From assembly GCF_000955905.1 (NCBI RefSeq), contig NZ_CP011097.1, positions 1 through 64,000 on the forward strand: 64,000 bases of DNA, in the 5' to 3' direction. Both the position numbers and the translations under genes were made by a program. The notes beneath the pieces were generated by a model. That model was not told the DNA's origin. It did not search any database and worked only from the letters and a program-made list of their open reading frames with translations. Shown piece by piece: positions 1 to 64,000 of this stretch (position 1 is its first letter; each line of letters begins with the position of its first letter). The DNA comes from Candidatus Nitrosotenuis cloacae. GTDB taxonomy: Archaea > Thermoproteota > Nitrososphaeria > Nitrososphaerales > Nitrosopumilaceae.

Positions 1-144
1 CCACTCTTTTTCTTTCTAAATTTTTTTATGAAAAACAAATTAAAAATAATTAATTACAAACTAAACTCAAACTATCATATTCATTCTAAACACTTCTTAT
101 CTAGTCAAAGTTGTTATGGACTGGAAATCGAGGTGTGAGAGTAA
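1..144. other. AT-rich region upstream of orc1/cdc6, possible replication origin
   Basis: This non-coding stretch is very AT-rich, with A/T runs near 10-60, and leads directly into the orc1/cdc6 gene. Archaeal origins usually lie next to orc1/cdc6, so an origin here is plausible. A segment around 119-138 (CTGGAAATCGAGGTGTG) only weakly resembles an origin-recognition box, and I see no clear repeated ORB pair. The window begins here, so any origin could extend to the left. The origin call is inference from position. Confidence 0.3.
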
Positions 145-1350
145 ATGGTAGATGACCCAGTTGATCGGTTTCTGGATAATGTAGAAAGTGGTAAATCCAT
201 AATAAAAAACCGAAGTGTTTTACATTTTTCCTACCTACCTGATATCATCTTACATAGAAATGAAGAACTGGAAAAGGTAACCCAGTCTTTATCGCCTATT
301 TTGAAGCAGTCAAGACCTTCTAATTTGTTGGTGTATGGCAAGCCAGGAACCGGTAAAACTCTGGTGGTCAAAAAAATCCTAAACAAAATACAACAACGAG
401 TTGAAAAGTCGAAATTTCCGATCAAACTGATCTATTCTAATGCCAAGGAAGAGACCACACTCTATGGCTTGCTTGTAAGCATTGGAAGGCAATTGGACTT
501 GGATGAGGACGAATTACCCCCAACAGGCCTTGCTACATCAGAGGTCTTCAAACGACTACTAAAAAGAATAGAGCAAAACCAATACAACATCATTTTGGTT
601 GTAGATGAAATCGACTATCTGGCTCACTTGGTATCAAAGACAGGCAAAGACATCCTATACCAACTGACTAGAGCAAATGAGCGCCTAAAAAAAGGCTCTA
701 TGACACTACTTGGCATATCAAACGATCTTACCTTCAAGGAAAGACTAGACCCCAGGGTAATCAGCTCATTATCTGAAGAAGAGATTGTCTTTACCAACTA
801 TTCAGTGGATCAGCTAAAAGAGATACTAAGGGACAGAATCAAGGATGCCTTTTTGGAGGGTGTAGTCGAGGACTCGGCGCTAAACCTTTGTGCAGCAATG
901 GCAGGACGCGAGCATGGCGATGCCAGGCGTGCGATCGATTTACTCCGAGTGGCAAGTGAGATAGCGGAACGAGCACAGTCTGATACAGTCAAAGAAGAAC
1001 ACATCCGAACAGCCTCTACAAAAATGGAAGAAGACAAGGAAACAACAGCACTCAGATCCTACCCCTTACACGAAAAACTCCTAATCATTGCGGTAATGAA
1101 GGCATCCGGATTATCTACTGGTGAGATCTATTCAGCATACAAAACCCTCTGCAAGGCAATCCGCCAAAAAGAACTCACACAAAGAAGGGTAACACAGATG
1201 CTCTCTGAAATTGAAATGTCCGGCATTATTTCCGGCAAGATAATCCACCAAGGAATTCATGGTAGGACAAAAAAATTCACACTAACGATTTCACCTGAAA
1301 TAGTAAAGGATACGTTTAGCTCAGAAGCTACGCTGGAAGACGTTATTTAG
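145..1350 (+). CDS. cdc6: Orc1/Cdc6 replication initiator ATPase
   Basis: This 401-residue AAA+ protein should recognise the origin and load the MCM helicase. The Walker A motif GKPGTGKT is near residue 66, and the Walker B stretch ILVVDEIDYL is near 150. The sensor-1 region (LLGISND) and an arginine-rich sensor-2 region (HGDARRAIDLL) follow. The last ~85 residues fit the winged-helix DNA-binding domain, and the length is normal for the family. Its 3' end overlaps the convergent DP1 gene by 8 bases, so two replication genes lie tail to tail. The family assignment is secure; whether this is the only paralog in the genome cannot be seen here. Confidence 0.96.
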   Translation: MVDDPVDRFLDNVESGKSIIKNRSVLHFSYLPDIILHRNEELEKVTQSLSPILKQSRPSNLLVYGKPGTGKTLVVKKILNKIQQRVEKSKFPIKLIYSNAKEETTLYGLLVSIGRQLDLDEDELPPTGLATSEVFKRLLKRIEQNQYNIILVVDEIDYLAHLVSKTGKDILYQLTRANERLKKGSMTLLGISNDLTFKERLDPRVISSLSEEEIVFTNYSVDQLKEILRDRIKDAFLEGVVEDSALNLCAAMAGREHGDARRAIDLLRVASEIAERAQSDTVKEEHIRTASTKMEEDKETTALRSYPLHEKLLIIAVMKASGLSTGEIYSAYKTLCKAIRQKELTQRRVTQMLSEIEMSGIISGKIIHQGIHGRTKKFTLTISPEIVKDTFSSEATLEDVI

Positions 1351-2764
1351 TAAAGTCCTTGGTGTAGACCTTAAAGGTCTTCAAGTTCACCAAGACCGCA
1401 ACTGCCGGAGTCGGCGTAATTCCAACACCTGACTGGAATGGTGTTTGTGATTGCCATGCACCTGAATTCAAAATTAGGATGTTTTTGTATAGGTCCAAAT
1501 CCACCACATGGACGTGGCCTGCATGGAAGATATCGGGTACCTCATCAATTACCATATAATCTTCTAGTTCTGGCGCAAGTGGGCTGTTTGCCCCATAAAT
1601 TGGGCTCAAATGCCTCGCCTTTAGCAAATACTGCATGACCTTTGCAGGCTTGTCGTAGCTGAGTCCAGGCGTGGTCTTGACAATGTCATCCACTGACTGG
1701 CCATGGAAAATCAATACCTTGACGCTATTGAGTGATATTATAGCCGGGTTGCCTATCATGAAAAAGTTCTTTCTACCCCATAGGTCTGGGCAGTATTTTG
1801 CTGGAATTGCCGGCTGGGGAAGTGCTCTTCTTCCTGGGTCATGGTTGCCGGGTGCGATAAAGACCTTGATGTGCTTTGGTATTTTGTCTAGGATGTCATA
1901 GAGCAGCTTTAGCTGGTCTGCCGTGTTTAGTGCAACTAACTCCTTATCCTGATTTGGGTATATTCCAATTCCATCCACCACATCGCCGCCCAAAATGACA
2001 AACTTGACCCGCTTTGCTATTGGGTCTGGGCTGGAAAGCCAGGCTATCATGTCTGTGAATTCTTTTTCCATGAAATATTTAGAGCCGGCATGTAGATCCG
2101 AGACAAAAACGGCATAGGCCTCAGTCTTTGAGCGGTTTGCGGCATGATCCGGAATGTCCGGCAAAATAATATCTTTAACAATAAAGCCACCGTTTTTACT
2201 GGCGACGATTTTCTCCATAACAAACTGGTCCATCAATAATCCGGAGGCGGTCTTTTGTAGCTCCTCATCAATTACAATGGTTTCTATGATTCCTGTTTGG
2301 TCGTCCAGTGTTATTTTTGTGACATTCCTGTCGGTTCGCCTGTCTGTGACCAAACCACACACATAGACCTCATCTTTTGATTTGGTGGCAAGCACGGCGG
2401 AAACCGTTTTTATCATTTTTGCCTCTGGGCGATTTGACATTATTCGCTTGAGCTTGTTGAATCTGCTTGTAAACAGGGCAGTAAAGCCCTGAACTCCCTC
2501 GGCTGATGCGATGTAAGGAGTCGGGTCATAGATGATTTCATGATCATCCTCTATGAATTCGTCCTCTTTTATGCCTAGGAAGGACTCGAGGTCTTTTTGT
2601 GAAATCAGGTATAGTTGTTGGCGTTCCTTTTCCTTTACGATTTGCTTTATGATCCTCTCCAACTCCTTTACGTCGATTTGCTCTAGAATTTTTAGCGCAT
2701 CTGGATGGATCTGAAAGCCCTTGTTAATTACAAAATTTAATGCAGCACCGATATCACTAATCAT
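1343..2764 (-). CDS. polB: DNA polymerase D small subunit (DP1), phosphoesterase/exonuclease
   Basis: DP1 is the proofreading subunit of the archaeal replicative polymerase PolD and pairs with the large catalytic subunit DP2, which is not in this window. The 473-residue product has an N-terminal helical region, an OB-fold near residues 110-200 and a C-terminal calcineurin-like phosphoesterase domain. Its metal-binding motifs are DLHAGS, GGDVVDG, PGNHD, FHGQS and HAGHVH, all intact, so 3'-5' exonuclease activity is expected. I chose the ATG at 2764 over an upstream TTG at 2770. It is convergent with orc1/cdc6, an arrangement that fits a replication locus. Confidence 0.95.
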   Translation of the reverse strand: MISDIGAALNFVINKGFQIHPDALKILEQIDVKELERIIKQIVKEKERQQLYLISQKDLESFLGIKEDEFIEDDHEIIYDPTPYIASAEGVQGFTALFTSRFNKLKRIMSNRPEAKMIKTVSAVLATKSKDEVYVCGLVTDRRTDRNVTKITLDDQTGIIETIVIDEELQKTASGLLMDQFVMEKIVASKNGGFIVKDIILPDIPDHAANRSKTEAYAVFVSDLHAGSKYFMEKEFTDMIAWLSSPDPIAKRVKFVILGGDVVDGIGIYPNQDKELVALNTADQLKLLYDILDKIPKHIKVFIAPGNHDPGRRALPQPAIPAKYCPDLWGRKNFFMIGNPAIISLNSVKVLIFHGQSVDDIVKTTPGLSYDKPAKVMQYLLKARHLSPIYGANSPLAPELEDYMVIDEVPDIFHAGHVHVVDLDLYKNILILNSGAWQSQTPFQSGVGITPTPAVAVLVNLKTFKVYTKDFTK

Positions 2765-2849
2765 AAACAAGGTAACATCAGATGACGTTTTAATTAACTC
2801 TGCTTCAGATCAACAAACTCTTATTCACCGCCAAAAAACTTGATTCTAA

Positions 2850-3407
2850 ATGAAAAAGCGAATCATACTTTTCTTTGTCTTTTTAGGTGTATTTTCTGCA
2901 GCATTTTCGTTAGGAGCGGAGATGCAAGTACCGGAGGAAGAAGCAAAAATCTTCTTGGAGGAATTCAACAAGCTGCTTGAATCACTAAAGGGTGAGAACT
3001 TTGGATTTGAGATATTCCTGCATAATACGGAGATCGCACTTGCAATGTTCATTCCTGGGTTTGGAATTGGCTGGGGTATATTTTCTGCAGTCTCTACTGG
3101 ATTTGCGTTTGCAGCACTTGCTACCACAACACCATTGCTTGGAAACATTCCACCACTGGCGCTGATCTTTGCCACGCCGTTTGGTCTGATGGAGCTTGCG
3201 GCATATTCACTTGCAATGTCTAGAAGCTTTATTCTGATAATGGCATTATTCAAAAAATCTCCACTAAAGGAGCAATGGAAGCCGCTAGTAATAGAAATTG
3301 GAATTGTGATTGGCTTGTTGCTTTTGGGTGGAATCATTGAGGCCTACATGATAGAGAACTTTGAGGGCGAAGATCTAATACCAAAAATCGAAGATCTCAA
3401 GAATTGA
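2850..3407 (+). CDS. Stage II sporulation protein M (SpoIIM/DUF95)-like membrane protein
   Basis: This 185-residue protein begins with an N-terminal hydrophobic segment (residues 4-22). A soluble acidic helix and at least three further membrane segments follow (about 52-90, 95-135 and 145-170). The pattern, including HNTEIALAMFIPGFGIGWG and the helical segments after it, fits the SpoIIM-like family that is widespread in archaea and bacteria. The archaeal role is unknown; nothing here suggests sporulation. It is transcribed divergently from the DP1 gene across an 85-base spacer. The family call is moderate and the function is not assigned. Confidence 0.72.
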   Translation: MKKRIILFFVFLGVFSAAFSLGAEMQVPEEEAKIFLEEFNKLLESLKGENFGFEIFLHNTEIALAMFIPGFGIGWGIFSAVSTGFAFAALATTTPLLGNIPPLALIFATPFGLMELAAYSLAMSRSFILIMALFKKSPLKEQWKPLVIEIGIVIGLLLLGGIIEAYMIENFEGEDLIPKIEDLKN

Positions 3408-3477
3408 CTAATTTTTGTGGCTTTGCCAAAAATAATTCAGTAGTAAATTATAAACAAAATCAGGACGTGGCTATACT

Positions 3478-4365
3478 GTGAAGTATCTAGCATTTTTAGC
3501 CGTACTCTTGGGCGTGGTTTTTGCACTAACCATTCATGATGCCGAGGCACAAATTGCCGGAAACAAGGCGTTTACGTTTTCTGGAAGCGGCTTTGCTGTA
3601 TCTGGCAAGTCAATTTCTGACTCTGTTACAGAAATCACATTTTCCGTAACTCAGACAAAAACAAAATCTGAATTTACTTTACAGGGTGGTGTAATCACAG
3701 TTGACCAAAAAGATTGGACCCTGTCTGATTTTTCTGGCTCTATGCTACAAAATGGCAAGCTTTTCAGATTTAATGCCAAGGCAACTGATCCGCAAGGAAA
3801 AGAGGCAACAGTATCCGGAATCGCAAAACTAGTAGACAAGACAACAACCGAATCAATCTATACTTTTAGTGGAACTATAACCGATGCAACAAAACAGAAA
3901 ACAAAACTAGTCTACACCAGCAAGGTCTCTGAATTTTTAGTAAAGCCGGTAGACAAGACAACAAAATCTGATGTCACCATTAAAATCCTAGAAGGAGCAG
4001 CAAATCCAGACGCCGTAACATACAAGACACAAATCTCAGGCTTTAGATCAAATTTCCTATCTGAGGATCGAATCACAATTGCACCTGGTGGCACTATAAC
4101 GTTTGTAAATGAAGATAATGCAGCACACTCCCTTCAAAGCGGAATTCTTGATAATCAAAGCAAACAAATTACAAAAAGCTCGTTTATACCAGATAACAAA
4201 ATTTCAAGTGGAATCATTGCTCCCGGCAAATCTTGGAGTGTAACATTTGATGAGACAGGCTTTTTCAGATTGTATGATGAAAAATATCAAAAAATCAACA
4301 TCACAATATTTGTCTTTGATGAGTCAAAAATAGTAAAATTTGGCCAGAATAAACCACGAAACTAG
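3478..4365 (+). CDS. Secreted protein with C-terminal cupredoxin-like domain
   Basis: The 295-residue product starts at GTG and opens with a clear signal peptide (KYLAFLAVLLGVVFALTI, ending near AEAQ). A beta-rich Thr/Ser/Lys domain follows to about residue 165. Residues ~185-290 look like the blue-copper (plastocyanin/azurin) fold: FVNEDNAAHSLQSG carries a candidate His ligand, and the SVTFDETGFFRLY strand resembles the usual C-terminal ligand loop. The canonical Cys-x-x-His ligand set is missing there, so copper binding is doubtful. Secreted cupredoxins are numerous in ammonia-oxidizing archaea. The gene converges on cbiE with a 4-base overlap. Confidence 0.68.
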   Translation: MKYLAFLAVLLGVVFALTIHDAEAQIAGNKAFTFSGSGFAVSGKSISDSVTEITFSVTQTKTKSEFTLQGGVITVDQKDWTLSDFSGSMLQNGKLFRFNAKATDPQGKEATVSGIAKLVDKTTTESIYTFSGTITDATKQKTKLVYTSKVSEFLVKPVDKTTKSDVTIKILEGAANPDAVTYKTQISGFRSNFLSEDRITIAPGGTITFVNEDNAAHSLQSGILDNQSKQITKSSFIPDNKISSGIIAPGKSWSVTFDETGFFRLYDEKYQKINITIFVFDESKIVKFGQNKPRN

Positions 4366-5060
4366 AAGTTGATGTAGGATTCCAGCTTGTGTTGGTTGAT
4401 TACCATTACTGACAGATCAGAGAATTCTTTTCCTTCCAAGTCCCTGACAAATCCAACAAACTCGGTTTCCTTCTCTGTTGTTAGGAATTCATAGACATGC
4501 ACTCGTAACTTTGCGGTGTCAAAGCCATTTTTTCTCAGATAATGTGCAATTTCTGATTGCATAAAGTGCTTGCTTGGGTCTCGTGGCCAGGGCCTTGGTA
4601 CCAAAACGACGGAAAACCCATCCAGAATCGCCTTTTGTAGCTCGAGTTTTTTTTCCTCGATTGGTGTGGTGATGTGCATTGTTATTATCTTGGAGCGATC
4701 CAATGGTACCTGTGCCTTGGATGCTGCAACTTGAGTTGCTGAAATTCCAGGAATTATTGAGATTTTACCAAAAATCTCTATCAGTCTGTCTACCACTTCG
4801 GACTCTGAAAAATTAACATCACCAGTAAATGGAACAACTAGTTTTTTTTGACCAAGTGTCTTTGCTACTTTTTGATATGCTTCCTCTTGATTTTTCATTG
4901 TGATTTCATGTACTTCCTTTCCATCTAGTAATGACTCGATTGTTTGCAAGGTGTACTTGTAGCCAATCACCACATCGCAATTCAACACTACCTCTTTGAC
5001 TAGTTCTGTGACGTATTTTGGTGAACCCGGGCCTACACCAACCGCATAGACATTACTCAT
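4362..5060 (-). CDS. cbiE: Cobalt-precorrin-7 C5-methyltransferase CbiE
   Basis: This SAM-dependent tetrapyrrole methylase (232 residues) methylates C5 of the corrin ring in cobalamin synthesis. The N-terminal VGVGPGSPKYVTELV is the family's SAM-binding loop. VPFTGDVNFSESE and the IPGISATQVAASK segment are typical of CbiE rather than the other Cbi methylases. I chose the ATG at 5060 because it forms an ATGA overlap with the upstream gene's stop, which implies translational coupling; an in-frame start at 5102 would lie inside that gene. The related cbiT-cbiL-cbiF cluster lies more than 40 kb away, so the pathway is split. Confidence 0.88.
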   Translation of the reverse strand: MSNVYAVGVGPGSPKYVTELVKEVVLNCDVVIGYKYTLQTIESLLDGKEVHEITMKNQEEAYQKVAKTLGQKKLVVPFTGDVNFSESEVVDRLIEIFGKISIIPGISATQVAASKAQVPLDRSKIITMHITTPIEEKKLELQKAILDGFSVVLVPRPWPRDPSKHFMQSEIAHYLRKNGFDTAKLRVHVYEFLTTEKETEFVGFVRDLEGKEFSDLSVMVINQHKLESYINF

Positions 5061-5542
5061 GATTCCACCCTGGACTTGATGTATTGTACAACCGGCGTCC
5101 AATTCACTCGCAGAAAACTCATTGGAGCCTTTGCGGGATAGGTAACCCAGTCCTTTACTATGGAGAGATGGAATTTTCTTTCTTTTTCACCATCACGCAG
5201 CTTCAAAAACAGAATTGTCCCCCATGCTTTTTCTTCCATACCTACCTCAATTACATCAGACATGGCATATCTTGGGTTTTTTTCATTTTCCAGATCTGCA
5301 GTGAGATTTTTCTCACCATACCCATCGTGAGTTAGAATGGTGTTTTCCGGATCTTTAATCAAATATACAATCTGTCTTTGAACGGTTGATTTCCACCACT
5401 GGCTCTTTGCTTCAGTCTTTGATACAAAGTACAATCCCTTGTCGGTGACAAAAAACATACACTCTTTGCTTTTTGTAAATAATTTTTTTTCTTCCAGCCA
5501 TACTGAAAGCAGATGAGTCTTTATTTTCTCATCAGAATCCAT
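5057..5542 (-). CDS. Conserved-looking hypothetical protein coupled to cbiE
   Basis: The 161-residue soluble protein has no signal peptide or membrane segment. It looks like a mixed beta fold with many aromatic and charged residues (WLEEKKLF, QSWWKSTVQRQ-like region, WGTILFLKLRDGEKERKFHL). A pleckstrin-homology-like or GRAM-like beta barrel is possible from the strand spacing, but I cannot assign a family. Its stop codon overlaps the cbiE start (ATGA), so the two are probably cotranscribed; a link to cobalamin is only suggested by that. It is divergent from the cyclophilin gene. Confidence 0.7.
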   Translation of the reverse strand: MDSDEKIKTHLLSVWLEEKKLFTKSKECMFFVTDKGLYFVSKTEAKSQWWKSTVQRQIVYLIKDPENTILTHDGYGEKNLTADLENEKNPRYAMSDVIEVGMEEKAWGTILFLKLRDGEKERKFHLSIVKDWVTYPAKAPMSFLRVNWTPVVQYIKSRVES

Positions 5543-5564
5543 ATGATTTTCAAACTAGGGCGAC

Positions 5565-7160
5565 TTGTTAAAAACCAATGCCATTAGCTTTTATTTGAGA
5601 TGGCAAAAATGTCACATATTGCAATATTCGGTTGTTGTTTCTGTTGTGGTTGGTTTGCTTTTGGCAGGTCTAATACCAGTATTTGCGGAAACAGAGATCT
5701 CTGATAAAGTAGTTGTACTAACTACACAATCAGGCGAAATAGTAATAGAATTATTCCCAGCAGATGCGCCAAGAACAGTAGAGAACTTTCTAAATCTGAC
5801 TGGGCAGAAATTTTATGACAGAACTGTATTTCATAGAGTAATCAAGGATTTCATGATTCAGGGTGGTGACCCAAAGACAAAGCCAGGTGGATACCAAAAG
5901 CTCACTGAGTGGGGAACGGGCGATGCTGGCTATACCATTCCTGGCGAATTCAATACTATTTCTCACAAGAGAGGAATAGTATCAATGGCGCGGGGCGGTG
6001 ATCCAGATAGTGGAAGCTCACAGTTTTTCATAGTTCACAAGGACACACCTGCACTAGACCAAAGTTATGCAGTGTTTGGCAGAATTACAACTCAGACAAG
6101 CTATGACACTTTGGACAAAATAGCAAACTTGGAAAATCCAGGTGAGCCAACAAACAACATCCCATATGATTGGGGCAAAGGCGAGATCCTCAAGGCCGAA
6201 GTAAAGAACCGATCAGACATTACAGATCTGCTAGAACAAGGCGAGCCTGAGCGAGTTGCACCAAAAACTACCGAGACCGTCCCATACTCTAATGACAAGC
6301 TAGGATTTTCATTTGTACCACCAGCAGGATGGTTTACACAAGAGCCACCAAAGCGAAACCCCGAAACACCAGACGTGGTAGCTGTTGGTGATAAAATTGG
6401 TGGATTCACACCGGCAATCTCGGTTTCTGTCAAACCAACAAACGGGACTACACTAGATGATTATTCTGAAAAAATTAAGCAAACACTAAAACCAGCAATA
6501 GACTCCGGTGTTCTCACCATATTGGATGAGCAAAAAACAATGATTAAAGGCAATGATGGCTACATACGTGAAGCATTAGGCAAATTCAACACTACATCTG
6601 GCCAGATCAAAGTAAAGTTCAAGGAAGTTGTGATGCATTCTGGCGACAAATTCTATATCATAACCTACACAAACAGCGAGAACAATTTTGATGCTACAAT
6701 ACCCAAATTTAATGCAGCACTTGAATCGTTTAGTACAACTGCACTACCAACAGATGATAGTAAGAAAGATGTACCAAAACTCCCGGGACAGTGCGCAATT
6801 GCAACTGCAGCATTTGGCACGGAGCTTGCCCCACAAGTCCAAATCTTGAGGGAAATCCGAGCCAGTACCCTATTTGGTACTGGCTCTGGCACTGTATTCA
6901 TGGCTGGCTTTAACGAATTTTACTATACATTCAGCCCTACAATAGCTGATTTAGAAAGACAAAACCCAATCTTCAAGGAAATGGTAAAAGTAACCATAAC
7001 ACCTATGCTTTCTACTCTGTCAATTCTGAATCATGTCAATATTGATTCCGAGCAGGAAATGTTAGGATATGGAATCGGAATCATTCTATTGAATATAGGG
7101 ATGTATTTTGTCATTCCAGCAATAATCATAGTAAAAATAAAAAATAGATTTTGGAGCTAG
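5565..7160 (+). CDS. Secreted cyclophilin-type peptidyl-prolyl isomerase with CFI-box C-terminal domain
   Basis: This 531-residue protein has three modules. After an N-terminal membrane/signal segment (about residues 20-41), residues 48-205 form a cyclophilin domain with FHRVIKDFMIQGGDP and the GSSQFFIVH active-site strand. Residues ~240-400 resemble a PsbP/Mog1-like beta domain (LGFSFVPPAGW). The C-terminal ~115 residues start with CAIATAAFGTELAPQV, the CFI-box C-terminal type, and end in a membrane helix. It should fold or isomerise proteins outside the membrane. The listed start is TTG at 5565; an in-frame TTG at 5595 is an alternative that keeps the signal segment. Confidence 0.87.
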   Translation: MLKTNAISFYLRWQKCHILQYSVVVSVVVGLLLAGLIPVFAETEISDKVVVLTTQSGEIVIELFPADAPRTVENFLNLTGQKFYDRTVFHRVIKDFMIQGGDPKTKPGGYQKLTEWGTGDAGYTIPGEFNTISHKRGIVSMARGGDPDSGSSQFFIVHKDTPALDQSYAVFGRITTQTSYDTLDKIANLENPGEPTNNIPYDWGKGEILKAEVKNRSDITDLLEQGEPERVAPKTTETVPYSNDKLGFSFVPPAGWFTQEPPKRNPETPDVVAVGDKIGGFTPAISVSVKPTNGTTLDDYSEKIKQTLKPAIDSGVLTILDEQKTMIKGNDGYIREALGKFNTTSGQIKVKFKEVVMHSGDKFYIITYTNSENNFDATIPKFNAALESFSTTALPTDDSKKDVPKLPGQCAIATAAFGTELAPQVQILREIRASTLFGTGSGTVFMAGFNEFYYTFSPTIADLERQNPIFKEMVKVTITPMLSTLSILNHVNIDSEQEMLGYGIGIILLNIGMYFVIPAIIIVKIKNRFWS

Positions 7161-7573
7161 TGCAAAAATCTCGGAATTTTTTTTGCTATATGAGCAATAG
7201 AGATTCTGCCTGGGCCCATGGTTATGATGCACAGGTTTGCTGCAAGCAAGATCAGATCAAGCTCGTATGAGCCTTGGCCAGTGAGGTTTTCTGCTTTTTT
7301 GACGTGAAATATCGCGCCAAGCATTATGATTGATAATATTGAAGCAGAGATTCGATTCAAAACTCCAATGATTAGCAAAATTCCACCAATACTTTCAGCA
7401 AGAGCAATCGGCATTACCATTTCTGCTGGCATCCCAAGGCTTCCCAAAAAGCCGCCAAAGCCTGGATTTGCAGTCTTGCCGACTCCATGCACTAGAAAGA
7501 TGACACCAACAGCTAGTCTGAGACCTAGATGTGTGATGTCGTTTATCTTTCCCTCTTTGATGTTAGCTTCCAT
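7157..7573 (-). CDS. DoxX family membrane protein
   Basis: The 138-residue protein has four predicted membrane helices. The first contains LRLAVGVIFLVHGVGK, followed by the glycine-rich loop PGFGGFLGSLGMP and the second helix IALAESIGGILLIIGVL; these are hallmarks of the DoxX/DoxD-like family. Family members act in various membrane redox processes, but the role here is unknown. The gene is convergent with the cyclophilin gene, with a 4-base overlap, and divergent from the methyltransferase gene. Confidence 0.85.
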   Translation of the reverse strand: MEANIKEGKINDITHLGLRLAVGVIFLVHGVGKTANPGFGGFLGSLGMPAEMVMPIALAESIGGILLIIGVLNRISASILSIIMLGAIFHVKKAENLTGQGSYELDLILLAANLCIITMGPGRISIAHIAKKIPRFLH

Positions 7574-7630
7574 TGTTGTTCAGGCCGTTGACGATATAAT
7601 AAAAGGTACTACCAAATTACTATTGAGAAC

Positions 7631-8473
7631 TTGGTTAGCTCATCACCCATAGAATACAAAAAGAGAATGATCAAAACATGGAATGAAATCGCACCTCGTT
7701 ATCATAAGAGATGGGCAGGCAAAAGCATAGGACCGTTCCAGAGCACACAAAAACTAGTAAAGATGGCAAAGCTTCGCCGTGGCAATTTGGTGCTTGATTT
7801 GGCGTGCGGGACAGGCGCAGTAACCAAAGAGATCACATCAAAAATTGGAAGATTTGGGCATGTAATAGGCGCAGATAGCTCTCAAACAGCGCTGTCCATA
7901 GCAAAAAGATCAATCAAGGCAAAAAACGTAGACTTTGCCATACTTGACGCAGAAAACTTTGCGTTTAATCAGAAATTTGATGTCATAACATGTCAGTATG
8001 CATTGTTCTTTTTTCCAAATGCTGCCAAGGCATTATCTAACATAAAAAAATCACTTAGAAAAAACGGTACACTAATCGTTGCAACTCATGGTGCTGGTAG
8101 TACGGTCCCATATTTTTCCAGTATCTTGGATTCTGTGCAGAAATTCATCCCGGATTATATTTCGTCTGGAGCGCCAGATCTGGATAGGTTTGGAACCAAG
8201 GCAGGCCTCAAAAAGGCAATTACAAAGGCCGGCTTTTCACACATTACAATACAAGAGTACAAGTTCTGGTATTCACCTGGTACATTTTCAAAATATTGGT
8301 CTGACTATCTCAAATACTTGGCAAAGCCACTAAAAGAAAAGCTGGACAAGCTCACACCAAAACAAAAAGAAGAACTAAAACAAGCAATCAAGCAAAAAAC
8401 CATTCCTTATACCAAAAATAATACAATCAAGTTTCCCTGGAAAATACTAATCCTGTCTGCAAAAAACTCTTAA
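7631..8473 (+). CDS. Class I SAM-dependent methyltransferase (UbiE/Methyltransf_11-like)
   Basis: The N-terminal ~160 residues form a Rossmann methyltransferase fold. Motif I is VLDLACGTGAVTKEI near residue 55, an acidic residue follows in the second strand (IGADSSQ), and the fourth strand is FDVITCQYALFFFPNA. The substrate is not evident; the UbiE-like pattern suggests a small lipid or quinone acceptor, but this is weak. The listed TTG start at 7631 gives 280 residues. An ATG at 7667 would remove 12 residues and is equally plausible. The gene stands alone between divergent and convergent neighbours. Confidence 0.85.
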   Translation: MVSSSPIEYKKRMIKTWNEIAPRYHKRWAGKSIGPFQSTQKLVKMAKLRRGNLVLDLACGTGAVTKEITSKIGRFGHVIGADSSQTALSIAKRSIKAKNVDFAILDAENFAFNQKFDVITCQYALFFFPNAAKALSNIKKSLRKNGTLIVATHGAGSTVPYFSSILDSVQKFIPDYISSGAPDLDRFGTKAGLKKAITKAGFSHITIQEYKFWYSPGTFSKYWSDYLKYLAKPLKEKLDKLTPKQKEELKQAIKQKTIPYTKNNTIKFPWKILILSAKNS

Positions 8474-8479
8474 CAAAAA

Positions 8480-8526
8480 TTGTTGGGCCGTTTCCAATTT
8501 TTTTATTGGAAGCACATACCCAACAA
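8480..8526. terminator. Nested stem-loop between convergent genes
   Basis: The arms TTGTTGGG (8480-8487) and CCCAACAA (8519-8526) are perfectly complementary. Inside them TTCCAAT (8492-8498) pairs with ATTGGAA (8505-8511) around a T-rich loop. The structure lies 6 bases after the methyltransferase stop and faces the convergent peptidase gene. It could be a bidirectional terminator or an mRNA 3'-end stabiliser. The remaining bases to 8661 hold only short weak hairpins and no gene. Confidence 0.5.
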
Positions 8527-8661
8527 AATGACTCCACGTAATCATACTATACTAATATCGTAATTAGACGCGTGTATGTCTAAAATGATCATCCCACTCA
8601 TGATCCTATCCACATGATTTGTGAGGAAAAACTGGATAAAAAATACAATTTTAGGCACTAA

Positions 8662-9726
8662 TCACAGAATGATCAGTTCTTTGGTGAAACGGTGCATGTT
8701 GATTGGTTTTACTCTCACTATAACTGAATCTTCGATTCGCACGCCAAATTTACCTGGAATATAGATTCCTGGCTCTACAGTGATTGCCATATTTTTTTGC
8801 AGAATGGTTGTACTCTTTTGTGATATTGTGGGAAATTCGTGGACCTCAAGGCCGATTCCATGTCCTGTCGAATGGATGAAAAATTTTCCGTAATTTTTTT
8901 GGTTGATATGATCTCTACATGCATCATCCACACTCTTGCATGAAACATTTGGCTTGATAGCTGCCAGTCCATTTTTTTGTGATTCCTTGACTATTTCATA
9001 GACTTCTTTTGCCTGGTCTGATACTTTTTCCAAACCAAAGGTTCTGGTCGCATCACTGACATAGCACTTGTAGCGCAATGTGAGATCTACTACGATAAGA
9101 TCACCACTTGCAAATTTTCGATTTGTTACCTGTGCGTGTGGCAATGCGCCGTTTGGCCCACCGGCAATTATCAGAGGATTCAAAGTGGAGCGATAACCCG
9201 TAGCAAACATTTCCTGCTCCATTGCAAACGCCATTAGCTTTGATTGCAGCTCGGACTCGCGCACACCTTTAGCAATTTTTTTTGTGCACAACTCGTACAT
9301 CTCATCTAGGATTTTTGATGCTTTTTTGAGAATCGTAATTTCAGACTCGTCCTTTATTTCACGAGCGCGATAGAAAGGATCCGTTGAATGTTTTATGGTT
9401 GGGATAGATTTTTTGAGTGACTCCATTGTGTTGTAATTTTGGCAGTCGGTGCAGACCTTTTTACCCCTAAGCATCATCACAAGGCTGGACAACAATCCGA
9501 CTCCTCTCTCTGATGTTACCACATCACAATCAATCGCATCATCTTTTGCTCTACCTGCCTCTAGCTCTGGCGCAATTATTGTGGTCTTGCCGTTTTTTTC
9601 CAAGACACCGATTGCCTCACCCCAAAACCCAGTCAGATAAAACAGGTTTTCTGGCTCAAAGCACACCAGCGTGTCACAGTCGATTTTTTGTGCATGCTTT
9701 AGTAGCGTTTTTCGGCGCTGCTTCAT
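8662..9726 (-). CDS. pepQ: M24 family metallopeptidase (Xaa-Pro dipeptidase/aminopeptidase)
   Basis: The 354-residue product has the creatinase-type N-terminal domain (residues 1-120) and the pita-bread catalytic domain. The metal ligands are visible: Asp in VVDLTLRYKCYVSDATRTF, His in HSTGHGIGLEVHE, and Glu in ITVEPGIYIP and GVRIEDSV. It should remove N-terminal residues preceding proline or split Xaa-Pro dipeptides in the cytoplasm. I chose the ATG at 9726; an upstream in-frame start at 9828 would run into the divergent gene starting at 9801. The symbol follows the family and is not proof of dipeptide specificity. Confidence 0.88.
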   Translation of the reverse strand: MKQRRKTLLKHAQKIDCDTLVCFEPENLFYLTGFWGEAIGVLEKNGKTTIIAPELEAGRAKDDAIDCDVVTSERGVGLLSSLVMMLRGKKVCTDCQNYNTMESLKKSIPTIKHSTDPFYRAREIKDESEITILKKASKILDEMYELCTKKIAKGVRESELQSKLMAFAMEQEMFATGYRSTLNPLIIAGGPNGALPHAQVTNRKFASGDLIVVDLTLRYKCYVSDATRTFGLEKVSDQAKEVYEIVKESQKNGLAAIKPNVSCKSVDDACRDHINQKNYGKFFIHSTGHGIGLEVHEFPTISQKSTTILQKNMAITVEPGIYIPGKFGVRIEDSVIVRVKPINMHRFTKELIIL

Positions 9727-9800
9727 GCGTGTTTTGCCATATCCTAGTGAATTAATCTTTGTTGGAACATTTGTATACTGGAAAACGAAATTTTGTCTAG

Positions 9801-10805
9801 TTGGAAGAAAAGAAAAAAGTTGTTGCACTGTTATCTGGTGGATTAGACAGTCAGCTAGCTGTCAAGATGATGCAAAAACAAGGCTTTGAAGTATCTGCTG
9901 TTGCCATCAAGACTCCATTTTGTGATTTTGATTGCGGCCGTGGTTGTGGTTTTGAAATAAGAGAAAGAGCAGACGCACTAAATGTTAATCTAAAAACAGT
10001 TTACCTCGGTGATGAATACATCGAGATGCTAAAGAATCCAAAATATGGGTTTGGCTCTGGCATGAATCCATGCATTGACTGCCGATCCATGATGTTCAAG
10101 GCTGCAAAAAAACACATGGACGAGATCGGAGCTGAATTTATCATATCTGGTGAAGTATTGGGCCAAAGGCCAATGAGTCAGCACGGACCAGCACTGAGAA
10201 CAATAGAAAAGGAATCAGGCCTTGAAGGATACATCGTCCGACCACTATCTGCTGCATTACTGCCAAAGACCATTCCAGAAGAGACTGGTCTCATAAAACG
10301 CGAAGATTTGGGAAAGATTCGCGGACGCACTCGACGAATGCAGCTTGATATGGCAAAGGAATTTGGAATTGAAAACCCGCCAAACGCTGGAGGTGGATGC
10401 CTTCTGACTGATCCTGCGTTTGGACTGCGAGCTAAAGACTTGTTTGCACATGTAGAGACTCCAACAGTAAATGACATTGATCTTCTAAAGATTGGCAGAC
10501 ATTTTAGACTAGATAACAAAACAAAACTAATTGTTGGAAGAAACAAAGATGAAAATGATGTCATAAAGGCATTGGCTCTACCAAATGATTTACTGTTCAC
10601 TGCAAAGGATCACATGGGCCCAGTCTCTATGCTTCGCGGAGAAAATCTACAAGACCACAAATCACTCTGTGCATCCGTAACACTGCGATACTCTGATGCA
10701 CCAAAAGAAACAGACCAAACAGTAATCATTCAACATGGTGAGCAAAACTTGGAAATATCTGCAAAGAGTGCTGCCGAGTCTGATTACATCCACTTTAGGG
10801 TTTAG
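9801..10805 (+). CDS. PP-loop ATPase, MnmA/ThiI-related tRNA thiolation-like protein
   Basis: This 334-residue protein begins at TTG and has the PP-loop ATP-pyrophosphatase motif LLSGGLDSQLA at residues 10-20. The next conserved block, GSGMNPCIDCR near 90-100, resembles the MnmA/ThiI active-site region. Further on, GGGCLLTDP near 195 carries a conserved Cys that could act as the persulfide-bearing residue. The family adenylates a tRNA uridine and transfers sulfur. No THUMP domain is present for tRNA binding. A separate THUMP protein at 38498-39619 lacks a working PP-loop, so the two may be complementary halves (inference). The exact modified base is not determinable from sequence. Confidence 0.78.
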   Translation: MEEKKKVVALLSGGLDSQLAVKMMQKQGFEVSAVAIKTPFCDFDCGRGCGFEIRERADALNVNLKTVYLGDEYIEMLKNPKYGFGSGMNPCIDCRSMMFKAAKKHMDEIGAEFIISGEVLGQRPMSQHGPALRTIEKESGLEGYIVRPLSAALLPKTIPEETGLIKREDLGKIRGRTRRMQLDMAKEFGIENPPNAGGGCLLTDPAFGLRAKDLFAHVETPTVNDIDLLKIGRHFRLDNKTKLIVGRNKDENDVIKALALPNDLLFTAKDHMGPVSMLRGENLQDHKSLCASVTLRYSDAPKETDQTVIIQHGEQNLEISAKSAAESDYIHFRV

Positions 10806-10849
10806 GAACAAAACTGGACGTTTGTGCGTAATTTTTTGCGAAAGACTTT

Positions 10850-11161
10850 TTGAGGGAGTATTTACGAATCATAATAACCACAATGCAAAAAACCGAAAGC
10901 CCGACTTATCTTAAGGCAATCACAATTCGTGATCAGAGCGACATTCACTCCATCAAAGATGACATGAAAAAAAACATGATCCTAATTTTGCGAGTAACAC
11001 CACTGGCGCAAAAAGATGTCGAGCAGCTACGCAAGCTAGTCGAAGAACTATATGCACAGGCAAAAAACTTTAATGCAGACATTGCAAGACTTGGCGAAGA
11101 GCGAATCATTGTTACACCTCCTGGCGTAAAAATCTGGAAGCCGGAATACGATCTGAAATAA
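10850..11161 (+). CDS. sepF: Archaeal SepF cell-division protein
   Basis: SepF anchors FtsZ filaments to the membrane in archaea that use FtsZ, and structural homologs dimerise through a compact alpha/beta core. The core is visible from YLKAITIRDQSDIHSIK to RIIVTPPGVKIW, including the ARLGEERIIVTPPG strand. The listed TTG start gives 103 residues with a short N-terminal hydrophobic helix (REYLRIIITTM) that could bind the membrane. The ATG at 10883 gives a 92-residue form without it. SepF coexists here with two CdvB paralogs, as is common in Thaumarchaeota. Confidence 0.86.
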   Translation: MREYLRIIITTMQKTESPTYLKAITIRDQSDIHSIKDDMKKNMILILRVTPLAQKDVEQLRKLVEELYAQAKNFNADIARLGEERIIVTPPGVKIWKPEYDLK

Positions 11162-11226
11162 TATTAAAACTGCGCGGATAATTTCTACGTCCTCTTAATA
11201 TCGATTAACCCGAGAAAATTTTGTAA

Positions 11227-12285
11227 TTGCATAAAATTCATCTGGGAATGTTTGCAGTTATTCTGTCAGTAGCTGTGCCGTTTGCATTTGCAGAATCTGA
11301 TCACGCCAAAACAATCACAGAGTGTGAGGCCATCTATCCCGAGCTTGAAACACTTGGCAAGGCCAAATTCTTGCAGAGATATGCACATCATCCAGACATT
11401 CGAAGCTGTCTTACCTTGTATAATGACATCACATGGTTCTCAGAGGGCTCTGATCGCACAGATCGGCTGATCGCGTTACTGGGTGAGCCGATCGTAAAAA
11501 AGCCAGTTCGCGATCGCTTTGAGCAGACCTCAAACATTCCATCTTGGATAAAAGATGACGCAACACGCTGGCAGCAAGGAAAAGAGCGTGACAACATATT
11601 CTCATATGGAATAAGATTTTTGATAAACTCTAAAATGATCGACGCACCGATCGGACTATCCGATCAACCTAGATGCATGTCTGATCAGATCTGTGTTTCA
11701 AAAAATCATTACATCAAATATTCAATCAAGGACACTACAAGCCAGGATGTCACAAACCTAACCCATACGTTTGGCACGCCGGGAAACACAATTGCGATCA
11801 GCTCTACTGAAATAACAAAAAAGGACAAAAGACAAGACAACTTTCACATTGATTCGGATGGGCTCATAGACCACACCAAGCAATACTATTCGTTTGTGCA
11901 CAAAACTTCAATCAAAATAGGCACTACAATCGACTCGAAATATCCGATTACGACCACAGGTGAGGTGATATTCCCATTCAAGAACCAGCAGCGAGATGCT
12001 ATGATTGCCTGGGACAAGACCAAACAATACCAAGAAGTAATTGACAAAAACACTGGAATTGTATTGTTTGCCAAATATAACGACCGAATTAAAAAGACGG
12101 AATGGAGCGCTGAGCTTACCGATACCAATGCATTTTCTGAGGAAATCCAAATTCAATATAACGGAATGAGAATTCCTTCATGGTTCAAAAACCCAGTAAA
12201 ATGGTGGACTGAAGGAAGGATTTCGGATTCAGAGTACATTAGTAGCATCAATTATCTGCTAAAAAACAACATAATGCAGATCTAG
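11227..12285 (+). CDS. Secreted protein with two 'IPxW(I/F)K' repeat domains
   Basis: The 352-residue protein starts at TTG and has a signal peptide (HKIHLGMFAVILSVAVPFAFA). Two copies of a ~35-residue motif are present: IPSWIKDDATRWQQGK near 105-120 and IPSWFKNPVKWWTEG near 318-333. In each copy an aspartate/serine step and a predicted helix ending in a YLxxN or FLINS segment follow. This motif recurs in exported thaumarchaeal proteins, often beside peptidase or cupredoxin domains. The middle (130-300) is beta-rich without a recognised family. Function is unknown; an extracellular location is well supported. Confidence 0.75.
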   Translation: MHKIHLGMFAVILSVAVPFAFAESDHAKTITECEAIYPELETLGKAKFLQRYAHHPDIRSCLTLYNDITWFSEGSDRTDRLIALLGEPIVKKPVRDRFEQTSNIPSWIKDDATRWQQGKERDNIFSYGIRFLINSKMIDAPIGLSDQPRCMSDQICVSKNHYIKYSIKDTTSQDVTNLTHTFGTPGNTIAISSTEITKKDKRQDNFHIDSDGLIDHTKQYYSFVHKTSIKIGTTIDSKYPITTTGEVIFPFKNQQRDAMIAWDKTKQYQEVIDKNTGIVLFAKYNDRIKKTEWSAELTDTNAFSEEIQIQYNGMRIPSWFKNPVKWWTEGRISDSEYISSINYLLKNNIMQI

Positions 12286-12323
12286 GTTTTTAATATTAAA
12301 TACAAAATCAGACTATCAAATTT

Positions 12324-12737
12324 GTGGTCATATCACATTCTGAGAAGATCAATTGTTCCGAACAAAAACTGTGGGCCTTGCTACTAGACAAAGCAAAGCA
12401 CCCAGAAAAAACCATAAAGCAAGTCACAGAATCCACAATCATACAAAAATACACTGATGGCTATCTAAGGGAAATGACCGCGGTTGGAATGAACATCAAG
12501 GAAAGAATCACTATTAATGAAAAATCTCGCGAGATCAAATTTACATTAGTAGATAATACGGAATTTGATGGTTATTTCCTAAACAAAATAGAAGGAAAGG
12601 ACTGTGAGCTAGTCCTGACATATTTGCAGGACTGGACACCAAAAGACAAAAACGCAAAAAAAGATTTTGATTTACAGTTTTTATCAGTGATAAAAAATGC
12701 TGTTCTTGCAATGAAAAAACTGGCGGAGGCACAATGA
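12324..12737 (+). CDS. SRPBCC/AtaL-like (DUF1857-type) ligand-binding protein
   Basis: The 137-residue product begins at GTG. Its pattern fits the START/SRPBCC helix-grip fold: an N-terminal strand (MVISHSEKINCSEQKLWALL), a central antiparallel sheet with RITINEKSREIKFTLV, and a long C-terminal helix (LSVIKNAVLAMKKLAE). The spacing and the early LWALLLDKAKHPEK helix resemble the DUF1857/AtaL group, which bind small hydrophobic ligands. The stop overlaps the downstream pirin start (ATGA), so the two are translationally coupled. The ligand is unknown. Confidence 0.7.
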   Translation: MVISHSEKINCSEQKLWALLLDKAKHPEKTIKQVTESTIIQKYTDGYLREMTAVGMNIKERITINEKSREIKFTLVDNTEFDGYFLNKIEGKDCELVLTYLQDWTPKDKNAKKDFDLQFLSVIKNAVLAMKKLAEAQ

Positions 12738-13423
12738 TCAAAATCGTTTCGAATGATCAAAATTTTAAAACAGAAATTGATTGGCTGATTAGCTATCACC
12801 ATTTTTCATTTGGTGAGCACTATCACCCAGACAAAACAAACTTTGGGCCACTGCGGGTCTTCAATGATGATATCATACATCCAGGTATGGGATTTGGATT
12901 TCATCAACACAAAGACATGGAGATCATCACCTATGTCACACAGGGAACACTTGAGCACAAGGACAGCCTTGGGAACACTGGAACAATTGAGGCTGGTAAC
13001 ATCCAAAGAATGTCTGCGGGAATAGGTGTGTTTCACTCTGAATACAACCACTCAAAAGACAAACCTCTGAAACTTTTGCAAATCTGGATCACACCTGATA
13101 CAAAAAATCTCAAGCCGTCATGGGAACAAAAGACTTTTCTGGAAAAAGACAGACTGGATAATTTTTTTCAAGTAATTGGGCCTGCTAATCATGCACTAAA
13201 GATTCATCAAGATGCAGAATTTTATATCTCAAAGCTGACAAAGAAAACAAAATACCAAATCAAGCAAGGCAGGCAATACTATCTCTTTGTTATTACTGGT
13301 AACATTACACTAAACAACATCCTAATGAAGGAAAAAGACTCGGCAGAAATAACCAATGAGACAGAACTAGATGTACAATCTGATAGTGCGGAAATAATTC
13401 TAATTGATCTGCCGCAAAGCTAA
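12734..13423 (+). CDS. Pirin family protein (cupin)
   Basis: The 229-residue protein has the bicupin pirin/YhhW pattern. The N-terminal metal-site residues lie in FGFHQHKDMEIITYV and the GTIEAGNIQRMSAGIGVFHSE segment, giving the usual three His plus one Glu. Family members bind Fe or other metals; some act as quercetin 2,3-dioxygenases and others as redox sensors. Which applies here cannot be told from sequence. It is cotranscribed with, and overlaps by 4 bases, the SRPBCC gene upstream. Confidence 0.9.
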   Translation: MIKIVSNDQNFKTEIDWLISYHHFSFGEHYHPDKTNFGPLRVFNDDIIHPGMGFGFHQHKDMEIITYVTQGTLEHKDSLGNTGTIEAGNIQRMSAGIGVFHSEYNHSKDKPLKLLQIWITPDTKNLKPSWEQKTFLEKDRLDNFFQVIGPANHALKIHQDAEFYISKLTKKTKYQIKQGRQYYLFVITGNITLNNILMKEKDSAEITNETELDVQSDSAEIILIDLPQS

Positions 13424-13434
13424 TTCATTTAGAA

Positions 13435-14400
13435 TCAGGTTTTTTCTGATTTGTCCAGTTCCTTGTCTAGCTCGTAGAGCTTTGCAATTCTTTTGTATGT
13501 AAGTGGATGTGTTCTGAACAGCTCGCCAAACTTGGAGAACGAGTTTCTTCGCTCCCAGTCCATCGCATCTTGGACCTCTTTTTCTGAAATGTGCAAGTCC
13601 AAATAATATGATGCAAATCTGGATACCTCAAGGCTAGATGCAACAGGATCCACTGCGTAAAATGCTCGCAGCGAAGAATTTTGCATGTTTTGTTTTTGTA
13701 TGCTCAATCCGTACGTTATTTTTGCCAAAGCACTTGCTAAATGTGTGGGCTTGATTTGCTGTCCTGCGAATCTGTCTGCATAAAATTCCCTGAGTCTTGA
13801 GAAATGCAACACCATGAGATTTGTAATAAAGTACACCACAAATGCGCCAATTCCTATCATTGCTGCACCACCTACCTGATTCCTGTGTGATCTGCCAGAA
13901 AACATCGTCGACATGGCAATGTAATATGCAATTGTTGGCACAACAGAGACTATTGTCATTACAAGCATGTCATGGTGCTTGATGTGACCTATCTCGTGCG
14001 CAATTACTCCCTTTACCTCGTCCTGTGTTAGGTTGTTTAGCAGCCCCTGTGTTAGTGCAAGCGTTGCAGAATTGCTTGTTCTGCCAAAGACAAATGCATT
14101 TGGCATGCCATTGTTTGCAATTGTTATCTGTGGAACCTTTACGTTGTTTTTGGCGCAGATCTCCCTGACTGTTTGCTCAACCCATGGGAGCTCACCCGGG
14201 CTCAGCGTCCTCAGGTTTGTACTCCATCGGATTATTTTTGGACCGATTAACCATTGGATCAATCCCATAAAAATTCCCATTCCAGCCATTCCAAAAACTC
14301 CCACATTCAGATAAGCCCCAATTGCTGCCATGAACGCAAAGAGTAATCCAAACACCAACATCATGGTGAGGCTCATTGATGCAACTAGTTTTGCCGACAT
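13435..14400 (-). CDS. htpX: HtpX-like M48 zinc metalloprotease
   Basis: This 321-residue integral membrane protease degrades misfolded membrane proteins. Two N-terminal membrane helices (about 10-55) precede the catalytic domain. The zinc motif HEIGHIKHHD is near residue 135, and the third ligand Glu lies in SRLREFYADRFAG near 210. Two further helices sit at 145-165 and 180-200. The length and topology are standard for HtpX. It lies 16 bases downstream of the aCPSF1 gene on the same strand and is probably part of one transcript with it. Confidence 0.93.
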   Translation of the reverse strand: MSAKLVASMSLTMMLVFGLLFAFMAAIGAYLNVGVFGMAGMGIFMGLIQWLIGPKIIRWSTNLRTLSPGELPWVEQTVREICAKNNVKVPQITIANNGMPNAFVFGRTSNSATLALTQGLLNNLTQDEVKGVIAHEIGHIKHHDMLVMTIVSVVPTIAYYIAMSTMFSGRSHRNQVGGAAMIGIGAFVVYFITNLMVLHFSRLREFYADRFAGQQIKPTHLASALAKITYGLSIQKQNMQNSSLRAFYAVDPVASSLEVSRFASYYLDLHISEKEVQDAMDWERRNSFSKFGELFRTHPLTYKRIAKLYELDKELDKSEKT

Positions 14401-14416
14401 TTTTTGAATATAATAT

Positions 14417-16351
14417 CTAGAACAGCCTGATTGCTTCCTGCACCTGTGGATAGTGGGCCGGAACTCGGAATTGTCTGCGAATATTCATTGCAAGGCTTTC
14501 ACACTTTCTTCGCTCACCGTGATTCACCAAGACTCGTCGAAGCTTTGGTCTTAGCTTGTGCACAAATGACATTAACTGATTGAAATCGCTGTGGCCGGAA
14601 AATCCATCAAGCTTTATCATGGAGCAGTTTACGTTTACCACCTCTACTTTGCCGTCTTTTCCTAGCAAGGAGACCTGCTTTGAGCCATCAAGGACCCGTC
14701 TTCCTAGAGTGCCATTGACCTGATATGAGACAAAGATTATCTTGTTTTTGTTTCCTGGAGCAATGTTTCTGAAATACTCCAAGACTGGGCCGCCCTCTAG
14801 CATACCAGAGGTTGCCAAAATTATACATGGTGTGTTGTCTCGCAGAGGTTCTTCTCTTGCATCAGAGTGCTCGATGTTTGTGAAATATTCAGAGTCAAAT
14901 GGATTATCATCAGTTTCCAGGATTTTCTGGCGTAATTCGCGCGCCAAATATTCAGGATAGGCTTCATGTATTGCAGTAGCCTCGGAAATCATTCCCTCTG
15001 TAAATACTGGTGCTTCGACCATCTGGCCTGCCTTCATGTAGTGATCAATTACCATCAGTATTTCCTGGGCACGACCCACTGCCGGAATTGGAATCAAGAC
15101 CTTTCCGCCATCAACTAGTGTGTTGTTTACTGCATTGATGAATGCAGACTCTACTTCTTGTCTTGTTGGCTGGATGTCCTCTCTTGCGCCATATGTGCTC
15201 TCTATGAGTAAGGTTTCAACTCGAGGATAGTTCCATGATGCACTATCAAATAGAATGCTCTTGCCAAATTTGATATCGCCAGTGTATACAAAATTATGAT
15301 CACCATTACCAATGTGAAAGTGACATGTCGCAGAACCAAGAATGTGGCCTGCATTTGAAAATACCAACTTGATGTCTGGTGCAATGTCAGTTACTGTTCC
15401 ATATGGAATGGTTATGGTTTGTCGCATGATCTGTTTTACATCGCGCTCTGCGTACAGTGGCGCTCGTCCTTGCGCAGCTGCTACTCGTATTGCATCTAGT
15501 TGAATTAGATTCATCATTGGTAGGGTTGGCTCTGTGCAATAGATTGGGCCCTTGTAGCCATACTTGCATAATACCGGCAAGAATCCGGTATGATCCAAGT
15601 GTGCATGGCCTATTACAATTGCATCCAGCTCATCTAGTGTTATGTTTGCCCAATCCAATCTTGGAAATGCCTCAGATGGAGATCGTGCGCCTGGGTTTAC
15701 ACCACAATCAATTAGGATCTTGCTTTCTGGTGTGGTAAGTATCATGCTGGACCTGCCTACTTGGCCAAATCCGCCAAGTGTCATCAAAGAAACCTCAGAT
15801 CTTTGGGCTAGTCTTGGCCTGAAAATGCTCTCGCCTATTTGCTTGAGCTGCTTTGAGCGCTCTGATGATGATAATTTGAGATTATAGTTGATTTGCTGAA
15901 TGGTGCTGGATTGGATGATAGTTGCCTTTCTAATTCGAATTCTCCAACCCATCTGCTCAGTTAGTTTTGCTGAATTAAACTCGGGATTGTTCTGGAGTAG
16001 CCAAGGTCGCTTTACCTCTACAGAGACCTCACCTGTTGCCGTATCAAAATATGTGCCTCCCAGTTCTGCTTCCTTTGGTAGTGCCTCTGCAATTATTTTT
16101 CTGGCGTCATCTTCGTTTTTGCGAATCGACTCTTCTGTTCTGACTACGATTCTTTTTTTGATCACATTTACCAGATCTGAGACTATCTGGTTGTTTTCCA
16201 TCAGAAATGATGGTGATCTCGTGTATAGTGCAATTCGTGGGCCCTCATAGTCGATTTTGCTTACTTGGGCCTCTTTTGGAATACTTTGCAGTATTGTTGC
16301 CATTACACTTTGGGCTGTAGATGAATCCTTTTCCTGTTGTCTTTTTTGCAT
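14417..16351 (-). CDS. aCPSF1 (FttA) KH-domain beta-CASP ribonuclease, transcription termination factor
   Basis: This 644-residue protein has two N-terminal KH-like RNA-binding domains (about 1-140), then a metallo-beta-lactamase domain with the HAHLDHTGFLPVL motif, then a beta-CASP domain and a C-terminal GHSDFNQL/NHGE motif that completes the active site. In archaea it cleaves nascent RNA and drives 3'-end formation and transcription termination. All metal ligands visible are intact. I chose the ATG at 16351, which leaves 7 bases to the proteasome gene; an upstream TTG at 16369 would overlap that gene by 11 bases. Order proteasome beta-aCPSF1-htpX on one strand suggests an operon. Confidence 0.95.
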   Translation of the reverse strand: MQKRQQEKDSSTAQSVMATILQSIPKEAQVSKIDYEGPRIALYTRSPSFLMENNQIVSDLVNVIKKRIVVRTEESIRKNEDDARKIIAEALPKEAELGGTYFDTATGEVSVEVKRPWLLQNNPEFNSAKLTEQMGWRIRIRKATIIQSSTIQQINYNLKLSSSERSKQLKQIGESIFRPRLAQRSEVSLMTLGGFGQVGRSSMILTTPESKILIDCGVNPGARSPSEAFPRLDWANITLDELDAIVIGHAHLDHTGFLPVLCKYGYKGPIYCTEPTLPMMNLIQLDAIRVAAAQGRAPLYAERDVKQIMRQTITIPYGTVTDIAPDIKLVFSNAGHILGSATCHFHIGNGDHNFVYTGDIKFGKSILFDSASWNYPRVETLLIESTYGAREDIQPTRQEVESAFINAVNNTLVDGGKVLIPIPAVGRAQEILMVIDHYMKAGQMVEAPVFTEGMISEATAIHEAYPEYLARELRQKILETDDNPFDSEYFTNIEHSDAREEPLRDNTPCIILATSGMLEGGPVLEYFRNIAPGNKNKIIFVSYQVNGTLGRRVLDGSKQVSLLGKDGKVEVVNVNCSMIKLDGFSGHSDFNQLMSFVHKLRPKLRRVLVNHGERRKCESLAMNIRRQFRVPAHYPQVQEAIRLF

Positions 16352-16358
16352 TAAATCA

Positions 16359-16994
16359 CTACAAAGCAATGATGGCTTTCTTCTGCTCTTTGCTCAAGAG
16401 TCGAAAACCCTCTTTATCTATAATTGCAACATTGATTCCGTCGCCGGTTCCAATGTTTCTAACTATTGCTGCCTTTACAGCACGCAATGCGATTACCTTG
16501 GCCTCTTCTACTTTGAGGTTGTCTCGGTATTCGTCTTCTAGGGTACCATATGCTACTGGTGAGCCGCTTCCCGTCGTGACATATTTTTTCTCTTCGACTG
16601 AGCCAAACACATCTACGTTTACTAGTTGTGGACCTTGTTTGTCGTATCCGCCAAGCAAAATGTCTGCAATGAATGGATAGCCTCTGTTTTGATGAAACAT
16701 CAATGAACATAGTCTTGCTAGAGATTTGATTGGAATGTCTTCATTTTTTTGCACTCGGTGAATGCTTGCGTGATATCTTAGAACGTCTGTGATGTTTTGT
16801 GCATCTGCTACTCCGCCTGCCAGAGTAAGGCCTGCATGTCGAGCCAGCTGTTGAATCTTCATTGTGTTGTTGTTTGCAATGAAATAGCCTGCGCTTGCAC
16901 GCATGTCTGCGCACAATACGACACCGTCGCTTGCCTTAATCCCTACTGTGGTTGTTCCATGTAGAATTTTGTCTTCTACGCTATTAGCTGACAC
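16359..16994 (-). CDS. psmB: Proteasome beta subunit (threonine protease)
   Basis: This is the catalytic subunit of the archaeal 20S proteasome. Self-cleavage after HG would expose the nucleophile in TTTVGIKASDGVVL. Catalytic partners Asp (CADMRASAG) and the GSGSPVAYG loop are present. I chose GTG at 16994, which gives 211 residues and a 13-residue propeptide, the usual archaeal size. The longer frame to 17081 would start at TTG inside the divergent egsA leader. A TATA-like element at 17033-17042 is at a suitable distance from this start. Confidence 0.93.
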   Translation of the reverse strand: MSANSVEDKILHGTTTVGIKASDGVVLCADMRASAGYFIANNNTMKIQQLARHAGLTLAGGVADAQNITDVLRYHASIHRVQKNEDIPIKSLARLCSLMFHQNRGYPFIADILLGGYDKQGPQLVNVDVFGSVEEKKYVTTGSGSPVAYGTLEDEYRDNLKVEEAKVIALRAVKAAIVRNIGTGDGINVAIIDKEGFRLLSKEQKKAIIAL

Positions 16995-17032
16995 AGAAAA
17001 TACTCCTAGATGATCAGAAATGATCCTGACCC

Positions 17033-17042
17033 TTTTAAATAA
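17033..17042. promoter_or_regulatory. Shared TATA-like element between psmB and egsA
   Basis: The near-palindrome TTTTAAATAA lies between the divergent proteasome beta gene (GTG at 16994) and egsA (ATG at 17089). It sits about 40 bases from the first and 50 from the second. Either strand reads as an acceptable archaeal TATA box, so one core element may serve both. This supports the chosen starts but remains inference. Confidence 0.45.
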
Positions 17043-17088
17043 CTTTGGGGGGCCAAATTGATATTTGGTAGGCTCAAGCAAAGACGTA

Positions 17089-18135
17089 ATGCGTAATTCT
17101 CCATCTCATACAATGGAGCTTCCGCGCCTGATAGTAGTAGGAGAAAAAAATATTGGGGGCTTTGGCAAGTTTTTGCAAAATCTGGGCCCGACAAAAAAGG
17201 TCTCTATCATTGCGGGCAATCACGTTCAAAAAATCATCAGGGTAAAAATCTCAAAGTCTTTGTCTGATTCCAAAATCAAGGCAGTCTGGCACAGCCCAAA
17301 GACAAACGACGAAAAATCAATTGGTATGGTAGAATCCCAAGTAAGAAAGGACAGATCAGACCTCATAGTTGGGATTGGTGGGGGCAGATCAGTTGATGTC
17401 GCAAAAATGATCTCGTATAATTTAGACAAACCCTTTGTCAGTGTTCCAACAGCTGCATCGCATGATGGAATTGCAAGCCCCTTTGTGTCTGTAAAAGGGG
17501 AAAAGCCACACTCGCTGGTTGCAACTGCACCGCTTGGTGTGTTTGTAGACATTGATGTGATAAAAAGAGCACCAAAGAAGCTTTTGGCTTCTGGGTGTGG
17601 TGATCTGGTTGCCAAAATAACTGCAGTAAAGGACTGGCAGCTTGGACGAGATAATACCGGCGAATATTACGGACGCTACTCATCAAACTTGGCATCAATG
17701 AGTGCCAAGATCTTACTAGAAGCAACTGAGAAGAAAAAAAGACCAGACATTCGTGAAATCGTAGAGGCACTGATCAGTGCAGGTGTTGCATCATGCATTG
17801 CAGGAAGTAGCAGACCATGCTCTGGCTCTGAGCACTTGTTTTCTCATGCGTTGGACAAGCTAGCGCCAGGAATAGGATTGCATGGGGAGAAATGTGGAAT
17901 TGGTGCAATCCTGATGGCAAAGCTTCAGGGACAGGACTGGAAAAAGATAGCAAATACGCTCAAAAATGCAGGTGCACCAACCACTGCAAAGCAGATCGGC
18001 CTCAAAAAACAAGTTGTTGTAGAAGCACTAGTAATAGCGCAATCATTGCGACCTGAGCGATATACCATTCTAAAGCAGATCAAGATGACCCACAAAAAAG
18101 CATTAGAGCTTGCAAAAAGTACGAATGTAATTTAG
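17089..18135 (+). CDS. egsA: sn-Glycerol-1-phosphate dehydrogenase
   Basis: This 348-residue enzyme reduces dihydroxyacetone phosphate to sn-glycerol-1-phosphate, setting the archaeal membrane-lipid stereochemistry. The NAD(P)-binding glycine motif is GIGGGRSVDVAKM near residue 105, followed by SVPTAASHDGIASPF. Zinc ligands lie in GSEHLFSHALD and LHGEKCGIG. The ATG at 17089 is preferred to an in-frame start at 17065, which crosses the promoter region; an internal ATG at 17113 is also possible. The gene is divergent from psmB. Confidence 0.95.
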   Translation: MRNSPSHTMELPRLIVVGEKNIGGFGKFLQNLGPTKKVSIIAGNHVQKIIRVKISKSLSDSKIKAVWHSPKTNDEKSIGMVESQVRKDRSDLIVGIGGGRSVDVAKMISYNLDKPFVSVPTAASHDGIASPFVSVKGEKPHSLVATAPLGVFVDIDVIKRAPKKLLASGCGDLVAKITAVKDWQLGRDNTGEYYGRYSSNLASMSAKILLEATEKKKRPDIREIVEALISAGVASCIAGSSRPCSGSEHLFSHALDKLAPGIGLHGEKCGIGAILMAKLQGQDWKKIANTLKNAGAPTTAKQIGLKKQVVVEALVIAQSLRPERYTILKQIKMTHKKALELAKSTNVI

Positions 18136-18156
18136 CAAAAACCTAACTTTTGGATT

Positions 18157-18184
18157 CGTAGAATTTATCCATACAAATTCTACG
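18157..18184. terminator. Perfect 10-bp inverted repeat downstream of egsA
   Basis: CGTAGAATTT (18157-18166) and AAATTCTACG (18175-18184) are exact complements around an 8-base loop. It lies 21 bases after the egsA stop and just before the TTAAATAC TATA-like box (18191-18198) of the small zinc-finger gene. It could be an egsA 3'-end hairpin or an operator for the next gene; position does not separate these. Confidence 0.5.
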
Positions 18185-18219
18185 TTCGCATTAAATACAA
18201 AATTGTCACCATATTCATC

Positions 18220-18342
18220 ATGACAACAACTGCATGGAAGTGTTTCCGGTGCGATCTAACATTCAAAGAGGAGTCATTAGCAGATCTACACCAAAACATT
18301 TGCAACCATCAATCACGTGAGATTCGCGTGGCAGTAGCTTAA
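18220..18342 (+). CDS. 40-residue C2H2-type zinc-finger protein
   Basis: The ATG at 18220 opens a 40-residue frame. It contains CFRCDLTFKEESLADLH followed by N-x-C-x-H, a Cys2...His-His/Cys pattern that fits one classical zinc finger. A TATA-like TTAAATAC lies ~25 bases upstream. Single-finger mini-proteins of this kind are common in archaea and may bind nucleic acid. A second such gene is at 25696-25794. Its size is below most gene-calling cut-offs. Confidence 0.72.
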   Translation: MTTTAWKCFRCDLTFKEESLADLHQNICNHQSREIRVAVA

Positions 18343-18491
18343 TACCGCAAAGCGAATTAGTGAGGAAATCTCCAAGCCAGATACATGAGTTGCAAAAATA
18401 TCCCCGCAGGTTGTTTTCATGATTCTAAGCTCCACGACAATTCCGGCAAGTGTCTTGTCAAGGGCTGTCATTGTGTTTCCTTTACAAAATC

Positions 18492-18821
18492 CTAGAATGG
18501 TGATGTGCTGTTTGTGATTAGTGTGGCTGCCTGTGCTAGTACATTTAGGAATGCCTCGCCAAACAAAAGATTCACAATTCTGTCTGAGAATTTGTCCAAA
18601 ACATGTGCAGTAGCATCAGTTAACACAACGCTTTCCACAATGTCAAATGTTTTGTTTAGTGCCTGATCGGCAACTATTGTGGAATCTACTCCTTGGTCTA
18701 GCTGTGATACCAAATCCGGAATAAAGCCGTGAATCTCCTGAGGTACACTACCTTGCAGTATCGCAGTAGCGCCAGACTCTGTTTGTCCCCTTATTGCATC
18801 CCTTACAACATCCTCAAACAT
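18492..18821 (-). CDS. Hypothetical helical protein
   Basis: The 109-residue product (ATG at 18821; a TTG three codons upstream is possible) is mainly helical with acidic and hydrophobic residues alternating (FEDVVRDAIRG, KFSDRIVNLLFGEAFLNVL). It has no signal peptide, Cys cluster or nucleotide motif, and I do not recognise a family. It lies alone between the zinc-finger gene and the small coiled-coil gene. It could be a thaumarchaeal-specific protein. Confidence 0.55.
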   Translation of the reverse strand: MFEDVVRDAIRGQTESGATAILQGSVPQEIHGFIPDLVSQLDQGVDSTIVADQALNKTFDIVESVVLTDATAHVLDKFSDRIVNLLFGEAFLNVLAQAATLITNSTSPF

Positions 18822-19041
18822 TACGAGCAAACACGACCTACTTAGTCTTTAACCTGTGCGTACTTGGTTTATTAACCAATAAGGACCGCTCTGGCACAAC
18901 ACAAAATCACATCATTCCAATGTGGAAAATTTGGACAATGTGCCTAGTAAGCTCAAACTGAGCTGATTGTTGACAAACACGCTAGTACAAATTATTAGTA
19001 AGGGTTTAAGACTAAAATTGTAAAAGGAGTTCGGTGAAAAA

Positions 19042-19194
19042 ATGAGTCAAACATTAACAAATCTGTACAGCTCGATGCTAAAGACGTTAATCGACAGACG
19101 AGCGGAGCTTGTGGCTGAAATTGAGGATCTCAATAACCAAATAGTAGATCTAAAACAAGAAGCCAAAGAAAGCGGAATCAATCTAGCAAACTAA
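19042..19194 (+). CDS. 50-residue coiled-coil small protein
   Basis: The ATG at 19042 follows a good ribosome-binding site (AAAGGAG at 19023-19029) and opens a 50-residue frame. The heptad-like pattern in RRAELVAEIEDLNNQIVDLK predicts a single coiled coil. The stop lies 11 bases before the phosphoesterase start, so they probably share a transcript. No function can be assigned. The upstream spacer 18822-19041 holds only promoter-like AT-rich sequence. Confidence 0.65.
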   Translation: MSQTLTNLYSSMLKTLIDRRAELVAEIEDLNNQIVDLKQEAKESGINLAN

Positions 19195-19205
19195 AGTCCA
19201 TCACA

Positions 19206-20033
19206 ATGGATCTAGTATTTTCTGATATTCATGCAGACATTGAGGGACTGGAAACAATTCTGGAAGTAGCACTTTCCTCAGACTTTGCAGACAAGTATGG
19301 CAAGGTTTCCAGAATAATCAATCTTGGAGATCTGATGGAGCGCGGCACAAGCCCAAGACAGGTCCTGCAAAAAATGAGTGAACTATCAAAATCCTACCCA
19401 ATGATATCTGTGATGGGAAACCACGATGAAAGTGTCATGTACAAAAAATTCTTCTCTGGCAGCTCTTTTTCCAGCATTAAAGAGCATGACATGCTAACAA
19501 GCCAGGACACGGAATTCTTTAGGCAAAACAAGGACGGAACATTTGGCGACCAGTTTGTCATAGATAAAAAAGACAGACTTTTCTGTGTTCACGGGGGTCC
19601 AGTGGATCCGCAAAAAATCACAAAAAATGGTGACGATCCGTGGCTGTACCAGCGAACTTGGCAAAGATTATCAGAAGAGGATTTCGAGTTTTTCAGCTAT
19701 TCTGGATATCACTACAAGGCAGAATCGGCATTTAGTGAGGGCAAGGCACATCTTGATAATTTTGTAATTTTGTGCGGCCACCAACACATGGAGGCTGCCA
19801 TCAAGCAGGACGGTGATCAAATCACGAATCTTTGGACATTTGGATATGAAACGGAAAAAATATCAAAATATGATCTAAAAAAACATGAGTTTCCAATCGA
19901 GAAAAACTACAACTACATCATACGGGTAGGACTTGGCGGCCCGCAAGGATACTATGGCGGAGGATTTGCCAGACCTCACTTTGGAATCATACAGGACGAT
20001 CCAAAAAAGATAGTTCTTTTTGAGCTGGAATAG
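19206..20033 (+). CDS. Calcineurin-like metallophosphoesterase
   Basis: The 275-residue protein carries the full phosphoesterase metal motif set: FSDIHADIEGLE, NLGDLMERG, MGNHDESV, VHGGPVD and CGHQHMEA. The order and spacing resemble the single-domain PPP/ApaH-type group. The substrate could be a phosphoprotein, a dinucleotide polyphosphate or a cyclic nucleotide; nothing in the sequence decides. It follows the small coiled-coil gene by 11 bases. Confidence 0.87.
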   Translation: MDLVFSDIHADIEGLETILEVALSSDFADKYGKVSRIINLGDLMERGTSPRQVLQKMSELSKSYPMISVMGNHDESVMYKKFFSGSSFSSIKEHDMLTSQDTEFFRQNKDGTFGDQFVIDKKDRLFCVHGGPVDPQKITKNGDDPWLYQRTWQRLSEEDFEFFSYSGYHYKAESAFSEGKAHLDNFVILCGHQHMEAAIKQDGDQITNLWTFGYETEKISKYDLKKHEFPIEKNYNYIIRVGLGGPQGYYGGGFARPHFGIIQDDPKKIVLFELE

Positions 20034-20069
20034 GCACTAGCTTAAAATCAATTATCATTCTATTTTGGT

Positions 20070-20714
20070 ATGATGAAGGCACTTGTCCTTGGCGGATCTA
20101 AGGGAATTGGAAAGGCAATTGCAGACTCACTATCGTCCATTGGGTGTGATGTTGTGGCAACATCACGCAAAGAAATCGACACTGCAAATCTGAGCAGCGT
20201 CAAAAAATTCATCAAAAAACACAAGCAGACGGACATTTTGATTTTGAACACGGGTGGCCCACCACCAAAGACCTTTTCAGAAGTAACTGAGAAAGAGTGG
20301 CAAAAATATCACAACCAGCTTTTCCTGGGATTTTGTCTTTTGCTTCAAAAGCTAAAGGTGCAAGATGGTGGCTATGTCTTTGTGATTACATCTGGTGTTA
20401 TCAAAGAGCCAAACCCAAGACTGGTCATTTCCAGTGCATATAGGCTGGCATTTACTGCAGTATTCAAGCTTGCAAGCAAGGAGCTTGCCGCAAGAAAGGT
20501 AAGCTGTGTGAATATAGCTCCAGGACTTATCAACACGGATAGAGTAAAGGATCTTGGCAATGCATCGGAGATGGCAAAAAACATTCCAATGAAAAGACTT
20601 GGCGAGCCGCGCGAGATTGGAGATTTCATCAAAAGTATAGTGCAAAACAAAATCAAGTATTTGTCTGGCGTGACCATTCCATTTGATGGCGCAAACTCTA
20701 ATTTTGTAGTATGA
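20070..20714 (+). CDS. Atypical short-chain dehydrogenase/reductase family protein
   Basis: The 214-residue product has the SDR Rossmann motif LGGSKGIGKAIADS at residues 8-20 and the NTGGPPPKTF segment in place of the usual NNAG. The catalytic Tyr aligns with Tyr124 in SAYRLAF, but the Lys of YxxxK is Phe128. Ser108 in ITSGV is present. Loss of the Lys makes ordinary SDR chemistry doubtful; some NTGGPP-type homologs also diverge here. The gene is followed 1 base later by the hemerythrin-like gene. Confidence 0.82.
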   Translation: MMKALVLGGSKGIGKAIADSLSSIGCDVVATSRKEIDTANLSSVKKFIKKHKQTDILILNTGGPPPKTFSEVTEKEWQKYHNQLFLGFCLLLQKLKVQDGGYVFVITSGVIKEPNPRLVISSAYRLAFTAVFKLASKELAARKVSCVNIAPGLINTDRVKDLGNASEMAKNIPMKRLGEPREIGDFIKSIVQNKIKYLSGVTIPFDGANSNFVV

Positions 20715-20715
20715 C

Positions 20716-21258
20716 ATGAGCGCAACCGATCTTCTAAGACAGGATCATCTCAAAATAAAGAGACTGGAAAAAGTAATCGTAAAGTGCTACCAGCAACTCT
20801 ACGCAGGAAAAAATATTCCCTTATCTGATATTGAGAAAATCAATTTCGTCATTGCCGAGTTTTTGGATTCTATTCATTATTCCAGAGAGGAGGACTCGTA
20901 TTTTGCATGCGTTGCAAGCTATGACTCCCTCAGAGATGAAATTAGAAAATTTATGATAGAGCACGAGTTCTCAAGAAGAATTGCAAAAAACATCAACAAA
21001 CACCTCCAAGAATGGAAGGACGGCAAGAACTCGCGCGAGCCAGTTGCCAGATTCCTCAGAACTTATTCAATATACTTGGATGATCACCTAAAAAAAGAGG
21101 ACGAGTTTTTCAACAAGGCCGAAGCAGAGATCATATCAAAAGAAGAAGAGCAGGCAATGTATGAGCAGTTCCAATCGGTAATGGCAGTGTCTACTAAAAT
21201 GCAGACCATCCTTGAGCAAATTGATTATTTAGAAAAACAAGACTGGTTTGTGTCGTAA
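20716..21258 (+). CDS. Hemerythrin HHE-domain protein
   Basis: This 180-residue four-helix protein has the HHE iron-ligand pattern: LLRQDHLKIKRLEK (first His), a His-Tyr-Ser-x-Glu-Glu segment IHYSREEDSYF, IEHEFSR, and DDHLKKEDEFF near the end. Such proteins bind a di-iron centre and act in oxygen, nitric-oxide or iron sensing and repair. The gene is tightly packed behind the SDR gene (1 base), so joint expression is likely. Confidence 0.85.
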   Translation: MSATDLLRQDHLKIKRLEKVIVKCYQQLYAGKNIPLSDIEKINFVIAEFLDSIHYSREEDSYFACVASYDSLRDEIRKFMIEHEFSRRIAKNINKHLQEWKDGKNSREPVARFLRTYSIYLDDHLKKEDEFFNKAEAEIISKEEEQAMYEQFQSVMAVSTKMQTILEQIDYLEKQDWFVS

Positions 21259-21294
21259 AGTCTTTAAGAGCTACAAAAGGCAGGCAATCTGAAA

Positions 21295-21807
21295 ATGGCA
21301 TTTGTAGTATGGATGACAGGACTCCCCTGCTCTGGAAAAACAACCATTGTACGCGCAATGCAGAAAATTGTTCCAAATCTAGCCATACTAGATGGGGATG
21401 AGCTAAGAGAATGGTTATCACCAAAGGACTTTTCCAAGGAAGGCCGAGTAGAGCACAACAAAAAGGTCGCTCACCTAGCTAAACTATTGCTAAAACATAA
21501 CGTTCCAGTCGGAGTATCACTGGTTTCCCCATTCATTGAGAATCGATCCGATGCAAGAAAAATAGTAGCAGATGATTCCAGGTTCTTTGAGGTTTATGTA
21601 AAATGCTCGCTGGATGAGTGCGAAACCAGAGACGTCAAAGGAATGTACAAAAAAGCGCGAGCAAACGAAATCAAACAATTCACCGGAATCTCAGACCCAT
21701 ACGAGGCACCAGAAAACCCAAACTTTGTGGTAGAAACCGACAAGGAAACACTGGACGAATCAGTGCAAAAACTGCTCAATTTCCTAAAATCAAAAAACGT
21801 AGCCTAA
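21295..21807 (+). CDS. cysC: Adenylylsulfate kinase
   Basis: The 170-residue enzyme phosphorylates APS to PAPS. The Walker A motif GLPCSGKTT is at residues 9-17, followed by LDGDELREWLS, which binds APS. VEVYVK-type and YKKARANEIKQFTGISDPYE segments near 120-140 are typical of CysC. It converges with cysQ, overlapping by 4 bases, which puts PAPS synthesis next to removal of PAP. Because the cysH in this window looks APS-specific, PAPS may serve sulfation instead. Confidence 0.9.
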   Translation: MAFVVWMTGLPCSGKTTIVRAMQKIVPNLAILDGDELREWLSPKDFSKEGRVEHNKKVAHLAKLLLKHNVPVGVSLVSPFIENRSDARKIVADDSRFFEVYVKCSLDECETRDVKGMYKKARANEIKQFTGISDPYEAPENPNFVVETDKETLDESVQKLLNFLKSKNVA

Positions 21808-22616
21808 CTACAAAATCTTCGTATAATTTCCTCATGGACCAGCCCGTTTGTCACAACTAGGCCGTTTTCATGGTTTACCTTTTCTGTGTTGTATAGGACC
21901 TCTTTTCCCATGGTATCTGTGATCTTTCCACCAGACTCTGTTATCAGACAGTGAGAGGCGCACGTATCCCATTGTTTTATTTTGTTTGATGTGGTGAGGT
22001 ATAGGTCTGCCATGCCTTGGCAAATCTCTGCTACTTTTAGTGAGCTGCCCCGGCTCTCAAAGCTTGCAACGCCAAGTTTTTTGAAAAAATCCTTTTCCTG
22101 CTCTGTTAGGTGGAATCTGCTGCCAACTGCCTTGCATTGGGTAATGTCTTTTGTCTGACTTACCTGTAGTCTTGACCATTTGTTGTTTTCAAGCTTGTAT
22201 GCTCCGGCCCCTTTTTGCGCCAAAAATATTGTATTTGTTGTTGGTCGACTAATTGCACCAATTATTGGAATCTTGTTTTGGACTAGAGCTATCATTATTG
22301 TAAATTCACCAGTTCTGTTTACAAAATCGCTTGTGCCATCAAGCGGGTCAATAATCCAGATCTTTTCCTGGTGTAGCCTTGCCATGTCGTCTGCGTCTTC
22401 CTCCGATAATACATGTAATCCAGACGATGATAATGCCCTCTTTATGATCTCGTTGCTTTGTAGGTCCGCCTTTGTTATTGGAGAATCATCTTCCTTTAGC
22501 TGAGATGTAAATTCCTCATTATACACCTCCATTACGGCCAGGCTTGCCTTTTTTGCAGCATCCAGCGCAGCAAAGGCTTCGCTGAGTGGGTTTGAGAATG
22601 GTAGATTTTCAGACAT
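21804..22616 (-). CDS. cysQ: 3'(2'),5'-bisphosphate nucleotidase (CysQ/IMPase superfamily)
   Basis: The 270-residue protein belongs to the inositol monophosphatase superfamily. Metal motifs are SEEDADDM, IIDPLDGTSDFVNRTGEF and the C-terminal QWDTCASHCLITESGG. The dispositions are nearest CysQ, which converts PAP to AMP and so relieves product inhibition in sulfate activation; inositol phosphatase activity cannot be excluded. I chose the ATG at 22616; a start at 22649 would overlap the upstream small gene. It is convergent with cysC, supporting the CysQ assignment. Confidence 0.84.
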   Translation of the reverse strand: MSENLPFSNPLSEAFAALDAAKKASLAVMEVYNEEFTSQLKEDDSPITKADLQSNEIIKRALSSSGLHVLSEEDADDMARLHQEKIWIIDPLDGTSDFVNRTGEFTIMIALVQNKIPIIGAISRPTTNTIFLAQKGAGAYKLENNKWSRLQVSQTKDITQCKAVGSRFHLTEQEKDFFKKLGVASFESRGSSLKVAEICQGMADLYLTTSNKIKQWDTCASHCLITESGGKITDTMGKEVLYNTEKVNHENGLVVTNGLVHEEIIRRFCS

Positions 22617-22618
22617 GG

Positions 22619-22828
22619 CTATTGCGCAAGTTCTGGCTTTAGTGTCCAAGCTATTCCAAGGGCAACAAATGGAATTGAGATCAGACCCAAAATCTGAATC
22701 AGCGTGAATAGTTGTGGCGTTGCCTCTTCTGGTACATTATACAAAAACGGCAATGGAATTGCGATGGCAAACCAAATGGTAGATAATAATATGATGGTCT
22801 TTGCACGCCTTTTCTTTAGGGATTCCAA
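22619..22828 (-). CDS. Small two-helix membrane protein
   Basis: The 69-residue frame starts at TTG (22828), the only start codon available in it. A basic N-terminus (SLKKRRAK) precedes two membrane helices, about residues 11-31 and 42-62. The stop lies 2 bases before the cysQ ATG, so they are probably cotranscribed. I do not recognise the family. Confidence 0.6.
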   Translation of the reverse strand: MESLKKRRAKTIILLSTIWFAIAIPLPFLYNVPEEATPQLFTLIQILGLISIPFVALGIAWTLKPELAQ

Positions 22829-22869
22829 TGTCTTTGCGTGATCTCTTTGGTATTAAATTGATTTGGGAC

Positions 22870-23613
22870 TTATTTTATGGATTCGCCGCCATCAAGTGGC
22901 AAAATGGCGCCAGTAACCCAGGATGCATCTTCCTCTGATGCAAAATAAAGGGCAGCCTTTGCAACATCATTTACGGTTCCAAACCTGCCTATTGGATAGG
23001 CAAAATTCATCATGTCTCTAGTTGCCGGCGTTGATAAAAACTCGGATGTCATGCCGGTTTCGACGACGCCAGGACAAATACAGTTGACGCGAATCTTGCT
23101 TTTCGCATATTCCAAAGCCCAACACTTTGTTAGCAAAACCAAGGCTGCCTTTGATGCAGAATATGCATCCGCATTAAAATTCTCGTATGCCTTGATTCCA
23201 GCAGATGATGCGATATTGATTATTGCACCGCCGTTTTTTTGCAAATGTGGTATGGAATATTTTGTAGCATAAAATGCGCCATTGAGGTTTACATCCAATA
23301 CATCCCTCCATTCCGAATCAGAAATCTCATGGAGCAGCTTGATCTTGGGAAATACTCCTGCATTATTCACCAAAATGTCCAGCCTGCCAAATCTTTCAAT
23401 TGTCTTGTTTATGAGACTCTGAACATCAGACTCTTTTCTAATATCTGCCAAAACTCCAAATGCGTCAAGCTCTAATGTGGCCTTTTCCAGATTCGTCTTG
23501 TCCTTGCCGGAAATCACAATGCTTGCGCCATTAGCTGCAAACTCTTTTGCGATTGCCTTTCCAATTCCTCGGCTTCCACCAGTGATCAGTGCAATCTTTC
23601 CTGAAAGCTTCAT
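22870..23613 (-). CDS. SDR family oxidoreductase (FabG-like)
   Basis: The 247-residue classical SDR has the cofactor motif TGGSRGIGKAIAKEF at residues 11-25, NNAGVF, the catalytic Ser in NIASSAG, and YSASKAALVLL with intact Tyr and Lys. The C-terminus ILPLDGGESI is typical of FabG-like 3-oxoacyl reductases. The substrate is unknown. It reads toward the small membrane gene and cysQ. Confidence 0.9.
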   Translation of the reverse strand: MKLSGKIALITGGSRGIGKAIAKEFAANGASIVISGKDKTNLEKATLELDAFGVLADIRKESDVQSLINKTIERFGRLDILVNNAGVFPKIKLLHEISDSEWRDVLDVNLNGAFYATKYSIPHLQKNGGAIINIASSAGIKAYENFNADAYSASKAALVLLTKCWALEYAKSKIRVNCICPGVVETGMTSEFLSTPATRDMMNFAYPIGRFGTVNDVAKAALYFASEEDASWVTGAILPLDGGESIK

Positions 23614-23714
23614 TTCCTTTCCTGGAATGGTTCTGCTAATATCGTTGTTTGAAAAATATGTGCAAAAATTATTTCATTATATGTGGTATCATGATGTAAA
23701 AATTCATACTAATT

Positions 23715-23723
23715 CTTAAATAA
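23715..23723 (+). promoter_or_regulatory. TATA-like box for the candidate RNA at 23742
   Basis: CTTAAATAA lies about 26 bases before the proposed 5' end of the structured RNA. No protein frame starts downstream on this strand for at least 150 bases, which is why I link the box to an RNA gene. Confidence 0.4.
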
Positions 23724-23741
23724 CATAAATTCCTATATGAA

Positions 23742-23875
23742 ATGATGCGAAAGGACATAAATCCTATCGACTAAGGGGTGCGTGACCCAGTAGAACTAAT
23801 TTGTGTCCTGCAAGCGCATTGGCGCTATGGATAAGAGAGGTGTTCTCTCATGTTCTACGTCTGGGGTCACGCCGA
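23742..23875 (+). ncRNA. Candidate structured non-coding RNA, unclassified
   Basis: The 264-base gap between an SDR gene and a hypothetical gene contains a strongly paired stretch. GCGTGACCC (23780-23788) pairs with GGGTCACGC (23864-23872), and TAGAAC (23791-23796) with GTTCTA (23852-23857). Inside these, AGCGC/GCGCT (23813-23826) and GAGAG/CTCTC (23835-23849) form two hairpins, giving a junction. A further hairpin AGGA...TCCT lies near the 5' end. There is no tRNA T-loop, 5S, RNase P or SRP signature I can recognise. Ends are approximate. Confidence 0.5.
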
Positions 23876-23877
23876 AC

Positions 23878-24312
23878 CTATTTTATCAGATAAATCGAAA
23901 ACGGGCCCAAAACGTTTCCATGCGGGTTTATTGTTATTTGTAGTTCTTGATCATCTAGAATCTCTATTTTGTTTTGGCCCAAATACTCCCAGGTATAGTA
24001 TTTGCCAATGTCTCCATGTTCGGTTCCCTTTAGCTCAAACTCTTCTGAGAATGAAAATGTCGTACCGCTCAGTGAGACACCAAGTGTTTGCGGGCTGTCC
24101 CCATTTAGAACAAAACGAAACTCGTATTCTCCCTTTTTGATTGGAAATGTCTCTACAAAAATCCCGTCTGTGTATTGCTTTGGATCAGCTAGCCTTGCAT
24201 GGTAGATTTGCTCGCGCCCAGTGTTATCTGATGGCGCAGTCAAAATCAGGCCAAATACAACAACCAGAGGTGCCACCGTTAAAATCAAACCAATGAGATT
24301 TTTCTTTTTCAC
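23878..24312 (-). CDS. Membrane-anchored or secreted hypothetical protein
   Basis: The product has 144 residues from the GTG at 24312. It has a basic start (KKKNLIGLILTVAPL) and one N-terminal membrane helix, then an extracellular beta-rich domain (IKKGEYEFRFVLNGDSPQTLGV and later strands). The pattern suggests a small beta-sandwich. I do not recognise a family. An upstream frame extension to 24360 begins at a poor start and disrupts the signal. It lies 59 bases downstream of tfb on the same strand. Confidence 0.65.
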   Translation of the reverse strand: MKKKNLIGLILTVAPLVVVFGLILTAPSDNTGREQIYHARLADPKQYTDGIFVETFPIKKGEYEFRFVLNGDSPQTLGVSLSGTTFSFSEEFELKGTEHGDIGKYYTWEYLGQNKIEILDDQELQITINPHGNVLGPFSIYLIK

Positions 24313-24371
24313 AAATTCACCAAAATTACAATTCCTATTAAAATTTGCAAAAAACAACAAAAAGAGAGGTT

Positions 24372-25283
24372 TTAGAGCTTTAATGCTTCTTTGAGACCCT
24401 TGTACCTATTTCGGATGGTAACCTCAGTTACGCCTGCTGCCTGGGCAATGTCTTTTTGGGTTTTGTTCTCGCCAAGCATCACGCAAGCCAAGTACAAAGC
24501 AGCTGCTGCAAGTCCCATTGGATCCTTTCCAGCAGACACTTCAATTCGGCTAGCCTCCTTTAGGAATTCAAGTGCTTTTCTCTTTGTCTTTTCAGACAAG
24601 TCAGCAATGCTTGCAATTCTTGCGACTCCCTTGATTGGATCGACTACTGGCATCTTTAGGTCCAGTTCTCGCAGGAGCAATCGATAGCATCTAGCTACGT
24701 CTTTTCGTTTTATGTTGATTCCATTTGCCACATCGGTCAGAGTCCTTGGGGTCTCTGTATTTCTGCATGCTGCATACAAAGCAGCTGCAACTAGTCCCGG
24801 AATTGAGCGTCCTCTGACAAGCCCTTTGTCTAGTGCCTTTCTGTAGATGTATGCAGTCTTTTCTATGACTGCATCAGAAAGTGCCAGCTTGTCCTTGAGT
24901 CTGTCAAGTTCCGAAAACGCCTGTCTAAAGTTTCTATCCACTGGTTCGTGGACTTGACTTCGCGAGTCCCAAGTTCTTAGTCTCTCGATGGTGCTCTTCA
25001 TTGAAGATGTCAATGGTTTTCCAGATGCGTCTTTGTCAGCTTGGCCGATAATTGTTGCAAGACCCATGTCGTGCATTGCAAGTGAAGTTGGTGTACCGGT
25101 TCGAGTGCGGTTTTCTCCTTCTTCTTTTGAAAAGGAACGCCACTCTGGACCTTCTTCCTCTACTCGCTCGGTTGCTACAAATCCGCACGTGTTACAAAAC
25201 ATCTCGCCTGTGCTACCATCTGTTAGCATTGCGCCTTTTGCGCAACGAGGGCAACGGTCGCTATTTCGTGCTGTTTGTGTCAT
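24372..25283 (-). CDS. tfb: Transcription initiation factor B (TFB)
   Basis: The 303-residue factor recruits RNA polymerase to TBP-bound promoters. The N-terminal zinc ribbon CPRCAKGAML...FCNTCG lies at residues 12-34, the B-finger/linker contains EWRSFSKEEG and NRTRTGTPTSL, and two cyclin-like repeats follow, ending in a helix-turn-helix (TQKDIAQAAGVTEVTIRNRYK). All key parts look intact. Thaumarchaeota often carry several TFB paralogs; only one is in this window. Confidence 0.95.
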   Translation of the reverse strand: MTQTARNSDRCPRCAKGAMLTDGSTGEMFCNTCGFVATERVEEEGPEWRSFSKEEGENRTRTGTPTSLAMHDMGLATIIGQADKDASGKPLTSSMKSTIERLRTWDSRSQVHEPVDRNFRQAFSELDRLKDKLALSDAVIEKTAYIYRKALDKGLVRGRSIPGLVAAALYAACRNTETPRTLTDVANGINIKRKDVARCYRLLLRELDLKMPVVDPIKGVARIASIADLSEKTKRKALEFLKEASRIEVSAGKDPMGLAAAALYLACVMLGENKTQKDIAQAAGVTEVTIRNRYKGLKEALKL

Positions 25284-25290
25284 AAGGTGT

Positions 25291-25317
25291 AATCCATTTT
25301 TGGATTCTATATATAAA
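25291..25317 (-). promoter_or_regulatory. tfb promoter with a palindrome between TATA box and start
   Basis: On the minus strand, TTTATATATA (about 25308-25317) is a strong TATA box about 25 bases from the tfb start region. The perfect 6-bp palindrome AATCCATTTTTGGATT (25291-25306) lies between the box and the ATG, where a bound factor would block initiation. An autoregulatory or stress operator is possible, but only position supports it. Confidence 0.5.
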
Positions 25318-25660
25318 CATTTAACAAGACTTATCTATTATACGCATACGAAAACCGTTTTTTGGTTTGATTTTATTCGTAGAGTGGAAATGTTGGTTCA
25401 CAATGTCATTTTTGATCATTACTACCAAGACAACTTCGCACTTTTGCAGTACAAATTTTTTTCGTAGCTTGCAAAATTAATTCCAAGAATTTTTTCCTTG
25501 ATTGAATCACACCGTAGAATGATTTGCAAGATTTTTCCCAACTCAGTTTTTTCCCTGAAAACTTTTTTTGTCAAAGCTCATATCAATAGATCACATACCA
25601 TCTACGGATCAATTACCTGATCTTTGATCTTGGAGCTTGAAAGATCCGAAAAACGTAAAC
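25318..25660. other. AT-rich intergenic spacer
   Basis: This ~340-base stretch holds no convincing gene. A 25-codon ATG frame at about 25389-25466 is present but has no supporting signal. The segment around 25619-25648 contains partly self-complementary GATC/CTTGA sequences. I see no other feature. Confidence 0.5.
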
Positions 25661-25695
25661 CTTAAATACTATATATAGAACGGACTACTATAAAA

Positions 25696-25794
25696 ATGGA
25701 AACATGTCCATTGTGTGGCGAAGAAGTCACAGCAAATCACGGAGTGCACTCCCATATCAAAAAGATGCACCCACAAAGCATTCTAGCCCAGTAA
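25696..25794 (+). CDS. 32-residue C2H2-type zinc-finger protein
   Basis: The ATG at 25696 opens a 32-residue frame: METCPLCGEEV, then HGVHSHIKKMH. Two Cys and three His form a plausible single C2H2 zinc finger. A TATA-like AAATACTATATATA (about 25664-25677) sits 20-30 bases upstream, so the mRNA is probably almost leaderless. It is similar in style, not in sequence, to the gene at 18220. It precedes the cdvB-like gene by 133 bases on the same strand. Confidence 0.72.
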   Translation: METCPLCGEEVTANHGVHSHIKKMHPQSILAQ

Positions 25795-25927
25795 ACTAGG
25801 CGAATTGTTTTTTATTTTCTCTATCGCTCCTAGCCTCGGCTGAATTAGGCTCAAAAGTTTCGCATTAGATCTTTTGGTAAAATAGATTTCACACCTTTCG
25901 ATTTCAATAAACTACAGTAAACCAGCC

Positions 25928-26569
25928 ATGACAAACTTCCAGAACTCATGGTCCAAACCATCGACACCAAGTGTATCTGAAAAATTGGGCGACGTCCTCA
26001 AGCCAAAAGGCGCATTAAAGCCAAGAATTGAGCAGGCAGTAAAAGGCCTTCACAACCAAATCTCAAAGCTTGACGGAATGCTGACCAAACTAAAGCAAAG
26101 AGAGGAAAAACTGTTCCAAAGAATAGTTGCAGCAACCCAAAAACACGATACTCACACTAGCAAAGTTTTAGCAAACGAACTAGCCGAGGTCCGAAAGGTC
26201 TCAAAGATGCTAGGAAATTGCAGAATGGCACTAGAGCAAATCGAACTAAGACTAACGACATTCAGCGACCTAGGAGACACAGTAGTCACAATAGCACCAA
26301 CAATCGGCCTAATGAGAAGCCTCAAGTCTTCGCTTGGCAAGTTCATGCCAGAGGCAGACCACGAACTAGGTATGATGACCGAGATGCTAAATGGACTAAT
26401 GACAGAGTCCTTCTCAGGCGAGGGTGCGTTTGGCATGGATCAAACAACCAACGAAGAATCCGAAAGGATTCTAGAGGAAGCAGCAGCCGTTGCAGAGGCG
26501 TCAGTTGGGGACAGATTCCCATCAACGCCAGTCAGCGCAAAGTCCGCTACCTCGACAAGATACCTCTAA
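25928..26569 (+). CDS. cdvB: ESCRT-III/Snf7-like CdvB paralog
   Basis: This 213-residue protein has the basic helical hairpin of ESCRT-III: KPKGALKPRIEQAV at 27-40, long helices with KLDGMLTKLKQREEKLFQRIV, then ELAEVRKVSKMLGNCRMALEQIELRL. An acidic C-terminal tail has ESERILEEAAAVAE and GDRFPS. CdvB proteins assemble membrane-remodelling filaments in archaeal division. The winged helix of full-length CdvB is not obvious. A second paralog at 52395-53045 shares the same architecture. It lies upstream of a coiled-coil, winged-helix and membrane-regulator group. Confidence 0.9.
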   Translation: MTNFQNSWSKPSTPSVSEKLGDVLKPKGALKPRIEQAVKGLHNQISKLDGMLTKLKQREEKLFQRIVAATQKHDTHTSKVLANELAEVRKVSKMLGNCRMALEQIELRLTTFSDLGDTVVTIAPTIGLMRSLKSSLGKFMPEADHELGMMTEMLNGLMTESFSGEGAFGMDQTTNEESERILEEAAAVAEASVGDRFPSTPVSAKSATSTRYL

Positions 26570-26663
26570 AGTATCTCGTTTCCCCTTTTATTATTCCAAA
26601 AACTGTCTGTTATGGCATGGTATCAAACCGAAATCTCTAGACGAATTTTGCTAAAAATGACCG

Positions 26664-27352
26664 TTTCGCTATACGTTCCGCTATGAAATACCCTAAGATT
26701 TGGGTCTTGATTCCTTGATTGCCTTGACCTTGTTTGCCTCGCCTTCGACTACACTGTCTATGCTGGCTAGCTTGCTTCGTAGGTTACTTATTAGGGCACC
26801 AACCTCATCTGCCTGGCTCTCCACTTGGGCGCGTTTATTGGACAGGTCCCGTATCCCACGACCCTCCTCTTCTATGTATTCACTGACTTTGACTAGTTTT
26901 TCCTTCAAATTCTGAATATCAACGGATTCATCCTCGATCTCCTTGACTAGCCTGGTTCGTTTGTCCTTTAGACTCTTTATCATTAATCCTACGTAATCAA
27001 TTGCTTCTTCTAGCTTGGCACGCTTGTTCATCAAATCCCCAATACCTATCTCAGAGCCAGATCCTGTCTGTTCCGCTATGCGTTCCGCTTCGATTTTGGG
27101 TTTTTCCTGCTCTAACATACCTGTACTTTGTTGGGATTCCTCGGTCTTCTTAAATTTTTCAAACATGTTGTATCAGTTATGGTAGATAATGCCATTTTAT
27201 TCCTAATAAAGATAAAGTAAGACAAAATCCCACAACTAACAAAAATTTCCAACCCATGTTTTTGGATTGTTTTTTCCCCCGCATCAAAATATGTCAATTT
27301 TTGGGTGTTCCAACCACCCGAAACGCGCATTCCGCTATACGTTCCGCTGTGG
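26664..27352. repeat. Three copies of a ~20-bp repeat around the coiled-coil gene
   Basis: Copies are at 26664-26685, 27070-27092 and 27329-27352. Each contains the dimer TTCCGCTAT(A/G)CGTTCCGCT with small changes. The two outer copies flank the coiled-coil gene; the middle one is inside its reading frame and encodes the EAERIAE segment. The interior dimer suggests a short mobile or binding motif, but no known element matches. Confidence 0.55.
26693..27166 (-). CDS. Cytoplasmic coiled-coil protein
   Basis: The 157-residue protein is nearly all charged coiled coil. Two similar segments are visible: MNKRAKLEEAIDYVGLMIKSLKDKR (residues ~47-71) and LSNKRAQVESQADEVGALISNLRSKL (~108-133). This looks like an internal duplication. 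There is no signal peptide or membrane helix. The opposite orientation to the CdvB and winged-helix neighbours argues against one transcript. No function can be assigned. Confidence 0.75.
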   Translation of the reverse strand: MFEKFKKTEESQQSTGMLEQEKPKIEAERIAEQTGSGSEIGIGDLMNKRAKLEEAIDYVGLMIKSLKDKRTRLVKEIEDESVDIQNLKEKLVKVSEYIEEEGRGIRDLSNKRAQVESQADEVGALISNLRSKLASIDSVVEGEANKVKAIKESRPKS

Positions 27353-27397
27353 GGTTTCAAAATGTCCCTAATCTATGTAGCTCACTATTACTATAGC

Positions 27398-27685
27398 ATG
27401 TCAAAACAACAATACAGGTCCGAAATGGGCATAATGGGAGATATCCTCAATGTCACCATGGAAGGCGGCAGACAGGGAACTATCGTCTCTGCAATATCCA
27501 GACGAGCAAACCTTTCGCACTATGCCGTAATAGACAAGTGTGAAAAGCTCTCTACAGCAGGCTTGGTCCAAACCGTAAAAACCGACAAAAACCGACTATA
27601 TACAATCACTGAAAAAGGCATCGAGTTTGTCCAAGAGTTCCGCAAGTTCCAATCCGTCCTAGATGCGCTGAATTTGAGGTATTAA
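27398..27685 (+). CDS. Archaeal winged-helix transcription regulator
   Basis: The ATG at 27398 gives 95 residues that form a winged helix: an N-terminal helix (SEMGIMGDILNVTME), a helix-turn-helix (VSAISRRANLSHYAVIDKCEKL), a wing (VKTDKNRLYTITEKG) and a C-terminal helix (FVQEFRKFQSVLDAL). The frame can extend to 27305, but that segment overlaps a repeat copy and looks unlike protein. The gene ends 2 bases before the membrane-regulator gene, so the two are likely cotranscribed. Confidence 0.82.
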   Translation: MSKQQYRSEMGIMGDILNVTMEGGRQGTIVSAISRRANLSHYAVIDKCEKLSTAGLVQTVKTDKNRLYTITEKGIEFVQEFRKFQSVLDALNLRY

Positions 27686-27687
27686 CC

Positions 27688-28908
27688 ATGAAAAACCAAG
27701 GGGCAGTACTCTGTATCCAAGAAGACATACCCAACATTGAGGGAATGCTTTTTGTAAGGATTACAGATATCCTCATTAGAATGGTAAAAGCACCACTAAT
27801 AGCTATAGGCCTTCTTCTTACAGTAGTACTGCCTGCACAATCTTTTGGTTCACTTCGAGCCGTTGACTTTACAATTTACCCAGATGGCACTACTCATATT
27901 TCTCAACAATCATCCGCTGATCCAACCGAGCCAGAACTCAAGGTTCCACTCTTTGGTAAATCTATTGATAATTTTGTAGTCCAAGACGAGGACGGCTTGC
28001 TCTTATCGTTTGATATTGATAGCAAGGGAGCAACAATTCAGACTTTTGGCGCATCTTCCGTCACTGTTGCTTATGACAGCTATGATCTAGTATCAAAGAA
28101 GGGCAAAATCTGGACCTTTGCGGTAGACTCGCCAGTTGACTATACTGTAACAATGCCAGACGAATCAACCGTAGTCGATATTGCAAATCCAGATAACATT
28201 GACTCCATTAATGAAAAACAACTCTCATTACTCAAAGGCAAAAACCAGATAGAGTATTTCTTTAGCACATCAGGTCCTGCGCTTTCTGCACTAAATGCAA
28301 TCAATGACGCAAAGACGCTAGTTGCAGAAGCAGCAACTCAGGGAATTGATGTAAATGCAGTGCAAGAAAAACTAGATCTGGCAGTATTTGCATATGACAA
28401 TAAAAAATACACAGATGCCGAAGATCTGGCACTAGAAGCAAACGCATTGGCTCTGCAAAAAATAGATGAGCACAAAACCAATCAACCAACAGAAAACCCA
28501 GTCAACTGGCTAAAAGACAATGTGGTTGGAATCGCAACCTCGATTGTGGCAATCGGTGGTGCAGTAACCACACTCACATTAATTCTCAAAAAGACCAAAG
28601 GAGCAGTCCAAAAGACAATCAAGCCATTGCTGAACAACAAAGATGAGGATTCCGAGCCTGAACCAGAGGTAGATGCGGACGAGCTGGTCACTCAAGAGAT
28701 GAGGGAAGATGACAAACAACTGGTCTCGTATTTGGAGAAAAACGGCGGCCAAGCCTTTGAGCGTGATCTGAGAAAGAAATTCCTCTTACCCAGAACCACA
28801 ATGTGGCGTGCAGTAAAACGACTTGAACGACAAGGTATTATTGAAATAGAGAAAAAAGACTTTCAGAACTTGGTTCGACTAAGGAAAAAGGAGGAGTCAC
28901 AACAATGA
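27688..28908 (+). CDS. Membrane-anchored regulator with extracellular domain and C-terminal winged helix
   Basis: The 406-residue product has an N-terminal membrane or signal segment (residues ~33-52) and an extracellular beta-domain (about 60-185) that carries TIYPDGTTHISQQ. A helical region (195-260) and a second membrane helix (about 275-300, NVVGIATSIVAIGGAV) follow. The acidic linker leads to a C-terminal winged helix with KFLLPRTTMWRAVKRLERQG. This is the layout of a one-component sensor that could relay an outside signal to DNA. An ATG at 27781 is an alternative start that fits the signal better. It overlaps the next gene by ATGA. Confidence 0.82.
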   Translation: MKNQGAVLCIQEDIPNIEGMLFVRITDILIRMVKAPLIAIGLLLTVVLPAQSFGSLRAVDFTIYPDGTTHISQQSSADPTEPELKVPLFGKSIDNFVVQDEDGLLLSFDIDSKGATIQTFGASSVTVAYDSYDLVSKKGKIWTFAVDSPVDYTVTMPDESTVVDIANPDNIDSINEKQLSLLKGKNQIEYFFSTSGPALSALNAINDAKTLVAEAATQGIDVNAVQEKLDLAVFAYDNKKYTDAEDLALEANALALQKIDEHKTNQPTENPVNWLKDNVVGIATSIVAIGGAVTTLTLILKKTKGAVQKTIKPLLNNKDEDSEPEPEVDADELVTQEMREDDKQLVSYLEKNGGQAFERDLRKKFLLPRTTMWRAVKRLERQGIIEIEKKDFQNLVRLRKKEESQQ

Positions 28909-30323
28909 AAACCATACTAACTATGGCATTATTTGCACTAGTTGCTAGCATGATGGTAGCACCAGCATTTGCAGATTCCAAGCTGGACTCTTTTGTAAAT
29001 TTGGCAAACCAGGCAAGAACACAAGTAAAGATTCAGCTGGACAAGATGCCTTCGGCACCTGAAGAGGCAAAATCTCTGTACGCAATGGGAGATTCCGAGA
29101 CAGAGCAGCTGATCGCGTCTGTCAAGAAAGACGATGCCGCAGAGGCAAAAAAGCACTTTTTGGCAGCAATGAAGGCATTCAGACAAGTCACACAGATTTT
29201 CTCAGAGCCAACGCCAATGGCTGCAAAAATAGCAACACCTCCACCACAGGCAGCACCAGTTCCAGAATTTGACTATGCAAATGCGCTCAAAAGATTTGAG
29301 GCAAATATCAACATACTAAAGGCAAGTGCCAACAAGAACAACCTGCCGGTTGACTTTAGCAGATTTGATAATCTACTCCAGACTGCAAAAACACACCTTG
29401 AGAATGACGATATGGCATCACTGGAAAAAACATTCGTAGAACTAAAGAACGCTGGCGCAGAACTTCAAACCACAATCAAAAACATGGTAAAAGAGCGCTC
29501 CAACACAAGAGCTGTCTCTTTTGCAAACAAGTACATTACAAAAATAGATGCAGTTTTGGCTCAGGCCAAAGAACTAAACCTCTCTGAGGAGCAAATTGCC
29601 AAGCTCCAAAAGGCACGAGAAGAATTAGCATCTGCAGGCGACCCAACCCAGATGGTCATCAAAATAAGACACGTCTACCAGATAAACTTGGATCTGCTGG
29701 ATGCCAAGAACCAGAAAATCCTCTCAGAAATATCCAAGCTAGAAAGCAGACTGTTGCTTTTGGAGCCAAAAGTAGACGATACAATACGACCCAAATTTGA
29801 TTCGGCAAGATCGATTTTGGCCTCACTAAAAGACCCAGCATCAACTGACGATCCAATAAAGCTACTAAGAGCATTAGACTCTGCAATCAGAGAAATCGAG
29901 TCCTATTTGTTATCATTACAAGCTCAACCCACGGCAAACACTCAAGCAGCAGAAACGCCAAAAGAAACCCCAAGGGAATCATTCCAATTATCGGATACAA
30001 GACCTCAGACTGAGGCACTAAAGGCAGAAACAAAAGATACCAAAACACAAGACAAGGCAGACAAACAAGACCGCCAAAAAAACAAAGACGCAAACAAAAA
30101 GCAACCATCCGAAGTCTCCAGAATCGAGGCAAAGCTAGCAGAACTGGAACCCCACATTGACGAGAACATCAAGCCAAAGTTTGAATCTGCAAAATCAATG
30201 CTTGCAAAGCTCAAAGAGACAGGCGTAGAGCCCAAAAAGACAATCCGTGCAATCAATGCACTGATTGATGAAATAACCCAATATGTCGAATCCTCAGATT
30301 CTGAGGACGATGACAGATCCTAA
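28905..30323 (+). CDS. Secreted helical repeat protein coupled to the membrane regulator
   Basis: The 472-residue product has a signal peptide ending near FADSK. The rest is almost all helical. Two similar ~60-residue blocks are visible, at about residues 274-335 (LESRLLLLEPKVDDTI, RPKFDSARSIL) and 403-462 (IEAKLAELEPHIDENI, KPKFESAKSML), separated by a charged Lys/Asp/Thr linker. The ATGA overlap with the membrane regulator implies coupled translation, so this may be its outside partner (inference). No family is recognised. Confidence 0.78.
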   Translation: MKTILTMALFALVASMMVAPAFADSKLDSFVNLANQARTQVKIQLDKMPSAPEEAKSLYAMGDSETEQLIASVKKDDAAEAKKHFLAAMKAFRQVTQIFSEPTPMAAKIATPPPQAAPVPEFDYANALKRFEANINILKASANKNNLPVDFSRFDNLLQTAKTHLENDDMASLEKTFVELKNAGAELQTTIKNMVKERSNTRAVSFANKYITKIDAVLAQAKELNLSEEQIAKLQKAREELASAGDPTQMVIKIRHVYQINLDLLDAKNQKILSEISKLESRLLLLEPKVDDTIRPKFDSARSILASLKDPASTDDPIKLLRALDSAIREIESYLLSLQAQPTANTQAAETPKETPRESFQLSDTRPQTEALKAETKDTKTQDKADKQDRQKNKDANKKQPSEVSRIEAKLAELEPHIDENIKPKFESAKSMLAKLKETGVEPKKTIRAINALIDEITQYVESSDSEDDDRS

Positions 30324-30361
30324 CAAAACTTCATATAGATTTTGAAGAACAGCAAATTTGC

Positions 30362-30556
30362 ATGGGATCAAAGCAGATTTCTGTCGGCGTTGGCATACCA
30401 ATGATTATAGTTGGTGCACTGATGGCGTTTTTGTGGGCACCGACCAGCACAGAGTTCTTTGAGACAATCGAATTTGTTGGAGGATTGATCGGAATCTTGG
30501 GCGTGATCTTTTTTGTTGCAGGCCTCATGTATACAAAGCAGCCGGTAATCTCCTAG
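30362..30556 (+). CDS. Small two-helix membrane protein
   Basis: The 64-residue product has two membrane helices (about 9-27 and 38-58) separated by a short polar loop with TSTEFFET. No motif identifies it. It stands between the secreted helical protein and queE on the same strand with 38- and 36-base gaps. Confidence 0.65.
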   Translation: MGSKQISVGVGIPMIIVGALMAFLWAPTSTEFFETIEFVGGLIGILGVIFFVAGLMYTKQPVIS

Positions 30557-30592
30557 TCTGAATTAAATAATGAATCCCACTAGTCAGGCTAC

Positions 30593-31306
30593 TTGAAAGT
30601 CAGACTGTTTGAAATATTCACATCACTTGAGGGCGAAGGCATTCTTTATGGAACAAAGACACTTTTTGTAAGGCTGGCAGGATGCCCCTTTACCTGTTTT
30701 TACTGCGACACCAAAGAATCACTCCCAATGGATTCTGGCCAAGAATATGAGATCAAAGATGCATGCTCTTTGATTGAAAAAAACCTAGTAGACAAAACCT
30801 ACAAGGTGAATTTCACCGGAGGTGACCCACTAGTCCAAGCAGAGGCAGTGTCCGAGATGGCAAAATTCATCCAATCAAAAAAAATTCCAACATATTTAGA
30901 ATCGTCCTGCTTTGACTCTAAAAAATTTGCCAAGGTCTTACCTTTCATTGATTATGTAAAAATCGAGCTAAAGACAAAGGACTCTGATTTTGTCGATCCA
31001 AAACATTATTCCACGTTAATAGAAAATGCACTGGAATGTCTCAAGCAATCGATTGCGGCAAAAAAACCAACTTATATCAAAATTGTGGTATCATCAAAAA
31101 CAGAGCTGGACACATTTTCAGATTTGGTGGATAAAATTTTCAAAACCGTTAGCGCTAGGGATCTTAAGGGTTTTATAATACAGCCGACCTATGGTGTAGC
31201 AGAGCCAACATTGCAAAAACTTTTGAGCTTTTATGATGCGACTTTTTCTCACTATTCCGAGGTACGTGTAGTACCACAACTACACAAGCTGATAGGTGCT
31301 CCATGA
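30593..31306 (+). CDS. queE: 7-Carboxy-7-deazaguanine synthase QueE (radical SAM)
   Basis: This 237-residue radical-SAM enzyme makes 7-carboxy-7-deazaguanine from 6-carboxytetrahydropterin. The cluster motif is CPFTCFYC (CX3CX2C) near residue 31, in the family context RLAGCPFTCFYCDTKE. FTGGDPLVQ is the second SAM-binding element. It starts at TTG. The stop overlaps folE by 4 bases (ATGA), and queC lies nearby on the other strand, so preQ0 and then archaeosine synthesis is the likely pathway. queD is not in this window. Confidence 0.92.
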   Translation: MKVRLFEIFTSLEGEGILYGTKTLFVRLAGCPFTCFYCDTKESLPMDSGQEYEIKDACSLIEKNLVDKTYKVNFTGGDPLVQAEAVSEMAKFIQSKKIPTYLESSCFDSKKFAKVLPFIDYVKIELKTKDSDFVDPKHYSTLIENALECLKQSIAAKKPTYIKIVVSSKTELDTFSDLVDKIFKTVSARDLKGFIIQPTYGVAEPTLQKLLSFYDATFSHYSEVRVVPQLHKLIGAP

Positions 31307-31857
31307 ACAAAGACAGAGTAAAGAAGCTAGTGCGCGAGCTAATCATTGAATTAGGTGAGGATCCAACACGCGAAGGTCTGCGAGGCACACCAGACAGAAT
31401 CGCAGACATGTATGAGGAGATCTTTGCAGGCTATGACTCTGATTCGGAACTATCAGTCCAGTTCTCAGAGGACTCTGATGCAGTGGTGGTAAAGGACATC
31501 AAATTCTATTCAATGTGCGAGCACCACATGTTGCCATTCTTTGGAAAGGTAAGCATTGCGTATTTACCAAGTGGCCGTGTCTTTGGTGTATCAAAGCTGG
31601 TAAGACTGGTGGAAAAATACGCAAAACGACTCCAAATACAGGAGCGAATGACAAAAGACATTGCCGATGAGCTACATGCGCAAGGAGTCAAAGGCGTAAT
31701 GGTATTATCTGAGGCAGAGCATCTCTGCATGAAAATGAGAGGAGTCAAAAACGACGCAACCATGACCTCTGCTGCATATAGAGGATTTTACGAAAGAAAG
31801 GAAAACCGCGAGGACGTGGTTGCCATAATTCGCAACGCAAAATCATCACTTCTTTGA
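31303..31857 (+). CDS. folE: GTP cyclohydrolase I (FolE, type IA)
   Basis: The 184-residue enzyme opens the GTP ring to dihydroneopterin triphosphate, the first step toward preQ0. The zinc site is in SMCEHHMLPFFGK near residues 68-80, with the second Cys in AEHLCMKMRGVK near 140. Many archaea use type IB (MptA) instead, so a bacterial-like type IA here fits what is known of Thaumarchaeota. The gene is coupled to queE by an ATGA overlap. Confidence 0.94.
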   Translation: MNKDRVKKLVRELIIELGEDPTREGLRGTPDRIADMYEEIFAGYDSDSELSVQFSEDSDAVVVKDIKFYSMCEHHMLPFFGKVSIAYLPSGRVFGVSKLVRLVEKYAKRLQIQERMTKDIADELHAQGVKGVMVLSEAEHLCMKMRGVKNDATMTSAAYRGFYERKENREDVVAIIRNAKSSLL

Positions 31858-31892
31858 AAAAGATAAATAATCAAGTGCAAGGTTAGCTTTTC

Positions 31893-32147
31893 GTGGGAGC
31901 ACACAATAACGTTCACATTCCAGGAGAATCTTGGCCGCACTTTACATGGCTTGCAATAGAATTCTTCATCACCTTGGCAGTTGGCGCACTTTCCTCACGA
32001 GAGATAGTAAATATTATTGCAAAAGAGGCAACACCTGATATGCAAAACTGGTACTTTTTTGGAATAATTGCCGGAATTATCTTGGCATGGTACATGGGAA
32101 TCAGACCGTTAGTGTTTAAGAGAAAAATTCTGGAAACTCGTTACTAG
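31893..32147 (+). CDS. Small two-helix membrane protein
   Basis: The 84-residue product starts at GTG. Two membrane helices lie at about 17-40 and 54-74, with an N-terminal His-rich segment (GAHNNVHIPGESWPHF) that could bind a metal. It ends with a 4-base overlap of the convergent queC gene. I do not recognise the family. Confidence 0.68.
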   Translation: MGAHNNVHIPGESWPHFTWLAIEFFITLAVGALSSREIVNIIAKEATPDMQNWYFFGIIAGIILAWYMGIRPLVFKRKILETRY

Positions 32148-32839
32148 GCCAGATATTTCGTTTTGTCTTTGATCTTTGCCTGAATGAATGCGGCCTTTCT
32201 GTTATTGCAGGACTCACATTCTCCGCAGTGATATTTGGAATTTGCATAGCAGCTCCATGTCTGAAAGATCTCCTCACCAAACTTCTCATAGCCAGTCTTT
32301 ACAAGTGTGCTCTTTGATATTCCAGCAGAATATGGCGACCAGACTTTGATCCTGTTTCTGATTCCAAGCCTAATTCCATCAATTTCTCCCTGATTCAGCG
32401 CAGCCTCTATTTTTTTTGAAAAAGCCGGCCGGCAGTCTGGATATTTGATGTCATCAGTGTGCGCACCATATGCCACAAGGGATGCCTTCAGAGAAAAAGC
32501 CCACGCAGTAGCAATTGTGACAAAAATTGCGTTTCTAATTGGCACCACAATAGAATACTCAAACTTTGATGGCAATGATTTTTTTGTACTGGTAAGAACA
32601 TTGCTGGTGCCATAAAGCGCTTTCATGAAATCCAGTGGAATTATTTTATGCTCTTTTAGATGCAATGCCTTACCTACCTTTCTTGCGGCCTCTAGTTCCT
32701 TTGATGCCCGTTGGCCATACGAAAATGTAATTCCGTACAATTCGTATTGCTTTGATAAATGTGCCCCAAGGCACAACGAGTCCAGTCCGCCACTACAAAT
32801 TACGACTGCTTTTTTCAATTTAGATCGTCTTTGCGCCAC
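32144..32839 (-). CDS. queC: 7-Cyano-7-deazaguanine synthase QueC
   Basis: The 231-residue ATP-dependent enzyme turns 7-carboxy-7-deazaguanine into preQ0. The PP-loop motif CSGGLDSLCL is near residue 15, and the C-terminal zinc site is SCYANSKYHCGECESC. The GTG start at 32839 overlaps thrB by 20 bases; a TTG at 32818 would follow the thrB stop after 1 base. Either leaves the PP-loop intact. It faces queE-folE convergently. Confidence 0.93.
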   Translation of the reverse strand: MAQRRSKLKKAVVICSGGLDSLCLGAHLSKQYELYGITFSYGQRASKELEAARKVGKALHLKEHKIIPLDFMKALYGTSNVLTSTKKSLPSKFEYSIVVPIRNAIFVTIATAWAFSLKASLVAYGAHTDDIKYPDCRPAFSKKIEAALNQGEIDGIRLGIRNRIKVWSPYSAGISKSTLVKTGYEKFGEEIFQTWSCYANSKYHCGECESCNNRKAAFIQAKIKDKTKYLA

Positions 32840-33734
32840 TACTTGGCTTGCAGATCACAACGGTGCAGTCTGTCTTTGCTGAGGCAAATCCCTTTTTCAT
32901 TGCGTTTGCAATTTTGTTTAGGTTTGATTTTTTTGTGGCAAACGAAATCACTGACGGTCCTGCGCCAGATATGGTAACACCTAGTGCGCCTGCTTTTAGA
33001 GCATTTTTCTTGACGCTGCCAAATCCAGGTATCAGATGAGCCCGTGCCGGCTCGACAATCACATCCTGGATTGATCTGCCAATAAGTTCAGAGTCTTTTT
33101 GCACAAATCCTGCAACAATTGCGGCCGCATTAGAAAGATTAGTTACAGAATTAGACAATGGGACTTGTTTTGGAACGACACTACGAGATACTTCTGTTTT
33201 TTTCGCAGGAACTATCATCTTTGGAACCGCTACCACAAGTCTTAGATCCGATGGAGGCAAAATCTTGATCACATCTAGCGGCTTTGTTCTTACTATGACA
33301 AATCCGCCCAGAACAGATGCGGATACATTATCATAGTGGATGGAGCCTGCACTTGCACGCTCGCCAACCCCCGCACACTCTACCAAAGTATTTCCGTTTA
33401 GCTTTAGTCCAAATAGTTTGTCAAATGCAACTGCTGTAGCAGCTGCCGATGCTGCACTACTTCCCATCCCAAATCCTGCAGGCACTCCTTTTTTGATTTT
33501 AATTTGAACTCCACTTTTTACTTTGAATTTTTTCTGCATGTACTGGACAACTAGTCCTGCAGTGTTTTTTGCAGGAGAAATCGGAATGGAATCATTCGTG
33601 ATTATGGTAATTCCGCTTTTTTGTTTTGTTAGTGTAATGGTATCATAGAAGGCATCCAGTGCCAGACCGAACACGTCAAAGCCTGGTCCCAAATTAGCAG
33701 TGGATGATGGGGCTTTTGCAGTAACTGAATGCAT
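32820..33734 (-). CDS. thrB: Homoserine kinase (GHMP family)
   Basis: The 304-residue kinase phosphorylates homoserine on the way to threonine. The N-terminal TAKAPSSTANLGPGFDVFG and the ATP-binding GVPAGFGMGSSAASAAA are diagnostic of ThrB. GVTISGAGPSVISF near the C-terminus is the third GHMP motif. It is transcribed from the GPN GTPase gene with a 1-base overlap (TGATG) into queC. Confidence 0.93.
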   Translation of the reverse strand: MHSVTAKAPSSTANLGPGFDVFGLALDAFYDTITLTKQKSGITIITNDSIPISPAKNTAGLVVQYMQKKFKVKSGVQIKIKKGVPAGFGMGSSAASAAATAVAFDKLFGLKLNGNTLVECAGVGERASAGSIHYDNVSASVLGGFVIVRTKPLDVIKILPPSDLRLVVAVPKMIVPAKKTEVSRSVVPKQVPLSNSVTNLSNAAAIVAGFVQKDSELIGRSIQDVIVEPARAHLIPGFGSVKKNALKAGALGVTISGAGPSVISFATKKSNLNKIANAMKKGFASAKTDCTVVICKPSSGAKTI

Positions 33735-34492
33735 CAGTCCTCTGTTTCCTCCCCTTGGTTAAGAATTCTGCTCAGAGCACCCTGCAAGTTTACCATTCCC
33801 TCACCTGTTACATTTGAGACTGGAATCAAACCTTGGGCAAACCCAGACAAGTTCAGGCTGCGCAAAATGTTTGTCACCAAAACATATGTTTCGCCGTCTG
33901 CCTCTGTAGATATCGCATTCTCAAGTGTCTTGAGATTTGTAGTCCATCGTAAAATCTCCGATATCTTATCTGCAATCAAGTCTGTTTTGGTTAAAACATT
34001 GATTGCAGGAATTCCCATTCTCAATCTTATTGATGTTGCCAATAACGCCATTGATACAAAATTAATTGCAGTTGTCACTAAAACCCCGTCATACAAAAAC
34101 AGTGCAGTCTTTTGGTCTGCTCTAAAATTATCTATAAAATATGGGCCGCTGGTTCTGTATGCAAACAATTCGATTTGGCCGGGTGTATCAACTATGAGAT
34201 AATCTGGATTTATCTTGTCTGCCTGGTCCTGTATGTCATCAAGCTTTGCAGCAATTAGATCACTTGCCATCATCAAAGCACCATTTGGCCCAAGATCATA
34301 TTGTTTCATTATGGATACAATATCAATAGAATCTCTAATGTCAATGTCTGGAGTGTATGGGAGCGATATCACACCTGGATCCAGATTCAAAATTGCGGCA
34401 AACGCTCCATTTGCGGTATAATATTCATGAATTTTTGATGCAAGCAATGATTTTCCAGCACCAGCAGTTCCAGCAACAAAAATTACTTTCAA
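33734..34492 (-). CDS. GPN-loop GTPase
   Basis: The 252-residue GTPase has Walker A GTAGAGKSLLASK, the signature Gly-Pro-Asn in YDLGPNGALMMA, and the base-specificity motif LTKTDLIADK. GPN GTPases act as dimers and, in eukaryotes, help assemble RNA polymerase; the archaeal role is not settled. The gene heads a three-gene string (GPN, thrB, queC) with tight overlaps. Confidence 0.93.
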   Translation of the reverse strand: MKVIFVAGTAGAGKSLLASKIHEYYTANGAFAAILNLDPGVISLPYTPDIDIRDSIDIVSIMKQYDLGPNGALMMASDLIAAKLDDIQDQADKINPDYLIVDTPGQIELFAYRTSGPYFIDNFRADQKTALFLYDGVLVTTAINFVSMALLATSIRLRMGIPAINVLTKTDLIADKISEILRWTTNLKTLENAISTEADGETYVLVTNILRSLNLSGFAQGLIPVSNVTGEGMVNLQGALSRILNQGEETED

Positions 34493-34547
34493 TTTCTGGA
34501 TGTTAGAGTTGTTGGCTTATATTTGATTCAATTAGAAACCTGCTAAA

Positions 34548-35561
34548 ATGAAATGGCGAATTGTTGCATTTGCAGCTAGCCTTATTCCGTTTCTAATAAT
34601 TGCAATATCCTTTGATGTAAAGCCAGAAGATGTTTTCGCAGTTGGAATCATAAATTTTGTTGCCGCATTTGCCGCAATGATGGGAAAACTATTCCTGCAG
34701 GGAATAAAATTCCACTACATCATAGGCGTCTTTCATGGAAAGATAGAGTCGCTTTGGAGGACAATTTTTGTGCGAATTGGATCCGAGTTTGTAACCATGA
34801 CCACACCAATGTTTGTTGGAGGCGAAGTGGTTCGAATCTATTGGATGAACAAGCGCGGCATGCCGACATCAAAGGCATCTTGGCTTGGAATATTTGAGAT
34901 TGTAACAGAGGTTTTGGCAGCCAGTGCTTTATCCCTGATTGCAGGTGTTGTTGCCATTGTAAGCGGGCATATCGTAATTGGTGTAATTGTTCTTGGTACT
35001 ACAATACCTGTTGTAGGATTGTGGTCCGGCTTGTTCCTTTTGACTGCCAAGCGAGACTTTCAGGTTCCCAAGTTTTGTGTAAATTTAGTATTAAAGTTCC
35101 GCAAGGAAAAGGGTCAGCAATATTTGGACAAGACAAACCAATGGATGACTGACATTTGTGCAATGACTAGGCAAAACATTCGCGCCCCACACGCCAAAAA
35201 GGCATTTGTAATATCATTTTTGATCTCATTATTATCATGGTTAGTCTTTGGAATTTCTTTCATGCTAATTTCATTTGGAAGCGAACAAACCGTAACTGCA
35301 ATAGAATCAATTTTGGCTGTGATGGCAGGAAACGCAATTGGTAACATGCCAATTACGGTCGGAGGATCAGGTCTTGTAGAATTTGGTACATGGGCGTATC
35401 TTTCACACCTAGATGAATTCAAGCTCGAGTTGCCCAGTGATAGCGTAGAGTGGGACAGCATCATTGCGTGGAGAATTGCAACGTACCAGCTGCCAATTCC
35501 GATTGCATGGTTTTTGCTAATGAAGATGGCATTACGAAAATATCAAAAGCCAGCCGAATAG
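34548..35561 (+). CDS. Flippase-like integral membrane protein (LPG synthase TM region, UPF0104)
   Basis: The 337-residue protein has about eight membrane helices and the family features FVTMTTPMFVGGEVVRIYWM and GNAIGNMPITVGGSGLVEFG. Members are related to the transmembrane part of bacterial lysylphosphatidylglycerol synthase and to AglD-type proteins, so lipid-linked sugar or lipid movement is possible. No soluble catalytic domain is present. It is divergent from the GPN GTPase gene. Confidence 0.84.
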   Translation: MKWRIVAFAASLIPFLIIAISFDVKPEDVFAVGIINFVAAFAAMMGKLFLQGIKFHYIIGVFHGKIESLWRTIFVRIGSEFVTMTTPMFVGGEVVRIYWMNKRGMPTSKASWLGIFEIVTEVLAASALSLIAGVVAIVSGHIVIGVIVLGTTIPVVGLWSGLFLLTAKRDFQVPKFCVNLVLKFRKEKGQQYLDKTNQWMTDICAMTRQNIRAPHAKKAFVISFLISLLSWLVFGISFMLISFGSEQTVTAIESILAVMAGNAIGNMPITVGGSGLVEFGTWAYLSHLDEFKLELPSDSVEWDSIIAWRIATYQLPIPIAWFLLMKMALRKYQKPAE

Positions 35562-35597
35562 AAACCAACTTATCATCACCAAATAATCTCACAAAAC

Positions 35598-36383
35598 ATG
35601 CCACTCAAAGACAAAATAGTTGTCATAACTGGCGCATCAAGTGGAATTGGCAAGGCAGCTGCCATTGAATTTGCAAAAAAAGGTGCAAAGCTAGCCATAA
35701 TCTCCAGAAGAAAGGAAAAGCTAGAAGAACTACAAAAATCACTTGCACAGTTCAGCACAGAAGTCTTGGTCTGTCCATGTGATGTATCTGATAAAGAGTC
35801 TGTCAAAAAAATGTCTGATGCAGTTTTAGAAAAGTTTGGCAAAATAGACATTTTGGTAAACAATGCGGGATTTGCCATTTATGGTACAGTAGCAAACCTT
35901 ACCATTGAGCAAATTGAATCACAAATGCAGACTAATTATTTTGGCATGATATATTGCACAAAAAACTTTCTTCCCATATTACAACAACAAAACTCTGGAC
36001 ACATCGTAAATGTGGCATCCGTTGCAGCCTCCTTTGGCTTGCCGGGAATTGCTCCATACTGCGCATCAAAGTTTGCCATGCTTGGCTTTTCTGAAGGACT
36101 AAAGCACGAGCTAAGGGGCACAAAGATTGGAGTGACTGTTGTTAGTCCCATTATGGTTAGAACTAATTTCTTTGATCACGAATCTTTCGCAAAAATGCCG
36201 AAATATTCACCAACATCACTTGATCCAAAAACTGTGGCAAATGCAATCATTAGGGCATCAGAGTCATCACGCCTTGAAATCATAGTGCCAGGTATAGTGC
36301 GAATTGGAGTCTGGCTCAAGCACACCATTCCATTTGTGATAAATCCTATAATGGGTGCGGCATTTAGAAAACTGCAAAAATAG
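35598..36383 (+). CDS. SDR family oxidoreductase (DltE-like)
   Basis: The 261-residue classical SDR has TGASSGIGKAAAIEF, NNAGFAIYG, catalytic Ser in NVASVAASFG and YCASKFAMLGFSEGL with intact Tyr and Lys. The C-terminus contains a hydrophobic segment (HTIPFVINPIMGAAF) that may attach it to the membrane. The family reduces acyl or keto substrates; the actual one is unknown. Confidence 0.9.
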   Translation: MPLKDKIVVITGASSGIGKAAAIEFAKKGAKLAIISRRKEKLEELQKSLAQFSTEVLVCPCDVSDKESVKKMSDAVLEKFGKIDILVNNAGFAIYGTVANLTIEQIESQMQTNYFGMIYCTKNFLPILQQQNSGHIVNVASVAASFGLPGIAPYCASKFAMLGFSEGLKHELRGTKIGVTVVSPIMVRTNFFDHESFAKMPKYSPTSLDPKTVANAIIRASESSRLEIIVPGIVRIGVWLKHTIPFVINPIMGAAFRKLQK

Positions 36384-36385
36384 TT

Positions 36386-36535
36386 CTATTCTTCGGAATC
36401 GCCAGACATGTCATCCGATGCAACATCCATCAATGTCAGCTTTTGCAGCTCAAACTGATAAATTGCCGCCATTTCAATTTCTTTTTCCTTTTTTAGGAAT
36501 TCTATTGTCTTTTTTGCAAGCGGTGCCCTTACATA
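36386..36535 (-). pseudogene. Out-of-frame C-terminal continuation of the 83-residue gene
   Basis: Directly after the TAA of the upstream frame (36529-36531), the -1 frame is open for 49 codons to TAG at 36386-36388. It has no usable start, but it reads like protein: PLAKKTIEFLKKEKEIEMAA, then FELQKLTLMDVASDD. Joining it in frame to the preceding 83 residues gives one plausible ~131-residue protein. A single lost base, an assembly error or a programmed -1 shift at the GTATGTAA junction would each explain it. Confidence 0.5.
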
Positions 36536-36780
36536 CTGATTCCAAACTCATACACAACGCCGGTCTGGCACTCGGATGCCTTGACATTTTTTGGCAGATC
36601 CAGCGTTACGATGTGACGTCCGTCTTCTACTGCCTCATACAACTGTGCATCAATTTTTTTATCAGACTCGTAAATTTCTAAAATATATCCCATCCTGATT
36701 AGCGGTTCAGGTTTTGCGAATTTTGCGTTTTTTATGTCATCTAATACCCAGTCTGGGAGCTCGTCCTTCTTTTTGACCAA
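36529..36780 (-). CDS. Hypothetical small protein, probably truncated by a frameshift
   Basis: The 83-residue frame starts at TTG (36780), 13 bases after the zinc-ribbon gene. It is a charged protein with VKKKDELPDWVLDDIKNAK, LIRMGYILEIYESDKK and HIVTLDLPKNVKA, perhaps an OB-like beta fold. It ends abruptly at TAA in GISM. The next 49 codons in the adjacent frame look like its natural C-terminus, so the intact ancestor was likely ~131 residues. Confidence 0.6.
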   Translation of the reverse strand: MVKKKDELPDWVLDDIKNAKFAKPEPLIRMGYILEIYESDKKIDAQLYEAVEDGRHIVTLDLPKNVKASECQTGVVYEFGISM

Positions 36781-36793
36781 GAATCATTACCAC

Positions 36794-37126
36794 CTAGACT
36801 TTGTCTTTTTTGCTTTTTTGCCACCAGTCCAAATAATCATAGTGCTTGTCCTCTTTGGTGGGGTCTCGTCTGTTTACCTTTTCTCGAATGTCGCCTACCT
36901 GCTCGCGTGTGGCGTATAGGCCACATCTTTTACAGATGTAATGCTTTGTTACTGGGTCGAATTTCATAGGAATCTCAATTTGCTCGATTAGCTTTTGGAG
37001 TCCTTCTTGGCTTCCTTCGGCAGCCTCTCGCTCAATTACTGCCTTGCGTTCTCTTGCTACACATTCTGGGCAATTAACCAATGAGTTTGCCAGAGAATTT
37101 TTCCATAAAAGCGTTCGCACTGGCAT
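36794..37126 (-). CDS. Zinc-ribbon protein
   Basis: The 110-residue product has two Cys pairs, CPEC near residue 19 and CKRC near residue 65, that could form one zinc ribbon around a charged helical insertion (ERKAVIEREAAEGSQEG). The C-terminus is very basic and acidic with DYLDWWQKSKK. The length suggests a small transcription- or RNA-linked factor, but no family is assigned. It is followed after 13 bases by the frameshifted gene. Confidence 0.72.
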   Translation of the reverse strand: MPVRTLLWKNSLANSLVNCPECVARERKAVIEREAAEGSQEGLQKLIEQIEIPMKFDPVTKHYICKRCGLYATREQVGDIREKVNRRDPTKEDKHYDYLDWWQKSKKDKV

Positions 37127-37146
37127 GATGAAATAGTATGGTAAGA

Positions 37147-37212
37147 TCTGGTACGCGGATTATGTCATCATCCCTTTCGGTCATTTCGCCCATCGAAATA
37201 CCGCGTACCAGA
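37147..37212. repeat. Perfect 12-bp inverted repeat with structured loop
   Basis: TCTGGTACGCGG (37147-37158) and CCGCGTACCAGA (37201-37212) are exact complements, 42 bases apart. Within the loop TTTCG (37175-37179) pairs with CGAAA (37194-37198). The minus strand of the loop contains ATGATGA, an exact box-C sequence, but I find no box D. The element lies between a zinc-ribbon gene and a glycosyltransferase gene, both on the minus strand, so it could be a small RNA or a leader/terminator. Confidence 0.55.
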
Positions 37213-37245
37213 CTATTTTGGAATGATCAAAAAAGCTATTATCTC

Positions 37246-38466
37246 TTATCTTGACTCGAGCATTTCTGCAGCTAGCTTGGCAGTAGTCCTAGCACCATTT
37301 GCAACAAAATTAGCTTGGAATTGTTTTATGGATTCCTCAAAATTGTTGTAGTTTGTCCTTAGATGTGTTATTGCAGAGACGACCTGCTTTGTCTTTTTTG
37401 CAGAAACTCCCAGTCCGTGCTCTTGCACCCACTGGATCTGGTTTGTCTGCTCATCATATACGGGAATGCCAATGATTGGCTTGCCCTTGATACCAATTAT
37501 CTCACCCATTACTGTGTGGGATCCATTGATCACGGCATAGTCACACTGTTCTAGTGTGCTTTCCTTTTCAGACTCTGATAAAAATCCAACATCAATCTGA
37601 ATCCAGTCGATTTTCTTTTCTAGTGCCTCTGAGATGGAATAGTTTTTGCCGTCCTTTCCTTTTACACTATCAATTGATGGATCTGCCGTGGCATGAGAGA
37701 TGATTCGCTTTTCGTTTTTCATTTGCTCTGTTCTGAATGCATCTTCGTACTTTCTGCCAGTAATGCTGTTTGTAGACTTGTTGCCGGTTCGCATCCAATA
37801 GCCAAACTTGTTCCCACTGATTAATTGCTCAAGATCTGTTTTTGTACGAGTTATTTTTTTGTCCGATGCAAAATGTCCGGCATAGATTACTTTTTTCTTT
37901 ATTTTTTCTGGAAAATTCAGATTATATTCACATATGGTATATGGAGGTGGGGAATCTGCAACTATGATTTTTGTTGCCTTGGCAATCTGTTTTGCAACAA
38001 ATAACACTCCAGGATAAAAGTAAAATCTTGACTTCCAAAGTCTTGGCCTGAACTGGTTTGTGATGAATATTGATGGAATGTTTCTGTTTTTTGCCAAAAT
38101 GTTTGGGCCCATATCGCCATCATTAATGACCAGATCAAATTTCTGTGAATCAAACAGTTGGCGCTCTTTTCTCAAATAGCTAGTAACTTGGCTGACCACC
38201 GATGGATGGCCCTTTATCGGCAATAGCGTGTTTACCATTGACAAGAACACATCAGGACCATATTTTCCGTCAATTGGTGTAGGCATGAGCATTTCGTGGA
38301 CGTTTTCTTGGGGGAATCTTTTGAGTAGTTTTTGGTAAATCTCTTCCTTGCTGGAAAAGTGAGCCTCATATTCTTTGATAAAGTTGGGAAGCTCCTCATT
38401 TAGTGACATCATTCGGGAATAGTGTCCGTTTCCCCACGAATAGATGAACTGGCCTATCTTTTTCAC
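37246..38466 (-). CDS. GT-B type glycosyltransferase-like protein
   Basis: The 406-residue protein starts at GTG. It has two Rossmann-like halves: the N-terminal half includes FDLVINDGDMGPNILA and the C-terminal half includes a typical donor-binding stretch, CDYAVINGSHTVMGEIIG, then GKPIIGIPVYDEQTNQIQ. This resembles MurG/GT28-type enzymes, which transfer a sugar from a UDP donor. The acceptor is unknown; a cell-surface glycan or lipid is reasonable. The start overlaps nothing and the downstream spacer holds the inverted repeat. Confidence 0.82.
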   Translation of the reverse strand: MKKIGQFIYSWGNGHYSRMMSLNEELPNFIKEYEAHFSSKEEIYQKLLKRFPQENVHEMLMPTPIDGKYGPDVFLSMVNTLLPIKGHPSVVSQVTSYLRKERQLFDSQKFDLVINDGDMGPNILAKNRNIPSIFITNQFRPRLWKSRFYFYPGVLFVAKQIAKATKIIVADSPPPYTICEYNLNFPEKIKKKVIYAGHFASDKKITRTKTDLEQLISGNKFGYWMRTGNKSTNSITGRKYEDAFRTEQMKNEKRIISHATADPSIDSVKGKDGKNYSISEALEKKIDWIQIDVGFLSESEKESTLEQCDYAVINGSHTVMGEIIGIKGKPIIGIPVYDEQTNQIQWVQEHGLGVSAKKTKQVVSAITHLRTNYNNFEESIKQFQANFVANGARTTAKLAAEMLESR

Positions 38467-38497
38467 AGTAACACATCAAAGCGAGTGCAATAAATTT

Positions 38498-39619
38498 TCA
38501 GTGCTTTATGGAATCCAAAATGTCATGAATGTTATTTGGGCCCAGCTTTATCGTTATGGACTGATGAGTCTTTATCGCACTTTGCGCCATGCTGGTTTGA
38601 TCAATTTTTGCCTGCGTGAATTTTAATGCCCCAAATTTTTCTATTTTGTGCAGATATTTGCCAAGGCCTATCTCCTTTGCAGTCTCTATTATGGAGTGGT
38701 CCAGGCCTGCAAGTACAATCCATGGTGTGAGCTTGTTTTTTACTATGATATTCAGGTTTTGCTCAATTAGCCAGGCAGGAAATGCAAGCGGAGATAGTGA
38801 AAGGCCGATTTTGCCAATGTGCAGCTTTTTTGCCATCTTGCACAAGATTTCAGTTACAAGCAGGGTCTTTTGTTGAATTGTCCTTGCAGTGTCTTGTTTG
38901 ATTGGTATTTTAATAAAGTCTAGTGTGACATTTTGGCTTAGCATTCTTGGAATTATTCTATTTGTGATCTTGACTAGCTCCATCAAATTTGAATCCGTAT
39001 TATAGCAAACCACAATCCTGACATCAAATCCCTGTTTGATTACCTCAAGGCATGATATTGCAGATATCTCATCATACACACAACACAAGACTTGTTGTTC
39101 CTGTGAATTGTACGGAATTCCACCATGGCCTTTTTCCAAAAATATGGAAACATATGCATTTTTCTCAGTCAAATAACAATGAATCAGCTTGTCATGTTTT
39201 TGCTCGGTGCCTGGCCTGCACTCCATGTCAACTACTTTATCAATCAGTGATGAGGTGCCAGCAATCTCTACATCTTTTGGCAAATAACCAGAGGCACGGC
39301 CCTCCACTTTGACATAAAATGTTTCTCCTTTTAGCAAAAGGTTGGCGCCAATCTTTCCAATTGATGAAACCACGATATTGAACTTGTTCTCAACTCGTCT
39401 GGCGATAGAGACCTGTTCTATCCCAAATAACAGATTGATAGCAGATGATGCAAAGACAGGATCGTTTGCATCTATTATTATGAGATCATCGTCTGTCGTA
39501 ATTTTGCTATATTGCTGATTCTGAATTTTTAGAATTTTTTTGATGTTTGATACTAGCAGAGTCTTCTTGTTTTTGGCAAAAATTGACGGAAAAACAACCA
39601 CGAATGCAAGCTCGTTCAT
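38498..39619 (-). CDS. THUMP-domain ThiI-like protein lacking the PP-loop motif
   Basis: The 373-residue protein has a THUMP domain at about residues 60-160 (SSAINLLFGIEQVSIAR, KGETFYVKVEGRASGY) and then a segment colinear with the ThiI ATP-pyrophosphatase domain. In ThiI this begins with GGLP and carries SGGIDS; here it is GHGGIPY followed by CCVYDEISAI at residues 179-188. The ATP motif is thus lost. It could bind tRNA for a separate PP-loop partner such as the protein at 9801 (inference). It starts at ATG, in a tight spacing before the glycosyltransferase gene. Confidence 0.8.
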   Translation of the reverse strand: MNELAFVVVFPSIFAKNKKTLLVSNIKKILKIQNQQYSKITTDDDLIIIDANDPVFASSAINLLFGIEQVSIARRVENKFNIVVSSIGKIGANLLLKGETFYVKVEGRASGYLPKDVEIAGTSSLIDKVVDMECRPGTEQKHDKLIHCYLTEKNAYVSIFLEKGHGGIPYNSQEQQVLCCVYDEISAISCLEVIKQGFDVRIVVCYNTDSNLMELVKITNRIIPRMLSQNVTLDFIKIPIKQDTARTIQQKTLLVTEILCKMAKKLHIGKIGLSLSPLAFPAWLIEQNLNIIVKNKLTPWIVLAGLDHSIIETAKEIGLGKYLHKIEKFGALKFTQAKIDQTSMAQSAIKTHQSITIKLGPNNIHDILDSIKH

Positions 39620-39705
39620 TTTTTCTCATGAATAAAGCCGGCTTATAATTCTGATATGCCAGACCTCCAAATAATTATAAGACAAATTCCGGCCATCAGA
39701 GATGA

Positions 39706-40419
39706 TTGTACACACAAGAACAAATTGACAAGATAAACCTCTCACTAAAAACGCCCGAGGACGCACTAAGATGGGCATATGATACATTTGGCGACAAAAT
39801 AGCAAAAGCCTCAAGCTTTGGCCCAGAAGACAGCGTAGTTACAGACATGATAATCAAGGTAAACCCAAAGGCCAGATTCTTCACACTAGATACGGGCAGA
39901 CTAAACCAGGAAACATATGATGTGATGGATGCAATATCTAAAAAATACAAGATCAACTTTGAGGTAATGTTCCCAGACACCACACAAGTAGAGCAAATGG
40001 TCCGCACAAAGGGCATCAATCTCTTCTATGACAGCGTAGATAACAGAAAGCTTTGCTGTGAAATACGAAAGGTACGACCGCTAAACAAGATTCTCTCAAC
40101 CCTTGATGCTTGGGTCACTGGACTAAGAAAGGACCAAAACGAGAATCGCTCCAAGGCAGCAATGGTGGAAATTGATAAGCTTCACGGCGGAATAGTCAAG
40201 ATAAATCCGATCATTGACTGGAGTTGGGACCAAGTACTATCATACATCAAGGAGAAAAACCTACCATACAACAAGTTGCTCGATCAGGGATACCCCAGCA
40301 TCGGCTGTGAGCCATGCACCAGGGCAATCAAGCCGGGGGAGGATCTAAGAGCAGGAAGATGGTGGTGGGAATCTGATACACATAAAGAGTGTGGCCTACA
40401 CATGGATCACAAGACATGA
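39706..40419 (+). CDS. cysH: Adenylylsulfate/phosphoadenylylsulfate reductase (CysH), 4Fe-4S type
   Basis: The 237-residue reductase yields sulfite from activated sulfate. It has the nucleotide loop [13 protein letters not shown], the CC (117-118) and CxxC (201-204) cysteines that bind a [4Fe-4S] cluster in APS-type enzymes, and the catalytic ECGLH at 228-232. This arrangement favours APS rather than PAPS as the substrate. It starts at TTG. ATGA overlap couples it to sat downstream. Confidence 0.92.
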
Positions 40420-41546
40420 ACCCAATCAAAGCACACGGCGGCAAGCTGGTAAATAGAATCGCACAAAAAAATACAGCCGGAATGTTTTCCATTTCTATTT
40501 CAGAAGATCTGGCAAACGATGTTGAAAATATAGCAGATGGAATCTTTAGCCCACTGGAAGGATTTCTGGTAAAAGCAGATTTTGATGGAGTCATATCCAA
40601 AGGAAGATTAGCAAACGATCTACCATGGACCGTACCTATTGTATTGAATGTGGACAAGGAAACTGCACAAAAGGCAAAGGACGCAGGCGATGTTGCACTA
40701 AAGACAACACACGGGGAATTTGCCGTACTACATGTGGAAGAGACATACACCTTTGATAAAACCAAGACATCCCAGGCAGTGTACGGCACAACCGATATAG
40801 CTCATCCGGGTGTTGCAAAGACCAATTCCATGAAGGAATATCTGATTGGCGGCAAAATTGACTATACCAAAAGGCCAGGAGACGATCCAATCCGAAAATA
40901 CCGACTCACACCAACTCAGACAAGACAGGCATTCTCAGATGCCGGCTGGAAGAGCATAGCTGCATTTCAGACAAGAAATCCGCCACACGTAGCGCATGAA
41001 ATGCTACAAAAGGAATCCTTTCTTTCATGTGATGGAGTTTTTGTAAATCCACTGATTGGCAAGAAAAAATCTGGTGACTTTGTCGATGAAGTAATACTAG
41101 AATCATACATTGCCATGATTAACAACTATTATCCAAAAAATAGGTGCTCACTAGCTACCCTGCACACCGAGATGCGCTATGCAGGACCAAAGGAGGCAAT
41201 CCACCACGCAATAATGAGACAAAACTATGGTTGCACCAATATCATAATAGGTCGAGATCATGCAGGGGTTGGAAAATATTATTCACCATTTGCCGCACAA
41301 GAAATTTTCTCTGACTATCCAGATCTAGACATCAAGCCATTGTTTTTCCCGGCATTTTATTACTGTAAAAAATGCCTTGCATTTACAAACGAGCGAGCAT
41401 GTCCACACTCACCAGACTTTCATGAACAAATTAGCGGAACCAAGCTTCGATCCATTATTGATGAGGGCCAGTCTCCATCAGAATACATCATGAGGCCCGA
41501 AGTAGTCAAGGTAATCCAGTCATACAAAAAACCGTTTGTAGAATGA
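40416..41546 (+). CDS. sat: Sulfate adenylyltransferase (ATP sulfurylase)
   Basis: The 376-residue enzyme makes APS from ATP and sulfate. Motifs are [12 protein letters not shown] near residue 185, [11 protein letters not shown] near 280 and the zinc-like Cys pair in [18 protein letters not shown]. The ATG at 40416 overlaps the cysH stop by 4 bases and is preferred to an in-frame start at 40389 inside cysH. A second 4-base overlap joins it to the secreted protein gene at 41543, so the three genes form one operon. Confidence 0.95.
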
Positions 41547-42208
41547 AACTTTTGATTTTATTATTTCTTGTAGGCCTGATAATACCTGTTTATGCACAGG
41601 AATACGCAAATCCTTCACTATTGCTGGAAACAATCAGCGTTTCTCCACAGGACTTTAACAAAGTACGAGAGGACGCAAAAATAATACCATTAAAGGCCGA
41701 GCACCCAGTATCTTGGCAAATTACAATACAAAACGATCTGCTGTATGCAAACCCAAACGGCAATGCCATACTAAGATTGTATGACGTAAACATAGAGAAC
41801 AAGTTTGTAGAAATTGGGATGGGCAGCCCACCTGAGCGAAAGTTCTGGGTTGCGCTAAACTTTCCAGAGGAAGGCTATCTTCCTGCAACACGAATCGACA
41901 AAAATGGCTGGTTTGATGGCGCCAAAATAATTGCAGGATACGGAGATGCACAAGGAATCACGGTAAATAATGGCCAAAGAATTGTAGTCAGCGGCATTGA
42001 TCTGAAAAATTTTGTAGTTGGTAGCTATTCAGTATATGGAATGAATGAACCAACGGATCCTCCAGCAATAAACTCTGGCACATTCATAGTAGATGTTTTG
42101 TCTGGTGATGCATCAAAGAATCCATTCCATTACTATCCGTTCTTTGTGGCAGGCGGTGTTGGTGCGCTGATTGGATTTTTATTACTAACTAAACGTCGCG
42201 CTTCGTAG
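41543..42208 (+). CDS. Secreted membrane-anchored protein in the cysH-sat operon
   Basis: The 221-residue product has a signal peptide ([19 protein letters not shown]), an outside beta domain and a C-terminal membrane anchor ([15 protein letters not shown]) before a basic tail. No family is recognised. The ATGA overlap with sat means coupled translation; a role in sulfate uptake or in the cell envelope is only guessed from that. Its end overlaps the convergent nth by 20 bases. Confidence 0.75.
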
Positions 42209-42842
42209 AATAATATTTACAGAATTTTTTAATTTTACAAACGTCACACATTGGAGAGATTGGCTTGCAGATGTTTTGGCCATACATGACAAACGTGTCA
42301 TTGATTCGAAGCCAATATTTTTTTGGAATCTTTGATACTAGTTCTTCTTCTGTCTGCTCTGGCGTCTTTGTCTCTACCAGGCCCAACCGATTTGATATTC
42401 GATGCACATGAATGTCAACTGGGATGGCGGGCTTTTCAAACGCATAAACCAAAACACAGTTTGCCGTCTTTCTTCCAACTCCTGGCAGACTGATCAATTG
42501 ATCCATATTTTTTGGCACCATTCCCTTGTATTGGGCGTGAATTATCTTTGCAACATCAATGATTCGTCTTGCCTTTACGTGGTAGAACCCAATGGAGTGG
42601 ATTATTTTTTCAACGTTCTTTACTTTGGCGCCTGCCAGCTCTTTTGCTGTTTTGTAGCGCAAAAACAATGATTTCACTACCCTTGCAGTGTTCTCATCCT
42701 TTGTTCTGGCAGACAAAATTGTTCCAATCAGTATGGCAAATGGATCTCCATTTTCCGATTCGCGCAGCTCTCTTAGTGCAGTCATTCTTGGTGGCTTGAC
42801 AGAATTCATCGTATCCATCATGCCAGAAAGAATTCGCTCCAT
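42189..42842 (-). CDS. nth: Endonuclease III (DNA glycosylase/AP lyase)
   Basis: The 217-residue enzyme removes oxidised pyrimidines. The helix-hairpin-helix LPGVGRKTANCVL carries the catalytic Lys, and the Asp is in IPVDIHVHRISNRLGL. Four cysteines (CKPISPMCDVCKIKKFC) form the iron-sulfur cluster loop. I chose the ATG at 42842; the ORF can extend to 42911, but the added segment is a hydrophobic stretch not expected in Nth. It overlaps the secreted-protein gene convergently. Confidence 0.93.
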   Translation of the reverse strand: MERILSGMMDTMNSVKPPRMTALRELRESENGDPFAILIGTILSARTKDENTARVVKSLFLRYKTAKELAGAKVKNVEKIIHSIGFYHVKARRIIDVAKIIHAQYKGMVPKNMDQLISLPGVGRKTANCVLVYAFEKPAIPVDIHVHRISNRLGLVETKTPEQTEEELVSKIPKKYWLRINDTFVMYGQNICKPISPMCDVCKIKKFCKYYSTKRDV

Positions 42843-42914
42843 TGTTTTTGATGTGATGATTCCAAATAATAATCCTGCAAGAAGTATTTTAGTGCCAAGC
42901 CATACAATCACACC

Positions 42915-44066
42915 ATGGAGCTGACAAGGGAAGAAGAGCTTGCACTAAAGGGAGAGTTTGGAGAAACACTGCAAACTGCATACCGAATTTTGGTTGCAAC
43001 AGGCGAGGCAACAAATGCACAAAAGCTGGTTCCAATCAAGTGGGCGCATCTTTCTGGCGTGAACTATAACACAATAGGTGATGCAGGAGAGGAATTTTTG
43101 TCCAAGCTATCACAGGATGCCAAAGTAAAGGTAATGACTACGGTAAACCCGATGGGGTTTGACTTTGATAGTGTTTCAAGGTATAATTTGTCTGATGAAT
43201 TCATTCTAAAACAAAAAAGCATTGCGGACTCTTACAAAAAAATGGGAGTCATTCCATCTTTTTCCTGCATTCCATATGAAATATTTGATCTTCCGCAAAA
43301 AGGAACGCAGGTCTCATTTGCAGAATCCAATGCGGCAATCTATGCAAATTCAATTGGTAATCTTAAAACAAACAAGGAAAGCGCATTTTCCGCCCTTGCA
43401 AGTGCACTGACTGGCAAGAGCCCATACTCTGATCTGAGAATCGATGATACGCCAAACCTAACCATTCAAATGAAGGTGCAAAACCCGAACGAGCTTGCAT
43501 TTGGGATGCTTGGATATTTTGCAGGCAAAATAGCAGACAATGCAGTAAATCTCTCCGGTGTGTCAGGCATGGATAGGCGCAAATGCAAGGCACTCTGTGG
43601 TGGAATGGGAACCTCTGGGAGATGTGGCAAGTTCATCCTAGGTGAGCAGACAGGCTCGGAAAAAATTGATTTTGATAAAAAAGAGATGCAAAAAATACAC
43701 GATGAGCTAAACACTGCCGACAAGGGAGACATCATAACTCTGGGTAGCCCACAGCTTGGACTCTCAGAGATGGCAGACCTTTCCATGATGCTAAAGGGCA
43801 GAGAATTCTCAAAGCGTTGCATGGTTTTTTGCCCAAGAACAGTGCAAGAGCAGGCCAGAACCCTTGGATACACCAACGAAATAGAGCATGCTGGATGCGA
43901 GATACTATCTGATTGCTGCACGTGTCTTTCACCGCTAATTGACAAGGATGAATTTGATTCCGTTACGACAAATTCCATCAAGGGAGCATACTATCTGAAC
44001 AACTCAAACGGCGTTGGCGTGAACCTAAAGCCACTATCACAAATCATATCTGATGAGACAAAATGA
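42915..44066 (+). CDS. Phosphomevalonate dehydratase large subunit (aconitase X)
   Basis: The 383-residue catalytic subunit belongs to the aconitase-X family, which in archaea dehydrates (R)-5-phosphomevalonate to trans-anhydromevalonate-5-phosphate in the modified mevalonate route. ALKGEFGETLQTAYRILVA at the start, HLSGVNYNTIGDAG, and later cysteine-rich segments RKCKALCGGMG and CEILSDCCTCLSP are typical; the Cys residues hold the iron-sulfur cluster. ATGA overlap with the small subunit confirms the pair. Together with egsA this serves isoprenoid lipid synthesis. Confidence 0.92.
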   Translation: MELTREEELALKGEFGETLQTAYRILVATGEATNAQKLVPIKWAHLSGVNYNTIGDAGEEFLSKLSQDAKVKVMTTVNPMGFDFDSVSRYNLSDEFILKQKSIADSYKKMGVIPSFSCIPYEIFDLPQKGTQVSFAESNAAIYANSIGNLKTNKESAFSALASALTGKSPYSDLRIDDTPNLTIQMKVQNPNELAFGMLGYFAGKIADNAVNLSGVSGMDRRKCKALCGGMGTSGRCGKFILGEQTGSEKIDFDKKEMQKIHDELNTADKGDIITLGSPQLGLSEMADLSMMLKGREFSKRCMVFCPRTVQEQARTLGYTNEIEHAGCEILSDCCTCLSPLIDKDEFDSVTTNSIKGAYYLNNSNGVGVNLKPLSQIISDETK

Positions 44067-44437
44067 AAGTTATAGTTTCAGGAAGAGCACAAGGCAAAAT
44101 ACTAAAAACAAACACGCCGATTAATTTTCTGGGAACTGTCGACAAAAAAACTGGAACCATCCATGACTCAAAGCACGACTTGTATAACATACCAATGAAG
44201 GATTCCATCCTTGTTTTTCCAAACGGAGTTGGAAGCAGTGTCGGTGCATACACGATTTATTCAATAAAATCAAACTATTCTGCGCCGTCTGCGATGATCT
44301 GCAAAAAAGTTGATCTCACAGTTGCATCTGGGTGTGCACTAGCAAACATACCACTAGTGATTGCGACTGATCAGGAATATGATAAATTGCAAAATGGAAC
44401 CAATCTAATACTGGATACTGATTCTGGTATGCTATAG
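44063..44437 (+). CDS. Phosphomevalonate dehydratase small subunit (aconitase X swivel domain, DUF126)
   Basis: The 124-residue swivel-domain protein (KVIVSGRAQGKIL and VFPNGVGSSVGAYTIYSIK with the conserved Gly-Ser phosphate loop) completes the dehydratase active site with the large subunit. It is translationally coupled to it by ATGA. It ends with a 6-base convergent overlap with the AMMECR1 gene. Confidence 0.92.
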   Translation: MKVIVSGRAQGKILKTNTPINFLGTVDKKTGTIHDSKHDLYNIPMKDSILVFPNGVGSSVGAYTIYSIKSNYSAPSAMICKKVDLTVASGCALANIPLVIATDQEYDKLQNGTNLILDTDSGML

Positions 44438-45037
44438 CTTTTCCCGTATTATCATGCCGTTTGGTTTTTCTTCTTTGAAGATTATTCCCTCAAATGAAAA
44501 TACTTGAGTGCCTTTTTCCTTCCAGCAGCTTGAGGGCAGGCCTGCCTTTTGACACGTATGTTCCAGGAATTTTTCCTCACTCCATCCATATTCCACTGGT
44601 ACCTGAGGCAAGAGCAGACCAGAGTGATACCCCTGTTTTATGATCAGACCGTCCCGCCCTACTTTGATTTTTGATAGTAATTCTTGCGGATCATCAACTG
44701 TGATCTCAGCTGGTGGAGTAAGAATGGTAACCTCAAATGTTATGCTGTCAAGCTCGTGTGGTTCTACTGGAGAAAACCTTGGATCCTCGGTTGCTGCAGC
44801 AATTGCTGCCTCTGGCAGTGCTTGGGATAGCTTTTTTGGCAGGGGAAATCCAATGCAACCGCGAAGATCATCATTTGAGTTTAGTGTGACAAAAATCCCA
44901 ACATCAAATGATAATTTTGATTCCACATCTTTGTCTAGTCTTGGTTTATGACCGGACCTGAGAAACTCTGTAACTATTTTTCTTGCAGTAGAAACTAGGA
45001 ATTTGCCATCCTCATCTGAAATATCATAGCGTGTCAT
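44432..45037 (-). CDS. AMMECR1 domain protein
   Basis: The 201-residue product matches the AMMECR1 family with LRGCIGFPLPKKLSQALPEAA and the SPVEPHELDSITFEVTILTPP strand. The LRGCIG segment is its most conserved motif. The biochemical role is not established in any organism. It follows the Mut7-C gene with a 14-base overlap on the same strand. Confidence 0.93.
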   Translation of the reverse strand: MTRYDISDEDGKFLVSTARKIVTEFLRSGHKPRLDKDVESKLSFDVGIFVTLNSNDDLRGCIGFPLPKKLSQALPEAAIAAATEDPRFSPVEPHELDSITFEVTILTPPAEITVDDPQELLSKIKVGRDGLIIKQGYHSGLLLPQVPVEYGWSEEKFLEHTCQKAGLPSSCWKEKGTQVFSFEGIIFKEEKPNGMIIREKL

Positions 45038-45497
45038 TGATTTCTGCGATTAATCTTTCCAAGTTTCTAATATGAGTTCCCACCCAATAGATGTGAGAGC
45101 ATTTATCGCATTGCCAAAACTCTTGCACAGACTCGGCTACTTTTGGCGGAATAATTCCAATTATATCTTGTTTTGATGTTTTTTGCAATATACCATTACA
45201 TATGGAACATCTGGGATTGTCCAATGTTAGCTTTTTCCAGCTCATCTTACGTGTAATCTCTACTAGTTGTTCCTTTTCGGTAATGGTGAAAATCTGAATT
45301 GTTGGTATGTCTTGGTTTGCGGCCTTGGCTACAAGAATGTAATCCTTTGTTATTATGATTCTATTTTCTTTTTTGGCAGATGTGATAAGATCATCATCGT
45401 TGATTGTGTTATAATAATGCGTGTCAAATCCAAGCATTCGAAGCTTTTTTGCAATCGTTCCAAGCATCGAGTCTACAATAAATCTAGGGGGATTCAA
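45024..45497 (-). CDS. Mut7-C RNase domain protein with zinc ribbon
   Basis: The 157-residue protein starts at TTG and has the PIN-like Mut7-C fold: FIVDSMLGTIAKKLRMLGFD, then RIIITKDYILVAKAA. A C-terminal zinc ribbon has CSICNG and CDKCSHIYW. It should cleave RNA. Its start overlaps the 3' end of the NFACT gene by 14 bases, putting possible RNA decay next to ribosome quality control. Confidence 0.86.
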   Translation of the reverse strand: MNPPRFIVDSMLGTIAKKLRMLGFDTHYYNTINDDDLITSAKKENRIIITKDYILVAKAANQDIPTIQIFTITEKEQLVEITRKMSWKKLTLDNPRCSICNGILQKTSKQDIIGIIPPKVAESVQEFWQCDKCSHIYWVGTHIRNLERLIAEINDTL

Positions 45498-47412
45498 CTT
45501 TGGTGTTACCTGTCTCTGTTATGTGGCTCTCGCCTGCAGGCAGGGCACGCACAAAATCATCAATGTCAAACTGTTTTGCAATGTCTTCTTGCAGTTTGAT
45601 AAATTCCACACGCAATCTCTTTGCAGTGTCGGTAATGTCTGATCCACCAGGCTCAATCACTGCATAACAGATGCAGATCTTTTTTACCGGCTCTGGTGGG
45701 CCGCACATTATCAAATATCGCTCATCATGGTACAGTATGCCCACTGCCAGTCTCAAATTGTTTGCCTTGATGAAATTTCGATGGCCTTCCAGAACAAAGG
45801 ATCCCCTTGAGAGGAATTGGCCGCTTGGAGCTCCCTTTCTGACTTGGTCTGGGTTTATCCAGTATGCACTCATGCCATGCATTGCCTCTCGCCATGCGCG
45901 ACTAAAGCAGACAGTTGCCTGCGCTACTTCATTTAGCGAGTCAAACGGCAATGACTCTGGAATATCTTTTACTACAAAAAATGGCGAACCAAAGATCTCT
46001 GCATGAAAGACCTTGTCGTTTTTGCCAAGCTGTTTTCGTATTATTGCAGAATTTGATGACGAGTCCCTGCCGCCAATAGCTAGCAGGCCATCCGATGTGA
46101 AAAACCACCTATATCGCTCAAACCACTCTTTTTTCTTAAATTCTGTAAAGAAAACTGCCTTTTTGTTTTCCTGCGCTTGTGATTTGAGCTTGTCAATTTC
46201 TTTTTGGTTTTTTCGCTTCAGTGCCTCAATTGACTCGATTGCAGATGATTGTTTTTTTGCCTCATTGTATAGTGTAGATGCTATTGCAGGAAATGATGAC
46301 TCTGGTTTTATCTGGATTTTTTCGTCATTTATTTTCAAGAAAGGAACGCCCCGCTCTTTTACCAGCTCAGCACTTTGGGTTCTGAGAATTTCTGTGGCTG
46401 CAGGATCCGTTAGACTGGTTATTCCCTGGGAGGAAAATGTAAACAAAATCTTTGCCACATTAGAGATTTTTTCTGACTTTTCCTTTACCGATATGATGGC
46501 TTTGCCTTGCTCATCAATTCTTGATTGAAGATCAGCAATTTTCTTGTCTAGTGAGCCACTCCTTGTCTCTTTTCCCTTCTCTAGAATGATTTTTGAGAAT
46601 ATCTTGTCGAGTCCTTCCATAAAACTTGGAATTGATTCCTGCTCTGAATCTGGAATTGAGACCACAACTGGATACACATCCAAATTCTCACCAGATTTGA
46701 CAATCACTGGCGTGTGATTGCCAGAGACAACATTCCCTGTTATGGTCTTGGCGGCACTCACTATACTGGAGATATCATCATCCGTGATGGACTGGCCATT
46801 TAGCTCCGAATTTATTTTGGCTGTTCGTAAAATCTCTTCTGCGTATTTTGTTGGCAAACCAAAAGTTCTGCCAAACCACTTTGCAATTGGGGTTGACACG
46901 GTTTTTAATTCTGCAAAATTGTCTGGTGTGATATCAAAGATGTTTAGGCCTTTTTGTGGTGGCGGAACATATGTAGAGCCAACATGTAATTCCCTGTGGC
47001 GAACCTCAATGGAATGAAGCAGTGCTAGTACCTTGAGGTCCTTGTTGCACAGCAAAATGTTTCCATCTCCAAAAAACTCGCAAATCAAGACAAACTCTTT
47101 GTCAAAGCCGGAAAATCTCAGATAAGCGATTCGCTCAACTCCAATTTGTTCTATTTTGTTTAGTTTTAGTCGCAAAAGATCATCACGCAGGCGCTTTACC
47201 AACTTGTTTGGCTCTAGCGCCTCAATTTTGATGCCAGTAAACCATATTCCGATTGATGATACTACCAAGAACAAATCCGGCTTTTCCGGATGGTGTAACT
47301 TGAATAGAATGCTGTTTTGGTTTATGGAATAAATGTTATTGACGTAATAGTCGCTGGTCTGGTCTGATATTTCTTTGACCAAAAATGCAAGTTCGATTCC
47401 AGCTAGTCCCAC
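45484..47412 (-). CDS. rqcH: NFACT/RqcH (NEMF-Rqc2) ribosome quality-control protein
   Basis: The 642-residue protein has an NFACT-N domain (LVKEISDQTSDYYVNNIY to FCRGDGN-like), a helix-hairpin-helix near 190-220, a coiled coil (300-430) with KKIADLQSRIDEQGK, and NFACT-R near 440-560 (WFERYRWFFTSDGLLAIGGRD). Homologs bind split 60S/50S subunits and add C-terminal tails to stalled peptides. It starts at GTG and heads an operon-like string with Mut7-C and AMMECR1. The symbol follows the bacterial homolog. Confidence 0.91.
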   Translation of the reverse strand: MGLAGIELAFLVKEISDQTSDYYVNNIYSINQNSILFKLHHPEKPDLFLVVSSIGIWFTGIKIEALEPNKLVKRLRDDLLRLKLNKIEQIGVERIAYLRFSGFDKEFVLICEFFGDGNILLCNKDLKVLALLHSIEVRHRELHVGSTYVPPPQKGLNIFDITPDNFAELKTVSTPIAKWFGRTFGLPTKYAEEILRTAKINSELNGQSITDDDISSIVSAAKTITGNVVSGNHTPVIVKSGENLDVYPVVVSIPDSEQESIPSFMEGLDKIFSKIILEKGKETRSGSLDKKIADLQSRIDEQGKAIISVKEKSEKISNVAKILFTFSSQGITSLTDPAATEILRTQSAELVKERGVPFLKINDEKIQIKPESSFPAIASTLYNEAKKQSSAIESIEALKRKNQKEIDKLKSQAQENKKAVFFTEFKKKEWFERYRWFFTSDGLLAIGGRDSSSNSAIIRKQLGKNDKVFHAEIFGSPFFVVKDIPESLPFDSLNEVAQATVCFSRAWREAMHGMSAYWINPDQVRKGAPSGQFLSRGSFVLEGHRNFIKANNLRLAVGILYHDERYLIMCGPPEPVKKICICYAVIEPGGSDITDTAKRLRVEFIKLQEDIAKQFDIDDFVRALPAGESHITETGNTKVESP

Positions 47413-47508
47413 AACAATTCACTGATCTCACAAACATACCCTCACTAATGAACTGAGTGTGACCAAACATTTTAAACCCGACACAATAGAGTCATCGTAG
47501 AAATTTCA

Positions 47509-47925
47509 TTGAAGCACCCAAAGAAAAAGGCGCCAGACTCTGATGAGCCAACAAATAACACACCAGAGGTAGAACCGCCAGCAGACAGTCAGGACGACAT
47601 CACACGACGAAAAAAACTATTGGACAAGCTGTTTTGGATTAGGGTAGGCATGGCAGCACTGGGAGGAATTGCAGCCACATTTTTGTTCGAGTCAATCGAT
47701 GGTGAGGAAAGAAGATGGGCATCGATAATATTCATGATTATAGTGTTTGTTGCGTCTGCGATAATTGGCAAAGGCATGAAGATAGGACTGCCAAGATCTG
47801 ATAGAAAGAAAATAGTCACAACTGGAATAGGCAGCTATGTGTTCATCTATTTGTTCATGTGGATTTTATCATATACTCTGGTACATTTGCCGACAACTGG
47901 CGCAATACCACTAAACCCAATTTAA
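47509..47925 (+). CDS. Three-helix membrane protein upstream of cbiT
   Basis: The 138-residue product starts at TTG. A charged, Pro/Asp-rich N-terminal tail (residues 1-38) precedes three membrane helices (about 43-62, 69-88, 100-122) and a short tail. It ends 1 base before the cbiT start. No family is assigned with confidence; a small EMC6-like topology is possible. The tight spacing suggests coexpression with the cobalamin genes. Confidence 0.68.
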   Translation: MKHPKKKAPDSDEPTNNTPEVEPPADSQDDITRRKKLLDKLFWIRVGMAALGGIAATFLFESIDGEERRWASIIFMIIVFVASAIIGKGMKIGLPRSDRKKIVTTGIGSYVFIYLFMWILSYTLVHLPTTGAIPLNPI

Positions 47926-47926
47926 C

Positions 47927-48517
47927 ATGTGGAATCACAAAACCCCGGGAATTCCAGATGAAGACTTTGAGAGAACAGAGGATGTTCCAATCACAAAGGA
48001 AGAGGCCCGAGTAATACAAATCAGCAAAGCAAGACTATCTGAAGGCGATATCACATATGACATTGGGTGCGGCAGTGGCTCCATAACAGTAGAGGCAAGC
48101 CTCCAAATAGGAAAGACGGGCAAGATCTATGCCATAGATGTGGACCCAAAGGCAATAGATCTCACAAAGAAAAACATTGCCAAGTTTGGCGTATCAAATG
48201 TTGATTTGATTCTATCTGATGCCAAGCAAAAGATTCCTGAGCTGCCATTGGCTGATGCTATCTTTGTTGGGGGAACAGGTGGAGACACCAAGGATATTGT
48301 TAGTATGTGTAATGACAAGCTAAAGCCCGGGGCAAGAATAGTAATTGGTGTTATTCTAATAGAGACACTATATGCTGTATTGGATGTAATATACAAGCTA
48401 GGACTAGCCGACATTGATATCACTCAGGTCACCATATCAAAAAGCAAAAAGACCAGTACTGGTACTATGATGCTTGCAAGAAATCCTGTGACAATAATTT
48501 CTGCAACAAAGACCTAG
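47927..48517 (+). CDS. cbiT: Cobalt-precorrin-6B C15-methyltransferase, decarboxylating (CbiT)
   Basis: The 196-residue methyltransferase methylates C15 and decarboxylates the acetate at C12. MWNHKTPGIPDEDFERTEDV is the family's N-terminal signature, and YDIGCGSGSITVEAS is the SAM loop. The AIFVGGTGGDTKDIV segment is also typical. It begins a run with cbiL and cbiF on the same strand. Confidence 0.93.
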   Translation: MWNHKTPGIPDEDFERTEDVPITKEEARVIQISKARLSEGDITYDIGCGSGSITVEASLQIGKTGKIYAIDVDPKAIDLTKKNIAKFGVSNVDLILSDAKQKIPELPLADAIFVGGTGGDTKDIVSMCNDKLKPGARIVIGVILIETLYAVLDVIYKLGLADIDITQVTISKSKKTSTGTMMLARNPVTIISATKT

Positions 48518-48552
48518 ATTCGCTTTTAACTAGGAAAATTTTTTGATGTGTA

Positions 48553-49275
48553 ATGTATGATTTGATTTGTGTTGGATGCGGGCCTGGAGATCCTGAGTTA
48601 CTTACAGTAAAAGGAGTCAAGGCAATACAAAATGCTGATGTTATAGCATGCCCTACGGCAAAGGAGGACAAGCCAAGCATCGCACTTTCTGTGGTGGAAT
48701 CACTCTTGGATAAATCAAAAATGCCTGAGATTGTGAATCTTGTGTTCCCAATGGTAAAGGACAAGGATACATTGGAATCCACATGGGAGAAAAACACCAA
48801 GATTTTGGCAAGCAAAGTTCTTGAGGGAAAAAAAGTAGTCTACCTGACAGTTGGCGATCCATATCTGTACAGCACCTGGATATACCTACATCGTGAGCTG
48901 CAAACAAAATATTCGCAGATCAAAATCAATGTCATACCAGGAATTGTTTCCATGTTTACATTTGCATCAAAGGCAGGAATTAGTCTTGCAGAGGGAGCAG
49001 AGACCATGGCAGTCATCCCGTCATGCTATGATTTATCGCGAGTCAAAGAAACTGCAAAAAATTGTGACACCATGATATTTCTCAAAGACGGCAGATACTT
49101 TGATCAGGTCATCAAATTACTAAAGGAATCTGGATTCTCTGATGATTCAATATTTGCAATAGGACAGGATTTGGGAACACCAAATGAAATAGTACGAAAG
49201 ATGACTTTGGGTGAGGTAAATGAAAGCACAATGACTACAAAATATTTTTCCATAATGGTGGTAAAGCGTGTCTAG
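48553..49275 (+). CDS. cbiL: Cobalt-precorrin-2 C20-methyltransferase (CbiL)
   Basis: The 240-residue tetrapyrrole methylase has VGCGPGDPELLTVKGVKAI at the N-terminus, VGDPYLYSTWIYLH in the middle and NVIPGIVSMFTFASKAG, all typical of CbiL. It methylates C20 of the precorrin ring. The stop overlaps the cbiF GTG by 8 bases. Confidence 0.92.
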   Translation: MYDLICVGCGPGDPELLTVKGVKAIQNADVIACPTAKEDKPSIALSVVESLLDKSKMPEIVNLVFPMVKDKDTLESTWEKNTKILASKVLEGKKVVYLTVGDPYLYSTWIYLHRELQTKYSQIKINVIPGIVSMFTFASKAGISLAEGAETMAVIPSCYDLSRVKETAKNCDTMIFLKDGRYFDQVIKLLKESGFSDDSIFAIGQDLGTPNEIVRKMTLGEVNESTMTTKYFSIMVVKRV

Positions 49276-50038
49276 GGTTTACTTTGTTGGATGTGGGCCT
49301 GGTGATCCTGATCTCATAACGGTCAAGGCAAAAAAATTACTCCAAAAAGCAGACGTTGTGGTGTATTCTGGGTCACTGATTCCAGACCAGATTCTAAAAA
49401 TGTGCAAAAAGGCCAAAATCCATGATGCTGCAGGACTTGTTCGCGAAGAAATCTTTGAGATTCTACAAAACAATGCCATGCAAGGAAAACTCATAATACG
49501 ATTACACGATGGTGATCCTGCAATATATGGTGCAATACGAGAGCAGACAGACAATTTACAAAAGAATGGAATCGAGTCTGTAGTGGTTCCTGGTGTGACA
49601 TCATTTCTGGCCTCTTCTGCTGCATTGGGATTGCAGCTTACACTACCTGGCATTACTCAAACCATAATCATAACTCGTGCAGAAAAACGCACCAAGGTGC
49701 CAAAGGCAGAACAGATTTCTGAATTGGCCAAGCACAAATCAACGATGATCTTCTATCTGAGCGTGCACTTGTTATCCGACATAGTAAAGGAGGCAATCAA
49801 GGGTGGATATGCCAAGACTACTCCTGCTGCCGTAGTGTATAGGGCAAGTTGGCCGGACCAGAAAATCATCACCGGCATCTTACAGGATATTACCAAAAAA
49901 GTCTGGGCGGAAAAAATTACGCGAACTGCCATTGTAATAATTGGTGATGTGATACAACCAAAATCATACGAGTTCTCCAAGCTGTATGACAAGACATTCA
50001 GTCATGGATATAGAAAGGCAAAGAGAAACCCACGATAA
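49268..50038 (+). CDS. cbiF: Cobalt-precorrin-4 C11-methyltransferase (CbiF)
   Basis: The 256-residue tetrapyrrole methylase carries VGCGPGDPDLITVKAKKLL, VVYSGSLIPDQIL, HDGDPAIYGAIREQ and VVPGVTSFLASSAAL, which fit CbiF/CobM. It methylates C11. It starts at GTG, with an 8-base overlap with cbiL. The anaerobic-type pathway is thus represented here by cbiT, cbiL, cbiF and, distantly, cbiE. Confidence 0.92.
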   Translation: MSRVYFVGCGPGDPDLITVKAKKLLQKADVVVYSGSLIPDQILKMCKKAKIHDAAGLVREEIFEILQNNAMQGKLIIRLHDGDPAIYGAIREQTDNLQKNGIESVVVPGVTSFLASSAALGLQLTLPGITQTIIITRAEKRTKVPKAEQISELAKHKSTMIFYLSVHLLSDIVKEAIKGGYAKTTPAAVVYRASWPDQKIITGILQDITKKVWAEKITRTAIVIIGDVIQPKSYEFSKLYDKTFSHGYRKAKRNPR

Positions 50039-50090
50039 TATTTCACAGTATTTGATGAATTAAAATAAAAAGAAAAAGGTGTTATTAGAA

Positions 50091-50822
50091 CTAGCTTCCG
50101 CCAGTACCGAATGTGCTTGTTCCGCCTACATTAATTGTCCACTGAACAGTCAATGAATCATTTGCATTCAGAGAAATTCCACTGAACACTTGTTTTGCAA
50201 ACATTCCATCTGTTTGGTGATTTGAGCCACCGTCAGTCATGTTGAACAAACCAGATTCATTTACAACTCTAGCTCCAACTGCATTATTTGTGAATGTGGC
50301 AGACATCACTACAGTTGCAGTACCTGCATTGGTAGACCCTGTAGAGTTACTCCAACCTGATAAACCAACATTACCAAACTTTCTTGCCATACCTGCATTC
50401 GCGGCAGTGCTGTTGTATGGGTTTCCAAGATTGGTGTCTGTAGGTAATGGAGCACCTGGTGTGTTACCTGCAATATAGCTGCTTGTAGTGTTTCCTATTG
50501 CAATCCATCTATATCCGGCAGTGTTTGCACCTGTACAAACATTGTTCCCTCCTGCAGCACCGCCTGCTGCTGCAAACAACATCTTCAATGTACAATTTTC
50601 TCCACCGTTCACAATTAGATTATCAGATTGTCTGTATCCAACTACATTGCCTGCGGAATCTTTGTGTATTGTAGTTACGTGACCTGTGATCAATCCTGTA
50701 GTAGTTGTACTAGCTTTAGAGACATTATTTGTTTCAATTAAGCCAAAAGAGGCTGCACCAAACAAACCTGCCACTACTGTTAGAGCAACACCAAGGATTA
50801 GTGTCGTAGTACCTAATTTCAT
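50091..50822 (-). CDS. Exported protein resembling phage tail/surface-display beta domains
   Basis: The 243-residue product has a hydrophobic N-terminal segment (TTLILGVALTVVAGLFGAASF). It then has a Gly/Thr/Asn-rich beta domain with RWIAIGNTTSS, then TVVMSATFTNNAVGARV, NESGLFNMTDGGSN and SLTVQWTINVGG near the end. This order of short motifs recalls phage tail or structural proteins and a set of exported thaumarchaeal proteins (recollection of family pattern, not a search). Many sequons suggest glycosylation. Function is unknown; surface location is likely. Confidence 0.65.
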   Translation of the reverse strand: MKLGTTTLILGVALTVVAGLFGAASFGLIETNNVSKASTTTTGLITGHVTTIHKDSAGNVVGYRQSDNLIVNGGENCTLKMLFAAAGGAAGGNNVCTGANTAGYRWIAIGNTTSSYIAGNTPGAPLPTDTNLGNPYNSTAANAGMARKFGNVGLSGWSNSTGSTNAGTATVVMSATFTNNAVGARVVNESGLFNMTDGGSNHQTDGMFAKQVFSGISLNANDSLTVQWTINVGGTSTFGTGGS

Positions 50823-50936
50823 TACACTAGATTCTCTGGTTGTTATATAAAGAAATTATGGAATTTTTTTGAACAAACTAGTTCCATTCTGGCACATTAT
50901 GAAAACATTAGATAATAATGATATTTCTGTCCAAGT

Positions 50937-51692
50937 ATGCGCACAATATCATATCTCTGCGTATTCTTGCTTATCTTTGAGTCTGGCTACGCCTTTGGAT
51001 TTGAACCTATACCAATAACCATTTCTGGCATAATGGATAAAATAGTCTTTGATGGAAAATGGACGCATGAATATGAATGGAAGGCATCAAGTCTTAATAC
51101 GTATGAATATGAAAATGATACTCAGATCGTTCTAAGAAGTGCACACCAGAATGATTTTGTCTATATTTTCTTGGATCCGATAACTGATTACTCACAAGAT
51201 GATCTAGGTGACTATGCAATTGTTTGCTTTGATACTCAAAATAACAAGTCAGCAAAGCCAGATCTGGATGATCACTGCTTTATGGCCTACCTCAATGACA
51301 AACACAGCATTACATATCAAGGTGGACATGATTCGAAAAAAAACGGCTTGAGCAAAGTTGTAAATCATGAGGAGTTCATTGGAATAAGCACAATATCGGA
51401 TGCAAACGACAGGTATACACCCATACCACACCCAAGCTATGAATTCCGAATACCGACTGATCTGATTGGAAGAAGCTCTGTTTATGGATTTTATTTTGAG
51501 GTATATGACAAAAATACGGACAAACTACACACATATCCGGAAAACAATTCTACCATACAAAACCCTGCAAGCTGGGGTGAGATCTATTCACCAGACAAAT
51601 CTTTGCCTGAGTTTGATCTGCCCATGATTATGCTATTGCCATTACTTGGACTAGTAATAATCATGACAAAAAAGATACGACTGAAAAATTAG
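50937..51692 (+). CDS. Secreted protein with CBM9-like/DOMON beta-sandwich and C-terminal anchor
   Basis: The 251-residue product has a signal peptide (RTISYLCVFLLIFESGYAFG), a beta-sandwich with DGKWTHEYEWKAS, VLRSAHQNDFVYIFLD and YEFRIPTDLIG, and a C-terminal membrane segment (FDLPMIMLLPLLGLVIIM) before a basic tail. The pattern is like the DUF1083/CBM9 group, which binds carbohydrate or heme; no specific ligand is clear. It is divergent from the surface-protein gene upstream. Confidence 0.68.
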   Translation: MRTISYLCVFLLIFESGYAFGFEPIPITISGIMDKIVFDGKWTHEYEWKASSLNTYEYENDTQIVLRSAHQNDFVYIFLDPITDYSQDDLGDYAIVCFDTQNNKSAKPDLDDHCFMAYLNDKHSITYQGGHDSKKNGLSKVVNHEEFIGISTISDANDRYTPIPHPSYEFRIPTDLIGRSSVYGFYFEVYDKNTDKLHTYPENNSTIQNPASWGEIYSPDKSLPEFDLPMIMLLPLLGLVIIMTKKIRLKN

Positions 51693-51735
51693 CCCTAGTC
51701 ACAACGGCTTCATCAATCCAAATTCTTAATAAAAA

Positions 51736-52362
51736 ATCACTCAATGTAAGAAATGCATTCGACTTTATTCGCATATTAGACAAGTTTCACGGAATAAAGT
51801 CGACGTTTCTCCTCTGAAAAATACTGGGCAAACCACTGCCGAGCTTTGGTGATCCTAATGGCAAAATACTGATTGTCTGGCTTGCACCTGTAACTCATGG
51901 CGGAAACAGAGCAGGAAGAATGTTTACTGATAATAGATCGTGGATTGGATGGCAAAAACACTATATGATAATAAATTAGCAACAAAGCCGACCGACCATG
52001 ACATACATGATGGCTTTTTCTGATTGATTGGCTATGTTACAACCATAGTTAGGTGCGCGTCACCGAATGACAAGTCAACAAGGCAGAAGGTGCAAAACTG
52101 TTCAATATGCTTGGGAAAAGAGATGGAATATTTGCAAAATGTGTATGTCATTGTGTAGTTTGGAAGAATTGCGTTTGATGCTATATGTGGGATTTTAGCC
52201 ATAAAAAAGGCAAAATTCTTTCATTGAAATGTGATAAAACTGGAAAAACACACTGTTTTGTCTAGCTATCATCCGAGCAGGCAAAACACCCAGACAGGTA
52301 GACTATGGGGTGAGTGGAATCAGATCTTTGTTCAAGCAAAAAAGCTTAACACAAGTAATTAA
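51736..52362 (+). pseudogene. Decayed family-5 uracil-DNA glycosylase (UDGb)
   Basis: No intact frame exists, but translated fragments in different frames line up in order with a UDGb protein: CKKCIRLYSHIRQVSRNK (from 51745), [10 protein letters not shown], then [19 protein letters not shown] and [58 protein letters not shown], and SYHPSRQNTQTGRL near the end, then an ending at TAA 52360-52362. At least five frame changes and two stops are needed, so the gene is dead. The substitutions are modest, so decay is fairly recent. Confidence 0.85.
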
Positions 52363-52394
52363 GAAAAACAAAAAGAAATTCGCCGATCAGAGCT

Positions 52395-53045
52395 TTACTC
52401 GTAAGTTGAGGAGCTTGATTGGGACGAAAGTCCAGAAGGTGAGGGAACTGATGGGAATCTGTCCCCGATTTGCTGTTCTGCAATTGCTGATGCCTCTTGG
52501 AGGATTTTTTCTGTCTCTTCGCTTGAAACATCGGATCCAACATTGAATGCATCGCCTGCCAGTGAGTCCATCATCAAACCGCTGAGTGTCTGTGTCATGG
52601 AGTTAAGCTCTGCATCTGCTTCTGGCATAAAGCGTCCAAGTGATGACTTGAGGCCCTTCATTGTCGACATTGCTGGACCTATTGCTACCATTGCATCACC
52701 AAGATCATGTATGGTGGTGAGGCGCAATTGTACTTGTTCTAATGCCATTCTTGCATTGCCTAGCATCTTTGTGACTTTGCGTATTTCAGCTAGTTCGTTT
52801 GATAAGACACGACTTGCACTTGTATCATGCTGTTGCATAGCAGCTACGATTCGTTTGAATAGTTGAGCGTCACGTTCGTGCAACTTGTTTAACATTGAAT
52901 CCATTTTTGAGATTTGCAATTGCAGTTTGTTGACTGCGGTTTGAATTCTTGGTTTCAATGCACCCTGTGGCTTGACAGAGTCTCGAAGTTTGTCTGCCAC
53001 ACTTGCAGTTTCCTGACGTGCCCAATTTTTCTCGAAGCCGGTCAT
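52395..53045 (-). CDS. cdvB: ESCRT-III/Snf7-like CdvB paralog
   Basis: The 216-residue protein shares the layout of the protein at 25928: KPQGALKPRIQTAVNK, KMDSMLNKLHERDAQLFKRIV, ELAEIRKVTKMLGNARMALEQVQLRL, GRFMPEADAEL and an acidic tail with EETEKILQEASAIAE and GDRFPSVP. It should polymerise on membranes. Whether it is the division-type CdvB or an accessory paralog cannot be seen; the C-terminal tail differs from the other copy. It converges on the UDG pseudogene. Confidence 0.9.
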   Translation of the reverse strand: MTGFEKNWARQETASVADKLRDSVKPQGALKPRIQTAVNKLQLQISKMDSMLNKLHERDAQLFKRIVAAMQQHDTSASRVLSNELAEIRKVTKMLGNARMALEQVQLRLTTIHDLGDAMVAIGPAMSTMKGLKSSLGRFMPEADAELNSMTQTLSGLMMDSLAGDAFNVGSDVSSEETEKILQEASAIAEQQIGDRFPSVPSPSGLSSQSSSSTYE

Positions 53046-53152
53046 GCGGGATCGTTTATGATTTAATTCTTAATTGGGGTAGTGCAGAATAATCAACTAT
53101 AGAGTAAATTTAGCTAACAAAGCGTAAATTCCAAGGGGGTGTACAGCTGATC

Positions 53153-53920
53153 ATGGGCAAGATTGTAGTGTTTGATTCCGGATTAGGATCACTGTCTGTA
53201 ATACAAGCAATTCGGAAAACCACCAAGGCAGACATTGTTTATTTTGCTGATCAGAAAAACTATCCATATGGAACAAAAAATACCAGAGAACTTGGGAAAA
53301 TAATTGAATACACAATCCACACATTACAGGAAAAATTTAATCCAGACATCATAGTTGTTGGCTCTAATACCCCAACCGTTTTGTTTCCAGATCTGTTTAC
53401 AAATGATACCATATTGGGAGTGTCTCCTCCCCTACCTGATGCCATAAAATACACCAAAACAGGATCTATTGCGGTTCTTGGAACTTTGGCTACAATAAAT
53501 AGCAGACATCTAAACAATCAGATCACTAATACAATCCCAAAAAATATTTTGATAACTAAAATAGATTCTACGGAATTAATTGATCTTGTTGAAGCTGGGA
53601 AATTCCTTAATGATATAAAATATTGCAAAAGCAAAATAAAAAATGTTCTAAAAAATATTTTTTCTTTAAAAAAAATTGATGTTGCAACTCTATCCAGTAC
53701 ACATCTACCATTTCTTGACTCATTACTCAAAGAAATGTTTCCAAACATTCTTTTTTTGGATCCGGCCGTATCTGTTGCACAACAAATTCTAAAAAATAAA
53801 AAATTTCATCCATCACAAAAAAACTCATTGAACATCTATGCTTCAGGCAATGTAAAAAATCTCCAAACTAAGTTAGAAAAATTACAAATTAAAAATAAAA
53901 TTCATCATCTAGAGTTTTGA
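53153..53920 (+). CDS. Glutamate racemase (MurI)-like protein with both catalytic cysteines replaced
   Basis: The 255-residue protein has the Asp/Glu racemase framework: VFDSGLGSLSVIQAI at residues 5-19, FADQKNYPYGTKNT, and DPAVSVAQQIL. The first catalytic Cys in CNTA/T is Ser71 (GSNTPT), and the second in GCTHYP is Ser182 (SSTHLP). Racemisation by the two-base Cys mechanism is therefore unlikely; another reaction or a binding role is possible. The base composition is markedly AT-rich compared with the genes before 52 kb. Archaea lack peptidoglycan, so the role is unclear. Confidence 0.83.
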   Translation: MGKIVVFDSGLGSLSVIQAIRKTTKADIVYFADQKNYPYGTKNTRELGKIIEYTIHTLQEKFNPDIIVVGSNTPTVLFPDLFTNDTILGVSPPLPDAIKYTKTGSIAVLGTLATINSRHLNNQITNTIPKNILITKIDSTELIDLVEAGKFLNDIKYCKSKIKNVLKNIFSLKKIDVATLSSTHLPFLDSLLKEMFPNILFLDPAVSVAQQILKNKKFHPSQKNSLNIYASGNVKNLQTKLEKLQIKNKIHHLEF

Positions 53921-54108
53921 TCATATTTTTTGTTTGATCAAAAATCAAGCCCAAAATAATTTTTTTCCAAAAATATTTCTAGATCTCAGATCAAAAATAA
54001 AAACACCATTCTGGTATCGTTCTAGCTTGGTTTTGCCATACTGGCACTAGGTTTTTCTTCAAAATTCCTCATTGCTTATGTCAATTTTTTGCTGATCAAT
54101 CACTGTAA

Positions 54109-54207
54109 ATGTCAAGAAAAATCGAATCATCATTTGCTGATTTTCTAGTGTCGACAGCACTGTATTCCCAAAAATCAACTCTGATGTTTTCAAAAAAATC
54201 GGAGTGA
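54109..54207 (+). CDS. Possible 32-residue leader peptide overlapping the giant surface-protein start
   Basis: An ATG at 54109 opens a 32-codon frame whose TGA (54205-54207) overlaps the GTG start of the next gene (GTGA at 54204). This resembles the tight overlaps seen between real coupled genes here. The peptide (SRKIESSFADFLVSTALYSQ) has no known family. The rest of the gap 53921-54108 is AT-rich with a TTTGATCAAAAATCAAG stretch and no gene. It may equally be fortuitous. Confidence 0.3.
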   Translation: MSRKIESSFADFLVSTALYSQKSTLMFSKKSE

Positions 54208-57200
54208 AAAATTTGAATAATCTGAAATTAATTTCTGCAACTTTAGTTTTGGTACTTTTGATTTCATCCTTTTCATCATCATATGGAATAATTGAAAAAT
54301 TTGAAAATCACGAAAAAACAGAATTAACTAACAATGTTCAACAAGTCAGATCGATAAACCCCTCATTCAACATATTGCTTAGCATTAATGATCCTACATT
54401 AAAAATTAAAAATCAAGAACTTGTTGTTGTCTTGCACAAAACTCCGACAGTATCCCGTAATTTGATCCTCCATGAAGGAATCATAGTTTCCAATGCAAAG
54501 GAAGACGGTAGCTCTATTGTATTGTTAAAACATGATTTCAATAAAGCTATACTTCAAAGAATTTTCAATGATCGGAAATATTTGCTTGATGATAGTATAG
54601 GTCTACCGTTATATTATGATACAGATACTCAGATATACAAGAGTATAGGTGCCTACCTATCTGACCAAATTCCTGAATTCCTTTTATTTAATTTTGATCA
54701 AAAAATTCTTGATCAGTTTTTAGTCTTACCATTACTGACTGATCGTCTGTCAGAAAAATCTGATCTTGATTATTTCTACAATATAAGGAACACTCTATTA
54801 TCTGCCACTGGTACAGCTCTGCACCCATCTGGGCCATTGCTTATTTTATTTGCCTTTTCGGCATTTGCTGTCATTATTAGATCCGAAGATCCTAAATCAC
54901 AAATTCATGATTATAAAAAGCTTTTATCATCTGTTTTCATGTTATTACTAATTTCATCTGCAGTCGTTACTCCATTGTCTATAGCAGATTCGTATTACGC
55001 ACACGCAGAACCCTACTCTAATTCTACTACAGAGCTAGGCTCATCTAATGTCTATTCATCCGTTAATGCTACCACTCAGGCAGTTAATGACCCACAGCTC
55101 AGCCCATTGGAGTTCAATAATTACACATCCATAGAGACACAATCACAAAATGCCACCCAAACCATCACCAATTCCACCATAACCGTCCCATCCAATGCCA
55201 CCCAAACCATCACCAATTCCACCATAACCGTCCCATCCAATGCCACCCAAACCATCACCAATTCCACCATAACCGTCCCATCCAATGCCACCCAAACCAT
55301 CACCAATTCCACATTCACAAACTCTACAATCCAGACTCCAACCCAGTCATGGAGCTTTAACAGCATCGTCAATGGATCGCAGTTTGTAGGAGATGTTCAG
55401 CTAAATCAGACTGGAATTACATTAGATGGTGGTTTTATCCGATCAAACGGAACCCAGACAGCAAATATGACAGGACTGTCAATTACCGCCTGGATAAATC
55501 CAGATTATTCCAATGCGGCATCTTCAATGACCATAATATCAAAAGAGAACGCCTTTGAGCTTACACTAAACAACAATCTCATTCCACAGAGAACAGCAAT
55601 CTTTTCTGTCTTTGATGGCATACGATGGCACCAAGTTCAGACCATTACCCAAATAGGCGAAAACTGGTCACACATTGCAGCAACATTCAATGGAACCAAC
55701 ATTGCAATATACACAAACGGCACCATATCCAGCACTACAAAAACAACCAACACAATATCATTAAACGACGCAGGAATAATCCAACAGGCCGTTCCAGAGA
55801 TATCAAACTCTGAATCAGATGTAGTAATTGGCGCAACACTAGATACACGAGCAATAGATGCAGCAGAAAACGCATTCTCTGGAAGTATAGATCAGGTCCA
55901 AATCTATGACAAATATCTTACAGCAGAACAAGTAATGCAAATCTACATCCAAACCTTACCATTGATTTTGACTAAATCAATTGTAAACCAAACAATACCA
56001 GTAATCTTACCACCAGTAAACTTGCTAAACAATACAAACATCAATGGAACACTGAACACAAACGCAACTGAAATTATCATAATTCCTCCACAAGCAGTAA
56101 ACCAAACCAAACAAATGACAGTATCTGCATGGATAATTCCACAATATGAAAAGACATCAGATGAGCTCACAGTAATCTCAAAAGAAAACTCATTTGCACT
56201 ATCTGTTAACAATGCACTAGATCCTCGTCACACTGCCAAATTTACAGTCTTTGATGGTATCCGATGGACAGATTTGTTTGGCAGAAACCAAATAAACAGC
56301 CTCACTCTGATCACAGCAGTAGTCAACAACACACAGATCTCACTATACATCAATGGAACCTTGCATGATTCAAAGGAAATTCCGGACTCTATCATAATCT
56401 CAGATGGTGCGCTCACTCTGACCCCTGCAGAAGTGGCAAACTCTGGCTCTGAAATTATTGTTGGTGCATATCAATCCACACTACGAGGTGAATCACAACT
56501 AACAAACAAGTTTTCTGGAACAATCCAAGAGCCCCTGATCTACCCAAGAGCATTATCGGATTCTGAAATTAAAGAACTTTACATTGTAAACCTACCACAA
56601 GAAATCACAATCTCTCTTTTCGAATCCATGGAAGTTTTCATTGATGTACAAAACTTATCATCTGATGTTAATGGCACCATCAAATTTGATGAAGCATTTG
56701 GACTTGGGGATCATGTGCAAATTACACTAAACCAGGCATCTGAGCAAACCAAATCAACAATTCTAATTGATGAGCGAGGAAAAGACTACCACAAAGTAGA
56801 GTTCACAAACGGAACTGGTTATGTTGAGCTTGGTCTTCCAGAATGGGTTTATGATAATTCGACAAATAAGTTTGTAGACAGCATTGCAACAGAAACAAAC
56901 TCAGACATTGTTGTGGATTCTATGCAGATTCCATTCAAGTTTGATAAAACAGATTGCTCTGCATCAATATTTGAGCAAGGAAGAATGAACAAGAATCTTG
57001 CTCGCATAATTGACAAATATTACTGGAAAGTGATGGAGTCAAGCGATGGTTCTAACTGGAATGAAAGCCCAGTAAACAATGCAATCTGCTCTGTTACCAA
57101 GATAGAAAACTCCACAGGCTTGTTCATCAATGCAGTACGAGAAAATAAGCACTCACAGTTCATCACCATTTTTGGTAAGAAAGTCGATCAACCACTAGAA

Positions 57201-60200
57201 GTATTCCTATACTATACCAACAAGGACATAAACGCAACAAGCACAAAGATTGGGTTCGTTTCTCACATGCAAGGAATTGATACTGACGAAATTGATCTTG
57301 GCGATGAGCAGCTAGCAACAGATACCAAAGTGCAAGAAAAGAAGATCAAAAAACAACTAAAGAAGCTGCTTAACAAAAACGACAAAGACGATAATTTAGA
57401 CACACTAAAAGAGCTCAAATCATCCCAAAAATCAACCAAACTCAAGGCATCTTTGTCCAAGGAATTTGCGATAAACCGAGAGGGCAAAAAATCATTGCTC
57501 TTTGATTATTCAAAAGCACACAAAGAATTCAAACAAGTCCATATTGAAAACAAAAATGGCAAACTGGAAACAGTAGTTGAATTCCTTGACTCTGCACAAG
57601 TAGCAGAACCTGGAGAGACAATCTTCCTTGATCCGGTGTTTGGCTTCTCTACTGGCACTAATATCCTAATAACAACCTCTGGTGCAACTGGTACTAGCTG
57701 TCCTACCCCAACTACCAAGCAATCTGCTGTGGGATCACCGCTTCTCAGAATTAGACAATCTACTTCGGCCACAAGTCCTGCATGTTCACGTATAGCCACT
57801 GAATGGAACATCTCGACCATCCCAGATGATGCAATCATCCAAGATACCAGAATGCGCTTTGATATCAGTGCTGTTGCGGGAGGAGGAAGGAGTGTTGACA
57901 TTAACTCAATGGAGCTAAGCCCTGTAACCATAACATCTCCTGGAACAATTTGGACTGATATTGGAAACGGTACCACATTTGCATCAAATCTCTTAAACAG
58001 TACTACAACAGGAACTGATAAAACATCTGATTTGGGGGCTAGCGCAGATACTGACCTACAAAACAATCTTGTGAGTGATTGGTGGGCAGTGGGAATCAAG
58101 GCCAACAGTGAAACAAGAGATGGAACTCTACACACAAGCACATTCACAGGAATAGAGCTTCGAGTCCAATACCAAAGAAGTGCTTCTATGACACAAAATC
58201 TAGGAATTACAGATGTACTCATAAAGACCACAACAAAACGACTCACAGAAAATCTTGGATTCACAACCGCTGTTTTAGCAACAAAGAGAAAAACACTCAC
58301 AGAAAACCTTGGAATCCTTGATACTATTACCAACAATGCAATTATCACTGTAACCAAATCTGTTACGGAAAACCTTGGCATGACAGATACTCTAACAACT
58401 ACTGTTTCTAGAACACGTTCACTCACAGAGAACTTAGGCGTTACTGATAATGTATTTGCATCAACATCATCATTTTCAAAAACACTCACAGAAAACCTTG
58501 GCATGGAATCCAATGCAATCTCAGCCTCAACTAAACTAAAAACTCTTACAGAAAGCTTGGGAACGACAGATATAACAACAACAACCTCTACCAAAACACA
58601 ATCACTCACAGAGAATTTTGGCATCAGAGATAACATTTCTACTTCACCACTAATTTCACTCACAGAAAGACTAGGTATAACAACTACAGCTACTGCATCG
58701 CTGACAAACAAAGCCATTCAGGAAAACCTTGGCATGACAGATCAAGTATCGACAAGAATATCCAAACTCTCACTCACAGAGAACCTCGGAATAGTTGACA
58801 CCAGAATCTGTGAAATCTGTCTCACTCAAACTCAGCATGCATATGTAGAGCAGACAACCAGACAAACAAGTACCAGCACATCCTATGTTGACATTTCTGG
58901 CGCCACCATCAGCTCATCTAGCTTTACTGCTGGCAAAAAATACCTCTTAGTGTTTACTGCCTTAGTTGATGGAAATAATGTAAATGGCAACTTTGGAATC
59001 CAGGCAGTACATGGTGCAACGGCATTCACAGGCAGTGAGATGATAGTCGAACCACAAACAACCACTACAAGAACCACCTATCACTGGTTTACCGTATGGA
59101 CTGCAGAATCAGGCCAAGATGTAAAATTACAATTCAGGACACTAATCGGTACAGACACAGTTGGTGCGGATCAAATCACCATGTTTGCACTAAACCTAAG
59201 CGATGATCTAGTTGAAGACCAGGACTGGAAATATGTCACAAACACAACACCGGCATCACTATCCACCACATTTGGCTCTCGCGCAAGTGCCACAATTACC
59301 CCAAGCACTCCGGGTGAAGACTGGCTAGTCATGGGAACTGCAACCCACACCGGATTTGCAAGTGGTGATGATCTTAACATCAGACTTGCAAGAAGCGGAG
59401 AGGCAACATCAAGCCAGCCGGACTTTAGACAAGAAACAGAAGACCTTACAAACGATATAATGCTCCACTCCCCATTCAGGGTATTCAATCTGGGTAGCGC
59501 CTCAAACACATTCACAGTAGAAAGTGCATCAGTTGGCGGAAGCAGTGGAACCCATCAGTCTAGTGCCATATTCCTCATAAACCTAGACAAATTCAAGCAA
59601 GACTATTCCAGCTACACAGAGGCAAACCTGGATCTTTCCGCAACCAACTATGCAACCGAAGTACAAACACTGTCTGCAACCATTGCATGTCCTGCAGACG
59701 TGTGGGCAATGGGTACATTTGCAACCGACATGAACACTGCAGGCATCTACACCAAGGGCAGACTGCAAATAAACAACCTGGATAGCCCTGCAACTCAGAC
59801 CACTGACAGCTACCAGCAAGGGGACTCGTGGGTCGGAACGGATGAGCTTCCACTGCAATACCAAGCAGTAGCAAATCTGTCTGTTGGCACCCACACAATA
59901 GACCTCGATGCATCAACAGAGGCAGCAACATCTGGCCGTTCAGCAGAAGACAGACAACTCTTTGTCATATCATTGGTGCCAAAGAACCGTCTCAACCTAA
60001 AGGCTCTAACAGAGAACTTGGGAGTAACTGGCACTACTACTGGAACATTTTCAAAATCCTTTACAGAGAACTTGGGAATTACATCTCAAACTGATATTGC
60101 CAAGAAACAATCACTCACAGAAAACTTAGGAATGACATCTCAAGCAGCTACTACAGGAGTAAAGTTACTCACAGAGAATCTAGGAATGACAGATAACACA

Positions 60201-61940
60201 ATAAGATCTTCTACTAGATCAATAACTGAAAATCTAGGAGTTACAGACGTATCCGTAGCTTCTGTATCTAAATATCTAATCTCATTCACAGAAAACCTTG
60301 GCATAACTAGTGCTACAAGAAACTCAGCTACAATCTCACTCACAGAAAACTTGGGAATGACATCTCAAGCAGCTACTACAGGAGTAAAGTTACTCACAGA
60401 GAATCTAGGAATGACTGCAACTGCAGAGCAACAACGTGCAGTGCTCTTACAAGAAAACCTTGGTATCCTTGACACCATGACTGTCACCAGAACACAATCA
60501 CTCACAGAGAACCTCGGAATAGTTGACACCAGAATCTGTGAAATCTGTCTCACTCAAACTCAGCATGCATATGTAGAGCAGACAACCAGACAAACAAGCA
60601 CCAGCACATCCTATGTTGACATTTCTGGCGCCACCATCAGCTCATCTAGCTTTACTGCTGGCAAAAAATACCTCTTGGTGTTAACCGCACAAGTTGACGG
60701 AAGTGATAGCAATGGCAATTTCGGAATCCAAACAGTGCACGGAAGCACAGCATTCACAGGTAGCGAAATGGTAGTAGAGCCACAAACAACCACTACAAGA
60801 ACCACCTATCACTGGTTCACTGTGTGGACTGCAGTGGCAAGCGAGGATGTAAAGCTCCAATTCAGAACACTTTCTGGAACCCATACCGTAGGAGCAGACC
60901 AAATCACCATGTTTGCACTAAACCTAAGCGATGATCTAGTTGAAGATCAGGACTGGAAATATGTCACAAACACAACACCGGCATCACTATCCACCACATT
61001 TGGCTCTCGCGCAAGTACCACAATCGCTCCAAGCATAACAGGAGAAGACTGGCTTGTAATGGGAACAGCAACACACACTGGTATACCAGTTGGAAGACAA
61101 ATAGACATCCGACTTGCAAGAAGCGGCGAAGCAACATCGGATCAACCAGAATTCATTCAGGATGTGGAAGATCAAACAAACGATGTAATGCTGCATTCCC
61201 CATTCAGAGTCTTTAATCTAGGTGCTGCCTCGAACACATTCACAGTAGAAAGCGCCGTTAACACAGGTACAATTGGAACCCATCAGTCTAGTGCCATATT
61301 CCTCATAAACCTAGACAAATTCAAGCAAGACTATGCCAGCTACACAGAGGCAAACCTGGATCGTTCCGCAACCAACTATGCAACCGAAGTACAAGCACTG
61401 TCTGCAACCATTGCATGGCCTGCAGACGTGTGGGCAATGGGTACATTTGCAACCGACATGAACACTGCAGGCATCTACACCAAGGGCAGACTGCAAATAA
61501 ACAACCTGGATAGCCCTGCAACTCAGACCACTGACAGCTACCAGCAAGGGGACTCGTGGGCTGGAACGGATGAGCTTCCACTGCAATACCAAGCAGTAGC
61601 AAATCTGTCTGTTGACACCCACACAATAGACCTCGATGCATCAACAGAGGCAGCAACATCTGGCCGTTCAGCAGAAGACAGACAACTCTTTGTCATATCA
61701 TTGGTGCCAAAGAACCGTCTCGACCTAAAGGCTCTAACAGAGAACTTGGGAGTGCTTGATAACATATCTAATACCATCACAGTTTCACTCACAGAGAACC
61801 TCGGCGTCCTTGACACTGTCGCTCCCACCAGAACACAATCACGCACAGAGAACCTCGGCAGCCTTGACACTGTCGCTACCCCCAGAACACAATCACTCTC
61901 AGATAACCTCGGAATGACAGATCAAGTAGCTACCACCTGA
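54204..61940 (+). CDS. Giant repetitive surface protein with two LamG-like domains and LTENLG repeats
   Basis: The 2578-residue protein starts at GTG. Signal segment (LKLISATLVLVLLISSFSSS), an N-terminal domain, then two hydrophobic stretches (about 209-225, 240-262). Three and a fraction Asn/Thr-rich 15-residue repeats follow at 316-369. Two LamG/concanavalin-like domains lie at about 385-590 and 620-780 (ITAWINPDYSN, SAWIIPQYEK). A charged coiled coil spans 1030-1115. The C-terminal half alternates 25 LTENLG-type motifs with two near-identical ~385-residue modules (1532-1930, 2108-2508). Many N-x-T sites suggest glycosylation. Adhesion or an envelope role is inferred. It ends at the first TGA of the 54-bp array. 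Confidence 0.88.
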   Translation: MKNLNNLKLISATLVLVLLISSFSSSYGIIEKFENHEKTELTNNVQQVRSINPSFNILLSINDPTLKIKNQELVVVLHKTPTVSRNLILHEGIIVSNAKEDGSSIVLLKHDFNKAILQRIFNDRKYLLDDSIGLPLYYDTDTQIYKSIGAYLSDQIPEFLLFNFDQKILDQFLVLPLLTDRLSEKSDLDYFYNIRNTLLSATGTALHPSGPLLILFAFSAFAVIIRSEDPKSQIHDYKKLLSSVFMLLLISSAVVTPLSIADSYYAHAEPYSNSTTELGSSNVYSSVNATTQAVNDPQLSPLEFNNYTSIETQSQNATQTITNSTITVPSNATQTITNSTITVPSNATQTITNSTITVPSNATQTITNSTFTNSTIQTPTQSWSFNSIVNGSQFVGDVQLNQTGITLDGGFIRSNGTQTANMTGLSITAWINPDYSNAASSMTIISKENAFELTLNNNLIPQRTAIFSVFDGIRWHQVQTITQIGENWSHIAATFNGTNIAIYTNGTISSTTKTTNTISLNDAGIIQQAVPEISNSESDVVIGATLDTRAIDAAENAFSGSIDQVQIYDKYLTAEQVMQIYIQTLPLILTKSIVNQTIPVILPPVNLLNNTNINGTLNTNATEIIIIPPQAVNQTKQMTVSAWIIPQYEKTSDELTVISKENSFALSVNNALDPRHTAKFTVFDGIRWTDLFGRNQINSLTLITAVVNNTQISLYINGTLHDSKEIPDSIIISDGALTLTPAEVANSGSEIIVGAYQSTLRGESQLTNKFSGTIQEPLIYPRALSDSEIKELYIVNLPQEITISLFESMEVFIDVQNLSSDVNGTIKFDEAFGLGDHVQITLNQASEQTKSTILIDERGKDYHKVEFTNGTGYVELGLPEWVYDNSTNKFVDSIATETNSDIVVDSMQIPFKFDKTDCSASIFEQGRMNKNLARIIDKYYWKVMESSDGSNWNESPVNNAICSVTKIENSTGLFINAVRENKHSQFITIFGKKVDQPLEVFLYYTNKDINATSTKIGFVSHMQGIDTDEIDLGDEQLATDTKVQEKKIKKQLKKLLNKNDKDDNLDTLKELKSSQKSTKLKASLSKEFAINREGKKSLLFDYSKAHKEFKQVHIENKNGKLETVVEFLDSAQVAEPGETIFLDPVFGFSTGTNILITTSGATGTSCPTPTTKQSAVGSPLLRIRQSTSATSPACSRIATEWNISTIPDDAIIQDTRMRFDISAVAGGGRSVDINSMELSPVTITSPGTIWTDIGNGTTFASNLLNSTTTGTDKTSDLGASADTDLQNNLVSDWWAVGIKANSETRDGTLHTSTFTGIELRVQYQRSASMTQNLGITDVLIKTTTKRLTENLGFTTAVLATKRKTLTENLGILDTITNNAIITVTKSVTENLGMTDTLTTTVSRTRSLTENLGVTDNVFASTSSFSKTLTENLGMESNAISASTKLKTLTESLGTTDITTTTSTKTQSLTENFGIRDNISTSPLISLTERLGITTTATASLTNKAIQENLGMTDQVSTRISKLSLTENLGIVDTRICEICLTQTQHAYVEQTTRQTSTSTSYVDISGATISSSSFTAGKKYLLVFTALVDGNNVNGNFGIQAVHGATAFTGSEMIVEPQTTTTRTTYHWFTVWTAESGQDVKLQFRTLIGTDTVGADQITMFALNLSDDLVEDQDWKYVTNTTPASLSTTFGSRASATITPSTPGEDWLVMGTATHTGFASGDDLNIRLARSGEATSSQPDFRQETEDLTNDIMLHSPFRVFNLGSASNTFTVESASVGGSSGTHQSSAIFLINLDKFKQDYSSYTEANLDLSATNYATEVQTLSATIACPADVWAMGTFATDMNTAGIYTKGRLQINNLDSPATQTTDSYQQGDSWVGTDELPLQYQAVANLSVGTHTIDLDASTEAATSGRSAEDRQLFVISLVPKNRLNLKALTENLGVTGTTTGTFSKSFTENLGITSQTDIAKKQSLTENLGMTSQAATTGVKLLTENLGMTDNTIRSSTRSITENLGVTDVSVASVSKYLISFTENLGITSATRNSATISLTENLGMTSQAATTGVKLLTENLGMTATAEQQRAVLLQENLGILDTMTVTRTQSLTENLGIVDTRICEICLTQTQHAYVEQTTRQTSTSTSYVDISGATISSSSFTAGKKYLLVLTAQVDGSDSNGNFGIQTVHGSTAFTGSEMVVEPQTTTTRTTYHWFTVWTAVASEDVKLQFRTLSGTHTVGADQITMFALNLSDDLVEDQDWKYVTNTTPASLSTTFGSRASTTIAPSITGEDWLVMGTATHTGIPVGRQIDIRLARSGEATSDQPEFIQDVEDQTNDVMLHSPFRVFNLGAASNTFTVESAVNTGTIGTHQSSAIFLINLDKFKQDYASYTEANLDRSATNYATEVQALSATIAWPADVWAMGTFATDMNTAGIYTKGRLQINNLDSPATQTTDSYQQGDSWAGTDELPLQYQAVANLSVDTHTIDLDASTEAATSGRSAEDRQLFVISLVPKNRLDLKALTENLGVLDNISNTITVSLTENLGVLDTVAPTRTQSRTENLGSLDTVATPRTQSLSDNLGMTDQVATT
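55149..55310 (+). repeat. 45-bp coding tandem repeat (about 3.6 copies)
   Basis: Three exact 45-base units and most of a fourth encode N-A-T-Q-T-I-T-N-S-T-I-T-V-P-S. Each unit carries two or more N-x-T/S glycosylation sites. It is in frame with the giant protein and likely forms an extended, glycosylated stalk after the N-terminal membrane segment. Copy number could vary between strains. Confidence 0.9.
58770..61758 (+). repeat. Two ~1.26-kb direct repeats inside the giant gene, 1728 bp apart
   Basis: The segment from about 58770 to 60030 recurs at about 60498 to 61758 with a constant offset of 1728 bases. Long stretches match exactly (for example CTCACTCAAACTCAGCATGC at 58821 and 60549), while others differ at scattered sites, including parts of the middle. 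The offset equals 32 times 54, matching the period of the downstream array; this may be coincidence. It encodes the duplicated ~385-residue beta module. Confidence 0.88.
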
Positions 61941-64000
61941 ACACAATCACTCACAAAGAACCTCGGAATGACAGATCAAGTAGCTACCACCTGAACACAA
62001 TCACTCACAAAGAACCTCGGAATGACAGATCAAGTAGCTACCACCTGAACACAATCACTCACAAAGAACCTCGGAATGACAGATCAAGTAGCTACCACCT
62101 GAACACAATCACTCACAAAGAACCTCGGAATGACAGATCAAGTAGCTACCACCTGAACACAATCACTCACAAAGAACCTCGGAATGACAGATCAAGTAGC
62201 TACCACCTGAACACAATCACTCACAAAGAACCTCGGAATGACAGATCAAGTAGCTACCACCTGAACACAATCACTCACAAAGAACCTCGGAATGACAGAT
62301 CAAGTAGCTACCACCTGAACACAATCACTCACAAAGAACCTCGGAATGACAGATCAAGTAGCTACCACCTGAACACAATCACTCACAAAGAACCTCGGAA
62401 TGACAGATCAAGTAGCTACCACCTGAACACAATCACTCACAAAGAACCTCGGAATGACAGATCAAGTAGCTACCACCTGAACACAATCACTCACAAAGAA
62501 CCTCGGAATGACAGATCAAGTAGCTACCACCTGAACACAATCACTCACAAAGAACCTCGGAATGACAGATCAAGTAGCTACCACCTGAACACAATCACTC
62601 ACAAAGAACCTCGGAATGACAGATCAAGTAGCTACCACCTGAACACAATCACTCACAAAGAACCTCGGAATGACAGATCAAGTAGCTACCACCTGAACAC
62701 AATCACTCACAAAGAACCTCGGAATGACAGATCAAGTAGCTACCACCTGAACACAATCACTCACAAAGAACCTCGGAATGACAGATCAAGTAGCTACCAC
62801 CTGAACACAATCACTCACAAAGAACCTCGGAATGACAGATCAAGTAGCTACCACCTGAACACAATCACTCACAAAGAACCTCGGAATGACAGATCAAGTA
62901 GCTACCACCTGAACACAATCACTCACAAAGAACCTCGGAATGACAGATCAAGTAGCTACCACCTGAACACAATCACTCACAAAGAACCTCGGAATGACAG
63001 ATCAAGTAGCTACCACCTGAACACAATCACTCACAAAGAACCTCGGAATGACAGATCAAGTAGCTACCACCTGAACACAATCACTCACAAAGAACCTCGG
63101 AATGACAGATCAAGTAGCTACCACCTGAACACAATCACTCACAAAGAACCTCGGAATGACAGATCAAGTAGCTACCACCTGAACACAATCACTCACAAAG
63201 AACCTCGGAATGACAGATCAAGTAGCTACCACCTGAACACAATCACTCACAAAGAACCTCGGAATGACAGATCAAGTAGCTACCACCTGAACACAATCAC
63301 TCACAAAGAACCTCGGAATGACAGATCAAGTAGCTACCACCTGAACACAATCACTCACAAAGAACCTCGGAATGACAGATCAAGTAGCTACCACCTGAAC
63401 ACAATCACTCACAAAGAACCTCGGAATGACAGATCAAGTAGCTACCACCTGAACACAATCACTCACAAAGAACCTCGGAATGACAGATCAAGTAGCTACC
63501 ACCTGAACACAATCACTCACAAAGAACCTCGGAATGACAGATCAAGTAGCTACCACCTGAACACAATCACTCACAAAGAACCTCGGAATGACAGATCAAG
63601 TAGCTACCACCTGAACACAATCACTCACAAAGAACCTCGGAATGACAGATCAAGTAGCTACCACCTGAACACAATCACTCACAAAGAACCTCGGAATGAC
63701 AGATCAAGTAGCTACCACCTGAACACAATCACTCACAAAGAACCTCGGAATGACAGATCAAGTAGCTACCACCTGAACACAATCACTCACAAAGAACCTC
63801 GGAATGACAGATCAAGTAGCTACCACCTGAACACAATCACTCACAAAGAACCTCGGAATGACAGATCAAGTAGCTACCACCTGAACACAATCACTCACAA
63901 AGAACCTCGGAATGACAGATCAAGTAGCTACCACCTGAACACAATCACTCACAAAGAACCTCGGAATGACAGATCAAGTAGCTACCACCTGAACACAATC
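61887..64000 (+). repeat. Tandem array of identical 54-bp units, each with an in-frame TGA
   Basis: A variant unit (61887-61940) is followed by 38 full units from 61941 to 63992 and 8 bases of another at the edge. I see no difference between them. Each unit is 18 codons in the frame of the giant protein and would read TQSLTKNLGMTDQVATT and then TGA. Compared with the coding repeats, AGA became TGA and GAG became AAG. The variant unit already has the TGA. The -1 frame is open through all full units (starting ACA ATC at 61943), and all minus frames carry stops. The array continues beyond the window. Confidence 0.97.

Follow-up and report, generated by a model that had tools for sequence, protein, structure and literature searches.

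A structured non-coding RNA confined to one family of archaea, the Nitrosopumilaceae

The RNA gene and its secondary structure

Within the window, i.e. the whole stretch of 64,000 nucleotides of Candidatus Nitrosotenuis cloacae DNA that was analyzed, the gap at positions 23614-23877 separates a gene encoding an SDR dehydrogenase from a gene encoding a 160-aa protein. The first-pass annotation had placed an unassigned structured RNA in this gap (23742-23875), with two long-range stems and two internal hairpins that close a junction. Homologous sequences and covariation confirmed the RNA as a gene on the plus strand, and both stems and both hairpins were found at the places claimed for them and were supported by comparison (Table 1). 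It is almost certain that this is a stand-alone gene for a structured RNA. The window copy scored 136.6 bits (E = 3e-29) with covariance model R1, whose training set includes this copy, and 115.3 bits with the wider covariance model R2. Judging from the sequence, the probable transcript extends from about 23744 to 23885 (~130-140 nt).

Table 1. Features of the RNA locus (window coordinates)
Feature	Positions	Strand	Remarks
SDR dehydrogenase gene	22870-23613	-	divergent from the plus-strand RNA
Promoter AATTCTTAAATAA	23711-23723	+	BRE-like upstream bases plus TATA-like box
TATA-like box CTTAAATAA	23715-23723	+	same distance conserved among homologs
Promoter-proximal element TTCCTATA	23730-23737	+	about -14 to -7; conserved in the alignment of copies
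Structured non-coding RNA gene	23744-23873	+	covariance model R1/R2 positions 1-130
5′ hairpin P1/P1a	23748-23769	+	CGA.AGGA-loop-TCCT.TCG
P2	23780-23788 with 23864-23872	+	GCGTGACCC/GGGTCACGC; 97% of cells paired; double changes in 6/9 pairs
P3	23790-23796 with 23852-23858	+	GTAGAAC/GTTCTAC; 97.8% of cells paired; double changes in 6/7 pairs
P4, variable hairpin of the three-way junction	23804-23833	+	about 91% of cells paired; double changes in 8/8 pairs
P5 hairpin GAGAGGTGTTCTCTC	23835-23849	+	sequence-conserved; purine strand, G-NNN-U loop; 97.3% of cells paired
T-rich 3′ tail, likely terminator	23874-23885	+	at the stop codon of the convergent gene
160-aa gene	23878-24360	-	without Pfam match; convergent with the RNA; stop codon abuts the RNA 3′ end

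The RNA is composed of a 5′ hairpin domain and a long two-part stem (P2 and P3), which closes a three-way junction with P4 and P5. P2 and P3 are separated on the 3′ side by several unpaired nucleotides. The weakest helix is P1/P1a, with 73.5% of the cells paired in the wide alignment, and the outer P1 pairing differs between sub-types, being GCGGA/UCCGC in many type-B paralogs of Nitrosotenuis.

The structure was first written from 38 copies, and the pairs were then counted. In these copies 93.3% of the cells paired and double changes were observed in 17 of the 36 pairs, compared to 5.6 in shuffled alignments, while pairing fell to 35-47% when the partners were slid. A wider alignment of 66 members (A5) was fitted to the covariance model and for this reason leans towards the proposed structure; 91.5% of its cells paired, compensating double changes were present in 28 of the 36 pairs (shuffled mean 19), and there were 262 doubly changed cells compared to 66 in shuffles. 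The covariation score was 0.351, against 0.167 for shuffled data, and despite the fitting to the model, slid partners on the same alignment scored far lower (0.04-0.07). The first-pass annotation had staked its proposal on compensating changes among relatives, and these proved to be abundant in the 66 members. Outside P1, G-U cells outnumbered A-C cells (80 vs. 15; the members are related, so a formal p-value overstates the difference), which identifies the plus strand as the RNA strand.

The predicted folding energy of the plus strand was -48.9 kcal/mol, compared to a shuffled mean of -36.4 (z = -3.4), and was better than that of every dinucleotide shuffle. The minus strand folds even better (z = -5.6). 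Since the z value of the plus strand is modest and that of the minus strand exceeds it, folding energy alone is insufficient, and it is the comparative evidence that is decisive.

One part of the earlier proposal was not upheld. An extra pairing of GGACAT with GTGTCC, which would form a pseudoknot, is possible in the window sequence but is not kept among homologs: 73.5% of the cells pair, much of this being G-U, and the third pair fails in 21 of 35 sequences. This pairing would also disrupt the better supported 5′ hairpin.

The presence of a TATA-like box at the right distance upstream, suggested from the window sequence, was borne out by the conservation of its position among homologs. Among 78 copies, 50 have the TATA-like heptamer beginning 28 nt ahead of the RNA start, and conservation across the 78 extends to the bases directly upstream of the box and to a C-rich spot near -12. 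A search of the genome with the 27-nt extended promoter, allowing up to 3 mismatches, yielded two sites only, each located upstream of an RNA copy (two of the three copies). Past the RNA end, the fraction of T in the 78 copies rises to as much as 0.81 within 12 nt and is about 0.3 further on; this T-rich tail is likely a terminator. From these sequence features we infer that the RNA would be transcribed from its own TATA box, with transcription ending in the T-rich tail.

Distribution and paralogous copies

In a blastn search of 61 genomes, the RNA was found together with its promoter in 16 of 16 relatives from the genus, usually with a second copy. Of 400 genomes of the class, 200 were matched by model R1, and each of the 200 belonged to the Nitrosopumilaceae; model R2 matched 30 of 200 genomes from the phylum, and these 30 were likewise Nitrosopumilaceae without exception. 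Matching genomes mostly carry 1-4 copies. The RNA is specific to the family Nitrosopumilaceae and is present in nearly every genome of the family that was examined. Records containing the P5-P3 motif come from Nitrosotenuis, Nitrosarchaeum, Nitrosopumilus and thaumarchaeal bins, and strong copies were also identified in two bins labelled as Nitrososphaeraceae (L133 and L153), these labels being taken as given. When 24 genomes of sister families were searched with permissive filters, two weak matches only were obtained (E = 0.09 and 0.14). The sister-family match L239 has no clear TATA box at the expected place.

Genome scans with R1 and R2 gave no significant match in four genera (g5, g8, g11 and g14). 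In genus g11 the syntenic gap, located via the convergent protein, contains an RNA that has diverged but retains the two-domain architecture, its P5 sequence being GGGGGGCAAUCCCCC. Its recovery by synteny indicates that part of the apparent absence results from the sensitivity of the models.

The Nitrosopumilaceae, major ammonia oxidizers of both ocean and soil, rank with the most abundant archaea of the ocean. That nearly all of them carry a structured RNA missing from Rfam, in as many as four copies, indicates that a layer of their biology has gone unstudied. With the covariance model and the fixed loci, this RNA can be looked for directly in existing RNA-seq and metatranscriptome data.

The genome carries three copies of the RNA, two on the plus strand (23744-23873 and 874652-874784) and one on the minus strand (1313522-1313650). 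Copies of type A are located beside the gene of the 160-aa protein and in many genera also beside a TFIIB-type gene, such as the one present near the RNA locus in the window. The type B site in Nitrosotenuis lies between cluster c10 (tRNA-wybutosine-synthesis-like) and a CorA-like gene, and other types are found beside a PurP-like gene or, on the opposite strand, between aroC- and aroA-like genes (all of these genes were named by inspection). No neighbour is common to the different paralog sites. A tree built from 80 copies arranges them largely according to site (groups B, C, C2, D, E, F and G). Conserved but differing sites, together with this clustering, suggest that the RNA acts in trans and has been inherited vertically. 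The evidence thus shows a stand-alone gene for a structured RNA, strand-specific and passed on vertically, whose various sites have unrelated neighbours. The lack of a common neighbour and the clustering by site argue against a cis element, and clustering by fixed site argues for ancient duplication followed by vertical inheritance rather than mobility.

Several individual observations concern particular sites. The 160-aa protein is kept beside the RNA across the Nitrosopumilaceae, while the sister families gave one marginal match only (E = 0.009). Downstream of the RNA in the window there is a Snf7/CdvB-like (ESCRT-III) gene (25928-26569, plus strand), and a gene of the same cluster is found downstream in many other genera. 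The neighbours of the copy at 874652-874784 (positions 1653-1785 of locus L031) matched no other locus examined, and the 5′ hairpin of this copy is closed by AUGC/GCAU instead. Type D copies (L118 and L120-L128), which occupy the site between the aroC- and aroA-like genes in several genomes of the family, are without the P3 stem and have a different P5 (GAGGAG-AAUG-CUUUUC). A single tandem pair of RNA copies was seen, on one contig (L097, 1501-1618 and 1810-1926).

Relation to known RNA classes

A covariance search with the 4227 families of Rfam 15 gave no match to the RNA at gathering score, either in the window or in 20 diverse loci. At a relaxed threshold, the only match near the RNA was a chance one to sroH (11.5 bits). 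No report of this RNA was found in the openly licensed literature. Archaeal RNase P RNA (RF00373) and SRP RNA (RF01857) are likewise stand-alone structured RNAs of this genome, but the present RNA matches neither, and the single genome match of each lies elsewhere (1074413-1074693 and 121160-121470, respectively). ARAGORN made no tRNA or tmRNA call on the RNA, its one call, a tRNA-His, falling within the type-B copy's locus. These results agree with the initial impression that the RNA is not a tRNA, SRP RNA or RNase P RNA.

We regard it as a new family within a general kind of RNA that is already known, that of structured and, in this case, probably trans-acting ncRNAs, given its covarying structure, its own promoter and the unrelated neighbours of its paralogs. 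Two described ncRNAs share some of its features. The first is Tan1 of Candidatus Thalassoarchaea (marine group II), an RNA of 229 nt whose expression has been shown; it is also a lineage-restricted ncRNA of marine archaea with a proposed complex fold, and its function has likewise not been assigned (PMC5069720). However, Tan1, by its description, belongs to another archaeal lineage and differs in length. The second is Yfr103 of marine Synechococcus and Prochlorococcus, which is 290-328 nt long in Synechococcus CC9605 and has been shown to be expressed (PMC5069720). It resembles the present RNA in its several paralogs per genome, conserved structure and restriction to one lineage, but it is bacterial and longer.

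Possible mode of action

The P5 hairpin is near-invariant (GAGAGG-NNN-UCUCUC) and, in 17 genomes of the genus, essentially private to this RNA. Its strands are nearly fixed in sequence, while the pairs of P4 change freely. The RNA was also considered as a decoy of an mRNA hairpin, and this idea was rejected: in the 17 genomes the exact P5 hairpin occurs elsewhere only twice, in G004 and in G010, where it looks like coding DNA, and its near absence outside the RNA means that no mRNA partner hairpin was found.

The near fixation of P5, set against the freely covarying P4, and its privacy to this RNA suggest a protein partner. In the model that we propose, the conserved P5 purine hairpin with its G-NNN-U loop, the P1a loop and the A-rich junction strands would serve either in binding to a protein particular to the lineage or in tertiary contacts; P2, P3 and P4 would form a scaffold, and the paralogs would be isoforms produced from separate promoters. 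The molecule would act in trans, either as the RNA core of a ribonucleoprotein or as a decoy of one. Taken as a whole, the statement that this is a stand-alone Nitrosopumilaceae RNA acting in such a way is one whose truth we consider evenly balanced; P5 could instead owe its conservation to tertiary folding or to pairing with an mRNA. We put forward only tentatively the more far-reaching view that the RNA may be the core of a lineage-specific ribonucleoprotein, with paralogous isoforms, on which most Nitrosopumilaceae depend and which would rank like 6S RNA, with a different fold and partner.

The main rival to the ribonucleoprotein model is a trans-acting antisense sRNA, whose unpaired loops (the P1a loop, the junction strand after P3 and the P4 loop) would pair with mRNA leaders, with the structure merely protecting the molecule and the paralogs having different sets of targets. 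The occurrence of several paralogs in a genome, whose loops and junctions have diverged, and the RNA's own promoter are consistent with such a role, and trans-acting sRNAs that pair with mRNA exist in archaea, e.g. sRNA162 of Methanosarcina mazei, which acts on cis- and trans-encoded mRNAs (PMC3510493). However, the mRNA targets of sRNA162 are identified ones, whereas the present RNA is marked by strong structural constraint. In it, conservation is highest in the paired P2, P3 and P5 and not in a long unpaired seed, and the exposed parts are A-rich and short; we consider antisense action rather unlikely.

The near-universal occurrence in one family, the several copies and the conserved promoter would also fit an RNA analogous in function to a housekeeping one, which would bind RNA polymerase or the ribosome as do 6S or similar abundant RNAs. 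P5 contains a Shine-Dalgarno-like GAGG (the 3′ end of 16S rRNA is CACCUCCUU), but this motif is locked inside a stable stem, and the bases that extend it lack conservation. The RNA is also without an Rfam match, and a housekeeping analogue seems clearly improbable. The 5′ hairpin shares 10 nt (TCCTATCGAC) with 23S rRNA, but an identity of this length is about what chance would give, and it is absent from some sub-types.

In most genera checked, the end of the type-A RNA directly adjoins the convergent gene's stop codon, as would be expected if the structure were a shared terminator or 3′ UTR element of the 160-aa gene, or an antisense element of its neighbours, and the good folding of the minus strand points in the same direction. 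Such a cis element is nevertheless very doubtful, given that other paralogs lie beside unrelated genes, some of them co-directional, that the plus-strand promoter is kept at a fixed distance, and that the asymmetry of G-U and A-C cells favours the plus strand.

Guide RNAs for rRNA modification are numerous in archaea, and the size of the RNA would, from general knowledge, suit the H/ACA type. Among 82 members, however, box C was present near the 5′ end in 2 and box D near the 3′ end in 4, with no member carrying both, and ACA directly followed the stem in 4. Complementarity to 16S or 23S rRNA common to four genera was not detected among ungapped runs of at least 11 nt, a search that short bipartite guides could escape. 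A guide function has very little to recommend it. Finally, a mobile or repeated element, which the several copies per genome might suggest, or a chance fold can be set aside with hardly any reservation, the former being contradicted by copies at fixed syntenic sites that cluster by site and by the absence of the P5-P3 motif from viral contigs, and the latter by strong covariation.
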